Made by a program: the position numbers and the translations under genes. The notes under the pieces are model-generated. The model saw nothing but the letters and a program-made list of their open reading frames with translations, searched no databases and was not told where the DNA came from. DNA of 64,000 nt. Origin: Thermoanaerobacter ethanolicus JW 200 (GTDB lineage: Bacteria > Bacillota > Thermoanaerobacteria > Thermoanaerobacterales > Thermoanaerobacteraceae). Below are positions 1 to 64,000 of the stretch, in pieces. Each line of letters starts with the position of its first letter. The stretch's first letter is position 1. The DNA lies in assembly GCF_003722315.1 (NCBI RefSeq), contig NZ_CP033580.1:1239001-1303000 (forward strand), read 5' to 3'.

Positions 1-671
1 AGTAAAGACAAAGCAACTTCAAAATCGGGGACATCAGCAGGAGTAGTAGTTTCAGCGATAGGCAATCCAGAGATAGCATCAACAATAATATGATTTTTAT
101 AGCCCCAATAAAACTTATAACGTTTATTAGAAGAATCATTAGAAGCAGAATAAACGCCTAATTTACAATCCTTATCAGACTTAGGCTGATTATCTTTAGA
201 GAATTTATTTTTAGAAAAAGACTTAGGGTTATTTAACTTAGTGTTAGCTTTAATAGGGGTAGAGTCCATGGAAATAAACTCACCGGAGATAATACCCATA
301 TTTTTGAGGATATTGACCTGATTTTGAAAAATAGAGGTCAAATAATCATGAGAGAAGTCATTAATAAAACGGCGAAAAGTCCAATAAGAAGGAAGAGGTT
401 TAGAAATGTCGAAGCCACAAAGATGAGCAATGATAAGATTATTGCGGAGATAATCTAAAAGATCAGAAATTGTGCCGAATCTTTCAGCTTTCATGACAAT
501 AAAAGCTCTAAAAAGTGCATGATGAGAATAACCCTTACGGCCAGGACTAGAGGAAGGGAATTCAGGTATTAAAGACAGGTCAAGATTTTCAAACATAGAA
601 GAATAGAAATCAATTTTAGACTGAGAGGTAAAGAGTTCAGGTATATTTAAAAGTAATTGAAGCTGGTACAT
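1..671 (-). CDS. IS-A transposase, N-terminal part (runs off window)
   Basis: The N-terminal half of a DDE transposase, read from an ATG at 671 towards base 1. It aligns base for base, without net indels, to the complete 425-residue copy at 14782-16059 (window base 1 corresponds to 15389), so it is probably intact and cut only by the window edge. The first catalytic motif (MDSTPI) is present. A strong Shine-Dalgarno (complement of CCCCCTCC, 681-688) precedes the ATG. The protein should act on its own element's ends. Family is IS4/IS5-superfamily, perhaps IS1182-like; I cannot settle the family by eye. Confidence 0.85.
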   Translation of the reverse strand, partial: MYQLQLLLNIPELFTSQSKIDFYSSMFENLDLSLIPEFPSSSPGRKGYSHHALFRAFIVMKAERFGTISDLLDYLRNNLIIAHLCGFDISKPLPSYWTFRRFINDFSHDYLTSIFQNQVNILKNMGIISGEFISMDSTPIKANTKLNNPKSFSKNKFSKDNQPKSDKDCKLGVYSASNDSSNKRYKFYWGYKNHIIVDAISGLPIAETTTPADVPDFEVALSL

Positions 672-749
672 GTAGGATTTCCCCCTCCTTAAAAAATATT
701 TTCATGCGGTATATATAATAATTCGACAAATGGGAGGGGAAATCCTACA
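671..749 (-). promoter_or_regulatory. RBS-sequestering leader hairpin of IS-A
   Basis: TGTAGGATTTCCCCCTCC (671-688) can pair with GGAGGGGAAATCCTACA (733-749). The inner arm contains the transposase Shine-Dalgarno and abuts the start codon. A transcript entering from outside the IS would carry both arms and hide the RBS; one starting between the arms would not. The loop also holds TTTGTCGAA on the minus strand, which resembles a Spo0A box. Confidence 0.6.
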
Positions 750-867
750 TAAAAGATAAAAAATTCAAGAGTGATAGAAAAAAAGCATGTCTGTGGAATG
801 GCTTAAATGAAGGCTTTTGAATTTTGCACAAGTCTATTTTAAGATATTAAAGAGGTGAAAGATATAT

Positions 868-2170
868 ATGTCTAACAAATGGTATAAAAAGGGCATAGAT
901 TTAATGAAAAAAATCGATGATACTTTAGCTTCTTATGCTGTGAAAAATTTAAACAAAAATATTAGAAGAAGGTATAGTGAAAATATTATAAACGAAAATG
1001 ATAACAGGACGTGCTTTCAACATGATCGAGATAGAATAATACATTCAAGAGCATTTAGAAGATTAAGAAGTAAGACACAAGTTTTTCTATCAGCTAAAGG
1101 AGATCATTACAGAACAAGATTGAGCCATACTCTAGAAGTATCGCAAATTGCCAGAAGTATTGCAAGAGTTTTTTCGTTAAATGAAGATTTAGTAGAAGCA
1201 ATAGCATTGGGACATGATTTAGGTCATACTCCATTTGGACATATTGGAGAGCGAATATTAAATGAAATTTTGAGTGGAGATAAAATGATTACGCAGAAGT
1301 GCGGTGGATTTAAACATAATTATAATAGTTTAAAAGTGGTAGATTCTTTTGAAAAATCTTATAATGATTTTAGAGGTTTGAATTTAACAAACTATACGCG
1401 AGAAGGCATTTTAAAACACACAAATCTATATTTTAATGGATCTAGGATATATGATCCTAAATTAGATTTAGATGAACTAAATACTGATTTGGATGTACCA
1501 ACTTTTCTTGAAGGACAAGTTGTTGCTATTGCAGATGAAATAGCTCAAATTACTCATATTTAGAAGATGCATTTAGAGCCGGTATAATTTCAATAGATGA
1601 TAAGGATTTAAACGAAATAAAAATATTTAACCAAGCTAGAGAAAATACTCAAACAAAAGTTGATATGAATGCACAACAAATAAGAAGTGGTCTAATAAGG
1701 GATATGATAAATAGGTTAATTCAAGATGTAATAAATGCAACAGCAGTAAATTTAGAAAAAATGAGTTTCAATCCTGAGAATGACAAACTATTTTATTGGA
1801 TAGTGGATTTTTCTGAAGAAATGAAAAAACAATACGAGATCATTAAAAAGATATTAACTGTTTAATGTATTCTTTTGAAATAAACAGAATGGATAAAAAG
1901 GGCAAAATGTATATAGAAAAATTATTTGAAGCATATTATCTAAATCCAGATAGGTTGCCAGATTATGTTTTTGAAAAGTATAATTATTTGAGTGGAGACC
2001 GTAAGATAACGAGGAGTACTTTTGACAAAGAAACTATTAGTTATTTGCAAAATGATATCGTATTTATTAGAACGATTGCAGAGCATATAGCTGGTATGAC
2101 GGATATTTATGCCATAGATGAGTATAGAAGACTTTATTTACCTGATGTTACTTCAATAACTAATATATAA
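868..2170 (+). pseudogene. dgt: dGTPase (dGTP triphosphohydrolase), two frameshifts
   Basis: An HD-domain dNTPase that would hydrolyse dGTP to deoxyguanosine and triphosphate. Residues 53-130 contain the typical [13 protein letters not shown] stretch, then HTLEV (H87) and [11 protein letters not shown] (H116, D117, H120). The first frame ends at 1563, where one base is missing: restoring a G after 1557 turns ITHI-stop into [11 protein letters not shown], the normal continuation. The second frame runs to 1865, where another indel near 1860-1866 separates it from a last segment (EINRMDKKGK...RRLYLPDV) that ends at 2170. Together the segments reach about 430 residues, full length for the family. 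The start at 868 has a GAGGTG ribosome site. Decay or sequencing error are both possible; the IS next door favours decay. Confidence 0.85.
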
Positions 2171-2333
2171 AATTGATTATTAACTAAAAAAGTGTAATAA
2201 TAAAAAATAAAGGAGTATCTACGGCATTTAAAAAAATTAGACAATATATCTAAAAATGACTATATTCAAATATATAATACTAAATGTTAATACAGGTAAT
2301 AATCTTAGTTAAACAATTACTTAGAGGGATATT

Positions 2334-3431
2334 ATGTGTGAATTTTTGACAAAGAAAAATTTAGAATTAGCTTTTTATAGGTTATATACTACAAAAAAGG
2401 ATTATTACAAAGAGCTATATTTTGATGATTTAAAAAATTTTGGTTTAGATTTAAATACTAATATAGAAACTCTAATAGAACTAATTAAGCAGAATATTTA
2501 TGAACCTTATAAAGCTAGTAAAATATATTTACCCAAAAAGTCTGGACTTTTAAGGAAAATTACTGTTATAAATTTTATTGATTTATTAGTTTATCAGGCT
2601 ATTATAAACATAATTGCTAAAAAATTCTATGATGATATTTCTATTTTTTATAATAATACCACTTTTGGTAATTTATTAGTTAAAGATTTAGATAGTAGTA
2701 AGTTTTTTTATAGACAATGGAGCAAATCTTGGAGTGCTTTTAGAAAAAAGATTAAACAATATTTAAATGATGGACATAGTTATGTTGGAGAATTTGATAT
2801 TGCTTCCTACTATGATACAATTGACCATTTTCTATTGATGGAGATATTAAAAAAGAAAGAAGATAATAATAATGATTGGATTGAGATGTTGAATATTTTA
2901 AATAGACAACTTAGAGAATGGTCCAATGATAGTGATAGAACTGATTTAAAGATACATCATGGTATTCCTCAGGGGCCTTTAGGCTCTGGTTTATTAGGGG
3001 AAATTTATTTAATTAATCTAGATGCTCATTTAAAAGATAAATTAGATTCAGAAAGTAATGTGAAATATGTTAGATATGTAGATGATATTAGAATATTTGC
3101 AAAAGACCGAAAAACAGTAGAGGAATATTTGAGGTATATAGAATTATTAGTAAGTGATTTGGGATTAATACCACAATATGATAAATTAAATATAAAAAAC
3201 ATTGAGAAAAGTGAGATAAACAATTACATAAAAAGTCAATTTGACGAATTGTCACTTATAAATAATTATTTTCGTGAGAATGGTAGGTTAAAATCGAAAC
3301 ATAACAAGAAATTGGTAAAATTATTAAAGGACACAATTGATAAACAGGAGTTTGATAAGACTATAATAAAATTTAGCCTCTATAAAATTGATAAAGACGA
3401 GCAAATAAAAGATATGTTAACACGAAAATAG
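2334..3431 (+). pseudogene. AbiA-like reverse transcriptase, segment 1 (RT domain)
   Basis: Reverse transcriptase domain of the abortive-infection/unknown-group type. Motif A is GEFDIASYYDTIDH (catalytic D155), motif B is GIPQGPLGSGLLGE (212-223), and the active site is YVDD (248-251). There is no maturase domain, so this is not a group II intron protein. An AGAGGGA site precedes the ATG. The frame stops at 3431, shortly before an IS110 insertion; one extra A near 3427 would extend it by about eight codons (IDYLKGEF). The two later segments (5032-5850 and 7604-7900) look like the helical middle and a HEPN C-terminal domain. RT plus HEPN is the architecture of AbiA phage-exclusion proteins, which synthesise untemplated DNA or trigger abortive infection. 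The joined gene is broken, so probably inactive. Confidence 0.75.
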
Positions 3432-3568
3432 ACTATCTAAAAGGAGAATTTTGAACATTGACAACTGCATAGGCTTAAACATCCAGCCAGAAAAAAGGTA
3501 ATAAATATTAAACCAATGCTTTAAAAGCATCAGCTGGGAATTTTTGTAAAGTTATCTAATTATACTAC

Positions 3569-4821
3569 TTAAATTTGGGACACTGTTACTTCTAAACCCA
3601 ACTTGCGAGCTTCGTTAATAATCCGTTTAACGCGAATTATTTCCTGTTTCTTTCGCACTTCATCGAAAATTCTTTCATCATAGTCAGTGTTATTTTTAAG
3701 CATAGTATAAATGATAACTAATATTTTCCTGGCAAGTGCTACTACCGCTTTTTTTGTACCACGGCGCTGCTTTACTTTCCAATACCATGTGGCAAGATAT
3801 GAATCCCTTATGCGGGTTATACTCCATGCTACTTCACACAGTATCCTCTTTATATAAGTGTTTCCTTTTGTTACTCGAGTGGACTTTTTTTTCCCGCACT
3901 TTCATTATTACCGGGACTTAATCCTGCCCATGAGCAAATGTGCTCTGCAGTCTTGAATTTATCCATATCTGTACCTATTTCAGCAATTATTGCAGCAGCT
4001 GCCGTTACATCTATGCCAGGTATTCCATCTAGCTGTTCAATCTGTCTCTTGTATTTTTCAATCTCAGCATTAATACTCTCTTCTATCTCATAAAGATGTT
4101 TATACGTTTCATCTAAATGATTGAGTAAAAGCTTTAAAAATTCTCTTTGATGCTTATTCATTCTACCATTAATTGATAGCTTTATGTCTTCTATTTTACT
4201 GCGTGCTCTCCCTCTTACATAATTTTCAACTTCTTTAGCTGTTATACTTCCATGCTCTGCTATATGGTCTATTATCGCTCTACCTGATACGCCAAATATA
4301 TCTGTCAAAAAATTTGAAAGCTTAAATCCACAGCTTTGTAAATGCTTCTCTATACGATTTTTTTGAGAAGATATCTCTTCAATTATGCTTTTGCGATATC
4401 TCGTAAGGTTGCGTAATTCTCGAATTTCTTGCGGAGGAATAAAGCTTCCACTTAAAAGACCAGCTCTTAATAAAGTAGCAATCCATTCTGCATCTTTCAT
4501 ATCAGTTTTTTTACCGGGTACATTCTTCATATGTTTTGCATTAGCTACTATGATTGATATGTTACCATCAAAAGCACTTTCGAGTACGTTATATACGGGT
4601 TGCCAGTATATCCCTGTACTCTCCATGGCAACATGATGACAGTTTTCTGTTTCAAGCCATGTTTTTAATTCTTCAAGGTCTTTTAATAAAGTGGAAAATG
4701 TTCTTATCGTTTTTTCCGGCTTTTCATCATTGACAGAACCTTTAAGCAAACAAGCCACTATTGTTTCTTTGTGAACATCTAGTCCACAGCAAACTTCTAG
4801 TAAATCCTGCATTTTCTTCAC
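3569..4821 (-). pseudogene. IS110 transposase, frameshifted at an A8 tract
   Basis: DEDD/serine recombinase of IS110 elements. The N-terminal RuvC-like domain shows GLDVHKE, MESTGIYW and KTDMKDAEW; the C-terminal transposase_20 domain shows LDGIPGID and the catalytic-serine region AGLSPGNNESAGKK. The frame stops at 3871 after AGKKSPLE. Adding one A to the run of eight A (minus strand, about 3887-3894) restores KSTRVTKGNTYIKRILCEVAW and continues to a stop at 3569, giving about 417 residues, the normal family size. Either a decayed copy or a slippage-dependent frame. The start at 4821 lacks a very strong RBS, although AACAGGAG lies just upstream. Confidence 0.8.
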
Positions 4822-4829
4822 TCCTGTTA

Positions 4830-5015
4830 AATTTATTACAGGGTTGATTACCTGAGAAAAATAAGAAACTTAACACCCGTGCTGTTCCCATATTGCCTTA
4901 ATATGGGGCGACAATTGGTTGTGCTCAAAGGTAATCAAGTTAGGTTAATTCACGAGGTATTAATCCATCAGCATTAAATCAACCTTTGACCCTGTTAATT
5001 TTAGTTTACCAAAAA
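4830..5015 (-). ncRNA. Candidate IS110 bridge RNA region
   Basis: The roughly 190-base noncoding end upstream of the transposase is where IS110-group elements encode the bridge (seek) RNA that pairs with target and donor DNA. On the minus strand a stem-loop CCCATATT/AATATGGG (4887-4907, loop GCCTT) lies at its centre, and several GGTTGATT/GGTAATCA-like repeats flank it. No covariance search was possible, so the RNA itself is an inference from position and foldability. Confidence 0.4.
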
Positions 5016-5031
5016 ACTAGTTTCTTGCAAC

Positions 5032-5850
5032 TTGAAAATTTATTTTCATCTATGGTTGTGCTTTGTTAAGCATGGAGGGTTAATAAACAATTACGATAAA
5101 ATGTTGGTTGATTTTGATGGTATATGTTTCTATTTAGCTAAATATTTTAGTCATGACGATGAAGTTAAAAGCTTTATTAGAAATTTATTGGACACCAGTA
5201 TTTCCGATGATTATATAATTTCTACTTTACTTAAGTATTTTATTAAATATATTAAATTTGACATTAATATATATGATAACTTGCCAAAAAATCGCAGTTG
5301 GTATGTTAATTATTTTGTAATAGATTGGTTAGATTATCACAAAAAGCTTGGTTTAACTACAACAGAAGAAAAAAGAAATTTTTACCTAAAAAATATTTAT
5401 CTACAAAAGAAAATATTAAGTTATAAAGTATTATCTGAGAATGATGATGACGTAAAAAGAGAATTAATAGTTCAGATGATGAAAAGTGATATTCCAATTA
5501 TCGCTTTAGAGGGATTAAAACTATATTATCAATTTTTTGGATTCAAAAGACTGGAAATTAAAAAAGATATTGCACTAAATAAATTTGTCAGTGCGATTAT
5601 CAAAAAAGATAGTAATAAAAATATAAATTACGCCTCAGACTTTTTTAAAACTAAACGTGGGATAGAAAATGCGAGATACTTATTTAACACAGAAATAATG
5701 AGTAAAGAAGATTTAGATAATCTGAATAGACTATTGTTTAATGCAAATAAAATAGAAGATATTGATTATTCTACTTGGCTTTCGTACATAAATAGTTTTA
5801 ATCATAACTTGGTTATATCTTTACTAGAAAAAGGGAATATTAATGTTAAA
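5032..5850 (+). pseudogene. AbiA-like reverse transcriptase, segment 2 (middle helical part)
   Basis: An open frame of about 270 residues, largely helical, with the same strong AT bias and Asn/Lys-rich composition as the RT segment upstream. It lacks a convincing own ribosome site, fitting the middle of a gene rather than a gene. It ends at the exact left edge of the IS1380 element: the last native codons are GGG AAT ATT AAT GTT AAA (G-N-I-N-V-K), and the residues after that (LGFGK) are encoded by the IS terminal repeat. Removing the IS and one TTAAA copy fuses it in frame to segment 3. Confidence 0.7.
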
Positions 5851-5937
5851 CTTGGATTCGGCAAGTGAATTTACGAAATGCCCAAATAGAGCTATTTGAG
5901 GACTAAATTAAGTGAAAAATTTTTTACAAAAAATATA

Positions 5938-6013
5938 TGGAGATTCCCCTTTTTCTGATAAAATTTAAGTGTTAAACAAAAACATTAACAGAAAGGAGAA
6001 TCTCCATAGTATG
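5938..6013 (+). promoter_or_regulatory. RBS-sequestering leader hairpin of IS1380
   Basis: TGGAGATTCCCCTTTTTCTG (5938-5957) can pair with CAGAAAGGAGAATCTCCA (5989-6006). The second arm contains the transposase Shine-Dalgarno AAAGGAG and the ATG follows at 6011. The loop holds a -10-like TAAAAT (5959-5964), so a transcript started inside the IS would lack the inhibitory arm. Confidence 0.6.
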
Positions 6014-7366
6014 AGTTTAACACTTAATCTTACAAAAGAAAAGGGGTTTTCAAAATATATTTTGCCAGCAACTTTTGACAATTTTACAGTATCAAACAAT
6101 GTAACTTTCACCTATATCCAAGCATTTAAAGAAAAAATCGGCTTTAATAAAATTCTTTCAAGCATATTATCCTTTAAAAAAGCACCAAATGCTGTTTTTC
6201 AACCAGCCGAGGTTATTGACTTTATGATTGATTCTGTAATTCAAGGGAATACTCGCTTTCTTCACATGGACCAACTAAGATATGATAATGCATACACAGA
6301 AATTAAAGGACATAAAGTTCCCAGCGAAAAAGTATGCAGAGACTTAATTAAAGCCATGCCTGAAAGTTCTCTTGAAGAATTAAGACTTATTAACAAGACT
6401 TTGCTTTCCTTGCAATCTAAAGGAACGAAACGTGAAGTCATTATGAATTTTGACGATACAGTTTGTACTATATTTGGAGAGCAGGAAGGTGCTTCAGTAG
6501 GTTATAATCCAAGGTACCATGGTCGACCATCTTTCAAAGAGAAAATCGGCATTATTGCTAATACTGATGAACTTGTTAATGTTACTCTTGAAGAAGGTAA
6601 ACATCACACAAATCATGGTTTCTTAGATTTTGTAAAATCTTGCGAAGAACAGCTTCCTGAAAATTGGATAATTAAGCGAGTACGCGTTGACCGTGGAGCA
6701 TTTGATTACGGTAATATACTGTATTTTGAATCTAAAGGTTATGAATATGTAATGAAAGCTAAAAATCAGGCATGGATCAGATGCTTTATAGACTACGTCA
6801 ATCAAAGAGAACACCTTTATCCTTGGACTGAAATAGATAAGACCTTTAGTGTAAATGAAATATATGCAAAAATGCCTAAATGGGATAAAGTACGCAGAAT
6901 TGTGATTATACGCAAAAAACTGCCACAGCCCAAAACAGGGCAGATTTGTATGGATATAGACGAATTCAAATATGAATATCAAGCTATAGTAACAAATATT
7001 GAGTACATGACACCTGAAGAGATATTTCATGAATACAACCAACGCTGCGACATTGAAAACAAAATAGATGAACTAAAAGAAGGATTTGCTTTTTCAAAAA
7101 ACAGTCAAAGAAACAAATTTTGCAACGAAATATTTTTGCTTATCAAAATGATCGCTTACAATCTCCATAATTGGTTCAAAAGGACTATCTTGCCAGAGTT
7201 TATGAGGCATCATGAGATAACCACAATAAGGCGGATATTATATAATGTACCTGGTAATCTTGTTGGGAAAGGACGTTATAGGCATATACGTTACCCTAAT
7301 AATCCGTTTCTTAAGACTGTGATAACGTATATACGAAAAGCGCTAATGGTATTTTGCTTAACATAG
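6011..7366 (+). CDS. IS1380-family transposase
   Basis: DDE transposase of about 451 residues. Family marks are FDDTVCTIFGEQEGASVGYN with GYNPRYHGRPSF, VDRGAFDYGN for the second Asp and YNQRCDIENKIDELKEGF for the Glu helix. I chose the ATG at 6011 because AAAGGAG lies 13 bases upstream; the open frame extends further up to 5969 without a ribosome site. No internal stop or frameshift is visible, so the copy may be active. Confidence 0.92.
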   Translation: MSLTLNLTKEKGFSKYILPATFDNFTVSNNVTFTYIQAFKEKIGFNKILSSILSFKKAPNAVFQPAEVIDFMIDSVIQGNTRFLHMDQLRYDNAYTEIKGHKVPSEKVCRDLIKAMPESSLEELRLINKTLLSLQSKGTKREVIMNFDDTVCTIFGEQEGASVGYNPRYHGRPSFKEKIGIIANTDELVNVTLEEGKHHTNHGFLDFVKSCEEQLPENWIIKRVRVDRGAFDYGNILYFESKGYEYVMKAKNQAWIRCFIDYVNQREHLYPWTEIDKTFSVNEIYAKMPKWDKVRRIVIIRKKLPQPKTGQICMDIDEFKYEYQAIVTNIEYMTPEEIFHEYNQRCDIENKIDELKEGFAFSKNSQRNKFCNEIFLLIKMIAYNLHNWFKRTILPEFMRHHEITTIRRILYNVPGNLVGKGRYRHIRYPNNPFLKTVITYIRKALMVFCLT

Positions 7367-7603
7367 TAAACACATAGAATATACCAAAAAATATACCAAA
7401 TGATAGAAACCGCCATATCAAGTAGACGGTTAGCTTTGCTATACCTTAAAAGAGTAAATTAACTGTAAAAAACGATATAGCTTTTATTTTTTCAATGTAA
7501 ATATTCAGTTATCAAAGTGCAAAACTTATAACAAAACACCGTTTTTTACATTCATGGAAATTGAATTTTTAATTTGCTTGCTACTTGCCGAATTCAAGTT
7601 AAA

Positions 7604-7900
7604 AATAAAAAGGAATATAGTAATTCTTTAAAGCAAGATAATTATTTTGAAAACACTTTTCCCGTTGCATATAAAAATTTCAGTAAAATTAATGATAGAA
7701 GAAATAGACTTCCATCAAATCATCCATATAAAAATGATAAAGAATATGCAAAACCCCTTACAAAAAATGAAAAAGGACATTTTGAAAAATTAGAAATTGA
7801 AGCAATTAAAGAAATAAGCAATAGATGTTATGCTCTATATTTTTCTCAGGAGAAAAGACAAGCATATAATGAAGTAGCTTCTACTTTAAATGATTATTAA
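7604..7900 (+). pseudogene. AbiA-like reverse transcriptase, segment 3 (HEPN-like C-terminus)
   Basis: The last 98 residues of the split gene, resuming just after the right TTAAA of IS1380 with NKKEYSNSLKQDNYF. It contains NDRRNRLPSNHPY, an R-x6-H pattern of the kind found in HEPN ribonuclease domains, and it resembles the AbiA C-terminal HEPN domain in its RxP-HPY-KPLT context. The stop at 7898-7900 is the natural end. In its present place it has no start codon or ribosome site of its own. The domain assignment is by pattern only. Confidence 0.65.
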
Positions 7901-7989
7901 ATGCAATACAGGAAAAGTATTACTACGATAAATACTTAAAACTTCAAAATGTCTTAATTGATTACGACGAAAAAATCAAAAAAAATTAT

Positions 7990-8266
7990 AGATGTGATAC
8001 GAGGAGATTTTGGTTGGGACGATGTAGGAAATTGGACATCTATAGATAGGCTTTATGAAAAAATGATAATTGCAATGTCATAAAAGGTGATGTCGTAAGT
8101 GTATGTACAAAGAAATGCATAATAACAGCTAACGAAAGGTTTATTGTGACATTGGGTATAGAAGATGTTACAGAGGGTGCACTTCTAATTTGCTCAAAAG
8201 ATAAAGCGCATAATGTGAAAGAGATATTGAGGGAATTGAAGGAGAAAAAGAGTGAGTATTTGGAGG
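7990..8266 (+). pseudogene. Mannose-1-phosphate guanylyltransferase, C-terminal remnant
   Basis: Translates in two frames as VIRGDFGWDDVGNWTSIDRLYEK and then NDNCNVIKGDVVSV through DVTEGALLICSKDKAHNVKEILRELKEK. This is the C-terminal quarter of ManC-type GDP-mannose pyrophosphorylases. A missing A in the run near 8063 causes the frame change, and the first three quarters of the gene are gone. Its loss matters because a surface-polysaccharide gene set survives at 54.6-58.6 kb. Confidence 0.75.
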
Positions 8267-8292
8267 AACAGGATTATTCCTGTTTTTATTTT
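8267..8292 (+). terminator. Intrinsic terminator after the manC remnant
   Basis: AACAGGA (8267-8273), loop TTAT, TCCTGTT (8278-8284), followed by TTATTTTTG. A classical stem plus T run, retained although the gene before it is dead. Confidence 0.7.
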
Positions 8293-8356
8293 TGTCGAGA
8301 TATGTCGAAATATTTTTAATGTTTGTATTGGTTTTCAGAAAAGGGAATGGTAAAAT
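8291..8356 (+). promoter_or_regulatory. TGTCGA-box promoter module 1
   Basis: Tandem TTGTCGA (8292-8298) and ATGTCGAAA (8302-8310) lie upstream of a -35 TTGGTT (8328-8333), a 17-base spacer and a -10 TAAAAT (8351-8356). The boxes match the Spo0A recognition sequence TGTCGAA. Three further copies with the same spacing occur at 10531, 12966 and 21304. It should drive the small lipoprotein at 8513. Confidence 0.65.
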
Positions 8357-8512
8357 AGAACTGGATAGATTTATTATATGCTTTAAAGTTACTTTTTACT
8401 GAGATGTTTTTGTAGCAATAATATAAAAATAAATTATAAATTATAAGATAGTCAAAAGGAAAAAAATGAGAAAATATAATTATAAATAAGTTCAAGTGGA
8501 GGGTTAATAATA

Positions 8513-8692
8513 ATGATAAAGTCAAAGAGTATGTTAACTGGTATAAGTATAATTGTTCTAATAATTATTTTAACAGCATTAACCGGATGTTCCAGCTCTG
8601 ATAATAAAGAAGTAATGCAATTGAAAAAGGAAATAGATAGTCTTAATAAGCAAATAAGCCAACTTAAAGAAGAATATAAATTGCAATATTAA
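8513..8692 (+). CDS. Small lipoprotein with coiled coil, truncated by IS30
   Basis: A 59-residue protein with a lipoprotein signal peptide: positive start (MIKSKSM), hydrophobic core, and lipobox LTGC with the acylated cysteine at residue 26. The mature part is a short heptad-rich coiled coil (MQLKKEIDSLNKQISQLKEEY). It would be anchored on the outer face of the membrane. GTGGAGGG 10 bases upstream is the ribosome site. The stop codon is formed by the terminal repeat of the IS30 element (from 8688), so the natural C-terminus is lost or was only slightly longer. Confidence 0.7.
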   Translation: MIKSKSMLTGISIIVLIIILTALTGCSSSDNKEVMQLKKEIDSLNKQISQLKEEYKLQY

Positions 8693-8747
8693 ATGCAACA
8701 CCTAATGAAAATCATGTAGATATAGGATTTTGAACAAATCATATATA

Positions 8748-9977
<1,230 letters not shown>

Positions 9978-10033
9978 TCTATTTTTTTATCTGTTGCATT
10001 TAATTATACAACTAACCACAATTATTTTTAATG

Positions 10034-10348
10034 TTAATTTTTGTTGCATTTATGGGAATACTGCTTAGGAATTACCGGAGAAGAGGGGAGACCTGCTAAT
10101 TCATGAGGTGGAGAGTGTACAACAGTTATACTATTCATTATTATCTCTATCTCTTCCTCATTATCTTTTATCTTTTTTCTAAGCTCAACTCTTGGGACTA
10201 CTACTGTTACTTCATGTGGAATATTGATATTTGTTTTTCTCTCGACACTTATATTAAGACCATAAAGGCTCAGTGTTATTTTATCACTGCCCTCATTTTT
10301 ATTTTTCCAAATACCTTTTATGATGTTTGCTAATTTACCAAAACACAT
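10034..10348 (-). CDS. Hypothetical protein, 104 residues
   Basis: I do not recognise this protein. It is soluble, with a lysine-rich start and a central acidic segment (KDNEEEIEI), no membrane segment and no known motif. GGGGGATATCT precedes the ATG, which supports expression. It reads away from the next gene and ends 30 bases from the IS30 end. Its last residues (KQYSHKCNKN) are encoded by a partial copy of the IS30-like TGTTGCATTTA, so its C-terminus may have been changed by an older insertion. Confidence 0.5.
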   Translation of the reverse strand: MCFGKLANIIKGIWKNKNEGSDKITLSLYGLNISVERKTNINIPHEVTVVVPRVELRKKIKDNEEEIEIIMNSITVVHSPPHELAGLPSSPVIPKQYSHKCNKN

Positions 10349-10530
10349 TATAGATATCCCCCTATATACATATTATGCCTCAATATATATGTGTTTCACA
10401 TATGTCAAGTCCAAATTTTTGCGTAAAAATTTCTCTGGATAAAAATAGGTAAAACATTACGCTTGATAAAATACGAGTTTTACTTTGTATTGAAGAAATT
10501 GAAAGAGAGAATTTTTATTTTTAATAACAT

Positions 10531-10585
10531 ATGTCGGAATATTTTTGATATTCATATTGGCTTTTAGAAGACAGAATGATAAAAT
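10531..10585 (+). promoter_or_regulatory. TGTCGA-box promoter module 2
   Basis: ATGTCGGAA (10531-10539), -35 TTGGCT (10557-10562), 17-base spacer, -10 TAAAAT (10580-10585). Same arrangement as modules 1, 3 and 4, with a degenerate distal box. It precedes the pRiA4b ORF-3 family gene. Confidence 0.6.
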
Positions 10586-10631
10586 TATATTAGCTTTAAT
10601 TTATGGGAGAAGAGTATGGGAGGAGAGGTTG

Positions 10632-11735
10632 ATGTTAATACAGTGTACCAGAAAATTATTAAATGAGTTAAAGATAGATCCTTTACCTTACTCTGATGAA
10701 GACCCGTTATTTTGCTGGCATGCCAACTTAATAACTTTGAATCGAAGAAAGAGTGTGGCTCTTGTAAATGACAAAAACAGATATGTTGTAGTTTTATATA
10801 ATCTTAAAGCAAAAGATTTTAAAAAGCTGGATGAAATTATACAAGAAGGTATACGTAAAACCTTTTTAGCTGAACACATAAAAGAAGAAGTTGTAGAAGA
10901 GTATATGAGAAAGGCTAATGGTATTATATACGCTAAAACAAAGGATAAGTTTTCCGTAGCAAGAATGAATAAGTCTTGTGAGGTTGTAGGTTACGGTGAG
11001 GACTTATTGAAGGACAGATCTATTTTTCAAACTATTGTAAGTCGAAAAACAAATAGATATTTTATAGGGGATGGTAGAGGCGGATATATAAGACCTAGTG
11101 AGGAGATGTTTAAAGATTTGCAGGAATTTTGGGGCAAACCTATTTTTGGCAGTAAAGCTGTGAAAGTGAAAGCAAAGCTTGAGTTAGAACGACATAATGT
11201 ATGGAGAGAGTTGATAATCCCACTTAATATGACATTTCGTGAATTTCATAAAGCTTTACAAATAGTTTTTGGATGGAGAGATTATCATCTCCACGAATTC
11301 TATATTTATAGTGATGAGGTTTATAAGAATAGAGATTATAAGCCAGTTGTGCGATTAGTAGGCAATGAAGAAGCTTTTGATGTTCCTACAGAGATAGAGA
11401 CAAAACTTGAAAGGGATATAGTGTTGTCAGAATATATACCCTATTACAGGAAATTAAAATATATATACGATTTTGGAGCTAACTGGCAAATATATATTGA
11501 TGTAGAAGATGTTACAGAAAATTATGAACTAAATCATCCCGTCTGTCTTGACGGCGAAGGGGATGCCCCTCCTGAGGATATAGATGGAGAAACTGCTTAT
11601 GAAAACTTTCTTAAGGCTGTGGAGAATGTAAAGGCTTCCCAGAACTTCATGGTCAGAATAATAGCAGCAGCTAGAGGATACAGAGAGTTTGATATTGCCA
11701 TAGTGAATAATGAGCTTAAATGGTATTGTGTGTAG
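10632..11735 (+). CDS. pRiA4b ORF-3 family protein with DUF6933-like N-terminus
   Basis: A 367-residue protein of two parts. The N-terminal half (MLIQCTRKLLNELKI onwards) resembles DUF6933; the C-terminal half has the plasmid pRiA4b ORF-3 fold signature (VWRELIIPLNMTFREFHKALQIVFGWRDYHLHEF, then YDFGANWQIYI and PVCLDGEGDAPPED). The function of this family is not known. I chose the ATG at 10632 because GGAGGAGAGG lies directly upstream; the open frame to 10545 overlaps the promoter. It stands alone behind a TGTCGA-box promoter. Confidence 0.8.
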   Translation: MLIQCTRKLLNELKIDPLPYSDEDPLFCWHANLITLNRRKSVALVNDKNRYVVVLYNLKAKDFKKLDEIIQEGIRKTFLAEHIKEEVVEEYMRKANGIIYAKTKDKFSVARMNKSCEVVGYGEDLLKDRSIFQTIVSRKTNRYFIGDGRGGYIRPSEEMFKDLQEFWGKPIFGSKAVKVKAKLELERHNVWRELIIPLNMTFREFHKALQIVFGWRDYHLHEFYIYSDEVYKNRDYKPVVRLVGNEEAFDVPTEIETKLERDIVLSEYIPYYRKLKYIYDFGANWQIYIDVEDVTENYELNHPVCLDGEGDAPPEDIDGETAYENFLKAVENVKASQNFMVRIIAAARGYREFDIAIVNNELKWYCV

Positions 11736-11960
11736 TCTTGATTTTTTAGACCTTAAACCCCTAGTTGATGTTTATTTTACTTGTGATACTTTTAATATAA
11801 TGCTCGAAAATGATAAACTTCAAGTATCAAAAAAAAGCAATTTATATTTTCACAGAAAGTAAGGATTTGAAAGGAAATTTGTTAAAAATATCCGCATGAG
11901 AGTACCAAATTTTTTCAATAGTGCAACATTGCCAAAAGGAAGAATGTAAGGGGGAGAAAA

Positions 11961-12881
11961 ATGTTAGCCCGTTTTGTAGAGCAGGATAAAGAAATAAAAA
12001 AGCTTTTTTATCAGAAAATCAAAGAAAAAGAAGAAAGAGAAAAACAAAAACATCTAGACAAAATTAGTGAAGGTTTTTTTGGATGGCTTTTAGAGCCTAT
12101 TGCGGATGTTGCTTACACATGGAGGCGTATTTCCGAAAAAGAACAAGGAAGTAGTGGTGAAAATTCGGTAGGATGGGCATTGCATTTGTGGCTTCCAAGT
12201 AATGCAGTTGTTATAAATGATCTTGTTTTAGAAGTAGAACCTGACGAATTTATACAAATTGACCATCTTGTATTAAATACGAACGGAATTTTTGTATTAG
12301 AGACAAAATCATGGGATGGGGCTTTTTTAGGGGCAAAAGATAAGTGGCGTATGAAACAAGGTAATAAATGGGTTGAAGTTCAAAGCCCTACTAAGCAAAA
12401 TGAAAGGCATGTTAAATTGTTTAAAAAATGGTTAGAAGAAAATTTGCCTGATTTACATGAGAGAGTTAAAGATCATATATATCCAATTGTAATATTTAAA
12501 CGGGCTAAATGGGTGAAAGCTAAAGATTGCAGCATGCCTGTTGTTATTGGCGGAATGGAAGCTGTTGGAGAGATTAGAAAAGTAAAAGGGGGAAATATAT
12601 CTGAAGAGGATATTAATTTAATTATTGAAGCTGTAAAAAATGCTAAACCGTTAGATCATGAAGAATGGAAGAGAAAGCATAGTAAAAGGAAAGAAGAGGA
12701 TGAAAAAAGATACCAAGTTACAACAGGGAAAACTTCAAGTGGTAAAATGTATGTAAGGATTTTGGGAACAAAGGAAGATGCCCAAAAAGTTGCAGAGGAG
12801 TATAAAAACCAAAATTATACAATAAGCGAAATAAGGCAGGATAAAAAAGATAAAAACGTGTGGTTTTTTTATTATTGTTAA
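11961..12881 (+). CDS. NERD-domain (nuclease-related) protein
   Basis: 306 residues with a nuclease-related NERD domain at about 65-185: GENSVGWALHLWLPS, VVINDLVLEVEPDEFIQIDHLVLNTNGIFVLETKSWDGAF. The D-x(n)-ExK arrangement (QIDH, LETKSW) resembles PD-(D/E)xK-like nucleases. A basic, charged linker (about 235-255) leads to a small C-terminal domain ending WFFYYC. NERD proteins are often linked to DNA processing or defence, but the substrate is unknown. AAGGGGGA precedes the ATG. It lies between other accessory genes. Confidence 0.85.
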   Translation: MLARFVEQDKEIKKLFYQKIKEKEEREKQKHLDKISEGFFGWLLEPIADVAYTWRRISEKEQGSSGENSVGWALHLWLPSNAVVINDLVLEVEPDEFIQIDHLVLNTNGIFVLETKSWDGAFLGAKDKWRMKQGNKWVEVQSPTKQNERHVKLFKKWLEENLPDLHERVKDHIYPIVIFKRAKWVKAKDCSMPVVIGGMEAVGEIRKVKGGNISEEDINLIIEAVKNAKPLDHEEWKRKHSKRKEEDEKRYQVTTGKTSSGKMYVRILGTKEDAQKVAEEYKNQNYTISEIRQDKKDKNVWFFYYC

Positions 12882-12965
12882 AGCTTGAAAAATAGTAAAG
12901 ATGTTAGGTGAAGCTAAGTTATTAATATTATCCTCAGGGCTTTGCTGTGTTACACATTTTCATTT

Positions 12966-13030
12966 TTGTCGATATATGTCGAAATATTTTTAATATTTGT
13001 ATTGGTCTTTAGGAAATAAAATGGTAAAAT
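12966..13030 (+). promoter_or_regulatory. TGTCGA-box promoter module 3
   Basis: TTGTCGATA (12966 on) and ATGTCGAAA (12976-12984), -35 TTGGTC (13002-13007), 17-base spacer, -10 TAAAAT (13025-13030). The best preserved of the four modules; it drives the Rpn-type nuclease gene. Confidence 0.65.
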
Positions 13031-13137
13031 GAATACAGAATGAAAATTATTTAGAGACTTAGTAACAGCAATTATAAATTGTTATTCAAAACTTATCATT
13101 TATGAGATATAATAATATTAAGAAGGAGCAAAATGTC

Positions 13138-14220
13138 ATGAATGATAAAAATGTAAAGGAAGCTATTCACAATCAGCATGACAAAGGGTATAAATTTTTG
13201 TTATCCAGTAAGCGAGTGTTTATAGAGTTATTAAGAAGTTTTGTAAAACAGGAATGGGTAAATGATATAGACGAGGCAAATGTAGTTAAAGTAGATAAGT
13301 CATTTGTATTACAAGACTTTGCAGATAAAGAAGCAGACTTAGTTTACAGAGTAAAATTAAAAGAAAAAGAAGTTATATTTTATATATTGATGGAATTACA
13401 ATCTACAGTTGACTATCAAATGCCCTACAGATTACTTTTATATATGGTAGAGATATGGAGAAGCATACTAAAAGACATACCAAAAAAAGAATCAAGAAGG
13501 AAAGATTTTAAATTACCAGTTATAGTACCGATAGTATTGTACAACGGAGTCCGTAAGTGGACAGCAAAAACAAGCTACAAAGAAACACTAAATTCCTATG
13601 AAACCTTTGGAGAATATGCAGTAGATTTCAAATATATACTAATAGATGTAAATAGGTATACAAAAGAAGAATTATTAAAGTTAGAAAACTTAATAGCTTC
13701 TGTATTTTTATTGGAACAAAAAGTAGAATTTGAAGAAATAATGAAAAGGCTTAAGGAATTATCAGAGATATTAAATAACTTGGATAAAGATGAAATATTA
13801 TTATTTAAAGCATGGTTTAAAAAGATATTACTAGCTAGATTGCCGGAAGAAGAGCGAGAAAATATAGAGAGGATAATAGATGAAAACAAGGAGGTGAATA
13901 TAATGATATCAAATCTTGAAAAAACCATATTGCAAGAGATGAAAGAGCGTGAGAAAAGGGGTATTGAAAAAGGGATAAAAAAAGGGATAAAAAAAGGAAT
14001 AGAAAAAGGAATAGAAAAAGGAATAGAAAAAGGAATAGAAAAAGGCATGGAGAGGGGAATAGGAGTAACTGTTATTAAGTTATTAGAGAAGAAATTTGGA
14101 AATGTTCCGGAAGAATATGTAAAGAAAATAGATGGTGCAAACAGAGAAACATTGATGGCTATTGTTGATAATATATTTGAGATAGATAAAATAGAGGATT
14201 TAGGTAAGTTCTTGAAATAA
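13138..14220 (+). CDS. Rpn/YhgA-type PD-(D/E)xK nuclease
   Basis: About 360 residues of the Rpn (recombination-promoting nuclease) / transposase_31 family. The nuclease core shows KEADLVYRV and FYILMELQSTVDYQMPYRLLLY, giving the D, E and Q of the active site. A C-terminal region has the four-residue repeat K-G-I-E/K about eight times, then a helical tail. Rpn proteins cut DNA and can promote RecA-independent recombination. I chose the ATG at 13138 because GAAGGAG lies about 10 bases upstream; the longer frame from 13102 starts inside that leader. Confidence 0.88.
   Translation: MNDKNVKEAIHNQHDKGYKFLLSSKRVFIELLRSFVKQEWVNDIDEANVVKVDKSFVLQDFADKEADLVYRVKLKEKEVIFYILMELQSTVDYQMPYRLLLYMVEIWRSILKDIPKKESRRKDFKLPVIVPIVLYNGVRKWTAKTSYKETLNSYETFGEYAVDFKYILIDVNRYTKEELLKLENLIASVFLLEQKVEFEEIMKRLKELSEILNNLDKDEILLFKAWFKKILLARLPEEERENIERIIDENKEVNIMISNLEKTILQEMKEREKRGIEKGIKKGIKKGIEKGIEKGIEKGIEKGMERGIGVTVIKLLEKKFGNVPEEYVKKIDGANRETLMAIVDNIFEIDKIEDLGKFLK
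13961..14048 (+). repeat. 12-base tandem repeat encoding K-G-I-E
   Basis: Units of the type GGAATAGAAAAA repeat in tandem, with variants GGGATAAAAAAA at the left side. Four consecutive units are identical. Loss or gain of units keeps the reading frame, so repeat number can vary without breaking the nuclease. Confidence 0.85.
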
Positions 14221-14276
14221 AGGTACTATGAAAAGTAGTGTCTTTATTTTTTTTGGTAACAGATCTATATTAGAAT

Positions 14277-14471
14277 TTGAAGGAAGAGTTAATGGTGGTA
14301 AGCTTTGCAACAGTAACTGTTAAATCTTTTTTGCCAAGAAGAGTTTATACGTACGCTTATTGTAACACTTGGCATAGAAAAGAGCAGGTTGATAGTACAA
14401 GTAATAAATGGAAGTTAGGAGATGCGTGGAAGCTTATGGATGAATTAGCTGATGAATGGATAAATACATGA
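14277..14471 (+). CDS. Possible small remnant ORF
   Basis: A 64-codon frame starting at TTG (or ATG at 14292), ending KLGDAWKLMDELADEWINT. I do not recognise it. The AGGAAGAG before the ATG is weak support. It may be the tail of an eroded gene between the Rpn nuclease and IS-A copy 2; the rest of 14221-14577 holds only AT-rich sequence and the palindrome at 14535. Confidence 0.25.
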   Translation: MKEELMVVSFATVTVKSFLPRRVYTYAYCNTWHRKEQVDSTSNKWKLGDAWKLMDELADEWINT

Positions 14472-14534
14472 TATCTTGCAGAATAATAATAGACAATTTG
14501 GTAGACATGAAAAAACAAATCTGTTGCTATAATA

Positions 14535-14571
14535 TTACTAACTCTAAAGTTAGTAACTTTAGAGTTAGTAA
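14535..14571. repeat. Perfect 37-base palindrome
   Basis: TTACTAACTCTAAAGTTA (14535-14552), a single G, then TAACTTTAGAGTTAGTAA (14554-14571) as its exact inverse complement. Each arm also contains an internal near-palindrome (CTAAAGTTAG). No T run follows, so it is not a typical terminator. It lies seven bases from the left end of IS-A copy 2. Confidence 0.85.
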
Positions 14572-14781
14572 TTTATATAGGGATGTGCAAAATTAATAAA
14601 AATAATCACGATCAAAAACCAGAATATGTATGATATACAATATATAGTAATCAAAACTGACAATAAAACATAAAGAAAGTGGTAAGGGAAAAGAAAAGAC
14701 AAAAAGAGGAGCTAAAAAAGGGCATAAATATCCTGTAGAAGTCAAATGTTAAAAAATGGCATGAACTAAATTCAGTAAAAG

Positions 14782-16059
14782 TTAAGCCGATTGCATCAGA
14801 CCAATAAGGGACTTAAACTCATCAAATTTACCCAGTTTAATAGCTACAATAGCGACAGTAAGCAAAGTAATATGGCCAAAAGTATTAAGGTTGCTGACAG
14901 AATTAATATTTCTAACATAAGCTTTTTCAAAATCTAGAGCTTTAAAGCGGGAATTATATCTTTCTGATTCAATCCTCAATTTATAGACAGCCTTAAAATA
15001 TAGGGAGTCTCTATTAATAGAGGACCTATAATCAGAAGATATAATAGCATACTTAGTACAGCCTCTATGCTTTTTGCCATTAAAATATTTAGGATGCTGA
15101 ATAGGGCAGGCAGAGTCATCTTTAGAATTACAGAACTTGCAAACAAATTTTTGCTTAATAAAACCATCAAAATATTGCTTGCCGTCTTTGAGCATTTTAA
15201 TACCTGCTTCACAAACCATATAACCATCATCAGTCAGTGGGGGATTTTTAGAATTACGCTTGTTAAGAGGAATAAAACAATGACCATGGAGAGTATCTCT
15301 AACAAAATTATAAACTCTCTTAACATCATACCCCTTATCGGCAATAAAATTAACATACTTAAGGTTAAACCACTTATTAGTCTTCTCAAGCAAAGATAAA
15401 GCGACTTCAAAATCAGGGGCATCAGCGGGGGTAGTAGTTTCAGCGATGGGTAAACCAGAGATAGCATCAACAATAATGTGATTTTTATAGCCCCAATAAA
15501 ACTTATAGCGTTTATTAGAAGAATCATTAGAAGCAGAATAAACGCCTAATTTACAATCCTTATCAGACTTAGGCTGATTATCTTTAGAGAATTTATTTTT
15601 AGAAAAAGACTTAGGGTTATTTAACTTAGTGTTAGCTTTAATAGGGGTAGAGTCCATGGAAATAAACTCACCAGAGATAATGCCCATATTTTTGAGGATA
15701 TTGACTTGATTTTGAAAGATAGAGGTCAAATAATCATGAGAGAACTCATTAATAAAACGGCGGAAAGTCCAATAAGAAGGAAGAGGTTTAAGGATGTTAA
15801 AGCCACAAAGATGAGCAATGATAAGATTATTGCGGAGATAATCTAAAAGGTCAGAAATTGTACCGAATCTTTCAGCTTTCATAACAATAAAAGCTCTAAA
15901 CATTGCATGATGAGAATAACCCTTACGGCCAGGACTAGAGGAAGGGAATTCAGGTATTGAAGACAAGTCTAGATTTTTAAACATAGAAGAATAGAAATCA
16001 ATTTTAGACAGAGAAGTAAAGAGTTCAGGTATATTTAAAAGTAATTGAAGCTGGTACAT
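14782..16059 (-). CDS. IS-A transposase, complete
   Basis: 425 residues, DDE transposase. The catalytic motifs are MDSTPIKANTK (first Asp near 148), FIADKGYDVKRVY (second Asp near 245) and a C-terminal ESERYNSRFKALDFEKAYVRN (Glu). A cysteine-containing insert (KFVCKFCNSKDDSACP) occurs before the last motif, as in IS1182-like enzymes. The frame is open, but its promoter side has been separated by the nested IS, so expression from its own promoter is unlikely. Confidence 0.9.
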   Translation of the reverse strand: MYQLQLLLNIPELFTSLSKIDFYSSMFKNLDLSSIPEFPSSSPGRKGYSHHAMFRAFIVMKAERFGTISDLLDYLRNNLIIAHLCGFNILKPLPSYWTFRRFINEFSHDYLTSIFQNQVNILKNMGIISGEFISMDSTPIKANTKLNNPKSFSKNKFSKDNQPKSDKDCKLGVYSASNDSSNKRYKFYWGYKNHIIVDAISGLPIAETTTPADAPDFEVALSLLEKTNKWFNLKYVNFIADKGYDVKRVYNFVRDTLHGHCFIPLNKRNSKNPPLTDDGYMVCEAGIKMLKDGKQYFDGFIKQKFVCKFCNSKDDSACPIQHPKYFNGKKHRGCTKYAIISSDYRSSINRDSLYFKAVYKLRIESERYNSRFKALDFEKAYVRNINSVSNLNTFGHITLLTVAIVAIKLGKFDEFKSLIGLMQSA

Positions 16060-16154
16060 GTAGGATTTCCCCCTCCTTAAAAAATATTTTTATATAGGTC
16101 TTTGCAGAATCCCAAAATCCTTATGGATTAAGGGATTCTGCTATATATTTTCAA

Positions 16155-16225
16155 AGGAATTCCTCCACTTTCGTCGAATTTATATAGAGAACCAAATCCC
16201 AAAAAGAAATGGAGGAAATCCTATG
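16155..16225 (+). promoter_or_regulatory. RBS-sequestering leader hairpin of the IS4-type element
   Basis: AGGAATTCCTCCA (16155-16167) pairs, with one mismatch, with TGGAGGAAATCCT (16210-16222). The second arm is the Shine-Dalgarno region and touches the ATG at 16223. The 42-base loop is AT-rich (CGTCGAATTTATATAGAG) and may contain the internal promoter. Confidence 0.6.
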
Positions 16226-17641
16226 AAAATCAAAGCTAAACAACTTTCTCTCTCCGATATTTACGATGATGTTCAATCCTTCTTTGAAGAAGATAAACCC
16301 AAGTTTATTAAACTCTTTGATTCCTTTATTGATTTATCTGAACTTATTCCACCTTCTTTTTACGCCCATTATTATTCTCACTTCGGGCGTCATAGGGATT
16401 TTTCTCTTGAATCTATGCTCACTTCTTTGATTATCCAAAAAATTCTCTCTATCCCTACTGTTCAACTCCTTGTCCATGTTCTTAAGCTCTCTAAAGAATT
16501 AAGAGAGCTTTGTGGCTTTAAAAGAGTCCCTCATCCTTCTCAATTCTCTAGATTTAAATCCATTTTCCTCAAAGATTTGGAGAATTTCTTCAATAATCTT
16601 GTTAATTTAACTGAGCCTATTTGTCAGGCTATTAATCCTTCACTTTCTAATATCCTCATCGCTGATACTACTGGCTTTCAACCTTATGTCAGAGAAAATA
16701 ATCCTAAGTTCTTTGATTCCCTTTATAGAAATATTAAAAAGTTCTCTAAATCTAATCCTGATTTTGATGCCCACTCTTATGCTTGTTCTAAAATGCCTAA
16801 GTTCGCTCACTCTAATCCTGATGCTAAATTCTCTTATATTAATGGCCATTATTGTTACTCTATCAAAGCTACCATCCTCACTAATGGCTTAGGCATTATT
16901 CAGCATATTAGTTTCTATGACGATGATTCTTTAAATGTCAATACTGCTAAATCTGCTGCCGAGTCTAAAGATTTGTACGATTCTAAAACTTTAATCCCTT
17001 CTCTTAAGGAATTCTTTAATTTACATCCTAATTTCTCTTATAGATACTTCTTAGGTGACGCTGGGTTTGATTCTTTTGATAATTACAAATACTTGTTCTC
17101 AGAGCATGGCATAATCCCTATTATCCCTATTAACCCTCGAAATTCTAAAAACTTACCTCAGCCTACTTTTAACTCTGATGGTATCCCTACCTGCCCCCGT
17201 GACCCTTCTCTTAAAATGTCCTATGATGGCATCGTCCGGGAAAAAGGTAGAACTACCAGAATTAAATGGCTTTGCCCTATGTCCAAAAAAGTTAGACTAA
17301 ACGGTAAAACTACTTATATCCTTCAATGTGATAACCCCTGTACCTCTTCTAAATGCGGCAGAATATTCTATACTACCCTTGATATTGATTTTAGAAAAAA
17401 CACTGTTGTCCCTCGTAACTCTAAAAAGTGGTCCAAACTTTATGAAAAACGCCCTATTATTGAAAAATCTATTTCTCTTTTAAAAAGTTCTATCGCTGTT
17501 GATAGCTTTAAACTCATAAATACCAGGTCAATCAAAGCTGATGTTTTTCTTGGGGCTATCACTCAACATATTGGTTTAATTATTACTGCAAAACTTGGTA
17601 CTTTTGAACATCCTTTATCTTTGAAAAAACTTTTGGCTTGA
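16223..17641 (+). CDS. IS4-type transposase
   Basis: 472 residues. DDE residues lie in LIADTTGFQPY, FLGDAGFDSFDNY and YEKRPIIEKSISLLK. The last is an exact Y-x2-R-x3-E-x6-K signature, diagnostic of the IS4 family. Cysteines (CPMSKK, CDNPCTSSKCG) form a probable metal-binding insert. Codon use is more C/T-rich than the neighbours (many CTT/CCT/TCT codons), suggesting recent arrival. Confidence 0.92.
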   Translation: MKIKAKQLSLSDIYDDVQSFFEEDKPKFIKLFDSFIDLSELIPPSFYAHYYSHFGRHRDFSLESMLTSLIIQKILSIPTVQLLVHVLKLSKELRELCGFKRVPHPSQFSRFKSIFLKDLENFFNNLVNLTEPICQAINPSLSNILIADTTGFQPYVRENNPKFFDSLYRNIKKFSKSNPDFDAHSYACSKMPKFAHSNPDAKFSYINGHYCYSIKATILTNGLGIIQHISFYDDDSLNVNTAKSAAESKDLYDSKTLIPSLKEFFNLHPNFSYRYFLGDAGFDSFDNYKYLFSEHGIIPIIPINPRNSKNLPQPTFNSDGIPTCPRDPSLKMSYDGIVREKGRTTRIKWLCPMSKKVRLNGKTTYILQCDNPCTSSKCGRIFYTTLDIDFRKNTVVPRNSKKWSKLYEKRPIIEKSISLLKSSIAVDSFKLINTRSIKADVFLGAITQHIGLIITAKLGTFEHPLSLKKLLA

Positions 17642-18009
17642 TAACTTGTTCTTATGGTTTGATTCGTTTGTCACCTTTTTACATTAAAAAGGTGTGTTAG
17701 GTATTGTCTTTTTTGAATTTGTATCTTTCTTCCATTTCTCTTTTCCCCTCTTGAGCGTGCCTTTAAAATGTAATTTCTTTATTTTGTTCCTTGTAATGTA
17801 ACTTTTTTACTCTAATATTTATCTCATTTTGCAATCACCTAAAATATTTTTATACGGTATATATAATAATTCGACAAATGGGAGGGGAAATCCTACATAA
17901 AAGATAAAAAATTCAAGAGTGATAGGAAAAAAGTATGTCTGTAGAATGGCTTAAATGAAGGCTTCTGAATTTTGCACAAGTCTAAATTTATAAGTTAATG
18001 AGGTGAATT

Positions 18010-18187
18010 TAATGTTTATTGGTAAGAGAATATGAACTTGAAACATTAAACAAACTTGAAGACGTGTAGGAAAAACTACATTACTGACCGAGTTTTGTAA
18101 AGATAAACCATCAATATGAATCACGGGAAAAAGCGTTTCTCTTTTTGGCTCAACAGGCGGAGGACAAACGGCTAAAATCTTCATAAG
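18010..18187 (+). pseudogene. Archaeal-type AAA ATPase, N-terminal remnant
   Basis: Beginning at an ATG after GAGGTGAATTTA, the sequence reads in shifting frames MFIG..REYELETLNKLED..VGKTTLLTEFCKDKPSI, the start of PF01637-type ATPases with the middle of the Walker A region deleted. The following bases read YESREKAFLFLAQQAEDKRLKSS and stop. At least two indels separate the pieces. It starts 24 bases from the IS-A right end. Confidence 0.55.
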
Positions 18188-18235
18188 TATAAACTTCTTT
18201 TCTTTTTGGCAAAGACATAATTGGCACTCCTCATA

Positions 18236-18430
18236 ATTTTTCCCATACTAAGTTTGACATTTTAATAGCTTTTATATTCTGTACTTTCATAGAGAAATTC
18301 CTTCTTGATTTCATTATATTATACATATACTATACATGCAACAGAATATAGTTTTGGTATCCGGCGTTCCAAAATGGGCTTACATTATTTTTGTCAGGAC
18401 GTGTCGAATTTTCTTAATATTTGCACAGGA
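18236..18430. repeat. Intergenic direct repeat, copy 1
   Basis: About 190 bases resemble 21160-21343, including CTAAGTTTGACATTTT, AGCTTTTATATTCTGT, TATACATGCAACAGAATATA and TTATTTTTGTCAGG followed by a TGTCGAA box. This copy lacks the -35/-10 that follows in the other copy. No gene is evident in 18188-18581. Confidence 0.75.
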
Positions 18431-18581
18431 AAAAGATAGGGGGACGTTTGGCCTATCTTATAACTGTATTAAGATATATCCATATATACCCATCACCCCG
18501 CCGTACCACCTTGCTAAATACAATTTCAGCAATATCATATATTACCTTGAAAATAAGTAAGAGCAGATAAAATCCTGCTCC

Positions 18582-19595
18582 CTATCTAAAGTTTACAAAT
18601 TCTTCTATGAAATAATCAATCGCATTTAATCGGCTCTTTATATACAAACCAATTTTAGTCCTTTCACACAAATCAACTAATAAATGAAATAAATACTCAT
18701 CTCTTACAAATATTTTCTTTGGTTTACCCATATTTAAAATATATGGAATTACCATATCAAAAACATATTGTACTTCATTATCTTCTGGAGAAAGAATATG
18801 TTGATCTATTATCATCCCTGATTTAGAATCAGCAAGAATACAAATTCTCCCTGCAATTGGTCTATCATATTCTTTATCTCTAATTATGGTATTCAAGTAC
18901 GCTATATCAACTTCTATTTCGGCAGAAGTAGTTGTTTGCTTTGCCATTCTTGATAAAAGAAGCTCATCTTTTAATATAGGGATTAAATATTTTCTTTGGG
19001 GTAACAAAAGGGGAGCTGCTAAAGTAACCCATTGATTTTTTTGCTCATCGTATTTATGAACTAAAGTTTCTCCCTCTTCGAAGTTAACTACAATATCTTC
19101 TTCAATGTAATTTTTTAGTGTTTGTAATAAATGTCTCATTATTGCTGTCTGTTTTAATACTTCTTCTTTATTCAAAATATAAGGAGCATATCCTTTCTTG
19201 AAAGATCTAAAATAGATCCAGTTATTCCTACCTCTAAACTTCAATCCCAGGTCTTTTACAATTTGCAATTCTTCTTTAAACAACTCTTCTCTATCCCCAA
19301 AATAGCATATAATTACATTATCTTCTTGAAATCGCTGAATTTGCTGTGGTGGCATATCAGTAGTCTCAATAATTTTGTAAAAATTATCCAAAGCATCAAA
19401 CCCAAAATAAAAACCTATACCGTAAAATTCTCCTCCTCTTCCCATTACACTACAATATACTGGTTCTTCATTTTCTGGCAAAATTAATGTTATTATATCT
19501 ACATCCCAAAAATATTTCCAAGGATTTAATTCCTTTATTTTAACAGTTACCTCATACAATTCTTTCCACTCTTCTAATGTCGCTTTTTCTTTCAT
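18582..19595 (-). CDS. Conserved hypothetical protein (DUF7309/DUF6930-like)
   Basis: 337 residues, soluble, no signal peptide. An N-terminal domain (LNPWKYFWDVDIITLILPENEEPVYCSVMGRGGEFYGIGFYFGFDAL) is followed by a linker and a C-terminal alpha/beta domain (IEVDIAYLNTIIRDKEYDRPIAGRICILADSKSGMIIDQHILSPED). I think this matches a two-domain DUF7309-DUF6930 family, but I am not sure of the numbers. Function unknown. It follows htpX on the same strand after a gap of 40 bases and could be its operon partner, although its position upstream in the reading direction is downstream of lemA-htpX transcription. Confidence 0.7.
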   Translation of the reverse strand: MKEKATLEEWKELYEVTVKIKELNPWKYFWDVDIITLILPENEEPVYCSVMGRGGEFYGIGFYFGFDALDNFYKIIETTDMPPQQIQRFQEDNVIICYFGDREELFKEELQIVKDLGLKFRGRNNWIYFRSFKKGYAPYILNKEEVLKQTAIMRHLLQTLKNYIEEDIVVNFEEGETLVHKYDEQKNQWVTLAAPLLLPQRKYLIPILKDELLLSRMAKQTTTSAEIEVDIAYLNTIIRDKEYDRPIAGRICILADSKSGMIIDQHILSPEDNEVQYVFDMVIPYILNMGKPKKIFVRDEYLFHLLVDLCERTKIGLYIKSRLNAIDYFIEEFVNFR

Positions 19596-19635
19596 TACTA
19601 TTTACACCCTTCCTTATAAAATTTTCTTATGTCTT

Positions 19636-20535
19636 TTACATTGTAAGGCTCTTCAACCTCTTAATTCTCTCTTCAATCGGTGGATGAGTTGCAAATAACT
19701 TTTCCGCTCTTCCAAAAGGATTTGATATAAACAAATGAGCTGTTGCGTCAGAGGTAACTCTCATAGGTCTAGTATAACTACCTATTTTTTCAAGAGCTGA
19801 TGCAAGACCATAGGGATCTCTTACAATATATGCACCAGTTGCATCTGCCAAATATTCTCTTTGTCTTGAAATTGCAGACCTTATAATTAATACAATAAGA
19901 GGAGCAATAATAGAAAAAATAAGCCCAATAATGAGGAGAATTATAGCTCCATTGTCATTTTTATCTCTTCTTCTGCTTTCTCCCATTCCCCACCACATAC
20001 TTCTTAGCATTACATCCCTGAGTAAAATTATAAGTCCTGCAACAACTGCAACAACCGTCATCAAAAGTATATCTCTATTTCTGATGTGAGATATTTCATG
20101 AGCTATTACTCCTTGGAGCTCTTCTCTATTCATCATTTGAAGTAGACCGGTTGTGACACAAACAGAAGCATGCTTTGGGTCTTTGCCCGTAGCAAAAGCA
20201 TTAGGTTGGGATTCTTCCATTATATAAACATTGGGCTTTGGTATACCTGCTGCGAGAGCGACTTCTTCCACAATATTATGAAGAACATAATACTCCTCTG
20301 GATTTGCCGGAATGGCTCCCACCGACGCGAGAGCTATTTTATCTGACTGCTCATACGCTATCCAATTATACAGCACAATAAAAATTGCTAAAAGAACTAT
20401 TCCTGTAAGTCCCCAGTTGAAATACCATACAAAAAAATAACCTATAGCAAAAAGTATAAGAGAAAATGTAACTATAAATAGATAAGTTTTCCTTACATTT
20501 TCTGCTTGAAGTTCATATAGAGTTTTTCTAGACAT
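19636..20535 (-). CDS. htpX: Membrane zinc metalloprotease HtpX
   Basis: About 299 residues. Two N-terminal membrane segments (about 20-65) precede the M48 zinc motif HEISH in [15 protein letters not shown], followed by two more membrane segments and the third ligand region [11 protein letters not shown]. HtpX degrades misfolded membrane proteins from the cytoplasmic face. I chose the ATG at 20535 because GAGGGTG precedes it and because it lies 21 bases after the lemA stop; the longer frame from 20559 overlaps lemA. lemA-htpX is a common operon. Confidence 0.93.
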
Positions 20536-20555
20536 TACACTCACACCCTCGTTAA

Positions 20556-21101
20556 TCAAAACTGAACATTAATAGGTCCTCTTTCACCTTCATCAACAGG
20601 ATAATATTCCTTGGGTGTTAATCTCATCATATTTGCAACAATAGAAGCAGGGATTCTCTGTTGTGCTGCATTGTACTGCATGACTATATCATTATAAAAC
20701 TGTCTTGCAAAAGCAATTTTATTTTCTGTATTAGTTAATTCTTCTTGGAGTTTTAAAAAATTCTCATTTGCCTTTAATTCTGGATAATTTTCTGCAACAG
20801 CAAAAATTGTCTTAAGAGCTTGTGTAATCTGATTATTAGTATCTCCTACTTCTTTTACTGATTGAGCTCCCATTGCCTTAGCCCTTAATTCTCCTAAATT
20901 TTCAAAAATCTCTTTTTCATGAGCAGCATATCCTTTTACTGTATTCACAAGGTTAGGTATAAGGTCATATCTTCTCTTTAACTGTACATCTATTTGCGCC
21001 CAAGCATTTTCTACTCTGTTTTTCAAATTAATAAAACTATTGTAAGTCACAATAAACCACAAAACTATAACTGCTACGATACCTAAAATTATCCATATCA
21101 T
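20556..21101 (-). CDS. lemA: LemA family membrane protein
   Basis: 181 residues: one N-terminal transmembrane helix ([19 protein letters not shown]) with little outside it, then a helical cytoplasmic or external domain typical of LemA ([34 protein letters not shown], ending [20 protein letters not shown]). The exact biochemical role is unknown; the constant linkage to HtpX suggests membrane quality control. A GGAGGAAATC site precedes the ATG. The TATAAT-like sequences in 21232-21250 on the minus strand may form the promoter. Confidence 0.92.
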
Positions 21102-21159
21102 TTGATTTCCTCCTTCATATTCATTGTAAATTTCTGGCCTACCATATTTGCTCCTTTAA

Positions 21160-21343
21160 TTTTCTTACACTAAGTTTGACATTTTGATAGCTTTTATATT
21201 CTGTGTTTTCTTAAATCTTTCTTAGTTTCATTATATTATATATCTATTATACATGCAACAGAATATAACTTTGGTATCAGGTGCTTATGGGGTTAGATTA
21301 TTTTTGTCAGGTATGTCGAAATTTTCTTAATATTTGTGTTGGA
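21160..21343. repeat. Intergenic direct repeat, copy 2
   Basis: Partner of 18236-18430. Here the repeat continues into a complete TGTCGA-box promoter for the gene at 21403, and on the other side it lies upstream of lemA. The shared pieces suggest duplication of a regulatory segment rather than a coding one. Confidence 0.75.
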
Positions 21344-21367
21344 TTTTGCGTTATAAAATGATAAAAT
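21304..21367 (+). promoter_or_regulatory. TGTCGA-box promoter module 4
   Basis: TTGTCAGG (degenerate distal box) and ATGTCGAAA (21313-21321), -35 TTGGAT (21339-21344), 17-base spacer, -10 TAAAAT (21362-21367). It precedes the phosphodiesterase gene by about 35 bases. Confidence 0.65.
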
Positions 21368-21402
21368 TAAAATTAAGGTGTAGAAAGGTAGGGTGATATT
21401 AT

Positions 21403-21957
21403 ATGAAAATTGGTGTTATAAGTGATACTCATGGAGATTATAAATCATGGGAAAAGGCGTGGGATTTTTTAAAGGATTCGGATATTATTTTACATGCAGG
21501 GGATGTTTTATATCATGGACCCCGTAATCAAATTCCTGAAGGATATGACCCGAAAAAACTTGCTGATGCTGTAAATGCCTCTCCCGTTCCAATTTTGATT
21601 GCAGAAGGGAATTGTGATGCTTATGTTGACCAAATGATGCTTGATGTACCTATACAAACACCGTATGTCTTTGCTTTCATTGAGGGGAAAAGATTTATGA
21701 TTCAACATGGCCATAATATTTCTGATGAAGATATACATAAGTTGGTTAAGAAGTATAAATTAGATTATTTTATAATTGGGCACACGCATATTCCTTTAAT
21801 AAAAAAGATTGAAAATTGTGTGGTGATTAATCCTGGTTCTACATCTCTCAGCAAACGGGAAGATAAGATTAATTCGGTAGGATTTATTGAAGTTGAAAGT
21901 GGAAGTGTTCATATAATTGATTTGGAAAGCAGAAAAGATATTTTGTTTTTGGAATGA
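21403..21957 (+). CDS. YfcE/MJ0936-family phosphodiesterase
   Basis: 184-residue calcineurin-like metallophosphoesterase. The metal-binding motifs are complete: ISDTHGD (7-13), LHAGDVLYHG (30-39), AEGNCD (68-73), IQHGH and IIGHTHIP. These enzymes hydrolyse phosphodiester substrates in vitro; the natural substrate is not known. AGGGTGATATT precedes the ATG. It is monocistronic behind promoter module 4. Confidence 0.92.
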   Translation: MKIGVISDTHGDYKSWEKAWDFLKDSDIILHAGDVLYHGPRNQIPEGYDPKKLADAVNASPVPILIAEGNCDAYVDQMMLDVPIQTPYVFAFIEGKRFMIQHGHNISDEDIHKLVKKYKLDYFIIGHTHIPLIKKIENCVVINPGSTSLSKREDKINSVGFIEVESGSVHIIDLESRKDILFLE

Positions 21958-22150
21958 TATGTAAGTGATATAATGATTTCAATGTAATTACATTTATTAC
22001 CTTATAATTAATCGGAAGTTTGAGAATGACGTAATACGAAAAAAATTGATTATATTGTAACCAGAGATAAGATAGGATTTAGTGATAAAACGGTTAGAAA
22101 AATTTTTGCTGTATGTTATAATAAAAACAAAAAGTTAAGAGGTGCTTTAA

Positions 22151-23068
22151 ATGAGGTATATCAATATTGGTAATGGGGAGATAAAGGCCTCGGCAATTGC
22201 GTTGGGTTGTATGAGGATTGCTGATAAGCCTGTAAAAGAAGTGGCGGAACTTATAAATACGGCTCTGGAGGAAGGCATAAATTTTTTTGACCATGCTGAT
22301 ATATATGGCGGTGGAAAATCTGAAGAGGTATTTGCTGAGGCAATAAGCAAGAAGGCTGATATCAGAGAAAAGATAATTATTCAAACTAAATGTGGCATAA
22401 GACATGGATATTATGATTTTTCAAAGGAGCATATTTTGAAATCTGTCGATGGAAGCTTAAAAAGACTCAAAACTGACTACATAGATGTTCTGTTATTACA
22501 CCGTCCTGATACTTTGATGGAACCAGAAGAGGTTGCAGAGGCTTTTTCAATACTTCACAGCAGTGGCAAGGTTAGAAACTTCGGCGTAAGTAATTTTAAT
22601 CCGATGCAGATAGAACTGCTTAGTAATTATTTAAACCAAAAGCTTATCATAAACCAATTGCAGTTTAGTATTATGCATACAGGTATGATAGATTCTGGTT
22701 TTAATGTGAATATGAAAGTAGATCAGTCTATAGATAGAGATGGCAGTGTTTTGGAGTATTGCAGGTTAAAGAATATTACGATACAAGCATGGTCGCCCTT
22801 CCAATATGGATTTTTTGAAGGCACTTTTTTAGGTAACGAAAAATTTAAAGAACTTAATGACAAAATTGACGAAATTGCTGCTAAAAAGGGTGTGCCGAGT
22901 ATTGCTATACCTATTGCATGGATTTTAAGACATCCAGCAAAGATACAAGCTATTGTTGGTACGACAAATTCTGCTCGATTGAAAGATATATGCAAAGCAT
23001 CAGAGATTGAACTTACAAGAGAAGAATGGTATGAGTTATATAGAGCTGCAGGGAACAAATTACCATAA
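22151..23068 (+). CDS. Aldo/keto reductase (YdhF-like)
   Basis: 305-residue NADPH-dependent oxidoreductase with a TIM-barrel fold. The catalytic tetrad can be seen in FFDHADIYGGGKSE (Asp and Tyr), IIQTKCGI (Lys) and DVLLLHRPD (His); the cofactor segment is near the C-terminus (VGTTNSARL). It would reduce carbonyl compounds in the cytoplasm. GAGGTGC precedes the ATG, and TATAAT at about 22115 is a plausible -10. An intrinsic terminator follows. Confidence 0.92.
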   Translation: MRYINIGNGEIKASAIALGCMRIADKPVKEVAELINTALEEGINFFDHADIYGGGKSEEVFAEAISKKADIREKIIIQTKCGIRHGYYDFSKEHILKSVDGSLKRLKTDYIDVLLLHRPDTLMEPEEVAEAFSILHSSGKVRNFGVSNFNPMQIELLSNYLNQKLIINQLQFSIMHTGMIDSGFNVNMKVDQSIDRDGSVLEYCRLKNITIQAWSPFQYGFFEGTFLGNEKFKELNDKIDEIAAKKGVPSIAIPIAWILRHPAKIQAIVGTTNSARLKDICKASEIELTREEWYELYRAAGNKLP

Positions 23069-23110
23069 AGGCAAGTATTATTTTTGTGATAAAGAAAATA
23101 AAGTTTACAA

Positions 23111-23141
23111 AAAGGTACTAAGCGAATTAGTACCTTTTTTT
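23111..23141 (+). terminator. Intrinsic terminator after the aldo/keto reductase
   Basis: AAAGGTACTAA (23111-23121) and TTAGTACCTTT (23127-23137), loop GCGAA, followed by TTTT. Confidence 0.88.
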
Positions 23142-23341
23142 ATAATGAATTTGGTTAGAGTGTTTTAGAGGATTTTTTGCTTCTCTTCGTGTATCCTAGA
23201 TTATTGTGAATACTTAAAAGTGAAGTAAAGTGTGATATAATGAAATTAAGAAGGAAATGGCAGGACAATTGAGAAAGATTGTAATATAGATGATAATATG
23301 TTACTATTCGTTAATTGTAGGGGAATAATGAGAAGAAGGGA

Positions 23342-24793
23342 GTGACTCCCTATGGGGTAGAAGTTATACAGGGGTATACAGTTCTAAAAGATGGGATTAA
23401 TCGATGGCGAATTCCTAAGTTTGGGAAAATGAAAGTGGATGCTGTTATTTATGTGAATGATGCGTTAAAAGAATTTTTGCATGAAGACCAGTCTTTAAGG
23501 CAGCTTGTCAATGCTGCTAGTCTTCCCGGAGTTGAGGAACCTGTTATAGGTATGCCAGATATTCACGAGGGCTTTGGGCTTCCCATAGGAGGAGTTATGG
23601 CAATAGAGGAAAAAGGGGTCATTTCAGCTGGAGCGGTAGGGTATGATATTAATTGTGGTGTAAGGCTTTTAAGAACTAACCTTGAAGCAACGTATTTTAA
23701 TAAAGAGCTTTTAAGTAAACTTATAGAACGGATTGAGTATTATGTTCCAACAGGCATAGGGAAAAAGGGAAAACACAAGGGTATTACACGGGTAATTTTT
23801 GATGATGTAGTGCACAGTGGGGTAGAAGCCGTGATTAAAGCGGGTTTTGGCAAAAAATCTGATTTGGAGTATATTGAAGAGGGAGGAAAGCTTGAAGGAG
23901 CTGATCTTTCTGCGGTATCAAAGGAAGCACAGGAAAGAGGCGAAGAACAACTTGGCACTTTAGGAGGAGGCAATCATTTCATAGAGATTCAGCGAGTTGA
24001 TTCTATTTTGGATGAAAAATTGGCAAGACAATTTGGGCTTTTTAAAGGGCAAATTGTCATTATGATTCACACGGGAAGCAGAGGGTTTGGGCACCAGATT
24101 GCTACAGATTATACAAAGATTTTATGGGTAGCGGCAAAGAAATATGGAATTGAGGTACCTGAAAAAGGGCTTGCAGCGGCTCCTATTGATTCAAAAGAGG
24201 GCAAAGCGTATTATAAAGCGATGGCAGCTGCAGTGAACTTTGCTTTTTCAAACAGGCAGATAATCATGTTTGATGTGATAAGGGCTTTTGAGGATGTTTT
24301 GAAAAAGTCTGAGGAGTCTATGGGGTTCCAACTTGTGTATGACGTTGCTCACAATATTGCTAAGTGGGAAGTACATGGCGGTAAGAAACTTCTTGTTCAC
24401 AGAAAAGGAGCCACAAGGGCTTTACCATCAGGGCATCCTCAAAATCCTTCTTTTTACAAAGAATCAGGACATCCTGCTCTTATTCCCGGCAGTATGGGTA
24501 CAGGTTCTTATGTGGTGGTTGGCACAGAAAAAGCGGCAGAGACCTTTTATTCTGTGAATCACGGAGCAGGACGAAGGCTTTCACGAAATAAGGCTAAAAA
24601 AATCAGTAAAGAGGAATTTGAAAAGGCTATGGGGGATGTAATATACAATGTTCGGTCTTATAAAGATATCGCTGATGAGTCGCCACTTGCTTACAAAGAC
24701 GTAGAAGAGGTTGTGTCTGTTCTTGAGAAAAGAGAAATTACTATACCTGCTGCTCGATTTGTGCCTCTTGCAGTTGTAAAAGGCGCAGATTAA
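23342..24793 (+). CDS. rtcB: RtcB family RNA ligase
   Basis: About 483 residues. RtcB joins 2',3'-cyclic phosphate or 3'-phosphate RNA ends to 5'-OH ends using GTP and Mn2+. Metal and guanylate residues are present in GYDINCGVRLL (Cys), GGGNHFIEIQ, IMIHTGSRGFGHQ, VAHNIAKWE and NHGAGRRLSR (the guanylated His). The GTG at 23342 follows AGAAGAAGGGA. In bacteria it serves RNA repair. It is followed 22 bases later by an Nramp transporter and may be cotranscribed with it. Confidence 0.95.
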   Translation: MTPYGVEVIQGYTVLKDGINRWRIPKFGKMKVDAVIYVNDALKEFLHEDQSLRQLVNAASLPGVEEPVIGMPDIHEGFGLPIGGVMAIEEKGVISAGAVGYDINCGVRLLRTNLEATYFNKELLSKLIERIEYYVPTGIGKKGKHKGITRVIFDDVVHSGVEAVIKAGFGKKSDLEYIEEGGKLEGADLSAVSKEAQERGEEQLGTLGGGNHFIEIQRVDSILDEKLARQFGLFKGQIVIMIHTGSRGFGHQIATDYTKILWVAAKKYGIEVPEKGLAAAPIDSKEGKAYYKAMAAAVNFAFSNRQIIMFDVIRAFEDVLKKSEESMGFQLVYDVAHNIAKWEVHGGKKLLVHRKGATRALPSGHPQNPSFYKESGHPALIPGSMGTGSYVVVGTEKAAETFYSVNHGAGRRLSRNKAKKISKEEFEKAMGDVIYNVRSYKDIADESPLAYKDVEEVVSVLEKREITIPAARFVPLAVVKGAD

Positions 24794-24815
24794 AATTTTA
24801 AAATGAGGTGAACAA

Positions 24816-26078
24816 ATGATTACAAAAGTCAAAAATTTATTTAAAGGCAAACATCGCCCTAAACTTATGGCTTTAGATTTTATCAAATACATAGGTCCTG
24901 GGTTACTGGTTACTGTTGGCTTTATTGACCCGGGAAATTGGGCTTCTAATGTTGATGCAGGGTCGTCTTACGGTTATAAGCTTTTATGGATGGTGACTTT
25001 ATCTACTATCATGCTCATTATACTTCAACATAATGCTGCACATCTGGGTATAGTTACAGGTTATTGCATGTCTGAAGCTGCAACTAAGTTTTTAAAGCCT
25101 TTTACTTCGAGGTTAGTTCTTATTTCAGCTGTCTTTGCGGCGATTTTGACGGCGATGGCAGAAATTTTAGGTGCCGCGATAGCTCTTCAAATGCTTTTTA
25201 GGATACCTATAAAGATAGGGAGTTTGATTACTCTTGTTTTTGTTTCATGGATGCTTTATACAAATTCCTATAAAAAGTTGGAAAAATGGATTATAGGTTT
25301 TGTATCTCTTATTGGCATTTCTTTTATATTTGAGCTTTCGCTAGTTGATGTGAAATGGACAGAGGTAGCTTCAAGCTGGGTGAAACCAGAATTTCCAGCA
25401 GGTTCTATGCCTATAATTATGAGTGTGCTTGGTGCTGTTGTTATGCCCCACAATTTGTTTTTGCACTCGGAGATAATACAAAGCAGGCAGTGGAATTTAG
25501 AAGATGAGAAAGTCATAGTGAAACAGCTTAATTATGAGTATTTTGATACTATCTTTTCTATGATAATAGGTTGGGGAATAAACAGTGCTATGATTATTGT
25601 TGCAGCATCGGCTTTTTTTACCAATAATGTAACTGTAACGGAGCTTAATCAGGCACAGCAGATGTTAAAACCTCTTTTGGGAAATGCATCAGCAGTGGTT
25701 TTTGCTTTGGCTCTTCTTTTTGCAGGAATTTCTTCATCTATAACAGCAGGTATGGCAGGTGGAAGTATTTTTGCGGGGATATATGGAGAACCTTATGATA
25801 TACACGATGCACATACAAAAGTTGGCGTAGGAATTACATATATTTTTGCAGTGCTAATAATATTCTTTGTAAAAAGCCCCTTTCAAGGACTGGTTTATTC
25901 GCAGATGTTTTTAAGTGTACAGCTTCCAATTACAATTTTTTTGCTCATTTATTTGACTTCTTCAAAGAAGATCATGGGTAAGTTTGCAAATACATTGCTT
26001 TATAAAGTATTGTTGTGGACTATAGGAATTATAGTGACGGTTTTAAATGTGATGCTTCTTATGAGCTTTGTTGGGTGA
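24816..26078 (+). CDS. Nramp-family divalent metal transporter
   Basis: 420 residues with about 11 transmembrane helices. The family marks are DPGN in helix 1 (VGFIDPGNWASN) and MPHNLFLHSE in helix 6, both lining the Mn2+/Fe2+ site. It would import divalent metal with protons. AATGAGGTGAAC precedes the ATG. The metal link to the Mn-dependent RtcB upstream is suggestive only. Confidence 0.93.
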   Translation: MITKVKNLFKGKHRPKLMALDFIKYIGPGLLVTVGFIDPGNWASNVDAGSSYGYKLLWMVTLSTIMLIILQHNAAHLGIVTGYCMSEAATKFLKPFTSRLVLISAVFAAILTAMAEILGAAIALQMLFRIPIKIGSLITLVFVSWMLYTNSYKKLEKWIIGFVSLIGISFIFELSLVDVKWTEVASSWVKPEFPAGSMPIIMSVLGAVVMPHNLFLHSEIIQSRQWNLEDEKVIVKQLNYEYFDTIFSMIIGWGINSAMIIVAASAFFTNNVTVTELNQAQQMLKPLLGNASAVVFALALLFAGISSSITAGMAGGSIFAGIYGEPYDIHDAHTKVGVGITYIFAVLIIFFVKSPFQGLVYSQMFLSVQLPITIFLLIYLTSSKKIMGKFANTLLYKVLLWTIGIIVTVLNVMLLMSFVG

Positions 26079-26175
26079 TTGATACTTTTTTAATTAAATG
26101 TTAAAATTAAAATGTAAAGATATAAATATTTTGTTTAAGAAAGTTTAATTGAAGTGAAAGCTGAGGTGAGTGATA

Positions 26176-26391
26176 ATGAAATCAAATTTGAATGAAATAC
26201 TCAATCTGATAGATAATTTATCATTTGCAGAGAAAAAAATCATTTATAAAAAAATGCAAAACGAGATAAACAGCAAATTGCTTGATATATTAGAAAAAAC
26301 TAATGAAAGAGCCGAAAAATACCCCATATCATTAGAAGAAATAACTGAAGAAGTAGAGTATATTAGAGGGAAAAGATATGAAAAAAATTAA
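26176..26391 (+). CDS. Putative antitoxin of a PIN module
   Basis: A 71-residue helical, charged protein (NEILNLIDNLSFAEKKIIYKKM...). I do not recognise a named domain. It overlaps the following PIN toxin gene by 14 bases, the usual arrangement of an antitoxin. The ATG at 26176 has GAGGTGA upstream. It presumably binds and neutralises the PIN nuclease and represses the operon. Confidence 0.65.
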   Translation: MKSNLNEILNLIDNLSFAEKKIIYKKMQNEINSKLLDILEKTNERAEKYPISLEEITEEVEYIRGKRYEKN

Positions 26392-26797
26392 AGTAGTTAT
26401 TGATACAAATATTTTTATTAGTGCTTTTCTAGGAAGTAAAAATGCAAAATTTTTAATGAAAGAAATTTTTAACGACGAATATATACTCATAATGTCAGCT
26501 GAACAATTGCTAGAAATAAAAGAAGTATTGAATCGACCTAAGTTTAAAAAGTATGTTTCTAAGTCAGAAATTGATGCACTTATTGAATTGCTTTCTTTGA
26601 AAATAGTTGAGCCTGTTATATATCAAAAAATCACAGATTGTAGAGATGAAAAAGACAATATGATTCTTGAAGAAGCTGTATATGGAAATGCGGACTATAT
26701 AATAACTGGTGATGATGATTTGCTTGTATTAAATCCTTATAGATGGATAAAGATTGTTGAGCTAAGAAGTTTCTTAAAAGAAATGTATGATTTGTAA
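26378..26797 (+). CDS. PIN-domain toxin
   Basis: 139 residues of the COG1569-type PIN family. The acidic residues of the RNase site are VVIDTNIFISAF (Asp 8), LEIKEVL (Glu), DCRDEKDNMILE (Asp) and YIITGDDDLL (Asp). It would cleave RNA when free of antitoxin. It is translationally coupled to the upstream gene. Confidence 0.88.
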   Translation: MKKIKVVIDTNIFISAFLGSKNAKFLMKEIFNDEYILIMSAEQLLEIKEVLNRPKFKKYVSKSEIDALIELLSLKIVEPVIYQKITDCRDEKDNMILEEAVYGNADYIITGDDDLLVLNPYRWIKIVELRSFLKEMYDL

Positions 26798-26984
26798 AGT
26801 AGAGATATTTATTTAAGAAAATAAGAAAATGATGATAAATTATGAGAGGGGACCGGTGAGATACCCTTGATTTTTTTATTAAAAAATTGAGGTATACTAG
26901 TGCTTTGCAAAGTTTTGTTGGATGATTGATATAAATGCTATAAAATGGTAGAATATATGTAAAGAATTTTGTGTGGTGAGGAAG

Positions 26985-27362
26985 ATGAGTATCACTGATG
27001 AAGAGAAAAAGAAAATACGTGAAAATTGGCGGTTAAAGAGTAAAAAAGAGAAAGAAATGCTAGAAATACGAAAAAAGGATGCATTAGATAAAGCGTATAA
27101 GATTGCTAAATTTTTGAAAGAAAAATATAATGTGAGTAAAGTTGTCTTGTATGGATCACTGGCAAGGGGATTTGATTTTTGGGAATTTTCAGATATTGAT
27201 ATTTTTGTAGATGATTGGGATGATGATAAGTTTAACTACTGGACAATGTTTGTTGAGATAGAGAATATTGCAAGGCCTTATAAAGTGAGTATAGTTACAC
27301 AACGGGATGCTACGGAGGCTTTGTTAAAGGAAATAGAGAAAGAGGGGAGGGAAATAGGGTAG
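26985..27362 (+). CDS. MNT-type nucleotidyltransferase, orphan
   Basis: 125 residues with the nucleotidyltransferase motif VVLYGSLARGFDFWEFSDIDIFV, giving GSx(n)DxD. An N-terminal helix (KKKIRENWRLKSKKEKEM) precedes it. No HEPN partner gene follows, unlike the pair at 36.5 kb. The ATG at 26985 is favoured by GGTGAGG. It may be half of a former MNT-HEPN antitoxin module. Confidence 0.8.
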   Translation: MSITDEEKKKIRENWRLKSKKEKEMLEIRKKDALDKAYKIAKFLKEKYNVSKVVLYGSLARGFDFWEFSDIDIFVDDWDDDKFNYWTMFVEIENIARPYKVSIVTQRDATEALLKEIEKEGREIG

Positions 27363-27425
27363 TGGATGTGGGTAAGGTAAATAATACTAATTGTGTTAAA
27401 ATAAGAATTTTGGTGGGGTGATAGT

Positions 27426-27632
27426 ATGAAAGTTAAGTTTACTGTGGTTATTCAAAAAGAAGAAAATTGGTATGTAGCAAAGTGTATTGAAAACAATGTT
27501 GCATCTCAGGGGAAAACTATAGAGGAGGCATTAGATAATCTAAAAGAAGCATTAGAGTTGTATTATGAAAATGGAGAGCTTGACCTGGAAGAGAAACCGC
27601 TATTTATAACAGCAGTGGAGGTAACAATATAA
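27426..27632 (+). CDS. hicB: HicB-like antitoxin
   Basis: 68 residues with the HicB partial RNase H fold: VKFTVVIQKEENWYVAKCIENNVASQGKTIEEALDNLKEAL. It lacks an added DNA-binding domain. TGGGGTGATAGT precedes the ATG. It shares the A of its stop with the start of hicA, and neutralises that toxin. Confidence 0.9.
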   Translation: MKVKFTVVIQKEENWYVAKCIENNVASQGKTIEEALDNLKEALELYYENGELDLEEKPLFITAVEVTI

Positions 27633-27853
27633 TGGGATCGAAATATCCAGTTCTGCCGCCAGACAAAATTTTGAGAGCACTAAAAGAATTTGGATTTGAG
27701 AAGGTTTCTCAAAAAGGTAGTCATATAAAGCTTAAGAACCCAGATGGTAAAGTAGTTATTGTACCGTTACATTATGAGATAGCTAAAGGAACGTTAAAGA
27801 GTATTCTCGAACAGGCAGGAATATCATTGAAGGAATTTAAAAAACATTTATAA
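27632..27853 (+). CDS. hicA: HicA mRNA interferase toxin
   Basis: 73 residues with a double-stranded-RNA-binding-like fold and the catalytic His in SQKGSHIKLKNPDG. Family lengths are 55-85 residues. Free HicA cleaves mRNA. Antitoxin-first order matches many clostridial hicBA pairs. Confidence 0.92.
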   Translation: MGSKYPVLPPDKILRALKEFGFEKVSQKGSHIKLKNPDGKVVIVPLHYEIAKGTLKSILEQAGISLKEFKKHL

Positions 27854-27882
27854 TGGTCTATTATTGGAAAGGAGTGAGATTT

Positions 27883-28233
27883 ATGCCAATTGCAAATTTA
27901 ATTACAAAAGAAAAGATTGCATCAGAAAAGAAAGAAATTTTAAAGAAAGAACTTGCCGATGTGATGTATGAAGTTGCAGGAAAAAGTGAAAATTGGCTTA
28001 TGGTGAGATTTACTGAAGAAGAGGATATATTTTTCCAAGGTCAACCTCTTGAAGAGGGTGGCATTGTTGAGATAAAGCTTGTTGGCAAACTTCAAAGGGG
28101 ACAAAAGGAAGAAATATCAAAAAGGATTTGTGATGTTTTAAATAAGGTTTTGGGCTATGGAAAAGACAGTATTTATATAGTTATCCAAGAAATAGAGGGA
28201 CAGAATTGGGGTTATAATGGGAGCACTTTTTAA
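27883..28233 (+). CDS. Tautomerase family protein
   Basis: 116 residues. The mature protein begins with Pro (MPIANLITKEKIASEKK), the catalytic base of tautomerases, and has the C-terminal YIVIQEIEGQNWGYNG typical of the 4-oxalocrotonate tautomerase superfamily. I chose the ATG at 27883 because GGAGTGAGA precedes it and it gives the N-terminal Pro; the frame is open from 27853. Substrate unknown. Confidence 0.85.
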   Translation: MPIANLITKEKIASEKKEILKKELADVMYEVAGKSENWLMVRFTEEEDIFFQGQPLEEGGIVEIKLVGKLQRGQKEEISKRICDVLNKVLGYGKDSIYIVIQEIEGQNWGYNGSTF

Positions 28234-28274
28234 AAATGGAATGCTTAAAAGTGAAAATGATGAGAAGATTTTTT

Positions 28275-28321
28275 AAATCCTTATTATTTCCATAAAATTT
28301 GGGAAGTGATAAGGATTTTTG
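28275..28321 (+). terminator. Intrinsic terminator before the Wadjet operon
   Basis: AAATCCTTAT (28275-28284) and ATAAGGATTT (28309-28318), with partly paired inner sequence, then TTGTTTC. It separates the tautomerase from jetA. Confidence 0.75.
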
Positions 28322-28404
28322 TTTCAAAAGGTCAAAAAATAAATTGAAATGAGGGAGTATTAAGTTTACAATATATATGAAATATAAATGCAAGGTGAAG
28401 TGTT

Positions 28405-29892
28405 ATGGAAGATAAACTTGATTTGAATGTGATAAAACCGATTGAAGAGGTAAAGTATTTGTCTGCGGAAAATGCTTCGCGATATCGCCTTATCATGAGG
28501 TATTTTTATGAGCAGTACCAGAAATTTAAATATTGGCTGTACAAAGAGGATATATATGAATATGTAAGTCAATTTGATATGTTTGCTGACTATACAATGG
28601 AAAAATGTGAGCAGGACTTAAAAGCACTTACTGAATGGAAAAACCTTATTGCGACACAAGATACCAGTAAAGCTTCTACGATTGACGAATTTAAAAACAA
28701 AAAATTCAGGTATCAGCTGAGTCCATATTCTATTGAGATAGAAAGAATGAGCATAAGGCTGGAAAGCATCGTCGGTTATGGTGGGTCACTACAGCCGGCT
28801 TTATTTGAAAGGATTTACCGCAATTTAATAAAGATAAATGAAATGGCGAAAAAAGAGGATTTACAGGAAATAAACAGATGGTGGGAAGACCTCAATACCG
28901 ACTTTGAAAATATATATCACAATGCGACAGATTACATTGCAAGTCTTCAAAGCTCTAACGCTGATGAACTTATGAAGTCAGAGCAGTTTATAATTTACAA
29001 AGACAAACTTATAGAATATTTAAGAGATTTTATAAAAGACCTTCAGAGGTTTTCTGTTGCCATAGAGAGCTTTTTGAAAAAGGTGAGTCCGGAGGTTGTC
29101 AATTCCATTGTAGATAAGTTATGCCAATATGAAATGAGTATTCCAAGAATCGACAGAGTTTTAAATGAAGAGGAAGTAAAAGAGGATTTGATGGATAAGT
29201 GGAATAACATATCTTTTTGGTTTACAGGTCATAATTTTGAAGACAGCGAGGCAGTAAGGCTTCTTAATATATCAAATGAAATAATCAGAAAAATAACAAT
29301 GTATGCGGCGAGAATAGCAGAAAACAGGATGAAAGCTGCCAGCAGAAAGAATGAATATATTGCACTTTCTAAAATGTTTGCAAAAGCAGGTAGTATAAAA
29401 GAAGCACACCTTTTATCTGCGGCGGTTTTCGGTTGCTTTTACACAAGGCACATAAAAGGTGATTTTGAAAGAAAGACAGAAAGTGTAAACCAGAGCGTAT
29501 GGGAAGAACCGCCCTTTAAAGTAATTATAAAGCCAAAAACAAGGAGCTACAGTAATTCTGTTAAGACAAATGCGATTATTGATAAAAGTGCTGACAAGAC
29601 TGAGATGCTGATGGACTATCTCAATCAGAAAAATATAGAAGATGAAATAATAGCAAGTTGCATTGTTGGCAATAGAATAAGGATAAAGGATTTACCTGTT
29701 GTAAAACCTTTTGTGAGGGCAACGATACTTAAATGGATAGGAAAAGCGATAGCAAGAAATGGCTTTACAGGAAAAACAGAAGATGGAAGAACATACAGGC
29801 TTCATATGCCAAAGAATGGCGAGAGAGCAATACTAAAATGCACGGATGGTAATCTTGATATGCCTGATATTGTAATTGAGTTTGTGGATTGA
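28405..29892 (+). CDS. jetA: Wadjet type II subunit JetA
   Basis: 495 residues of the TIGR02677/DUF2397 family, the kleisin-like subunit of the JetABC SMC complex. The N-terminal region is a winged helix (YRLIMRYFYEQYQKFKYWLYKEDIYEYV), followed by long helices and a C-terminal winged helix (VRATILKWIGKAIARNGFTGKTEDGRTYRL). It bridges JetC heads and binds JetB. AAGGTGAAG precedes the ATG. It opens a four-gene operon that protects against plasmids. Confidence 0.93.
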   Translation: MEDKLDLNVIKPIEEVKYLSAENASRYRLIMRYFYEQYQKFKYWLYKEDIYEYVSQFDMFADYTMEKCEQDLKALTEWKNLIATQDTSKASTIDEFKNKKFRYQLSPYSIEIERMSIRLESIVGYGGSLQPALFERIYRNLIKINEMAKKEDLQEINRWWEDLNTDFENIYHNATDYIASLQSSNADELMKSEQFIIYKDKLIEYLRDFIKDLQRFSVAIESFLKKVSPEVVNSIVDKLCQYEMSIPRIDRVLNEEEVKEDLMDKWNNISFWFTGHNFEDSEAVRLLNISNEIIRKITMYAARIAENRMKAASRKNEYIALSKMFAKAGSIKEAHLLSAAVFGCFYTRHIKGDFERKTESVNQSVWEEPPFKVIIKPKTRSYSNSVKTNAIIDKSADKTEMLMDYLNQKNIEDEIIASCIVGNRIRIKDLPVVKPFVRATILKWIGKAIARNGFTGKTEDGRTYRLHMPKNGERAILKCTDGNLDMPDIVIEFVD

Positions 29893-29902
29893 AGGTGAAA
29901 AT

Positions 29903-31054
29903 ATGGAAGAACTTCAGATGCTTCTTGAAAATTTTTGGATATTGAGAGATGACAGGGAAAATTTTAACAAAATACGGGATGCGGAGAATAAAATAAAACC
30001 TTTTGTTGAAGAAAAATTAGGATATAGATTGATTATAAACCCATATATTATTAAGTTAGAAAAAGTGCCGTCAGATGTTGAAGAGTGGATGGGGATAGAT
30101 GCATTTCAAATGCCTATGGATTATGCATTTTTGTGTTTGCTCTTAGCTTTTTTGGAGGATAAAGGACCAGAAGACCAGTTTGTGTTGTCTAATATAACGG
30201 AATACATAGAGGCGCAGTATGATGGACCTGATAAAGTAGATTGGACGCTTTTTCAGCACAGAAAGTCACTTGTGCGGGTGCTCAATTTTGCTGTAGATAT
30301 TGGCATAATTAAAATAGATGATGGTGACCATGAGAGGTTTTCAGAAAGTGAAGATACTGAGGTTCTTTACGAAAACACAGGTATTTCAAGGTATTTTTTG
30401 AGGTCTTTTAACAGAGAAATTACAGAAGACATGAAGATCGAGGATTTTTTGCAGGAGGACTTAAATCTTTCAAACTCCAAAGATGCGGTTATACAGAGAA
30501 GGCACAGGGCGTACCGAAAACTTATTCTTTCACCTTCTGTGTATAGTGAAGGACCTGATGACCAAGACTTCATGTATATAAAAAATTACAGAAATACTAT
30601 AGCGAAAGATTTAGAGGAGTATCTTGATGCAAAACTTCACCTCCACAAAACTTCTGCTTTTGTCCTCTTTAATGACAACAAATATTTAAGGTCTTATTTT
30701 CCCGACAAAAACAAAAACATATCTGATATAATGCTGCAGGCAAGTAAAATTATAAGACAAATGATTGAAGATGGAAAACTCGCCTATAATCCTGACGATA
30801 CTATAGATATAACTGAAGCAGAATTTATAAATATTATTTTGAAAGTAAAGGAAAGATTTAGTGATGGTTGGTATAAGTCTTACAGGGAGATGAGTGAAAA
30901 GCAGCTTATAGAAGAGGTCATTGAAAACATGGAAAGCTTTAAGATGATAAAAAGAGTTGAGGAATTGCATTCTATTAAAATACTGCCTATGGCGGCAAAG
31001 CTAATTGGGGAATATCCTCCAGATTTTGAAAAAGGAGAAGGTGCAGATGAGTGA
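29903..31054 (+). CDS. jetB: Wadjet type II subunit JetB
   Basis: About 383 residues of the TIGR02678/DUF2398 family, the KITE-like subunit. Winged-helix segments can be seen at about 60-140 (FVLSNITEYIEAQ...VLNFAVDIGIIKIDD) and 210-230. The ATG at 29903 has AAGGTGAAA upstream and starts ten bases after jetA; the earlier frame start is inside jetA. It overlaps jetC by eight bases. Confidence 0.92.
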   Translation: MEELQMLLENFWILRDDRENFNKIRDAENKIKPFVEEKLGYRLIINPYIIKLEKVPSDVEEWMGIDAFQMPMDYAFLCLLLAFLEDKGPEDQFVLSNITEYIEAQYDGPDKVDWTLFQHRKSLVRVLNFAVDIGIIKIDDGDHERFSESEDTEVLYENTGISRYFLRSFNREITEDMKIEDFLQEDLNLSNSKDAVIQRRHRAYRKLILSPSVYSEGPDDQDFMYIKNYRNTIAKDLEEYLDAKLHLHKTSAFVLFNDNKYLRSYFPDKNKNISDIMLQASKIIRQMIEDGKLAYNPDDTIDITEAEFINIILKVKERFSDGWYKSYREMSEKQLIEEVIENMESFKMIKRVEELHSIKILPMAAKLIGEYPPDFEKGEGADE

Positions 31055-34000
31055 AAAATTAGCCGAAAGATGGATGATTAACAGGATTGGGCTTCTTAAT
31101 TTTTGGTATTATGATGATGAAATATTTGAGTTTGCAGATGGAAGGCTTCTTTTAAGAGGTGCTAATGGTTCTGGAAAGTCAGTGACAATGCAGAGTTTCA
31201 TACCTTTAGTATTAGATGGCAACAAAAGTCCTGAAAGACTTGATCCCTTTGGCTCAAAGGCGAGAAAGCTTGAGGACTATCTTCTTGGGGAAGAAGAGGT
31301 AAGTGGGCTTGATGAAAGAACTGGCTATCTTTTCATGGAATTTAAAAAAGAGAAAAAAGACAGCTACATTACAATAGGCATGGGACTAAAGGCGAAAAGG
31401 CATCAAAATATGGACTTTTGGGGCTTTGTAATACTTGACGGCAGGCGTATAGGTATCGACTTCTTTTTATACAAAATGGAAATAGGCGATGACGGCAAAA
31501 GAGTAAAAGTCCCACTTACCAAAAAAGAACTTAAGAATAGAATAGGTGAAGGCGGAGAAGTAGTTGAAAGCCAAAAAGAGTACATGGAAATGGTCAATAA
31601 ATACATTTTTGGCTTTAGTTCTATCGAGGAATACGACGAGCTCATAAAACTGCTGGTACAGCTTAGAAGTCCAAAGCTTTCCAAAGACTTCAGGCCTACT
31701 GTGATATATGAAATTATGAAAGCTTCACTGCCTTCTCTCACAGATGATGATTTGAGGCCTCTTTCAGAAACCATAGAAAACATGGACCAGATTAAGATGC
31801 ACCTTGATGTTCTTTACAGGAATATGGCTGCAGTAAAAAAGCTTAAAAATGAGTACGACAACTATAACAAATACATTCTTTATGAAAAGGCTGGGGATTT
31901 AGTAAAGGCATACAGCGATTTATACGCATCAAAAAAAGAATACGATAATTTAACTAAAGATATTGAAAATTACAGAAGTACAATAGCAAACTTAGGAAAT
32001 GACATCATTTCTCTTGAAAGTGAAAGAGAAGCTTTAAAGAAAAAGGAAGAACAGCTTTCAAGTGGTGATGCTAAAAGAACCCAAAGGGAGTTATTAGAAG
32101 AAGAGAATAGGTATAAACAGTACTTGGAGGATAAGTCTAAAAAGGAAGAAGAACTCCGGAATAAACAAGATAAATATTATGGCTTAGAAAGAAAGATAAA
32201 AAACACGGAGGAACAAAAATACAAACTTGATAAAGAACTACAGGATAAATTAGAGGATATATCTTCAATTGCACAGGATATAGATTTCATGGAACATGAG
32301 TTTTCTGTAAGTGAACTTAAAAAAGTGTATGGAAAAGAATTTGATTTTACTTATTGGAAAAATGAATTAAAAAAGCATAAAGATAAAATAAAGCGTGCCA
32401 TCAATGCATTGAGAGAAGAAATAGAAGCAAATAAAAGGTATGATGCCGCACTTAAAGAGCAGGAAAGGCTTAAAAAAGAAAGAGAAGACAGGGCTAAAAA
32501 GTTGGAAGAGGCAGAAAGGCTTTTTGACGAACAAAAAAGAGAATACGTTGAAAGAGTTTATAGTTGGTCGCAGGGCAATGCAGAACTTAAGCTTTTAAGT
32601 AGCCAACTGGAAGGCTTAAGCCGTGTCATACTGGCGTATGGAGAGGATAAAGGATTTGACGATATTTTGGCTTTTGTGAGAAAACCCTATGAGGAAATAC
32701 TAAATGGAATTCAGCAAGAAATTTTAAGATTAGAAAATCAAAGAGAGGCAAAAGAAAATCAGCTTCATGAGAAAGAAAAGTTATTGGAGGAATGGAAAAA
32801 CAAAAAAGATCCTGAGCCTGAAAGAGATGAACAAGTCATAAACAACAGAAAAAGGCTTAAAGAAGCTGGAATTCCTTACATTCCTCTTTACATGGCGATT
32901 GATTTTAAAGAGGATGTGGATGAAGAGACAAGAGGCAATATAGAAGCTGCGATAGAAGACATGGGGCTTTTGGATGCTCTTATCGTGCCAAAAGAATATT
33001 TTGAAAAAGCTCTTCAAATGGACAGCAATATGGCGGATAAATATGTTATGCCTGGAAGCTTTAATATGATGTTAAATGTATCTCAATATTTTAGAGTAGT
33101 TGACAATGAAGAAGGAGTTTCACCAGAAGATATTTCAGATGCTTTAAGCAATATATTTGTATCAGAAGAAGGCGGGACAACCTATATCGATTCAAATGGC
33201 GCATATGGAATAGGAGTAATAAAAGGGAAAGCACGGGATGGAGTTAAATCAAAGTACATCGGGAGTGAGTCTAGAAAGCGCTACAGAGAAGAGCTTATTA
33301 AATCTATACAAGAAGAAATACAGGCTATAAAAGCTGAAATATCTGCAATCGATGAGGAAATAAATGCAAAAAAATTAAGGATACAGAGGCTGGATTACGA
33401 ATATTCGGCATTTCCCGGGAAAGAAGATATTGAAGAAGCATATAGATATTTAAAAACGGCAAAGGCTGATTACGAATACACCTCTCATAAACTGGATGAA
33501 CAGCTTTTCACAGTTAAAAACTGTTTTGAGGACCTTCAGAAAAAGAAAGCTGTTGTAAGAGAATTGACATCTGGCATAAACATACATCCAGATATTGATA
33601 CCTATTCTTCTGCGTATGAATATGCGGAAGAATACGCTTCAGGGCTTAATGAAGTAGAAATACTATACAACAAATATGTTTTACACATTTCAAACGAAGA
33701 AATGTTATTGCAGCAAAAACAAGATTTAGAATACGATATTGATAACTTAAAGTACGAAATAGACGTACTGGAAAACAAAATACAGAGTTCTGTTAAGAAA
33801 ATTGAGATGCTAAAAGAGACATTAAAAGAACTTGGACTTGAAGAAATTGAAAAAGAACTGGAGATTTGCCTAAAAAGGCTGGAGGAAATACCTAAAGAGA
33901 TTACAAATAAATCAGCCGAAAAAGCAAAACTTGAGGAGCGGCTACAGAGAAGCTTAAAAGACCTTTTAAACATTGAAGAAGAGATTCATCTTAAAGAGAA

Positions 34001-35213
34001 AATTTACAATATTGTTGAAGAGGGTTTAAAAAGGGAATTAGCACTTGGCTTTGTCAAGCAAGACGTTGAAATGGAGGATATGTTAAAATTAAGTAAAAGC
34101 ATTCTTTCTGAATACAAAGGCTTTTTTGACAAGGCGGGCTTTGACAGAGAAAAGTTTACAGAGAGACTTCAAAATGTGTATTTTGAAACTCGCAACGAAC
34201 TTTTAGAATATGGGCTTTCAATTGGCAATATCTTTGATGAAGTTTATGAGGGAGACAATGAAAGAATAAAAGATGTAAGGAGTAAGCAGAGAAGACTTAA
34301 TATTACGGCAAATATAAATGGTAAAGTCGTTTCATTATATACACTTTATTCTAATATTGAAGAGGATATAATGGCGAATGAAAGCCTTTTAAGAGAGACT
34401 GATAAGATTCTTTTTGAAGAGATTATAATGCACAATGTGGGAATTAAGATAAGAGCAAAGATTTTTAAAGCAGAAGAATGGGTAAAGAAAATGAACAAAC
34501 TTATGTCTGAAAGGGATACTTCCAGCGGACTTAAGTTCTCTATTGAGTGGAGAAGCATTCCTGCTTCTAATGAAGAAGAACTTGATACAAAAGAGCTTGT
34601 GGATATTTTAAAATCCGATGCTGATATGCTGAAAAAGGAAGTCTTCGATAAAGTCGTAAATCATTTTAGGTCAAAAGTAGAAAGAGCCAGGAGGGCAATG
34701 GAGGAAAAAAACAATACAGAAACTTTTCACAAGATTATGAAAGAAATATTAGATTACAGAGATTGGTTTGAGTTTAAGCTTTACTACAGAAAAGAAGGGG
34801 AAAGCCGCAAGGAGCTTACTGATAATGCTTTTAATAAGTTGAGTGGCGGAGAAAAAGCGATGGCCATGTATATACCTTTATTTTCCGCGGTTTACTCAAG
34901 ATATGAGGGAGCATCGCCGACTGCACCTCGCATAATATCTCTAGATGAAGCATTTGCAGGAGTTGATGACACAAACATAAGGGATATGTTTAAACTGATT
35001 GAGGATTTAAGATTTAATTATATAATGAATTCGCAGGTTTTGTGGGGAGATTATGACACTGTTCCCAAGCTTTCAATTTATGAACTTGTAAGGCCAAAAA
35101 ATGCAAAGGCTGTATTGGTCATGAAGTATTTGTGGGATGGAAAAGTAAAGCATCTTATACTTCCTGAAAAAGAGGAGGTTGCCGCTACAGAAGTGGGTGC
35201 TATAAATGAATAA
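31047..35213 (+). CDS. jetC: Wadjet type II SMC-like ATPase JetC
   Basis: 1388 residues, TIGR02680 type. Walker A is GANGSGKS (38-45); two long coiled-coil arms flank a hinge-like region at about 620-740; the signature LSGGEKA and Walker B IISLDEAF lie near the C-terminus. JetC forms the motor that loops plasmid DNA for cleavage by JetD. The ATG at 31047 follows AAGGAGAAGG; the longer frame from 31005 lies inside jetB. The size and completeness argue for a working system. Confidence 0.95.
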   Translation: MSEKLAERWMINRIGLLNFWYYDDEIFEFADGRLLLRGANGSGKSVTMQSFIPLVLDGNKSPERLDPFGSKARKLEDYLLGEEEVSGLDERTGYLFMEFKKEKKDSYITIGMGLKAKRHQNMDFWGFVILDGRRIGIDFFLYKMEIGDDGKRVKVPLTKKELKNRIGEGGEVVESQKEYMEMVNKYIFGFSSIEEYDELIKLLVQLRSPKLSKDFRPTVIYEIMKASLPSLTDDDLRPLSETIENMDQIKMHLDVLYRNMAAVKKLKNEYDNYNKYILYEKAGDLVKAYSDLYASKKEYDNLTKDIENYRSTIANLGNDIISLESEREALKKKEEQLSSGDAKRTQRELLEEENRYKQYLEDKSKKEEELRNKQDKYYGLERKIKNTEEQKYKLDKELQDKLEDISSIAQDIDFMEHEFSVSELKKVYGKEFDFTYWKNELKKHKDKIKRAINALREEIEANKRYDAALKEQERLKKEREDRAKKLEEAERLFDEQKREYVERVYSWSQGNAELKLLSSQLEGLSRVILAYGEDKGFDDILAFVRKPYEEILNGIQQEILRLENQREAKENQLHEKEKLLEEWKNKKDPEPERDEQVINNRKRLKEAGIPYIPLYMAIDFKEDVDEETRGNIEAAIEDMGLLDALIVPKEYFEKALQMDSNMADKYVMPGSFNMMLNVSQYFRVVDNEEGVSPEDISDALSNIFVSEEGGTTYIDSNGAYGIGVIKGKARDGVKSKYIGSESRKRYREELIKSIQEEIQAIKAEISAIDEEINAKKLRIQRLDYEYSAFPGKEDIEEAYRYLKTAKADYEYTSHKLDEQLFTVKNCFEDLQKKKAVVRELTSGINIHPDIDTYSSAYEYAEEYASGLNEVEILYNKYVLHISNEEMLLQQKQDLEYDIDNLKYEIDVLENKIQSSVKKIEMLKETLKELGLEEIEKELEICLKRLEEIPKEITNKSAEKAKLEERLQRSLKDLLNIEEEIHLKEKIYNIVEEGLKRELALGFVKQDVEMEDMLKLSKSILSEYKGFFDKAGFDREKFTERLQNVYFETRNELLEYGLSIGNIFDEVYEGDNERIKDVRSKQRRLNITANINGKVVSLYTLYSNIEEDIMANESLLRETDKILFEEIIMHNVGIKIRAKIFKAEEWVKKMNKLMSERDTSSGLKFSIEWRSIPASNEEELDTKELVDILKSDADMLKKEVFDKVVNHFRSKVERARRAMEEKNNTETFHKIMKEILDYRDWFEFKLYYRKEGESRKELTDNAFNKLSGGEKAMAMYIPLFSAVYSRYEGASPTAPRIISLDEAFAGVDDTNIRDMFKLIEDLRFNYIMNSQVLWGDYDTVPKLSIYELVRPKNAKAVLVMKYLWDGKVKHLILPEKEEVAATEVGAINE

Positions 35214-36501
35214 AGAAGAACTTAAATATTTTAAAGAAAAAAAGGGATACAAGAGGATTTTTGAAGGTATACGGGAAAAGTACAGAAGTTTAGGACGTCT
35301 TGGAGGCGTTGTAAAGCTTGATAATCTTACGGAAGATGAAAAAGAAGTACTTACAAACCATTTTAAAAAAGACTATAGGACGAAAAAATCTGCATCCATT
35401 GATGTGGCAAAGTTTGAAGAGTCGCTAAAAAATACGCGATTTGAGGAGTATACGCTAAAAGACATACTGGAATACTATTTTGGCGAAAAACTCACCAGCA
35501 AAAAAGAGGATATGGAAATATTTGCAAAAGAAAGAGAAGAGTTCTTTAAAGAGCTCTTCTCTAAATACCAGGAATGTAAGTGCATTGATTGGCTAAAAAG
35601 TTTGTATGAGGGAACCGCTGTAGGGGTAAGGACAGTAAATCAGAGGTATTTAAATGATAAGGCCGGATTAAAAAAAGATATAATATACGTATGCGATGCC
35701 ATAAACAATTTGCCTGTTTATAAAGGGGAAAAGAAAAGACTGCCGGTGTTTTCTTCCCAGATTGCACGTAATCCTCACTATTTTGATTCAAATACAGAAG
35801 CTGGAAGTATGTTTATAAACGCTTTATGCACTTTAATGGGGCTGAATGAAGTAAAAGGAAGTGAAGAAATATCAGAACTTTATTACAACGTTGGCATTTT
35901 GATAGATGAAATATCCAATTATGTCACACTCTTAGGACTTTTGGCATATGAGGGCGATACGGAAAATCAAGTATTTAAGGCTGCTTATGAAAGCAATCAA
36001 GTCTTGCAAGTTCCTCTTTTAAATTTGAGTAAAATTGAGAGGGTCATAAGCCCTTCTAAGAAAGTGTATGTTGTAGAGAATCCTTCAGTTTTTACATCTT
36101 TAATAGATGCTACAAATAAAGTATTTCCTCTTGTATGCACATATGGCCAGCCAAAACTTTCTTCTCTCCTGCTCTTGGACATGCTTTATAAAGAAGGGAC
36201 AGAGATATATTACTCAGGAGATTTTGACCCAGAGGGGCTTATGATAGCAGATAGATTGTACAGAAGGTATAAAGACAAGTTTCACTTTTTAAGGTACGGC
36301 CTAGAAGATTATTTAAAATCTCTTTCAAATGAAGTCATAAATGATGTAAGGCTTAGTAAGCTAAATAAGATTGAATCACCTTTACTCTTTGATGTGGCAA
36401 AAGAGATGAAAATAATAAAAAAAGCAGGGTATCAGGAGCTTATAATAGATGATATTATAAATGATATAAAATTGATTGAAGAAGGTAAGGGGGAGTGGTA
36501 A
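35206..36501 (+). CDS. jetD: Wadjet type II nuclease subunit JetD
   Basis: 431 residues of the TIGR02679/DUF2399 family. The C-terminal half is a TOPRIM-like nuclease: VYVVENPSVF supplies the Glu and YYSGDFDPEGLMIADRL the Asp pair. JetD cuts circular DNA that JetABC has extruded to a limit size. It overlaps jetC by eight bases and starts with ATG after a GTGGGTG site. No damage is visible. Confidence 0.93.
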   Translation: MNKEELKYFKEKKGYKRIFEGIREKYRSLGRLGGVVKLDNLTEDEKEVLTNHFKKDYRTKKSASIDVAKFEESLKNTRFEEYTLKDILEYYFGEKLTSKKEDMEIFAKEREEFFKELFSKYQECKCIDWLKSLYEGTAVGVRTVNQRYLNDKAGLKKDIIYVCDAINNLPVYKGEKKRLPVFSSQIARNPHYFDSNTEAGSMFINALCTLMGLNEVKGSEEISELYYNVGILIDEISNYVTLLGLLAYEGDTENQVFKAAYESNQVLQVPLLNLSKIERVISPSKKVYVVENPSVFTSLIDATNKVFPLVCTYGQPKLSSLLLLDMLYKEGTEIYYSGDFDPEGLMIADRLYRRYKDKFHFLRYGLEDYLKSLSNEVINDVRLSKLNKIESPLLFDVAKEMKIIKKAGYQELIIDDIINDIKLIEEGKGEW

Positions 36502-36542
36502 AATTAAGGTAATAAGTATGCCTTCTTAAAGAGGTGTCTGTA

Positions 36543-36983
36543 GTGGTTCAGAGAGATTTAAAAGAAGTGGAAGAAATATTTAAGAGAAATTTGCAATATT
36601 TAAAGGGTAAATATGACATAAAGTTGATATATGTTTTTGGCTCATATAGTAAAGGCACTAATACAAAAAATAGTGATCTTGATATTGCGGTACTTTTAGG
36701 GAATGGATATGATCCTATGGACAAACTTGCTTTAATTGGCGATTTGGTTTCAATATTTAAACGAGATGATATAGATTTGGTAGTATTAAATTCTGCAAAT
36801 CCAGTGTTAAGGCATCAAGTAATAAAGCACGGCAAACTTATTTTTGAAGAAAATGAAGATGTAAAGGTGGAATTTGAGGTTAAAACTCTAAGAGAATATA
36901 TGGACATGGAATATTTTAGAAAAGTGCAGATGGATGTTATTAAAGAATGGGTAAAAAGTGTTGTAGGTGATAATAGTGACTAA
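36543..36983 (+). CDS. mntA: MntA-type antitoxin (adenylyltransferase)
   Basis: 146 residues with GSYSKGTNTKNSDLD, an exact GSx10DxD motif of MntA proteins that add AMP to the HepT toxin and so silence it. I chose the GTG at 36543 because AAAGAGGTG lies directly before it; an upstream GTG at 36534 is part of that ribosome site. It overlaps hepT by eight bases and lies 41 bases after jetD, so the pair may be read with the Wadjet operon. Confidence 0.88.
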   Translation: MVQRDLKEVEEIFKRNLQYLKGKYDIKLIYVFGSYSKGTNTKNSDLDIAVLLGNGYDPMDKLALIGDLVSIFKRDDIDLVVLNSANPVLRHQVIKHGKLIFEENEDVKVEFEVKTLREYMDMEYFRKVQMDVIKEWVKSVVGDNSD

Positions 36984-37416
36984 AAGTATAATAGAAACAA
37001 TAAATTCTAAAATAAAAGAGTTACAAAAAAATTTAATATTGTTAAAAAAAGTATCGCAAGAAGTAAATAAAGAAAATATAAAAGAGGATATGCTCAAATA
37101 TTGGGGAATAGAAAGAGGAATTCAAATATCTATAGAATGTGTTATTGATATAGCCAATATAATTATTTCTTCTCTTGGTTTAGAAAAACCCGATACCTAT
37201 AGAGAAACGGTTTTATTATTAGGTAAATCAAACATTTTGCCGGAAAATTTTGCCAAAAATATTTCTAACATGGTTTCTTTTAGAAATATACTTGTACATG
37301 ATTATATGAAAATTGATGAGAAGGTGATTGTTGACATATTAAAGAACCATTTGGATGATTTTGTTAAATATATACATTATATAAATAAATGGATCGAAGA
37401 AAATTATTATTCCTAA
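36976..37416 (+). CDS. hepT: HepT-type HEPN ribonuclease toxin
   Basis: 146 residues, all-helical DUF86-type HEPN protein. The motif RNILVHDY is R-x4-H-x-Y, with the Tyr that MntA modifies. As an RNase it would cut tRNA or mRNA when unmodified. The GTG at 36976 follows AGGTGA; its frame overlaps mntA. It is a complete toxin-antitoxin pair. Confidence 0.9.
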   Translation: MTKSIIETINSKIKELQKNLILLKKVSQEVNKENIKEDMLKYWGIERGIQISIECVIDIANIIISSLGLEKPDTYRETVLLLGKSNILPENFAKNISNMVSFRNILVHDYMKIDEKVIVDILKNHLDDFVKYIHYINKWIEENYYS

Positions 37417-37435
37417 TATGAAAGGAGACGTTATT

Positions 37436-39064
37436 GTGAAAATAAGTTTTTTGGGAGCTGCTAAAGAGGTTACAGGCTCATGCTATTTAGTTGAGACGGA
37501 AAAGACTAAGTTTCTTGTTGACTGCGGAATGTTTCAAGGGGGAGAAGTTGAAGACGAGCTAAACTATCAAGAATTTATTTTTGATGTAGGTGATATCGAT
37601 TTTGTGCTTTTAACTCATGCTCACATAGACCACAGTGGAAGAATTCCTCTTTTGTACAAGAGGGGATACAGAAAAAGGATTTACGCTACAAAAGCCACCG
37701 TGGATTTATGCAGGTATATGCTTCCAGACAGTGGGCATATACAAGAGATGGAAAGTGAATGGAAAAACAGAAAAAGGAAAAGGGCAGATAAGCCTTTGAG
37801 GGAACCTCTTTATACTGCTGATGAGGCGAAAGATTCTTTAAGCATTTTCTATGGAATAGATTATGGAGAAATAATTGAACCAGCGCAAGATGTAAAAGTG
37901 CGATTTAATGATGCAGGACATATGCTTGGTTCATCTATAATCGAAGTTTGGGTAAATGAAAAAGGCAAAGAAACTAAAATTGTATTTTCAGGGGATTTGG
38001 GGAATAAAAAAATTCCTCTTTTAAAAGAAGTTACACCGATTAAGAGTGCGGATTATGTTTTGTGTGAGTCCACATATGGCAATAGGCTTCATGAAGATAT
38101 TGGAGATAGGGCAAAAAAACTCATGGAGATTATCATAAAAACCGTAAAGAGAGGCGGAAATGTCATAATACCTTCTTTTGCTGTCGGAAGGACTCAAGAA
38201 CTTTTATATGAATTACATAAAAACAGAGAATTGTACAAAGACGAAATAGAGTTTTTAAACAACGTACCTGTTTATGTAGATAGTCCACTTGCAACTTCTA
38301 TAACAGATGTTTTTACTAAACATCCTGAATATTTGGACAGTGAAGCTCAAGAATACATTAAAAGAGGAGATTTACCCCTCGACTTTCCTAATTTGCACTT
38401 TACCCACAGTGTAGAAGAATCAAAAGCACTAAATGAAATTAAAACACCTGTCATAATCATATCAGCCAGTGGGATGTGTGAAGCTGGGCGAATTAAACAC
38501 CATTTAAAACACAATTTGTGGAGACCAGAATGCACGGTTTTGTTTGTGGGGTATCAGGCAAAAGGGACCTTAGGACGTAAACTTTTGGAAGGAGAAAAAA
38601 ATGTCAAAATATTTGGTGAGGATATTAGCGTAAAAGCTGAAATAGAATATATTGAAAGTTTTTCTGGGCATGCAGACCAAAAGGGTATATTAGATTGGCT
38701 TTCTCAATTTACGGATAAGCCAAGGAAAATATTCATTGTACACGGGGAAGATGAAGCACAGGAAGAACTAGCAGATAAGATTGAAAATCAACTTGGCATA
38801 GAGACTTTGATACCCTCGCGATATGATACATATAATTTTGAAGAAGATAAACTTTTTACTGCAGAAGCTGAAGATAAAGTTAAGCTGAGCGTTGAACTTA
38901 CTAACAAGATCGAAGAAATGAAATTAAGAAGTGACAAAGCATTGAATAAACTTCAAGAGTTAATAAACAGTAAAGATATAACAAAAGATTTAAGTCCTAT
39001 TGTAAGTGAGTTAAACAATATAAATGAAAGTTTAATGAAATTGTATAGAGAACTTTTAGATTAG
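37436..39064 (+). CDS. Metallo-beta-lactamase/beta-CASP RNase
   Basis: About 542 residues. The zinc motif LLTHAHIDHSGRIP is followed by DAGHMLGSS, a beta-CASP domain (PSFAVGRTQELLYEL, VDSPLATSITDVF, IIISASGMCEAGRI) and SFSGHADQKGILDW. A C-terminal extension of about 90 residues is helical. These enzymes process RNA 3' or 5' ends; the exact role here is unknown. The GTG at 37436 is preferred because AAAGGAG precedes it by 10 bases; an ATG at 37418 overlaps this ribosome site. Confidence 0.9.
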   Translation: MKISFLGAAKEVTGSCYLVETEKTKFLVDCGMFQGGEVEDELNYQEFIFDVGDIDFVLLTHAHIDHSGRIPLLYKRGYRKRIYATKATVDLCRYMLPDSGHIQEMESEWKNRKRKRADKPLREPLYTADEAKDSLSIFYGIDYGEIIEPAQDVKVRFNDAGHMLGSSIIEVWVNEKGKETKIVFSGDLGNKKIPLLKEVTPIKSADYVLCESTYGNRLHEDIGDRAKKLMEIIIKTVKRGGNVIIPSFAVGRTQELLYELHKNRELYKDEIEFLNNVPVYVDSPLATSITDVFTKHPEYLDSEAQEYIKRGDLPLDFPNLHFTHSVEESKALNEIKTPVIIISASGMCEAGRIKHHLKHNLWRPECTVLFVGYQAKGTLGRKLLEGEKNVKIFGEDISVKAEIEYIESFSGHADQKGILDWLSQFTDKPRKIFIVHGEDEAQEELADKIENQLGIETLIPSRYDTYNFEEDKLFTAEAEDKVKLSVELTNKIEEMKLRSDKALNKLQELINSKDITKDLSPIVSELNNINESLMKLYRELLD

Positions 39065-39390
39065 AATGCATTATGCATTCTTTAGACCGTAGACAAACCT
39101 CTTTTTTTCATATAGAGGAGACATTTTGCATAGGTGAAGCGACTTGTTACAAAGCGGCAACTAAACTTAGCAAGACCAAGGAACGGAGGCAGGGCCGAAG
39201 CCAAGGACGGCGGAGGCGGGCACCTGAGGCATGGACGCCGATTGTGCCCGAAACCCTGCCGGAGTCCGAGGTCGAGCTTATGTTTAGTCGCTTTGTAACT
39301 CTGGAGCGAACAATGCAAAATGCCTCCTTAAGAGAAGATAATTTTGTCAACAAACTGAAGAATGCGTTATGCATTCTTTTTTGTATCTAT
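39064..39390. repeat. GC-rich nested palindromic element
   Basis: The core at 39146-39299 starts GTTACAAAGCG and ends CGCTTTGTAAC, with ACTAAAC/GTTTAG inside, GGCAGGG/CCCTGCC and GGGCAC/GTGCCC near the centre. The middle is clearly much richer in G and C than the rest of the window. Outside it lie further inverted pieces: GGAGACATTTTGCAT with ATGCAAAATGCCTCC, and ATGCATTATGCATTC with GAATGCGTTATGCATTC. It could be a structured RNA or a small nonautonomous mobile element. The 119-codon open frame across it looks accidental. Confidence 0.75.
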
Positions 39391-39463
39391 AATGTTATGA
39401 TTGATTTGTTTCGATTTAATAGATACAATTGATATTAAGATATATAAAATACCGATACAATTG
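39381..39463 (+). promoter_or_regulatory. pdxS upstream region with GATACAA repeats
   Basis: GATACAATTG occurs twice (39422-39431 and 39454-39463), and its start is inverted as TTGTATC at 39381-39387. TATAAAAT at 39442-39449 could be a -10. The repeats may bind a regulator of pdxST; this is a guess from the pattern. Confidence 0.35.
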
Positions 39464-39480
39464 TAAGGAGGAGTAGAACA

Positions 39481-40359
39481 ATGAATGAAAAGTATGAACT
39501 AAATAAAAATTTAGCCCAAATGCTAAAAGGTGGTGTCATCATGGATGTGACAACACCAGAACAGGCAATTATTGCGGAAAAAGCAGGTGCTGTTGCTGTC
39601 ATGGCACTTGAAAGGGTTCCAGCTGATATTAGGGCAAGAGGCGGAGTTGCAAGAATGTCAGACCCTAAAATAATAAAGGAGATAAAGGCAGCAGTATCAA
39701 TCCCTGTTATGGCAAAAGTTAGAATTGGGCATTTTGTGGAAGCACAGATTTTAGAGGCACTCGGGATAGATTTTATTGATGAAAGCGAAGTTTTAACCCC
39801 TGCAGATGAGATGTACCATATAAACAAATGGGATTTTAAAGTGCCGTTTGTATGCGGTGCGAGAAACCTCGGAGAGGCTTTAAGGCGCATAGGAGAAGGA
39901 GCTTCAATGATAAGGACAAAAGGAGAGGCAGGGACTGGAAATGTAGTAGAGGCTGTAAGGCATATGAGGACGATAAATGCCGAAATAAAAAGGCTTACAA
40001 CTTTAAGGGAAGACGAACTTATGGCTGCTGCAAAAGAACTTCAGGCGCCCTATGACCTTGTAAAATATGTTGCACAACACGGAAGACTTCCAGTTGTGAA
40101 TTTCGCAGCGGGAGGTATTGCTACACCGGCAGACGCGGCACTTATGATGCAACTGGGTGCAGATGGAATTTTTGTGGGTTCAGGAATATTTAAATCGCAA
40201 AACCCTGAGAAAATGGCAGCTGCTATAGTAAAAGCCACAACATATTTTGATAGGCCGGAAATAATTGCGGAAGTTTCAGAAGGGCTAGGAGAAGCGATGG
40301 CCAGCATAGATATAAGGCAACTGGAAGAAAAAGATTTATATGCAACAAGGGGATGGTAA
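39481..40359 (+). CDS. pdxS: Pyridoxal 5'-phosphate synthase subunit PdxS
   Basis: 292 residues, the synthase subunit that makes PLP from ribose 5-phosphate, glyceraldehyde 3-phosphate and ammonia. Active-site lysines are in MAKVRIGH and within [19 protein letters not shown]; the phosphate loop is in [43 protein letters not shown] precedes the ATG. It forms a two-gene operon with pdxT. PLP is the cofactor of KamA and KamDE in the operon beyond the introns. Confidence 0.97.
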
Positions 40360-40360
40360 T

Positions 40361-40924
40361 TTGCGCGTAGGAGTTTTGGGAGTTCAAGGCTCTGTTAAGG
40401 AACATATGGATAAATTAAAGCTTATAAAAGGAATTGAAGCGGTAGAGGCAAAGGACAGGGACACTATCTTAACTCTCGATGCCCTCATTATTCCAGGTGG
40501 CGAAAGCACTGCAATAGGAAAAATACTTGTAGATTTTGGGCTTAAAGATGCCATTTTAAAGTTAAACGAGAGGAAAGTTCCTATATGGGGTACTTGTGCA
40601 GGCATGATACTTATGGCTAAACATATAGTTAATGATGAGAGGATACACCTTGGAATAATGGATATTACTGTTAGACGAAATGCTTACGGAAGTCAGATTG
40701 ACAGTTTCAAGACGCGGCTTATGATACCAGCGGTATCTGAAAATGAGATAGAAGCGGTGTTTATAAGAGCGCCGTATATAGAGAGTGTAGGGGATGGTGT
40801 TAGGATACTTGCAAAATATGAAGGTAGAATTGTTGCGGCACAGCAGGACAATTTACTTGCTACAGCATTTCATCCAGAACTTACAGATGATTTGAGCTTT
40901 TACAAATACTTTTTAGGGCTTTAA
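40361..40924 (+). CDS. pdxT: Pyridoxal 5'-phosphate synthase glutaminase PdxT
   Basis: 187 residues, class I glutamine amidotransferase that feeds ammonia to PdxS. The nucleophile is Cys in IWGTCAGMILM; the His and Glu are in ATAFHPELTDD. The start is a TTG at 40361, one base after the pdxS stop, with AAGGGGATGG upstream and the usual sequence RVGVLGVQGSVKEH. The stop codon lies inside the terminator stem. Confidence 0.96.
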   Translation: MRVGVLGVQGSVKEHMDKLKLIKGIEAVEAKDRDTILTLDALIIPGGESTAIGKILVDFGLKDAILKLNERKVPIWGTCAGMILMAKHIVNDERIHLGIMDITVRRNAYGSQIDSFKTRLMIPAVSENEIEAVFIRAPYIESVGDGVRILAKYEGRIVAAQQDNLLATAFHPELTDDLSFYKYFLGL

Positions 40925-40943
40925 CTTGTTAAAGCCCTTTTTT
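40915..40943 (+). terminator. pdxT terminator, target of intron 1
   Basis: AGGGCTTTAA (40915-40924), loop CTTG, TTAAAGCCCT (40929-40938), then TTTTT. Group II intron 1 begins three bases after the T run, the usual insertion position of class C introns. Confidence 0.92.
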
Positions 40944-40945
40944 AC

Positions 40946-42856
40946 GTGCGCCCGGCATGGGCGATAGCTAGGCGGTGAAAGTCCGCTGTGGGCTTGGTAG
41001 TGGGAACCACTAGCCAAGAGCAAGGGTGTCCATCGTGAGGTGGAATCTGAAGGAAGCTTAAGGCAAAATCTCGGTCTGATGAACAAGAACCAGATAAGAG
41101 GCTGAATTGGGGTGGATGAGTTTGCGTAACAAAACGAAGTCCAACACTACCCGAATCCCATACAGTAAATCTGGCAGATATATGAGATGAAAGTTATCGT
41201 TCTTACCCGGGGAGGTCTCAAGGATAAGTCATGGAAGTAAAATCTGAAGTGACAACCCATGCAGTGATGTATGGCTGAACCTTGAGAAGTCAGCAGAGGT
41301 CATAGTACTTATCTAGACATGAATAGATAAGGAAGGACCGAACGTTAGGAGGTTTTGGAAATCTTATGGACTCGAAAGATATGCAGAGACTGCAGACAAC
41401 TCAACCAAGAGGCTATCCGTTGAATAGAGAAATGGAATTTCAAAAGACAACGGAAGTGCATAGTATATCATCGGCGTCGGAAGATGGAAGAAACGAAGTA
41501 CAAAGATATACCAGCAAGATGCTTGAAATGATAGTAGAACGAAGGAACATGGAAGCAGCATACAAGCGCGTTGTTGCAAATAAAGGAAGCCATGGAGTCG
41601 ATGGGATGGAAGTAGATGAACTTCTACCGTATCTCAAAGAAAACTGGGCAACCATAAAACAACAACTGCTGGAGGGGAAATACAAACCACAACCAGTGCG
41701 AAGAGTAGAAATTCCCAAACCAGATGGAGGAGTAAGACTACTAGGAATACCTACAGTACTAGACAGACTAATACAACAAGCAATAGCCCAAATACTAAAT
41801 AAAGTCTACAACCATACATTTTCAGATAGCAGTTATGGATTCAGACCAGGACGCAGTGCAAAAGACGCAATAAAAGCCGCAGAAGCATACATAAATGAAG
41901 GATACACATGGGTTGTAGATATGGACTTAGAAAAGTTCTTTGACAGAGTAAACCACGACATAATAATGTCCAAACTAGAAAAGCGGATAGGAGATAAAAG
42001 GGTACTAAAGTTAATACGAAGATACCTAGAATCAGGAGTAATGATAAACGGAATCAAAGTATCAACAGAAGAAGGGACACCCCAAGGAGGGCCATTAAGT
42101 CCCCTATTAGCAAACATAATGTTGGACGAACTAGACAAAGAACTTGAGAAACGAGGGCATAAATTCTGCCGATATGCAGATGACTGCAACATATATGTAA
42201 AAAGCAGGTCTGCAGGAAACAGAGTAATGAAGAGCATAAAGAAATTCATAGAAAGCAAATTAAAACTAAAAGTCAACGAAGCAAAAGTGCTGTAGATAGA
42301 CCATGGAGAAGAAAATTTCTTGGATTTTCATTCTATACAAAAGAAAACGAAGTAAGAATAAGAATCCATGAAAAATCCATCAAAAGGTTTAAGGAAAAAG
42401 TAAGAGAAATAACCAATCGGAACAAGGGAATAAGCATGGAAAACAGAATAAAAAGACTAAATCAAATAACAACAGGATGGGTCAACTATTTTGGATTAGC
42501 AGACGCGAAAAGCATAATGAAAACCCTTGACGAATGGATAAGGCGAAGACTAAGGGCATGTATATGGAAACAATGGAAGAAGATAAAAACGAAGCATGAT
42601 AACTTAGTAAAACTAGGAGTAGAAGAACAAAAAGCCTGGGAATACGCCAATACAAGGAAAGGCTACTGGAGAATATCCAATAGCCCAATCCTAAATAAGA
42701 CTCTTACAAATAAATACTTTGAAAGCATAGGTTATAAGAGTTTATCCCAAAGATATCTAATTGTACACAATTCCTAATGAACCGCCGTATACCGAACGGT
42801 ACGTACGGTGGTGTGAGAGGACGCTGAATAAAATAATTATTCAGCTCCTACTCGAT
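40946..42856 (+). mobile_element. Group IIC intron, copy 1
   Basis: Starts GTGCGCCCGGCATGGG and ends TACTCGAT, 1911 bases. It has the long structured 5' part, an RT-maturase gene in domain IV, a domain V (GAACCGCCGTATACCGAACG onwards, about 42779-42813) and a domain VI hairpin GCTGAATAA/TTATTCAGC. The only length difference from copy 2 is one missing A in the maturase gene. It lies just downstream of the pdxT terminator. Confidence 0.93.
41366..42777 (+). pseudogene. Group IIC intron maturase, frameshifted (copy 1)
   Basis: Reverse transcriptase with motifs as in copy 2 (SYGFRPGRSAKDA, VVDMDLEKFFDRVNHD, GTPQGGPLSPLLANI, CRYADDCNIY). The frame breaks at 42283-42286, where copy 1 has AAAA and copy 2 AAAAA, giving a stop at 42295. 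The remaining maturase X domain is readable in another frame to 42777. The enzyme from copy 2 could still act on this intron in trans. Confidence 0.93.
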
Positions 42857-44768
42857 GTGCGCCCGGCATGGGCGATAACTAGGCGGTGAAAGTCCGCTGT
42901 GGGCTTGGTAGTGGGAACCACTAGCCAAGAGCAAGGGTGTCCATCGTGAGGTGGAATCTGAAGGAAGCTTAAGGCAAAATCTCGGTCTGATGAACAAGAA
43001 CCAGATAAGAGGCTGAATTGGGATGGATGAGTTTGCGTAACAAAACGAAGTCCAACACTACCCGAATCCCATACAGTAAATCTGGCAGATAGATGAGATG
43101 AAAGTTATCGTTCTTACCCGGGGAGGTCTCAAGGATAAGTCATGGAAGTAAAATCTGAAGTGACAACCCATGCAGTGATGTATGGCTGAACCTTGAGAAG
43201 TCAGCAGAGGTCATAGTACTTATCTAGACATGAATAGATAAGGAAGGACCGAACGTTAGGAGGTTTTGGAAATCTTATGGACTCGAAAGATATGCAGAGA
43301 CTGCAGACAACTCAACAAAGAGGCTATCCGTTGAATAGAGAAATGGAATTTCAAAAGACAACGGAAGTGCATAGTATATCATCGGCGTCGGAAGATGGAA
43401 GAAACGAGGTACAAAGATATACCGGCAAGATGCTTGAAATGATAGTAGAACGAGGGAACATGAGAGCAGCATACAAGCGCGTTGTTGCAAATAAAGGAAG
43501 CCATGGAGTCGATGGGATGGAAGTAGATGAACTTCTACCGTATCTCAAAGAAAACTGGGCAACCATAAAACAACAACTGCTGGAGGGGAAATACAAACCA
43601 CAACCAGTGCGAAGAGTAGAAATTCCCAAACCAGATGGAGGAGTAAGACTACTAGGAATACCTACAGTACTAGACAGACTAATACAACAAGCAATAGCCC
43701 AAATACTGAATAAAGTCTACAACCATACATTTTCTGATAGCAGTTATGGATTCAGACCAGGACGCAGTGCAAAAGACGCAATAAAAGCCGCAGAAGCATA
43801 CATAAATGAAGGATACACATGGGTTGTAGATATGGACTTAGAAAAGTTCTTTGACAGAGTAAACCACGACATAATAATGTCCAAACTAGAAAAGCGGATA
43901 GGAGATAAAAGGGTACTAAAGTTAATACGAAGATACCTAGAATCAGGAGTAATGATAAACGGAATCAAAGTATCAACAGAAGAAGGGACACCCCAAGGAG
44001 GACCATTAAGTCCCCTATTAGCAAACATAATGTTGGACGAACTAGACAAAGAACTTGAGAAACGAGGGCATAAATTCTGCCGATATGCAGATGACTGCAA
44101 CATATATGTAAAAAGCAGGTCTGCAGGAAACAGAGTAATGAAGAGCATAAAGAAGTTCATAGAAAGCAAATTAAAACTAAAAGTCAACGAAGCAAAAAGT
44201 GCTGTAGATAGACCATGGAGAAGAAAATTTCTTGGATTTTCATTCTATACAAAAGAAAACGAAGTAAGAATAAGAATCCATGAAAAATCCATCAAAAGGT
44301 TTAAGGAAAAAGTAAGAGAAATAACCAATCGGAACAAGGGAATAAGCATGGAAAACAGAATAAAAAGACTAAATCAAATAACAACAGGATGGGTCAACTA
44401 TTTTGGATTAGCAGACGCGAAAAGCATAATGAAAACCCTTGACGAATGGATAAGGCGAAGACTAAGGGCATGTATATGGAAACAATGGAAGAAGATAAAA
44501 ACGAAGCATGATAACTTAGTAAAACTAGGAGTAGAAGAACAAAAAGCCTGGGAATACGCCAATACAAGGAAAGGCTACTGGAGAATATCCAATAGCCCAA
44601 TCCTAAATAAGACTCTTACAAATAAATACTTTGAAAGCATAGGTTATAAGAGTTTATCCCAAAGATATCTAATTGTACACAATTCCTAATGAACCGCCGT
44701 ATACCGAACGGTACGTACGGTGGTGTGAGAGGACGCTGAATAAAATAATTATTCAGCTCCTACTCGAT
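42857..44768 (+). mobile_element. Group IIC intron, copy 2
   Basis: 1912 bases, beginning GTGCGCCCGGCATGGG directly after the last base of copy 1, with no exon between. The two copies differ at only a few positions. The stem-loop of domain VI of copy 1 (GCTGAATAA/TTATTCAGC) lies just upstream of the junction and may have replaced a terminator hairpin as the homing signal. The 3' end lies 20 bases upstream of the kam promoter. Confidence 0.93.
43277..44689 (+). CDS. ltrA: Group IIC intron reverse transcriptase/maturase, intact
   Basis: 470 residues. RT domains 0-7 (RRVEIPKPDGGVRLLGIPTV, SYGFRPGRSA, DMDLEKFFDRVNHD, GTPQGGPLSPLLANIML, RYADD at the active site) are followed by the maturase X domain (NRIKRLNQITTGWVNYFGLADAKS). 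There is no HNH endonuclease, as expected for class C. AGGAGG lies 13 bases before the ATG. It would splice and mobilise both introns. Confidence 0.95.
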   Translation: MDSKDMQRLQTTQQRGYPLNREMEFQKTTEVHSISSASEDGRNEVQRYTGKMLEMIVERGNMRAAYKRVVANKGSHGVDGMEVDELLPYLKENWATIKQQLLEGKYKPQPVRRVEIPKPDGGVRLLGIPTVLDRLIQQAIAQILNKVYNHTFSDSSYGFRPGRSAKDAIKAAEAYINEGYTWVVDMDLEKFFDRVNHDIIMSKLEKRIGDKRVLKLIRRYLESGVMINGIKVSTEEGTPQGGPLSPLLANIMLDELDKELEKRGHKFCRYADDCNIYVKSRSAGNRVMKSIKKFIESKLKLKVNEAKSAVDRPWRRKFLGFSFYTKENEVRIRIHEKSIKRFKEKVREITNRNKGISMENRIKRLNQITTGWVNYFGLADAKSIMKTLDEWIRRRLRACIWKQWKKIKTKHDNLVKLGVEEQKAWEYANTRKGYWRISNSPILNKTLTNKYFESIGYKSLSQRYLIVHNS

Positions 44769-44787
44769 AAAAATTTTTGATATTGTA

Positions 44788-44817
44788 TTGTCAAAAATTT
44801 TTTGGGTGTGATATAAT
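44788..44817 (+). promoter_or_regulatory. Promoter of the lysine-fermentation operon
   Basis: -35 TTGTCA (44788-44793), 18-base spacer, -10 TATAAT (44812-44817). Transcription should start near 44824, giving a leader of about 340 bases that holds the riboswitch. The -35 overlaps an AAAAATTTTTGA/TCAAAAATTTTT inverted repeat (44769-44802). Confidence 0.8.
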
Positions 44818-44871
44818 ATATTATAGATGATAAGCTTTACATTAATTTTGAAAACTTAATAGCTTTTAATA

Positions 44872-45048
44872 GCATAAATAGAGGAGCGGGCAAGCAGGTA
44901 CCTACAGGGTGTTAAGGAGAAGAACCTCCAATACTTGTGGCGAAGGTTTGTCTGCCGAAAGGGTATACTTGTTCTTGAGTATATCCTTGGGGGTGAGAAC
45001 AAAACTCATCACTGTCATGGGTGATGGCCCATGGAGCGCTATTTATGC
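44872..45048 (+). ncRNA. Lysine riboswitch (L box)
   Basis: The aptamer matches the lysine riboswitch: AGAGGAGC at the start, a GGAG..CTCC arm, GGCGAAGG and GCCGAAAGGG in the core, a P4 stem GGGTATACT/AGTATATCC, the TTGGGGG junction, then ACTGTCATGGGTGATGGCC and CATGGAGCGCTA at the end. Helix P1 is GCATAAATAG (44872-44881) with CTATTTATGC (45039-45048), ten pairs. The P1 3' strand is also the 5' part of the terminator that follows. Binding of lysine should hold P1 closed and prevent the terminator, an ON switch suited to a catabolic operon. Confidence 0.93.
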
Positions 45049-45090
45049 AGTGAAAAGATTTTCATTGCATAAATAGCGCTTTTCTTTGTC
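45035..45090 (+). terminator. Riboswitch-controlled terminator
   Basis: AGCGCTATTTATGCAGTG and on to 45056 pairs with 45059-45080 (ending CATAAATAGCGCT), 22 pairs with one G-U, followed by TTTTCTTTG. Its 5' arm includes the whole P1 3' strand of the aptamer, so aptamer and terminator exclude each other. Confidence 0.92.
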
Positions 45091-45105
45091 AAAAAGGCTA
45101 TTTAG

Positions 45106-45136
45106 GCACTGAAAATCTTTCAGTGCTTTTATTTTT
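45106..45136 (+). terminator. Second leader terminator-like hairpin
   Basis: GCACTGAAA (45106-45114) and TTTCAGTGC (45118-45126), then TTTTATTTTT. It is independent of the aptamer and stands just before the kal ribosome site. It could damp basal expression or act together with the first terminator. Confidence 0.65.
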
Positions 45137-45164
45137 ACAAAGAAAAAGTAAAGGGGGGATTGGT

Positions 45165-45551
45165 TTGAAGGCAATAATAAGAGTGCGGATGAGTATGCAC
45201 GATGCCCACTATGGTGGAAATCTTGTTGATGGGGCAAGAATTTTAAACCTTTTTGGGGATGTTGCAACAGAACTTTTGATACGGCATGATGGAGATGAAG
45301 GACTTTTTAGAGCCTATGACAATGTTGAATTTCTCGCACCAGTGTATGCAGGAGATTTTATAGAAGCTACAGGTGAAATAGTAGAAGTGGGCAATACTTC
45401 GAGGAAAATGGTGTTTGAAGCCAAAAAGGTGATAGCAGCAAGGCCTGACATTAGCGATTCGGCGGCAGAAGTTTTAGATAAACCAATCGTTGTATGTAGA
45501 GCCAGTGGTACATGCGTAGTTCCAAAGGATAAGCAAAGGTATAAGAAATAA
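45165..45551 (+). CDS. kal: 3-aminobutyryl-CoA ammonia-lyase
   Basis: 128-residue hotdog-fold enzyme ([35 protein letters not shown]) that removes ammonia from L-3-aminobutyryl-CoA to give crotonyl-CoA, the last specific step of lysine fermentation. The start is a TTG at 45165, preceded by AAGGGGGGAT; the longer open frame begins inside the leader terminator. First gene of the kam operon. Confidence 0.93.
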
Positions 45552-45568
45552 AGATGGGGGGATAGGCA

Positions 45569-46405
45569 GTGGAAAAATTGATAATAACTGCTGCCATATG
45601 TGGAGCAGAAGTCACAAAAAAACACAATCCAAATGTACCATATACAGTAGAAGAAATTGCAAGAGAAGCGGAATCAGCGTACAACGCAGGGGCAAGCATT
45701 ATTCATTTGCACGTCCGTTATGATGATGGAACACCTACACAAGACAAAGAGAGATTTAGAGAGTGTATCGAAGCCATAAAGGCGAGATGTCCAGATGTGA
45801 TAATTCAGCCCTCAACTGGTGGAGCTGTTGGTATGACCAGTGAAGAAAGGCTTCAACCTATTTATTTACAGCCAGAAATGGCATCTTTAGATTGTGGTAC
45901 TTTAAATTTTGGTGGAGATGAAATATTTGTAAATACTGAAAATATGATAATTGAGTTTACACTTAAAATGAATGAGTTGTCAATAAAGCCTGAACTTGAG
46001 GTATTTGACAAAGGTATGATTGATACAGCAATAAGGCTTCACAAAAAAGGATACATAAAAGCGCCTATGCATTTCAATTTTGTGATGGGAGTAAACGGTG
46101 GAATATCGGGCGAAATGAGAGACTTCCTGTTTTTAAAAGAAAGTATTCCAGAAGGCAGCACTTTTACTGCAACTGGGATAGGAAGATATGAATTTCCAGT
46201 TGCCACAATGGCTATACTGACTGGTGGGCATGTAAGAGTTGGTTTTGAAGATAACGTATACATTTCTAAAGGAGTCCTTGCTAAATCCAATGGAGAATTA
46301 GTAGAAAAAGTTGTAAGGATTGCAAGAGAATTAGGAAAGGAAATTGCAACCCCTGATGAGGCAAGAAAGATATTGGGATTAGGGGTAAAATACATGGAGG
46401 TTTAA
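45569..46405 (+). CDS. kce: 3-keto-5-aminohexanoate cleavage enzyme
   Basis: 278 residues, BKACE family TIM barrel. It converts 3-keto-5-aminohexanoate and acetyl-CoA to 3-aminobutyryl-CoA and acetoacetate. Zinc ligands are the two His of ASIIHLHVRYDDG; a further Glu lies in the C-terminal part. The start is GTG at 45569, with GGGGGGATAG upstream, 17 bases after kal. Confidence 0.95.
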   Translation: MEKLIITAAICGAEVTKKHNPNVPYTVEEIAREAESAYNAGASIIHLHVRYDDGTPTQDKERFRECIEAIKARCPDVIIQPSTGGAVGMTSEERLQPIYLQPEMASLDCGTLNFGGDEIFVNTENMIIEFTLKMNELSIKPELEVFDKGMIDTAIRLHKKGYIKAPMHFNFVMGVNGGISGEMRDFLFLKESIPEGSTFTATGIGRYEFPVATMAILTGGHVRVGFEDNVYISKGVLAKSNGELVEKVVRIARELGKEIATPDEARKILGLGVKYMEV

Positions 46406-46433
46406 TTTTAAAGGAAGGTAGGAGGAGTTATAT

Positions 46434-47474
46434 ATGATGGGATGTAAATATGGAACACATCGCGTAATTGAACCAAAAGGGGTTTTGCCACAAGCGGCAT
46501 ACAAGATTTCCAACGATATGGATACAATTTATGATAATGAAATTTTAATAGATGTGATGGCGTTGAATATAGATTCTGCAAGTTTTACACAGCTTAAAGA
46601 AGAAGCTGGCGGAGATGTGGAAAAAATCAAGGCAAAAATTTTTCAAATTGTAAATGAAAGGGGAAAAATGCAAAACCCCGTTACAGGCTCTGGGGGAATG
46701 CTTATAGGCCGTGTTGAAAAAATAGGAGATGCACTACTCGGCAAGAGGGACTTAAAAATAGGGGATAAGATAGCGACATTAGTTTCTCTTACACTTACTC
46801 CTCTTAGAATAGATGAGATTTTATCCGTCAAACTCGATATAGACAGAGTTGAAATAAAGGGCAAAGCAATACTTTTTGAAAGCGGAATTTATGCTAAACT
46901 TCCTGATGACATGGAAGAAACATTAGCTTTGGCTGCTTTAGATGTAGCAGGAGCGCCTGCTCAAACTGCAAAACTTGTAAAACCAGGTCAGAGTGTTTTA
47001 GTGCTTGGAGCTAATGGGAAGTCAGGAATGCTTTGCTGTTATGAGGCTAAAAAAAGAGTAGGACCGACTGGCAAAGTTATAGGAGTTGTGAGAAGAGAAG
47101 AAGCAAAGAAAAAATTAGAGGAATTAGACATTTGCCATGAGATTATAATCGCTGATGCGCAAAAACCAGTGGAGGTTCTAAATAAAACTCTAGAAGCAAA
47201 CGGAGGAAAAGAAGTAGATATTGCTATAAACTGTGTAAATATCCCAAACACAGAGATGTCCACTATTTTGCCTGTAAGAGATGAAGGAATTGCCTATTTC
47301 TTCTCAATGGCGACAAATTTCACAAAAGCAGCTTTAGGTGCAGAAGGCGTAGGAAAAGATATCACGATGATAATAGGAAATGGCTATACAAAAGATCATG
47401 CAGAAATCACTCTGCAAGAATTGAGAGAGAATGAAAAGCTGAGGAAAGTTTTTGAAGAAATGTATGCTAAGTGA
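46434..47474 (+). CDS. kdd: L-erythro-3,5-diaminohexanoate dehydrogenase
   Basis: 346 residues. NAD(P)-dependent oxidative deamination of 3,5-diaminohexanoate to 3-keto-5-aminohexanoate. The Rossmann segment is SVLVLGANGKSGMLCCYEAKK; the N-terminal GCKYGTHRVIEPKGVLPQAAYKISND is typical of the family. GGAAGGTAGGAGG precedes two adjacent ATG codons (46434 and 46437). Confidence 0.94.
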   Translation: MMGCKYGTHRVIEPKGVLPQAAYKISNDMDTIYDNEILIDVMALNIDSASFTQLKEEAGGDVEKIKAKIFQIVNERGKMQNPVTGSGGMLIGRVEKIGDALLGKRDLKIGDKIATLVSLTLTPLRIDEILSVKLDIDRVEIKGKAILFESGIYAKLPDDMEETLALAALDVAGAPAQTAKLVKPGQSVLVLGANGKSGMLCCYEAKKRVGPTGKVIGVVRREEAKKKLEELDICHEIIIADAQKPVEVLNKTLEANGGKEVDIAINCVNIPNTEMSTILPVRDEGIAYFFSMATNFTKAALGAEGVGKDITMIIGNGYTKDHAEITLQELRENEKLRKVFEEMYAK

Positions 47475-47508
47475 GGCAGAGGTAAATTAAATGGGGGGAT
47501 TTTTAAAA

Positions 47509-48762
47509 ATGAGAGTTAATAGGAGATATGAGCTTTTCGGCCATGTGTCGGACGAAGAGTGGAACGATTGGAAGTGGCAAATTAGAAACCGAATAGAGAC
47601 AGTGGAAGAGCTTAAAAAGTATTTGCCTTTGACACAAGAGGAAGAAGAAGCGATTTCTAAGACTTTGCAGACTTTGAGAATGGCTATAACGCCATATTAC
47701 CTTTCTTTAATAGATCCAAACGATCCAAATGACCCTATAAGAAAGAGAGCGGTTCCTACTATAAATGAACTTTACAGGGCTTCCGAAGATTTGGTAGATC
47801 CACTTAGTGAAGATGTAGATTCACCAGTGCCGGGGCTTACTCACAGATATCCTGATAGGGTGCTGCTTCTTATAACAGACCAATGCTCTATGTATTGCAG
47901 ACATTGCACGAGGAGAAGATTTGCAGGACAAACTGATGCGCCACTTCCAATGGATAAAATAGAGAGGGCCATCGAGTACATTGCTAAAACTCCGCAAATA
48001 CGAGATGTACTTATTTCGGGGGGAGATCCACTTACTCTTTCAGATGATAGGTTAGAGAGGATTATAAAAAGGCTAAGAGAGATACCTCATGTAGAGATAA
48101 TAAGAATAGGTTCCTCAACTCCTGTTGTGCTTCCACAAAGAATAACGCCCGAACTTGTTAATATGCTCAAAAAATATCATCCAATATGGTTAAATACTCA
48201 TTTTAATCATCCTCACGAAATAACAGAGGATTCTAGGAGGGCCTGCGAAATGCTGGCAGATGCGGGAATTCCTCTTGGAAACCAGACGGTTCTTCTAAGG
48301 GGAGTAAATGATTGCGTACATGTCATGAAAAAACTTGTTCATGAATTGGTGAAAATAAGGGTAAGGCCCTATTATATTTACCAATGTGATTTGTCATTAG
48401 GGCTTTCCCACTTTAGGACTCCTGTTTCAAAGGGAATTGAAATTATTGAGGCTTTGAGAGGTCATACATCAGGATTTTGCGTTCCTACCTTTGTGGTAGA
48501 TGCACCAGGCGGAGGAGGGAAAATTCCAGTAGGCCCCAATTATGTAATATCTCAAAGCCATGACAAAGTAGTTCTTAGAAATTATGAAGGAGTTATCACC
48601 ACATATATAGAGCCACAAAATTATATGCCAGGTCCTTGTGTATGCGATGAGGAAAGACCAGAAGAAATAACCGGTGTTGCGGGTCTTCTCCAGCAAGACA
48701 AAATTGCTACAATAGAGCCTCAAGAATTAGAAAGGAAAAAGAGAAGGAGATTAGATGAGTAA
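47509..48762 (+). CDS. kamA: L-lysine 2,3-aminomutase
   Basis: 417 residues, radical SAM and PLP enzyme that turns L-lysine into L-beta-lysine. The iron-sulfur motif is [11 protein letters not shown]; the PLP and SAM regions follow ([40 protein letters not shown]), and a zinc-type Cys pair is in [11 protein letters not shown] prefer the ATG at 47509 ([11 protein letters not shown]) since the family begins here and GGGGGGA lies upstream; ATG 47491 is possible and adds six residues. Confidence 0.96.
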
Positions 48763-49777
48763 AATACTTGAATTGCTGAAGGACTATCGTACTATTTCTA
48801 TAATAGGTATGGCGAAAAATGTAGGGAAAACCACTGTGCTAAATTATATTTTGAGTAAGGCCAGGGGTAAATATACCCTTGGTCTTACCTCAATAGGAAG
48901 AGATGGAGAAGAGTATGACCAAGTAGCTTTTTTCCCCAAACCTCGAATTTACATAGCTAAAGGTAGCTATATAGCGACAGCGAAAGAGGCTTTGCTAAAC
49001 AGCGATATTACTAAAGAAATAGTTGCAACTACAGGATTTGATACTCCAATGGGAGAAATAGTAATTGCTAAAGCATTAAGCGATGGTTATGTAGATTTAG
49101 CAGGACCATCTATAAATAGTGAAATGGCAAAAGTATGTAACCTTCTTTTGAAATTGGGTTGTGATAAAGCTATTATAGATGGAGCCTTAAGTAGAAAAAC
49201 TCAGGCTTCTCCTTCTGTATCTGAAGCTACAATACTGGCTACAGGAGCAGCTTTGTCCTATGATATGGAGGAGACGATTAGAAAAACAGCTTTTACTGTG
49301 AAACTTTTGTCTATAGAGGCAGAAAAAGATAAAGAAATTTTAAAATTGGCGCAAAATATTTTAGATAACTCTCGTTTGGGTTTTATATACAAAGACAAGC
49401 GTTATAAAACGATAGAACTACCTACAGCTATAGATTCTTCTAAAGAGATTGTTGAAAATTTAGAAGGGGCCACTCATGTAGTTATAAAGGGAGTGGTCTC
49501 TGATAAATTAATTGAAGATGTGATGAGAGGTACAGATAAGTATAAAGGAGTAGCGTTTCTTGCAGAAGACTCTACAAAGCTTTTTTTACAAGAAGAAACA
49601 TTTTTAAAGTTTCAAAAGGGTGGTGGCATTTTAAAAGTACTAAAACCAGTAAATTTAGTTTGCGTTACTATAAATCCTGTCTCCTCTTTAAATTATCAGT
49701 ATGACAAAAAGGAGTTTTTAGAGAGATTAAAAAGAGAAATCTCTATCCCTGTATTTGATGTAATGGGTGGTGATTAA
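48755..49777 (+). CDS. kamB: KamB, P-loop component of lysine 5,6-aminomutase reactivation
   Basis: 340 residues. A P-loop lies at [19 protein letters not shown]; the rest ([40 protein letters not shown]) is specific to this family. It is known only from lysine-fermentation loci next to kamC and is predicted, with KamC, to restore the B12-dependent aminomutase. It overlaps kamA by eight bases, which indicates coupling. Confidence 0.85.
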
Positions 49778-51248
49778 TATTAAATTTTTGACAGAAAAAG
49801 AAAGAGAGCAAATAGGCTTTAACTATATAATGGCTAGATTGCAGGTTATAACTCCTTATGGGAAAGAAGAGATGAAAAATGTAAAACCTTTTAAAAGAGA
49901 GGAAAAAGAAAAAGTTATAAAAGAGTATGACTATATTGAATTAATGAGAGGGAGTTTAGAAAAGGACAAAGAGTTGTTTTATAAAATTTTAAAAATACTT
50001 TTTAAGATAAAAGATATAAGAAATAGTGTAAAAAAGTGTAAAACTGGCGAAATTTTAGATGAAGTGGAGCTATACGAAATAAAAATATTTTGCCTTTTGA
50101 GTGAAGAACTGCGCACTTTTATAGAAAGATTAAAGGTTGACATAGAAGATATAAAGCTAAAATCAGTAAAACCTATTTTAGATTTACTTGACCCTCAAAA
50201 AAAGAGGATTGCTACTTTTCACATTTATGATGAATATTCACAAAGGCTTAAAGAAATAAGAGAGAAAAAAAGGGAAATTGAAAGACAAATATTTTTAGAG
50301 ACAGAAAAGGAAAAAATCGAAAAGTTAAAGGAAAAAAGATTAGAGATAGTGGTTTTAGAGCAACAGGAAGAGTTAGAAGTTAAAAAGAGGATTTCTAAAG
50401 AGTTGTTTAGCTACATCAGTATATTAGAAGCTAATATAAAAGCTATAGGTCGTTTTGACTTTTTGATGGCAAAAACTAAATTGTCAATGGAATATGGAGG
50501 AATAAAACCCAAGATAAATGAAGACTTAGAGATTAACTTTACGAATGTAATAAATCCTCAGGTTTCAGACATTTTAAAGGCTCAAGGCAAAAAATTTACT
50601 CCAATAAGTTTAAAGATAAAAAATGGAACTACTGTTATAACAGGTGCCAACATGGGAGGAAAAACTGTAGCATTAAAAACTATCACTCTTAATCTTTTAT
50701 TAGGCATAATGGGGTTTTTTGTATTTGCTGAGGAAGCTTCCTTTCCTATTGTAGATTTTATACATTTTGTTTCTGAGGATTTACAGTCTGTATCAAGAGG
50801 ATTAAGTAGTTTTGGAGCGGAAGTTATTAAATTAAAAGAAATAATAGAGGATGTAAAAAAAGGGAGTGGGTTTATTGCATTGGATGAGATAGCGAGGGGA
50901 ACAAATCCAGAAGAGGGATTGTACATTGTAAAAGCTATTTCAAAGTATTTGAATAGTTTTCCTTCTATAACCCTATTAGCCACCCATTATGACGGTGTAG
51001 TAGAGGAAAATATGATTCATTATCAAGTAGTGGGGCTGAAAAATGTTGACTTTGAAATGCTAAAACAAAAAATTAGCATGAATAGAAGCAATTCGATAGA
51101 AATTCTTCAAGAATATATGGATTACAATTTGGAAAGGGTAGATTCTTTCTATGAAGTTCCAAAAGATGCTTTGAACATTTGTAGAATATTGGGCTTAGAA
51201 GAAGAAGTTATAAAACTTGCAGAAAAGTACTATGAGAAGGAGGAGTGA
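49767..51248 (+). CDS. kamC: KamC, MutS-like ATPase for lysine 5,6-aminomutase
   Basis: 493 residues. The C-terminal half is a MutS-type ATPase: Walker A TGANMGGKTVALK, SRGLSSFGAEV, Walker B FIALDEIARGTNPEEG and TLLATHYD. The N-terminal half replaces the DNA mismatch domains with helical, charged sequence including a coiled coil (about 160-215). It probably uses ATP to exchange damaged cobalamin from KamDE together with KamB. The GTG at 49767 overlaps the kamB end by 11 bases. Confidence 0.9.
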   Translation: MVINIKFLTEKEREQIGFNYIMARLQVITPYGKEEMKNVKPFKREEKEKVIKEYDYIELMRGSLEKDKELFYKILKILFKIKDIRNSVKKCKTGEILDEVELYEIKIFCLLSEELRTFIERLKVDIEDIKLKSVKPILDLLDPQKKRIATFHIYDEYSQRLKEIREKKREIERQIFLETEKEKIEKLKEKRLEIVVLEQQEELEVKKRISKELFSYISILEANIKAIGRFDFLMAKTKLSMEYGGIKPKINEDLEINFTNVINPQVSDILKAQGKKFTPISLKIKNGTTVITGANMGGKTVALKTITLNLLLGIMGFFVFAEEASFPIVDFIHFVSEDLQSVSRGLSSFGAEVIKLKEIIEDVKKGSGFIALDEIARGTNPEEGLYIVKAISKYLNSFPSITLLATHYDGVVEENMIHYQVVGLKNVDFEMLKQKISMNRSNSIEILQEYMDYNLERVDSFYEVPKDALNICRILGLEEEVIKLAEKYYEKEE

Positions 51249-51251
51249 TAT

Positions 51252-52811
51252 ATGAAAAGCAAGCTCAATTTAAATTGGGATATAGTCAATAAGGCGAGAG
51301 AGTGCGCAAGAAATATTGCAGAAGATACACAAAAATTTATTGATGCCCATACTACTGTTGCAATTGAAAGAACAGTATGTAGGCTTTTAGGAATAGATGG
51401 AGTAGATGAGATGGGAGTTCCTCTTCCTAATGTTGTGGTTGACAACATAAAAAATGGAGGGGGACTTTCACTTGGAGCAGCTTTCTATATAGGTAATGCT
51501 ATGCTTTATACAGGACTTACTCCTCAACAGATAGCTGAAAAAGTGGGTAGAAATGAGCTTGACCTTACTAAAATGCCGATGGCAGATTTGTTTGATATAA
51601 AATTAGCTGTTCAAGAGGTTGCGGTAAAAACTGTTGAAAAGATAAAAGAAAATAGAAGGAAAAGAGAAGAACTTTTGAAAAAATACGGTAAGAAAGAAGG
51701 TCCACTTCTCTATTTGATTGTGGCAACGGGTAATATCTATGAAGATATTGTGCAGGCACAGGCTGCTGCAAGGCAGGGAGCAGACGTAATTGCGGTAATT
51801 AGGACTACAGGACAAAGCCTTTTAGATTATGTACCTTATGGAGCAACTACTGAAGGATTTGGAGGTACTTACGCTACACAAGAGAATTTCCGCCTTATGA
51901 GAAAAGCGCTTGATGAGGTTTCTGAAGAGGTAGGGAGGTATATAAGGCTTTGCAATTATTGTTCTGGCCTTTGTATGCCTGAAATTGCGGCTATGGGGGC
52001 TTTAGAGAGATTAGATGTTATGCTAAACGATGCATTGTATGGGATTCTTTTTAGAGATATAAATATGAAGAGAACTCTTGTAGACCAATATTTTTCAAGA
52101 ATTATAAATGGTTTTGCAGGAATTATTATAAACACTGGAGAAGACAATTATTTGACAACTTCTGATGCTTATGAAGAGGCTCACACAGTTTTAGCTTCCC
52201 AGCTTATAAATGAACAATTTGCTCTTTTAGCAGGAATTCCTGAAGAGCAGATAGGATTGGGGCACGCTTTTGAAATGAATCCTGACCTTAAAAATGGATT
52301 TTTATACGAACTTGCGCAAGCGCAAATGGCAAGAGAGATATTCCCTAAAGCTCCTTTAAAATACATGCCACCTACAAAGTACATGACAGGGAATATTTTT
52401 AAAGGGCATGTGCAAGACGCTTTATTTAATATTGTGACTATAATGACAAAGCAAAAGATTCACCTTTTGGGTATGCTTACAGAAGCTATACACACGCCTT
52501 TTATGTCTGATAGGGCTTTGTCTATTGAGAGTGCAAAGTATATATTCAACAATATGGCAGATATAGCAGATGAGATATACTTTAAAGAAGGTGGAATAAT
52601 CCAACAGAGGGCTAATGAAGTTCTTATTAAGGCTTATGAGCTATTGAGGGAAATTGAAAAGGAAGGACTCTTTAGAACATTAGAGCAAGGTAAGTTTGCA
52701 GGAATTAAAAGGTCAATGAATGGAGGAAGAGGTTTAGAGGGAGTTGTAGAGAAAGACCCAAACTATTTTAATCCTTTCATAGACCTTATGCTAAGAGGTG
52801 ATAGACAATGA
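51252..52811 (+). CDS. kamD: D-lysine/beta-lysine 5,6-aminomutase alpha subunit
   Basis: 519 residues, the TIM-barrel subunit of the PLP- and adenosylcobalamin-dependent aminomutase that converts beta-lysine to 3,5-diaminohexanoate. Typical segments are GVDEMGVPLPNVVVDNIKNGGGLSLGAAFY, ATGNIYEDIVQAQAAARQGADVIAVIRTTGQSLLDYVPYGATTEGFGGTYATQEN and CNYCSGLCMPEIAAMGALERLDVMLNDALYG. AAGGAGGAGTG precedes the ATG, three bases after kamC. It overlaps kamE by four bases. Confidence 0.97.
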   Translation: MKSKLNLNWDIVNKARECARNIAEDTQKFIDAHTTVAIERTVCRLLGIDGVDEMGVPLPNVVVDNIKNGGGLSLGAAFYIGNAMLYTGLTPQQIAEKVGRNELDLTKMPMADLFDIKLAVQEVAVKTVEKIKENRRKREELLKKYGKKEGPLLYLIVATGNIYEDIVQAQAAARQGADVIAVIRTTGQSLLDYVPYGATTEGFGGTYATQENFRLMRKALDEVSEEVGRYIRLCNYCSGLCMPEIAAMGALERLDVMLNDALYGILFRDINMKRTLVDQYFSRIINGFAGIIINTGEDNYLTTSDAYEEAHTVLASQLINEQFALLAGIPEEQIGLGHAFEMNPDLKNGFLYELAQAQMAREIFPKAPLKYMPPTKYMTGNIFKGHVQDALFNIVTIMTKQKIHLLGMLTEAIHTPFMSDRALSIESAKYIFNNMADIADEIYFKEGGIIQQRANEVLIKAYELLREIEKEGLFRTLEQGKFAGIKRSMNGGRGLEGVVEKDPNYFNPFIDLMLRGDRQ

Positions 52812-53617
52812 GCAGTGGGCTTTACTCTACAGAGCGGAAAGATTACGATAAAACCCTTGATTTGACCAAAGTTAAACCCTATGGAGATACGATGAATGAT
52901 GGAAAAGTTCAATTAAGCTTTACTTTACCTGTACCAGATGGAGAAAAAGCAGTGGAGGCGGCTAAGCAACTAGCAAAGAAGATGGGACTGGAAAATCCAA
53001 TGGTGGTATATCATACACCTTTGGACAAAGATTTTACCTTCTTCATAATATACGGAAGCCTTATTCACACTGTAGACTATACTTCTATACATGTAGAGAC
53101 TATAGATATCAAAACTATGACAATTGAAGAAGTCAATGAACACATCAAAGAGCACATAAAGAGGAAAATTGTGGTAGTTGGTGCCACAACAGGAACAGAT
53201 GCCCACACCGTCGGACTGGATGCCATTATGAATATGAAGGGATATGCAGGTCATTATGGGCTTGAGAGGTATGAGATGATAGAAGCCCATAATCTTGGGA
53301 GCCAAGTTCCCAACGAGGAATTTGTTAAAAAGGCGATAGAACTCAAAGCAGATGCGCTTTTGATTTCTCAAACAGTTACACAAAAGGACATTCACATAAA
53401 AAATTTGACTCATCTTGTAGAGCTTCTTGAAGCAGAGGGAATAAGAGATAAGGTGTTATTAATATGTGGCGGCCCTAGAATAACTCATGAACTTGCAAAG
53501 GAATTGGGGTATGATGCAGGTTTTGGACCAGGTAAATATGCTGATGATGTGGCGACGTTTATAGTAACTGAAATGGTCAAAAGAGGAATAAAAGGTTTAA
53601 GAGATATACAAAAGTAG
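52808..53617 (+). CDS. kamE: 5,6-aminomutase beta subunit, B12-binding
   Basis: 269 residues. The cobalamin-binding motif DxHxxG is DAHTVG in GATTGTDAHTVGLDAIMN, with the downstream SxL and GG parts (ALLISQTVTQKD, LLICGGPRIT). The PLP lysine is also in this subunit. Last gene of the operon. Confidence 0.97.
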   Translation: MSSGLYSTERKDYDKTLDLTKVKPYGDTMNDGKVQLSFTLPVPDGEKAVEAAKQLAKKMGLENPMVVYHTPLDKDFTFFIIYGSLIHTVDYTSIHVETIDIKTMTIEEVNEHIKEHIKRKIVVVGATTGTDAHTVGLDAIMNMKGYAGHYGLERYEMIEAHNLGSQVPNEEFVKKAIELKADALLISQTVTQKDIHIKNLTHLVELLEAEGIRDKVLLICGGPRITHELAKELGYDAGFGPGKYADDVATFIVTEMVKRGIKGLRDIQK

Positions 53618-53646
53618 GAGGCTGTTTTTTGCAGCCTCCCTTATTT
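53617..53646 (+). terminator. kam operon terminator
   Basis: GGAGGCTG (53617-53624), loop TTTTTTG, CAGCCTCC (53632-53639), then CTTATTTTTG. It overlaps the kamE stop codon and faces the 3' end of the permease remnant. Confidence 0.9.
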
Positions 53647-54410
53647 TTGTGTATTTAGCATGCTATGGTATCTGCCATAAGCAAAATATATTATCAAGCC
53701 TACTAACATCCATATTCCAAACCTTGCCCATGTAACCCAAGGTAGACTTGCCATAAGGTATAAGCTGAAAGCCATTGTAAGAGGTGCTACTACCCAAACA
53801 AAAGGAACTCTGAATTTCCTTTCAACATTAGGCATTTTAACTCTTAAGACTAATATTCCTATTGATACAATTACAAATACAGACAGAGTACCTATATTGC
53901 AAAGCTCAATAATTATATCAAGTGGCAAAAATCCAGCAATAATAGCTGCTACTACACTTGTAATTATAGTGTTGATATGAGGTGTTCTATATTTGGGATG
54001 AACATGGGAGAAAACTTCTGGTAAAAGTCCATCTCTTGCCATAACCATAAATATTCTTATTTGACCGTAAAGAGTTACAAGGAGTGTGGATATCATACCT
54101 ACGGCAGCACCAGTAGCTACTAATGCAGAACCCCAGTTAATTCCAATGCTCATTAATGCACCTGGGAGAGCATTATCCGGAATAATCTGTTTATAAGGTA
54201 CCATACCTACTAAAACGACGGCAACTGAAATATAAAGTGCTAATATTACAATCATTGCCATTACAAGTCCTAACGGTACATTTCGAGTTGGATCTTTTGT
54301 TTCTTCCGCTGCGGTAGATACGGCATCAAACCCTATATATGCAAAGAATATAATAGCTGCAGCAGACATTATGCCTTTCCAATATAACTTAAACTTATGC
54401 TTTCACCTTG
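53641..54410 (-). pseudogene. APC-family amino acid permease, C-terminal remnant
   Basis: About 245 residues with the last seven or so membrane helices of an amino-acid/polyamine permease: WKGIMSAAAIIFFAYIGFDAVSTAAEETKDPTRNVPLG, then PEVFSHVHPKYRTPHINT. The N-terminal helices are missing. Upstream the frame continues through FKLYWKG to about 54390 and then enters the start of an unrelated gene (see 54412-54483). It may once have supplied lysine for the neighbouring operon, but the substrate cannot be read from a fragment. Confidence 0.85.
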
Positions 54411-54411
54411 A

Positions 54412-54483
54412 TGGATTTACTACTCCTGCAGGATTGCCACTAAATTCTTTACTTGTAAAAGCGTCAACAATAAAAATTTGCAT
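54412..54483 (-). pseudogene. PhzF-family protein, first 22-24 codons only
   Basis: From an ATG at 54483 with AAAGGGGAAC upstream the sequence reads MQIFIVDAFTSKEFSGNPAG then VV. That is the typical start of PhzF isomerase-like proteins. After NPSR it meets a stop, and permease sequence begins within about 25 bases. The body of this gene and the start of the permease gene were deleted together. Confidence 0.7.
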
Positions 54484-54648
54484 AAAAAGTTCCCCTTTAA
54501 ACGTTAATTTGTTTCGAATAATTATAATATAGCACAATAGCTGAGTTTTTCAAGTTTCCATACGTATACTCATTTATATAAGATTTGGAAATTATATGTT
54601 GAATTTTGTAAAAATAATTGCTAAAATTATAAAATGGGGTGTAGAAAA

Positions 54649-55191
54649 ATGAAAAAATGGTATGTTATTTTTACTCGAAGTGGATATGAAAACAAAGTTA
54701 GAGATATTATTGAGAGTTGCTTTAAACAAGAGGAAGTGAAATTGCTTATTCCGAAAAGAAAAATTATAGAGAGAGAAAAAGGACAACCAGTGGAAAGAAT
54801 TAGACTTTTGTTTCCTGGATATGTTTTTGTAAATGCCGAGATGAGCGATGATTTATATTATAAAATGTCTGATGTTTTGAAAAGAGGTATTTTTCTGAAA
54901 GAAGGGAAAAGGCCTGCTTTTGTAAAAGAAGAAGAGATGAAAATAATTTTGTCTCTTACTAAAAATTCTGATTTAATAGATTTGTCAAAAGGTATAATGG
55001 AAGGAGAAAGAGTAAAGATAATTGAAGGACCATTGAAAGGGTATGAGGGGCTTATTAAGAAAATAGACAAAAGGAAAAAGAGAGCAAAAGTTATGCTTAG
55101 TATAGCGGGGGAACTGAAAAGTGTAGATTTAGCTATTGAAGTAATTGAAAATGTATCTGAGCAGCACAGGAGTCTGGTTTACGCTTGTTGA
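54649..55191 (+). CDS. loaP: LoaP-type transcription antiterminator (NusG paralogue)
   Basis: 180 residues. The NGN domain starts MKKWYVIFTRSGYENKV and includes LLFPGYVFVNAEM; a C-terminal KOW domain has GERVKIIEGPLKGYEGLIKKIDKRKKRAKV. Specialised NusG paralogues of the LoaP group help polymerase read through terminators in long polysaccharide or small-molecule operons. The genes after it (phosphohexomutase, GalU, Wzz) suggest the same here. I chose the ATG at 54649, with GGGGTGTAG upstream. Confidence 0.88.
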   Translation: MKKWYVIFTRSGYENKVRDIIESCFKQEEVKLLIPKRKIIEREKGQPVERIRLLFPGYVFVNAEMSDDLYYKMSDVLKRGIFLKEGKRPAFVKEEEMKIILSLTKNSDLIDLSKGIMEGERVKIIEGPLKGYEGLIKKIDKRKKRAKVMLSIAGELKSVDLAIEVIENVSEQHRSLVYAC

Positions 55192-55298
55192 TATATTTGC
55201 GGAAAGTCAAGAAACAATTTTGTGAAGATTGTGTATTGAGGATTTTCAGTATTATCTATATAATTAAATTGTATGACATAAAAAGGAGGTTGAGACAA

Positions 55299-56666
55299 AT
55301 GAAGTTGAATGAAAACATGTTTAGGATGTATGATATTAGAGGGGTGTGGGGTGAAGATTTAACTGCTGAGACCGCAGAAATAATAGGAAAGGCTTTTGGT
55401 ACATATGTGAGACAAAAAGGAATTAAGGATGTGCTGGTAGGCAGAGATAATAGATTATCATCAAGGCCTATACGAGATGCTTTGATTAAAGGACTTACTT
55501 CTACAGGCTGTGATGTATTAGATGTAGGGGTTTTGACGACTCCAGCTTTTTACTATTCTAATGTCCTGTACAATTATCAAGCAGGGATGATGATTACTGC
55601 AAGCCACAATCCGCCACAATTTAATGGTTTCAAAGTTATGGTAGGACCTTCTACTATTTATGGCGATGAACTTAAAAAACTATACTATATAGCAGAAAAA
55701 GGCGAATTTGAAAAAGGTACAGGGAATGTGAAGTATGCTTATCCTATTAATTCGTATATTAACATGATAAAAGAAAAGGTTAAATTAGGCGACAGAAAGC
55801 TTAAAGTTGTTGTAGATTGTGGGAATGGCACAGGTTCATATTTTTATCCTGATGTTATATATAACTTAGGTTGTGAAGTATATCCTCTCTATTGTGAATC
55901 TGATCCTACATTTCCAAACCATTTCCCAGATCCAGTAAAAGAAGAAAATTTAAAAGATTTAATTGAAGAAGTAAAAAGAGTGAAGGCTGATTTGGGTATA
56001 GCTTTTGATGGTGACGGTGATAGAATTGGCGTTGTGGATGATAAGGGGAATATAATTTGGGGAGATATGTTGATGATTCTTTATTGGAGAGAAATAATGA
56101 AAAAACATCCCGGTGCCGATGCCATTGTAGAAGTGAAATGTTCTCAGGCATTAGTAGAAGAAATTGAGAGATTGGGAGGCAAACCTATCTTTTTCAAAAC
56201 AGGCCATTCCCTTATAAAAGCAAAAATGAAAGAATTAGGTGCTGTATTTACAGGAGAAATGTCTGGTCATATGTTTTTTGCAGATGAGTACTATGGATTT
56301 GATGATGCGGCATATGCTGCTGCAAGGCTTTTACGAATACTTTCTAATACAGATAAATCTTTGTCTGAGCTTTTAGCTGATGTTCCTAAATATCCTGCAA
56401 CACCTGAAATAAGGCTAGAATGTGACGATGAGAAAAAATTTGATGTGGTAAAAGGTGTAACTGAGTACTTTAAAGAAAAAGGATACGACATTATAGATGT
56501 TGATGGCGCAAGAGTGTTGTTTGACGAAGGATGGGGACTGGTTAGAGCTTCTAACACAGGACCAGAGCTTATTGTGAGATGTGAGGCAAAGACAAAAGAA
56601 AAACTAGAAGAGATTAAAAAAGAGCTTTCAGAAGCTTTAGCTAAATTTGGCGTAGTGTCACTCTGA
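55299..56666 (+). CDS. Phosphomannomutase/phosphoglucomutase
   Basis: 455 residues, alpha-D-phosphohexomutase. The phosphoserine loop is MITASHNPPQFNG, the metal loop DGDGDRIGVVD, the sugar loop GEMSGHMFF, and the phosphate-binding end RASNTGPELIVRCEA. It interconverts hexose 1- and 6-phosphates to feed sugar nucleotide synthesis with galU. The ATG at 55299 has AAGGAGG; the longer frame from 55185 lacks one. The last codons and the stop lie in a small interspersed repeat. Confidence 0.95.
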   Translation: MKLNENMFRMYDIRGVWGEDLTAETAEIIGKAFGTYVRQKGIKDVLVGRDNRLSSRPIRDALIKGLTSTGCDVLDVGVLTTPAFYYSNVLYNYQAGMMITASHNPPQFNGFKVMVGPSTIYGDELKKLYYIAEKGEFEKGTGNVKYAYPINSYINMIKEKVKLGDRKLKVVVDCGNGTGSYFYPDVIYNLGCEVYPLYCESDPTFPNHFPDPVKEENLKDLIEEVKRVKADLGIAFDGDGDRIGVVDDKGNIIWGDMLMILYWREIMKKHPGADAIVEVKCSQALVEEIERLGGKPIFFKTGHSLIKAKMKELGAVFTGEMSGHMFFADEYYGFDDAAYAAARLLRILSNTDKSLSELLADVPKYPATPEIRLECDDEKKFDVVKGVTEYFKEKGYDIIDVDGARVLFDEGWGLVRASNTGPELIVRCEAKTKEKLEEIKKELSEALAKFGVVSL

Positions 56667-56693
56667 GCCGAAGCGTAGCGAAGGGTCTGTGAA
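56652..56693. repeat. Short interspersed repeat at the end of the phosphohexomutase gene
   Basis: GTGTCACTCTGAGCCGAAGC followed by GTAGCGAAGGGTCTGTGAAG. The inner CCGAAGCGTAGCGAAGG is partly self-complementary (TTCGCTACGCTTCGG reversed). GC content is far above the surroundings. It supplies the last residues (VVSL) and the TGA stop of the gene. I recall similar short repeats between genes of many bacteria, but cannot count copies here. Confidence 0.5.
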
Positions 56694-56755
56694 GAATCCA
56701 TTAATAATAGATTATCATTCTGGTATAAAAGGAATGTTATATAGAGGAGGAAAAA

Positions 56756-57667
56756 ATGGTGAAGATAAAAAAGGCGATAATTCCGGCTGCAGGACTTGGT
56801 ACAAGGTTTTTACCTGCTACCAAGGCCCAGCCTAAAGAAATGCTTCCAATTGTGGACAAGCCCACTATTCAGTACATAGTTGAAGAAGCGATACAGTCGG
56901 GGATAGAGGACATTCTTATAATAACTGGCAGAAATAAAAGAGCAATAGAAGACCATTTTGATAAATCTGTGGAGTTGGAGCTGGAGTTAAAAAAGAAAAA
57001 GAAGGAAAGCCTTTTACACCTTGTAGAAGATATTAGCAATATGGTAAATATTCACTATATAAGGCAAAAGGAACCAAAAGGTTTAGGACATGCTATATAC
57101 TGTGCGAGAGCATTTGTGGGCAATGAACCCTTTGCTGTTCTTTTAGGGGATGACATAGTAGATGCGGAAGTCCCTGTTTTAAAGCAGATGATAGAACAAT
57201 ACGAAAGGTACAACTGTTCTATTATTGGGGTACAAGAAGTGCCGTATGAGGATGTAGATAAATATGGTATTGTTGATTCTACACCTATTGAGGACAGATT
57301 GTATAAGGTGAATAATCTCGTAGAAAAGCCTAAAAAAGAAGAAGCTCCATCAAATATAGCTATTCTGGGAAGATATATAATAACGCCAAGAATATTTGAA
57401 ATATTAGAAAACACGCCACCAGGAACAGGTGGGGAGATACAGCTTACAGATGCTTTAAAAACTCTTTTAAATTATGAAGCAATTTACGCCTATAATTTTA
57501 TTGGCAAGAGATATGATGTAGGAGATAAATTAGGTTACCTTATGGCAACTGTTGAGTATGCTCTGAAAAGAGAGGACTTAAGGGAACCTTTTAAGAGGTA
57601 TTTATTAGACGTTACGAGAAGCTTAGATCCTGTGATGGATGAAGCTGCAGTTACAATTACACAATAA
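56756..57667 (+). CDS. galU: UTP-glucose-1-phosphate uridylyltransferase
   Basis: 303 residues. The nucleotide-binding signature is [50 protein letters not shown] and [21 protein letters not shown] follow. It makes UDP-glucose for polysaccharide and glycolipid synthesis. GAGGAGGAAAAA precedes the ATG. It sits between the phosphohexomutase and wzz. Confidence 0.96.
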
Positions 57668-57691
57668 GTTTAAAGCGAAAGGAGAATAAAA

Positions 57692-58645
57692 TTGGAGGAA
57701 GAAATTTCATTAAGAGAACTTATTGAGGTAATTTTAAAATATAAAAAAACAATCATTATTGTAACTCTTGCTGCAACTTTAGTAGCAGCAGTGCTTAGTT
57801 TTTTCATAATAAAACCCACCTATGAAGCTACTACAACTTTGTCTGTTACTGATGTAACACCTGAAACAGGTTTTTTTGGTTCGAATACCACGGTTATTCT
57901 TCCGGGAAAAGATTCAGATCTGCCGGCAGTACAAAGTGACAGCATAGAAAAAGATTTATCTTTGTTGCTGTCTTCACTTTTGAAATATCCTGATATGTCA
58001 GTGGAGGCATTTAAAGAAGAGGTTACTAATCCTATTGTTCTTATGAATACTGTAAAACAATTAGGATTAGATCCTCAAAAGTACACAGTAGAAAATTTAA
58101 AAAAGCAAATTTCAGTTTCTGTCGTTAATAATACAAATCTTATAACAGTAACTGTAAAGGAAAATGATCCAAAGCTTGCGGCAAAAATTGCAGATACAAT
58201 AGCCCAAAATTTTCGGACTTATATCATTGAGAGGAATAACAGGCAGACAGATAAATTAATCGAAACTTTGAACAAACTTATAACTCTCCAAAATGATAAA
58301 ATAAAAGAGGCAACAGCGGAACTTAATAAAGTTCAAACAAATTCTCAAGACAAGCTTTTAATTGAGCAGAAACAAAAACAGTTGGATTTACTAAAAAGCA
58401 CACGAGATATAATGTTAGAAAAATATAATATACTGGAATTAGTTAAAGAATCAGATCTTGGAAAACAAAGCATTCTTATAACTAGCAAAGCTTTAGTCCC
58501 AGATAAACCAATAGCACCTAAAAAGTCATTGAATATAATTATAACATTTATATTAGGTCTTATGGTCAGTATTTTTATAATATTCTTTATAGAATATTGG
58601 AAGAATAGTGATCCTAAAAAAACTGTTAATATTCCACAAAAGTAG
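57692..58645 (+). CDS. Wzz/polysaccharide chain-length regulator
   Basis: 317 residues. An N-terminal membrane helix (about 18-40), an external coiled region (IETLNKLITLQNDKIKEATAELNKVQ) and a C-terminal helix (IIITFILGLMVSIFIIFFIEYW) with the preceding proline-rich VPDKPIAPKKSLN are typical of Wzz proteins. It sets the chain length of exported polysaccharide. The start is TTG at 57692 with AAAGGAG upstream. No glycosyltransferase genes follow, so the cluster looks reduced. Confidence 0.9.
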   Translation: MEEEISLRELIEVILKYKKTIIIVTLAATLVAAVLSFFIIKPTYEATTTLSVTDVTPETGFFGSNTTVILPGKDSDLPAVQSDSIEKDLSLLLSSLLKYPDMSVEAFKEEVTNPIVLMNTVKQLGLDPQKYTVENLKKQISVSVVNNTNLITVTVKENDPKLAAKIADTIAQNFRTYIIERNNRQTDKLIETLNKLITLQNDKIKEATAELNKVQTNSQDKLLIEQKQKQLDLLKSTRDIMLEKYNILELVKESDLGKQSILITSKALVPDKPIAPKKSLNIIITFILGLMVSIFIIFFIEYWKNSDPKKTVNIPQK

Positions 58646-58672
58646 AATTGTGAAAAAAGAATAATATTTTTT

Positions 58673-58721
58673 CTCCCGCCAAAAATATATTTAAAATAGA
58701 AAGAAAGGCGGGATTTTTTTG
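58673..58721 (+). promoter_or_regulatory. Terminator-like hairpin overlapping the next ribosome site
   Basis: TCCCGCC (58673-58679) and GGCGGGA (58707-58713) followed by TTTTTTT. The right arm is also the Shine-Dalgarno of the TTG start at 58719. It may end wzz transcription and control translation of the transporter. Confidence 0.5.
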
Positions 58722-59768
58722 ATTAGAAAAGAGATTTCGGCTTTTAAAGTTGCTGCAACTTATATAGGAACAGTAGTAGGAGCGGGATTTGCTTCGGGAC
58801 AAGAAATATTGCAATTTTTTGTATACCATGGAATTAACGGAATTATAGGGCTTTTAATTGCTATTTTTATGTTTGTGTTTTATGGGTATGTAATTTTGCG
58901 ATTAGGTAACAGGCTTAATGCCTCCTCCTATAAAAAGGTCATCATGAAGGCTGGGGGACCTTTATTTGGAAGGGTGATAGATTTAGTAGTTACATTTTTT
59001 TTGTTTGGAGCACTATCTGCAATGATAGCAGGTTGTGGGGCAATTTTTGAAGAGCAATTTGGGCTTTCTTCTGCTTTTGGTGGTGCAGTAATGGCAGTAT
59101 TATCGGTTGTAACAGTATTAACAGGAATTGGAGGAGTTATTTCTGCCATTTCTTTTGTCGTACCTTTGCTCTTGCTTGCCGTAATTATTGTGAGTATTTT
59201 TTCCCTTTTTTATGTACCAGACATTACGGTTATAACAACTGCTGACTTTCCTTTTAAAGCTGCAGTAAAAAATTTTGCATTGTCGGGAATACTTTATGCT
59301 TCCTATAATCTTTTGATGGCAGTTGCCATTCTTGCTCCTCTTGGACAGAAAACCTACGACAGGTCAAAACTAAGATGGGGAGCTATATTAGGAGGAATGG
59401 GATTAGGATTAGGAGCATTTTTGATATTTTTTACAATTCTTATAAATATGCCTACTGCTTCTTTATATGAGATACCCATGCTTTATGTTGCTGGTAAAAT
59501 TTCACTGGTTTTGAAATTTGTATACAGTTTTATTTTGATTGCAGAAATATATACTACGGCTGTTGGAAATCTATATGGGTTTGCGGCAAGGTTTACAGAA
59601 GTTGGGTCAGTGAAATATAAGATTTTTACTGTTGCCTCGGGGGGAATGGCCCTTGTAGCTAGTAGGTTTGGTTTTGCAAAACTTGTTCATTATTTATATC
59701 CTATCGCTGGTTATGGAGGCATTATTATGCTTATTGGCCTTACATATAGAATAATAAATCACAAATAA
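58719..59768 (+). CDS. YkvI-family membrane transporter
   Basis: 349 residues, about ten transmembrane helices, with the LeuT-fold start FKVAATYIGTVVGAGFASGQEILQFF (unwound first helix GTVVGAGFASGQE). The family is annotated as YkvI; substrate is not known, probably an amino-acid-like or ion-coupled solute. The TTG start at 58719 lies close to GGCGGGA. There is no clear partner gene. Confidence 0.82.
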   Translation: MIRKEISAFKVAATYIGTVVGAGFASGQEILQFFVYHGINGIIGLLIAIFMFVFYGYVILRLGNRLNASSYKKVIMKAGGPLFGRVIDLVVTFFLFGALSAMIAGCGAIFEEQFGLSSAFGGAVMAVLSVVTVLTGIGGVISAISFVVPLLLLAVIIVSIFSLFYVPDITVITTADFPFKAAVKNFALSGILYASYNLLMAVAILAPLGQKTYDRSKLRWGAILGGMGLGLGAFLIFFTILINMPTASLYEIPMLYVAGKISLVLKFVYSFILIAEIYTTAVGNLYGFAARFTEVGSVKYKIFTVASGGMALVASRFGFAKLVHYLYPIAGYGGIIMLIGLTYRIINHK

Positions 59769-59874
59769 TTTCAATTTTTGAGGTATAGCTAATTTTTTAT
59801 CTATAGAATGTCGAAAAATGTAGATGAGTATGTTAAAATATTTAATAGGACTAATGTTGGACGGAGGTGTAATA

Positions 59875-60534
59875 TTGGGGAACAAATATTTGTACGATAA
59901 AAAAACTGTATGCCCAGTATGTAAAAAAGAGTTTACATATACCAAAGTAAGATCTTCGCAATTGAAGGTGGAAGAAAGAGAAAGAGATTTTTATACTAAA
60001 TATAAAGATGGCATTAATCCTTTCTTTTATGAAGTTATTGTATGCCCAAATTGTGGATATGCTGCTTTGGAATCTGAATTTGACAGAATAACTAATGACA
60101 AAAAGGAAAAAATCTTATCACTGGTAACGGCTAAGTGGGTTAAAAGAGAATTTTCTGGTGAAAGAACACCTCAAAAAGCGTTAGAAGCCTATTTATTGGC
60201 TTTATATTGTTCCCAGATAAAAGAAGATAAGCCTATAGTTTTTGCGAAGACTTGTCTTAGAATTGCTTGGATATATAGGATTTTAAATGATAAGGTAAAT
60301 GAAGAAAAATATTTGAAATATGCATTGGATTCTTATATAAAAGCCTATAGTGGTTCGGATATATATGAAGAAGAAGTACTACTCATATATATGATAGCAG
60401 AACTTAATAGAATGTTAGGCAACAGGGAAGAGGCATTAAAATGGTATAATAAAGTGATAAATCATCCTGATAGGTCTCGATATAATTTAATAGTCAATCT
60501 TGCAAGAGATGGATGGCAAAGTTTAAAAGAATGA
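59875..60534 (+). CDS. DUF2225 family protein
   Basis: About 219 residues. Two CxxC pairs (VCPVCKKEF and VCPNCGYAAL) form a probable zinc site, followed by a helical TPR-like region (YLLALYCSQ..., EALKWYNKVINHPDRSRYN). Function unknown; the family is widespread in clostridia. I chose the TTG at 59875 because GGAGGTG precedes it; the frame from 59824 has no ribosome site. A TGTCGAAAAAT box lies upstream at 59810. Confidence 0.85.
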   Translation: MGNKYLYDKKTVCPVCKKEFTYTKVRSSQLKVEERERDFYTKYKDGINPFFYEVIVCPNCGYAALESEFDRITNDKKEKILSLVTAKWVKREFSGERTPQKALEAYLLALYCSQIKEDKPIVFAKTCLRIAWIYRILNDKVNEEKYLKYALDSYIKAYSGSDIYEEEVLLIYMIAELNRMLGNREEALKWYNKVINHPDRSRYNLIVNLARDGWQSLKE

Positions 60535-60570
60535 GGGCATGTTTTTTAGAATGCCCTCATATTTTATTTA
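60532..60570 (+). terminator. Terminator after the DUF2225 gene
   Basis: TGAGGGCAT (60532-60540) and ATGCCCTCA (60551-60559), then TATTTTATTTA. The stop codon is the first stem triplet. Confidence 0.85.
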
Positions 60571-60601
60571 GAGAGCAAAAAGTTTAAGAAAGGGGATTGG
60601 G

Positions 60602-63277
60602 ATGTCTTACGGTAAGAAGCAAATGCAACAAACAATTTACTACTTTGATAAAACTGACTTTACCGGCTTAAATAGTCAAGAAGCGCAAAAAAGGTTATTG
60701 AAATATGGGCCGAATATATTGGAGGAAGGGCACAAAGTTAGTCCTTTGCAAATATTTTTAAATCAGTTTCAAGATTTTATGGTGATGGTTTTATTGGCAG
60801 CAACTTTAATTTCTGCTATGATGGGAGAATTAGCGGATGCTTTGACAATAACGATAATCGTCATTTTAAATGCTGTATTAGGATTTATCCAAGAATATAG
60901 AACAGAGCAGTCTTTGGAAGCTTTAAAAAAACTTGCAGCGCCTATTGCAAAAGTTTTGAGGGATGGAGAACAAAAAGAGATAGAGGCTTCTCAGATTGTA
61001 ATAGATGATATTATTATTTTGGAGGCGGGAGATAAAGTTCCAGCAGATGCTGTTTTGATAGAAAGTCATAATTTAGAAGTGGATGAATCGATTTTAACTG
61101 GTGAGTCAGTCCCTGTCCACAAGGAAGCTGTAAACAATGTAAAAAGAGCGGTAGTAACTGATAGTAATGTAGTTTATATGGGTACTATTGTTACGAAAGG
61201 AAGAGGGAAAGCTATTGTAACTGCTACAGGTATGCAAACAGAAATGGGGAAAATTGCAGGAATGATTAAAGATATTGAAGGAGATGAAACGCCATTACAA
61301 AAAAGACTCAATAAACTTGGAAAAGTATTAGTAGCAGGAGCTCTTGCTATATGCGGTATTGTAATAGTATTAGGAATAATAAGAGGAGAGTCTTTGTATT
61401 ATATGTTTTTATCAGGTGTAAGCCTTGCAGTTGCTGCTATTCCTGAGGGACTTCCTGCTGTTGTTACAGTTTCTCTGGCTATTGGGGTACAAAGGATGCT
61501 TAAAAGAAATGCATTAATAAGAAAATTACCTGCTGTTGAAACTTTGGGATGCACTAATGTAATATGTACGGATAAGACAGGTACTTTGACAGAGAACAAA
61601 ATGACTGTGACAAAAGTGTTTTGCGATGAAGAAGTTTTTGAAATAAAAGGTGATAAAAGTAAAAAATTTACTACAATGAGAAATAAAGAGAGAAGCGCTT
61701 TTAGAAAGATGGTGGAGATAGGGGCATTGTGCAATAACGCAAAGATTAAGAGGGAGAAGATAAAAATTGGCAAAGAAACTTTAGAAGAAGAAAAATACAT
61801 AGGAGACCCTACTGAAGCTGCTATACTTTCTTTTTCAATGAAATCAGGACTTTCTCTTGAATTGGTAGAAAATATTAAAAGAATGGAGGAAATTCCTTTT
61901 GATTCAGATAGAAAAAGGATGTCTGTTATTGTGGAGATAAATGGTGAAAAATATGCGTATGTAAAAGGTGCTCCAGATGTAATATTGGACCTTTGTACAT
62001 ATAAATATACAGAAGGCAGAGAAGTGCCCCTTACTGTTTTTGATAAAAAAAGAATATTAGATATCAATGAAAGTTTTGGCAGGGAAGCTTTGAGAGTATT
62101 GGCCTTTGCTTACAAAAAGCTTCCTCCTAAATTTCCAATGGTTGCAGAATTTATAGAAAAAGATTTGGTTTTTGTAGGATTGGAAGGGATGATAGACCCT
62201 CCTCGAGGGGAAGTATATGGTGCAGTTTTAAAATGTAAGATGGCAGGAATAAAACCGGTTATGATAACAGGTGACCACAAGATTACTGCAACTGCTATAG
62301 CAAAAGAATTAAAAATATTAGGGGAAAATGATAAAGTGATTACAGGGCAGGATTTAGATAACATGGAAGATAAGGACCTTGAGAAAGTTTGTACAAATAT
62401 TAGTGTTTATGCAAGGGTAACCCCAAAACATAAGCTCAGAATTGTCAGAGTCCTTAAAAACAAAGGTTTTACAGTAGCAATGACAGGGGATGGGGTAAAT
62501 GATGCCCCTGCTTTGAAAGAGGCAGATATAGGTATTGCTATGGGAAAAGGAGGAACAGAAGTTGCAAAAGAGGCTTCCTCTATGATTTTATTAGATGATA
62601 ATTTTGCTACTATTGTGGCAGCTGTTGAAGAAGGAAGAATAATTTATGACAATATACGAAAGTTTATACGATTTTTGCTTTCTTGTAATCTTGGAGAAGT
62701 TTTGACTATGTTTTTTGCAGCTTTAATGGCCTTAAAATTGCCTCTTGCTCCAATTCAAATATTAACGGTCAATCTTGTTACTGATGGGTTGCCGGCTTTA
62801 GCTCTGGGGATGGATCCTCCTGAAAAAGAAATAATGATGATGAGACCGAGAAATGCTAAAGAAAGTGTATTTTCAAGAGGGTTGGGTATAAGAATCATTA
62901 TAGTGGGATTTTTAATGGCATTGAGTACTCTTGGAGCATATGTATTTGCATTAAGTTATGGGACATTAGAAAAAGCTAGAACTATAGCTTTTGCTACATT
63001 AGTGATGGTAGAGCTGATACACGCCTTTGAATGTAGGTCAGAAAGAAATTTAATTTTTGAGATAGGGATTTTTACTAATCCTTACTTGGTGTTAGCAGTT
63101 TTGACATCATTTTTGCTTTTCTTAGCTACAATATATATTCCACCTTTAAGTGTTGTGTTTAAGACAACAGTGCTTACTGGCTATGATTGGCTGGTCGTGG
63201 TGTTTTTCTCTTCAATAGAATTTGTATTTAACAATCTTTATACTGCTTATATAGTACCATTAACTAAGGCGAAGTGA
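60602..63277 (+). CDS. Calcium-transporting P-type ATPase (PMCA/SERCA-like)
   Basis: 891 residues. Motifs in order: TGES in the actuator domain ([10 protein letters not shown]), [11 protein letters not shown] in helix M4, phosphorylated Asp in [19 protein letters not shown] in the nucleotide site, MITGDH, and [22 protein letters not shown]. Helices M5-M6 have [10 protein letters not shown] and [15 protein letters not shown]. It exports Ca2+ from the cell. AAGGGGATTGGG precedes the ATG. Its last codons form half of the bidirectional palindrome. Confidence 0.95.
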
Positions 63278-63295
63278 AGTCACTTCGCCTTAGTT
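63262..63295. terminator. Palindromic bidirectional terminator inside two gene ends
   Basis: AACTAAGGCGAAGTGA (63262-63277), centre AG, then its exact inverse complement (63280-63295). Sixteen pairs. Both convergent genes end inside it, and read from either side it encodes Thr-Lys-Ala-Lys-stop. Confidence 0.85.
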
Positions 63296-63615
63296 TGTAA
63301 TACTTTTAGAGAATATCGAAGTTCTAAATAATTTACTAATCTTGCTATTAGCTCTTTTTTGTCTTTTTCTAACCAATTCCATTTATGTCTGTAATCAGCC
63401 ACTACTGATTTTATAAAGTCATTGGGAATCTTGGAAGAAAATTTTTTGTAAACAAACAATCTTGAAACTTTCCCATCTCCTTTTTCTAAAGTAACAGGAT
63501 TTATTCCGTAACTTACTTTTTCTTTTTGTACCAATGCGTACCAGTTATAGTCATCAATTCTTCCGTAGATGATTCCATACTGGTTATTTTTACTTTCTAC
63601 TGTTATTTTGGGCAT
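63280..63615 (-). CDS. Hypothetical protein, 111 residues
   Basis: Not recognised. An N-terminal beta-rich half (MPKITVESKNNQYGIIYGRIDDYNWYALVQ) is followed by a basic helical half (FIKSVVADYRHKWNWLEKDKKELIARLVNYLELRYSLKVL). The ATG at 63615 is chosen because GGAGGT lies 9 bases upstream. It lies 57 bases after ndk on the same strand and may be read with it. Confidence 0.75.
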   Translation of the reverse strand: MPKITVESKNNQYGIIYGRIDDYNWYALVQKEKVSYGINPVTLEKGDGKVSRLFVYKKFSSKIPNDFIKSVVADYRHKWNWLEKDKKELIARLVNYLELRYSLKVLQTKAK

Positions 63616-63672
63616 AAGGTATACCTCCAATAGTTTTCTCTATTAGAGTTTATGCCCTGTCCACAAAAATAT

Positions 63673-64000
63673 TCATGCTAATTCAGGAAACCACAGTGCT
63701 ATTTCTCTTTTTGCAGATTCAATACTATCTGAACCGTGAATAATGTTAAAAGTAGTACTAGAAGCAAAATCACCTCTTATCGTTCCAGGGAGGGCCTCTT
63801 CCACTTTAGTAGCACCGTTTAATAATCTAACTATTTTTACGGCGTTTTCTCCTTCTAGTACCATTGCAAAGACAGGACCTGAGGACATGTACTGTATTAA
63901 AGGTTTGTAGTAAGGCTTGCCTTTGTGTTCCTCGTAGTGCTTTTCTAAAAGCTCAATTGTTGGAGTTATTACTTTTGCCGCTTTAAGCCTTAAACCTTTG
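63673..64000 (-). CDS. ndk: Nucleoside diphosphate kinase, C-terminal part (runs off window)
   Basis: The last 108 codons: KGLRLKAAKVITPTIELLEKHYEEHKGKPYYKPLIQYMSSGPVF is split here for length as GLRLKAAK, EHKGKPYY and YMSSGPVFAMV, then GATKVEEALPGTIRGDF and the catalytic His in FNIIHGSDSIESAKREI. The enzyme exchanges phosphate between nucleoside di- and triphosphates through this His. The first 25-30 residues lie beyond base 64000. An internal Met at 63888 is not the start. Confidence 0.95.
   Translation of the reverse strand, partial: KGLRLKAAKVITPTIELLEKHYEEHKGKPYYKPLIQYMSSGPVFAMVLEGENAVKIVRLLNGATKVEEALPGTIRGDFASSTTFNIIHGSDSIESAKREIALWFPELA

Follow-up and report, generated by a model that had tools for sequence, protein, structure and literature searches.

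The Thermoanaerobacter italicus intron Ta.it.I1 is, like the introns described here, a group IIC intron, presumably of the same genus, with a terminator stem-loop and IBS1 as its target, and it performs IEP-dependent lariat splicing and reverse splicing into terminator-IBS1 DNA in vitro (PMC7161350). In the parts of that report drawn on here, it was studied as a single intron and no tandem arrangement is described. Class C introns located after terminators (Robart et al. 2007, cited in PMC4424553) share the target of a stem-loop plus a short IBS1 and the lack of an endonuclease domain; the account of them in the citing paper mentions neither re-insertion at an occupied site nor exon-less twins.

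Insertion of one group II intron into another is known from the twintrons of Thermosynechococcus elongatus (PMC2882425) and Trichodesmium (PMC4649490), which are likewise bacteria with many intron copies. Those twintrons are nested, the inner intron interrupting the outer, whereas neither intron of the twin reported here is interrupted. In the nested group II introns of Methanosarcina acetivorans, repeated homing yields a perpetual homing site (PMC4424553), as is proposed here; however, the M. acetivorans target lies inside other introns, whereas the twin would have used an exon terminator, with insertion at the edge of an intron. Searches of the open-access literature found no description of group IIC introns in exon-less tandem, and we regard the twin as a genuine, if modest, variant of known mobile introns.

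Two abutting group IIC introns downstream of pdxT

The window, which is the whole stretch of 64,000 nucleotides that was analysed, contains the following features at this locus (window coordinates, strand):

40340-40924, +, pdxT, the 5′ neighbour gene (194-aa ORF; the name is from the initial annotation, and the sequence is compatible with it)
40915-40938, +, pdxT terminator stem-loop, the class C target, with a 10-bp stem and a 4-nt loop (stem search)
40942-40945, +, IBS1 TTAC, which pairs with EBS1 GUAA (EBS1/IBS1 covariation, 66 sites)
40946-42856, +, copy 1, group IIC intron of 1911 nt with a frameshifted maturase (sequence, Rfam)
41126-41129, +, EBS1 GUAA of copy 1 (alignment position, covariation)
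41366-42295, +, maturase ORF of copy 1, truncated to 309 aa, with the RT domain but without GIIM
42283-42286, +, A4 run (A5 in copy 2), the copy 1 frameshift (sequence, alignment)
42780-42856, +, domains V-VI of copy 1, with the domain VI stem at 42823-42831 / 42837-42845 (RF00029, 46.3 bits)
42856-42857, +, exon-less junction of the last base of copy 1 and the first base of copy 2
42857-44768, +, copy 2, group IIC intron of 1912 nt with an intact maturase (sequence, Rfam)
43037-43040, +, EBS1 GUAA of copy 2 (alignment position)
43277-44689, +, reverse transcriptase/maturase of copy 2, 470 aa (TIGR04416 and PDB 6AR1 matches)
44692-44768, +, domains V-VI of copy 2 (RF00029, 46.3 bits)

Both copies are complete group IIC introns that start with GTGCGCCCGG and end with CTCCTACTCGAT, and in the window sequence copy 2 starts immediately after the final base of copy 1, with zero spacer. 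The Rfam D1D4-3 model matched copies 1 and 2 with 154.5 and 155.6 bits, D1D4-1 matched each with 77.7 bits, and the DV-DVI module RF00029 was found in each; therefore, the domains of a group II ribozyme (RF02001, RF01998 and RF00029) are present in both. The copies differ at 13 positions and by one deleted base, and so they are not a single sequence assembled twice. Because both are uninterrupted, full-length and abutting, the pair is not a twintron in the sense of one intron interrupting another. Upstream of copy 1, the terminator stem is followed by TTTTTAC and ends 7 nt before the insertion point. The initial annotation had described two near-identical group IIC introns joined head to tail without an exon, copy 1 directly after the pdxT terminator as the class C target and copy 2 starting at the base after the end of copy 1, and this observation is confirmed in each respect. 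As for the group IIC assignment, near-identical copies at new sites, 16 of 25 solo sites being vacant in the sister strain, suggest that these introns splice and are retromobile.

A lysine riboswitch (RF00168, 85.8 bits, window 44871-45049) lies directly 3′ of the twin, and the genes after it look like a lysine fermentation operon.

Repeated occupation of homologous terminators in related genomes

On the host chromosome (G000, 2.91 Mb, one contig), 35 intron 5′ ends were counted; about 33 copies are complete, some of these being interrupted, and identity is 98-100%. Exact head-to-tail twins were found at four sites (chromosome coordinates with strand, 5′ copy first):

257700-/255788-
502930+/508053+, the first member carrying an insertion element
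1279946+/1281857+, the twin of the window
2169025-/2167113-, the second member with an internal deletion

The initial annotation had asked whether related strains have the same twin. Two further twins are present in a congeneric genome (G003), which makes six in two single-contig genomes, all seamless; in one of the G003 pairs, the 3′ copy is broken at 217 nt by an insertion element, and the remainder lies further along. The sister strain of the same species (G001) and other genomes of the order have no twins, and only G000 and G003 were positive among 24 genomes. A degenerate junction pattern run against about 85,000 species genomes found one junction in each of two unrelated drafts, a Bacillota bin and a Moorellales bin, both at contig edges, and the search of viral contigs gave no twin junctions. 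Thermoanaerobacter wiegelii is listed among the species rich in group II introns (PMC8919778).

The window site is empty in G001, where 700 nt of flanking sequence is 100% identical, and in two other genomes (G002 and G004) a different group IIC intron, about 80% identical, occupies the pdxT terminator. Homologous terminators were occupied in G001 or G003 for 3 of the 4 host twin sites versus 3 of 26 solo sites (Fisher p 0.018, on small numbers). The introns at these three twin sites (G001 108563+, G001 1624420- and G003 148852+) are from other sublineages and match either twin member in part only; no relative was identified that clearly carries a twin's resident intron by itself. These comparisons show that introns of relatives have repeatedly used the same terminators. 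When 25 solo sites of the host were checked in G001, 18 could be scored, 16 as empty and 2 as occupied, which indicates that most insertions are recent.

By a rough tally, there are about 17 distinct candidate targets in the window, or about 770 per genome by extrapolation from the window only. With uniform reuse of targets, a rough estimate gives about 1 double insertion over three genomes, versus the six observed; therefore, either hot sites or a coupling of both insertions must be assumed. One hairpin seems to be used on both strands, by an ORF-containing intron at G000:C1:1433367 and by an ORF-less intron on the opposite strand at G001:C1:1007716-1008373.

Insertion elements were observed within several intron copies. 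L034 (G000:C1:1155379-1158953) and L035 (G000:C1:1536142-1539716) carry the same 1648-nt insertion, probably of IS110 type by its protein, at an identical position (about 1065-1079), and the two intron copies differ in haplotype; this suggests either gene conversion or an element that inserts site-specifically into the intron ORF. A 3.2-kb element with TGTCAATTCTCAAATTAA ends and ATPase-like and transposase-like ORFs interrupts L017 and L033 (G000), L069-L070 (G003) and probably L080-L082 (G001), and a 5.1-kb version of it contains further ORFs.

Target rule and order of insertion

The target rule was taken from 60 solo insertion sites in G000, G001 and G003. In all 60, IBS1 position -3 is T and the 3′ end of a stem lies 2-9 nt before the insertion point. 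Covariation over 66 sites fixed EBS1 at intron positions 181-184: copies with EBS1 GUAA follow TTAY, and the ORF-less copies of G001 with ACAU follow TTGT, so that the EBS1-IBS1 pairing is short (GUAA/UUAY and ACAU/UUGU). There are 3-4 such pairs in 63 of the 66 solo and 5′ twin copies versus 2 in all six 3′ twin copies. The +1 base of ORF-containing solo copies is T in 33 of 45, A in 9 and G in 3, and G at this position is tolerated.

Solo sites scored from -1.2 to 13.0 (median 8.0). It was found that the junction of a terminator with the GTG of a resident intron scores 1.2 to 8.1, inside the solo range, whereas the end of copy 1 joined to the exon scores -7.2 to -2.0, lower than every solo site. 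The upstream position of a second intron therefore fits the target rule. Copy 1 lies after a terminator as it stands, and copy 2 does so only with copy 1 removed.

The twin is thus quite probably the product of two insertions into one terminator, the newcomer being placed upstream of the resident. The first group IIC intron to insert after the pdxT terminator, the resident, would most likely have been copy 2. The RNP of a second intron would then have recognised the same stem-loop and IBS1, which the resident leaves unbroken on its upstream side. Reverse splicing at the boundary of IBS1 and the first base of the resident would have turned the GUGCG end of the resident into the 3′ exon of the newcomer. 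Class C introns read mainly the 5′ exon (the stem-loop and an IBS1 of 3-4 nt) and one 3′ base only, so that occupation would neither destroy nor protect the site, and the target would be recreated with each insertion. It is more likely that copy 1 is the newcomer and copy 2 the resident. The haplotypes of the four host twins do not consistently suggest a younger 5′ member: in the window twin and 257700-, a near-identical sister exists elsewhere for the 5′ copy, and in 508053+ and 2167113- for the 3′ copy. The mosaic intron haplotypes point to gene conversion.

The main rival to upstream insertion is template switching: during target-primed reverse transcription, the reverse transcriptase (RT) would reach the 5′ end of one intron RNA and continue on another, starting at the 3′ end of the latter, and both copies would be integrated as a dimer in one step. 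In vitro, the RT of another group II intron does jump from an intron RNA's 5′ end to further templates, second intron RNAs among them, and often does so seamlessly (PMC3280974). Such a step would explain the surplus of double insertions without hot sites, and two of the four host twin sites are empty in the sister strain with identical flanks, which implies that both copies arrived within a short time. However, extra nucleotides, mostly A, were seen at some of the in vitro junctions (PMC3280974), and all six junctions here are exact. Template switching also does not predict that the terminators with twins are those occupied in relatives. Furthermore, a fully reverse-spliced lariat offers no free 5′ end from which the RT could switch. 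We consider a one-step origin unlikely.

The initial annotation proposed instead that the second intron homed downstream, with the domain VI hairpin of copy 1 mimicking a terminator. This hairpin has 9 bp, its stem score of 20.7 lies in the lower range of terminators, and the junction is on its 3′ side. As a target, however, the end of copy 1 (CTCGAT) offers IBS1 CGAT with G at -3 and 2 of 4 EBS1 pairs, as in all six twins, and the hairpin stands 11 nt away, versus 2-9 nt at solo sites, with no T run. Placing the second intron upstream needs no exception to the target rule, and domain VI mimicry needs several; on the grounds of IBS1, spacing and the site score below all solo sites, mimicry was rejected as very improbable.

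That the twins are assembly artefacts, reads of different intron copies having been wrongly joined, is hardly credible: about 35 copies at 98-100% identity make mis-joining conceivable, but the twins number six in two single-contig genomes, a repeat mis-join alone would not yield exact intron-intron junctions, the twin members that bear an internal deletion or insertion element resemble no other copy, and the same exact junction occurs in two unrelated drafts. For the window site taken alone, a mis-joined repeat retains a small probability. Tandem duplication by unequal crossing-over was rejected for two reasons: exon sequence would then separate the copies, and each twin combines two different haplotypes with 13-21 differences.

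Maturase supply, predicted splicing order and probable site reuse

The copy 2 protein matched TIGR04416 with 460.6 bits and the GsI-IIC RT (PDB 6AR1) with an E value of 1e-170; its best solved relatives are this RT and a group II intron maturase (7UIM). Its domains are RVT_1 and GIIM only, that is, those of an IEP with RT and X and without an endonuclease. In copy 1, A4 in place of A5 leaves the 309-aa ORF that lacks the maturase domain GIIM. The intact maturase is therefore confined to copy 2 within the twin, as the initial annotation had stated. Its further suggestion that copy 1 may depend on copy 2 holds in part: service in trans is probable, but copy 1 need not rely on copy 2 specifically, because 21 further copies among the 22 of the host chromosome with an intact 470-aa maturase could provide it.

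The frameshift of copy 1 recurs in 2515437-, whose sequence is identical, and in 1677751+ and 1746650+, which each differ from copy 1 by a single base; the defective allele therefore spread after it had become frameshifted, and the 22 intact copies presumably supplied the maturase. The 1-nt A5 deletion is common to 1279946+, 1462253+, 1677751+, 1746650+ and 2515437-; one of these five host copies, 1462253+, has a quite different haplotype, and its deletion may stem from independent slippage, gene conversion or a homopolymer sequencing error.

A separate family was observed in G001, comprising thirteen near-identical 658-nt ORF-less group IIC introns (L083-L095, e.g., G001:C1:481319-481976) that consist of intron parts 1-561 and 1815-1912. 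EBS1 is changed from GUAA to ACAU in this family and IBS1 from TTAY to TTGT, and by its sequences the family appears to have changed its target and spread in trans. Similarly, ORF-less group II copies are mobilised in trans in T. elongatus (PMC2882425).

With regard to splicing, copy 1 should leave first and copy 2 second, because the immediate 5′ exon of copy 2, CUCGAU, pairs badly with its EBS1, whereas that of copy 1 pairs well. Removal of copy 1 would join the terminator exon to copy 2 and restore a normal IBS1. Excision of both introns as a single unit is possible. The chemistry is available, since Ta.it.I1 splices and reverse-splices in vitro.

On balance, it seems that a class C intron is not immune to further insertion at its target and renews that target itself, since terminator-IBS1 followed by GUGCG would be almost as good a target as the empty site. 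Arrays would then grow stepwise at their 5′ edge, and the RNA would splice in a fixed order, the outermost 5′ intron first, with each step recreating the next 5′ exon. As a rule, a mobile element with a defined homing site destroys its own target by inserting there. The twins suggest that this does not hold for introns that read mainly the 5′ exon, in which case some terminators would be repeated landing pads. The twins also offer a natural and simple way to examine ordered splicing, as well as reverse splicing at the edge of an intron, and Ta.it.I1 is a biochemically tractable relative for such tests.
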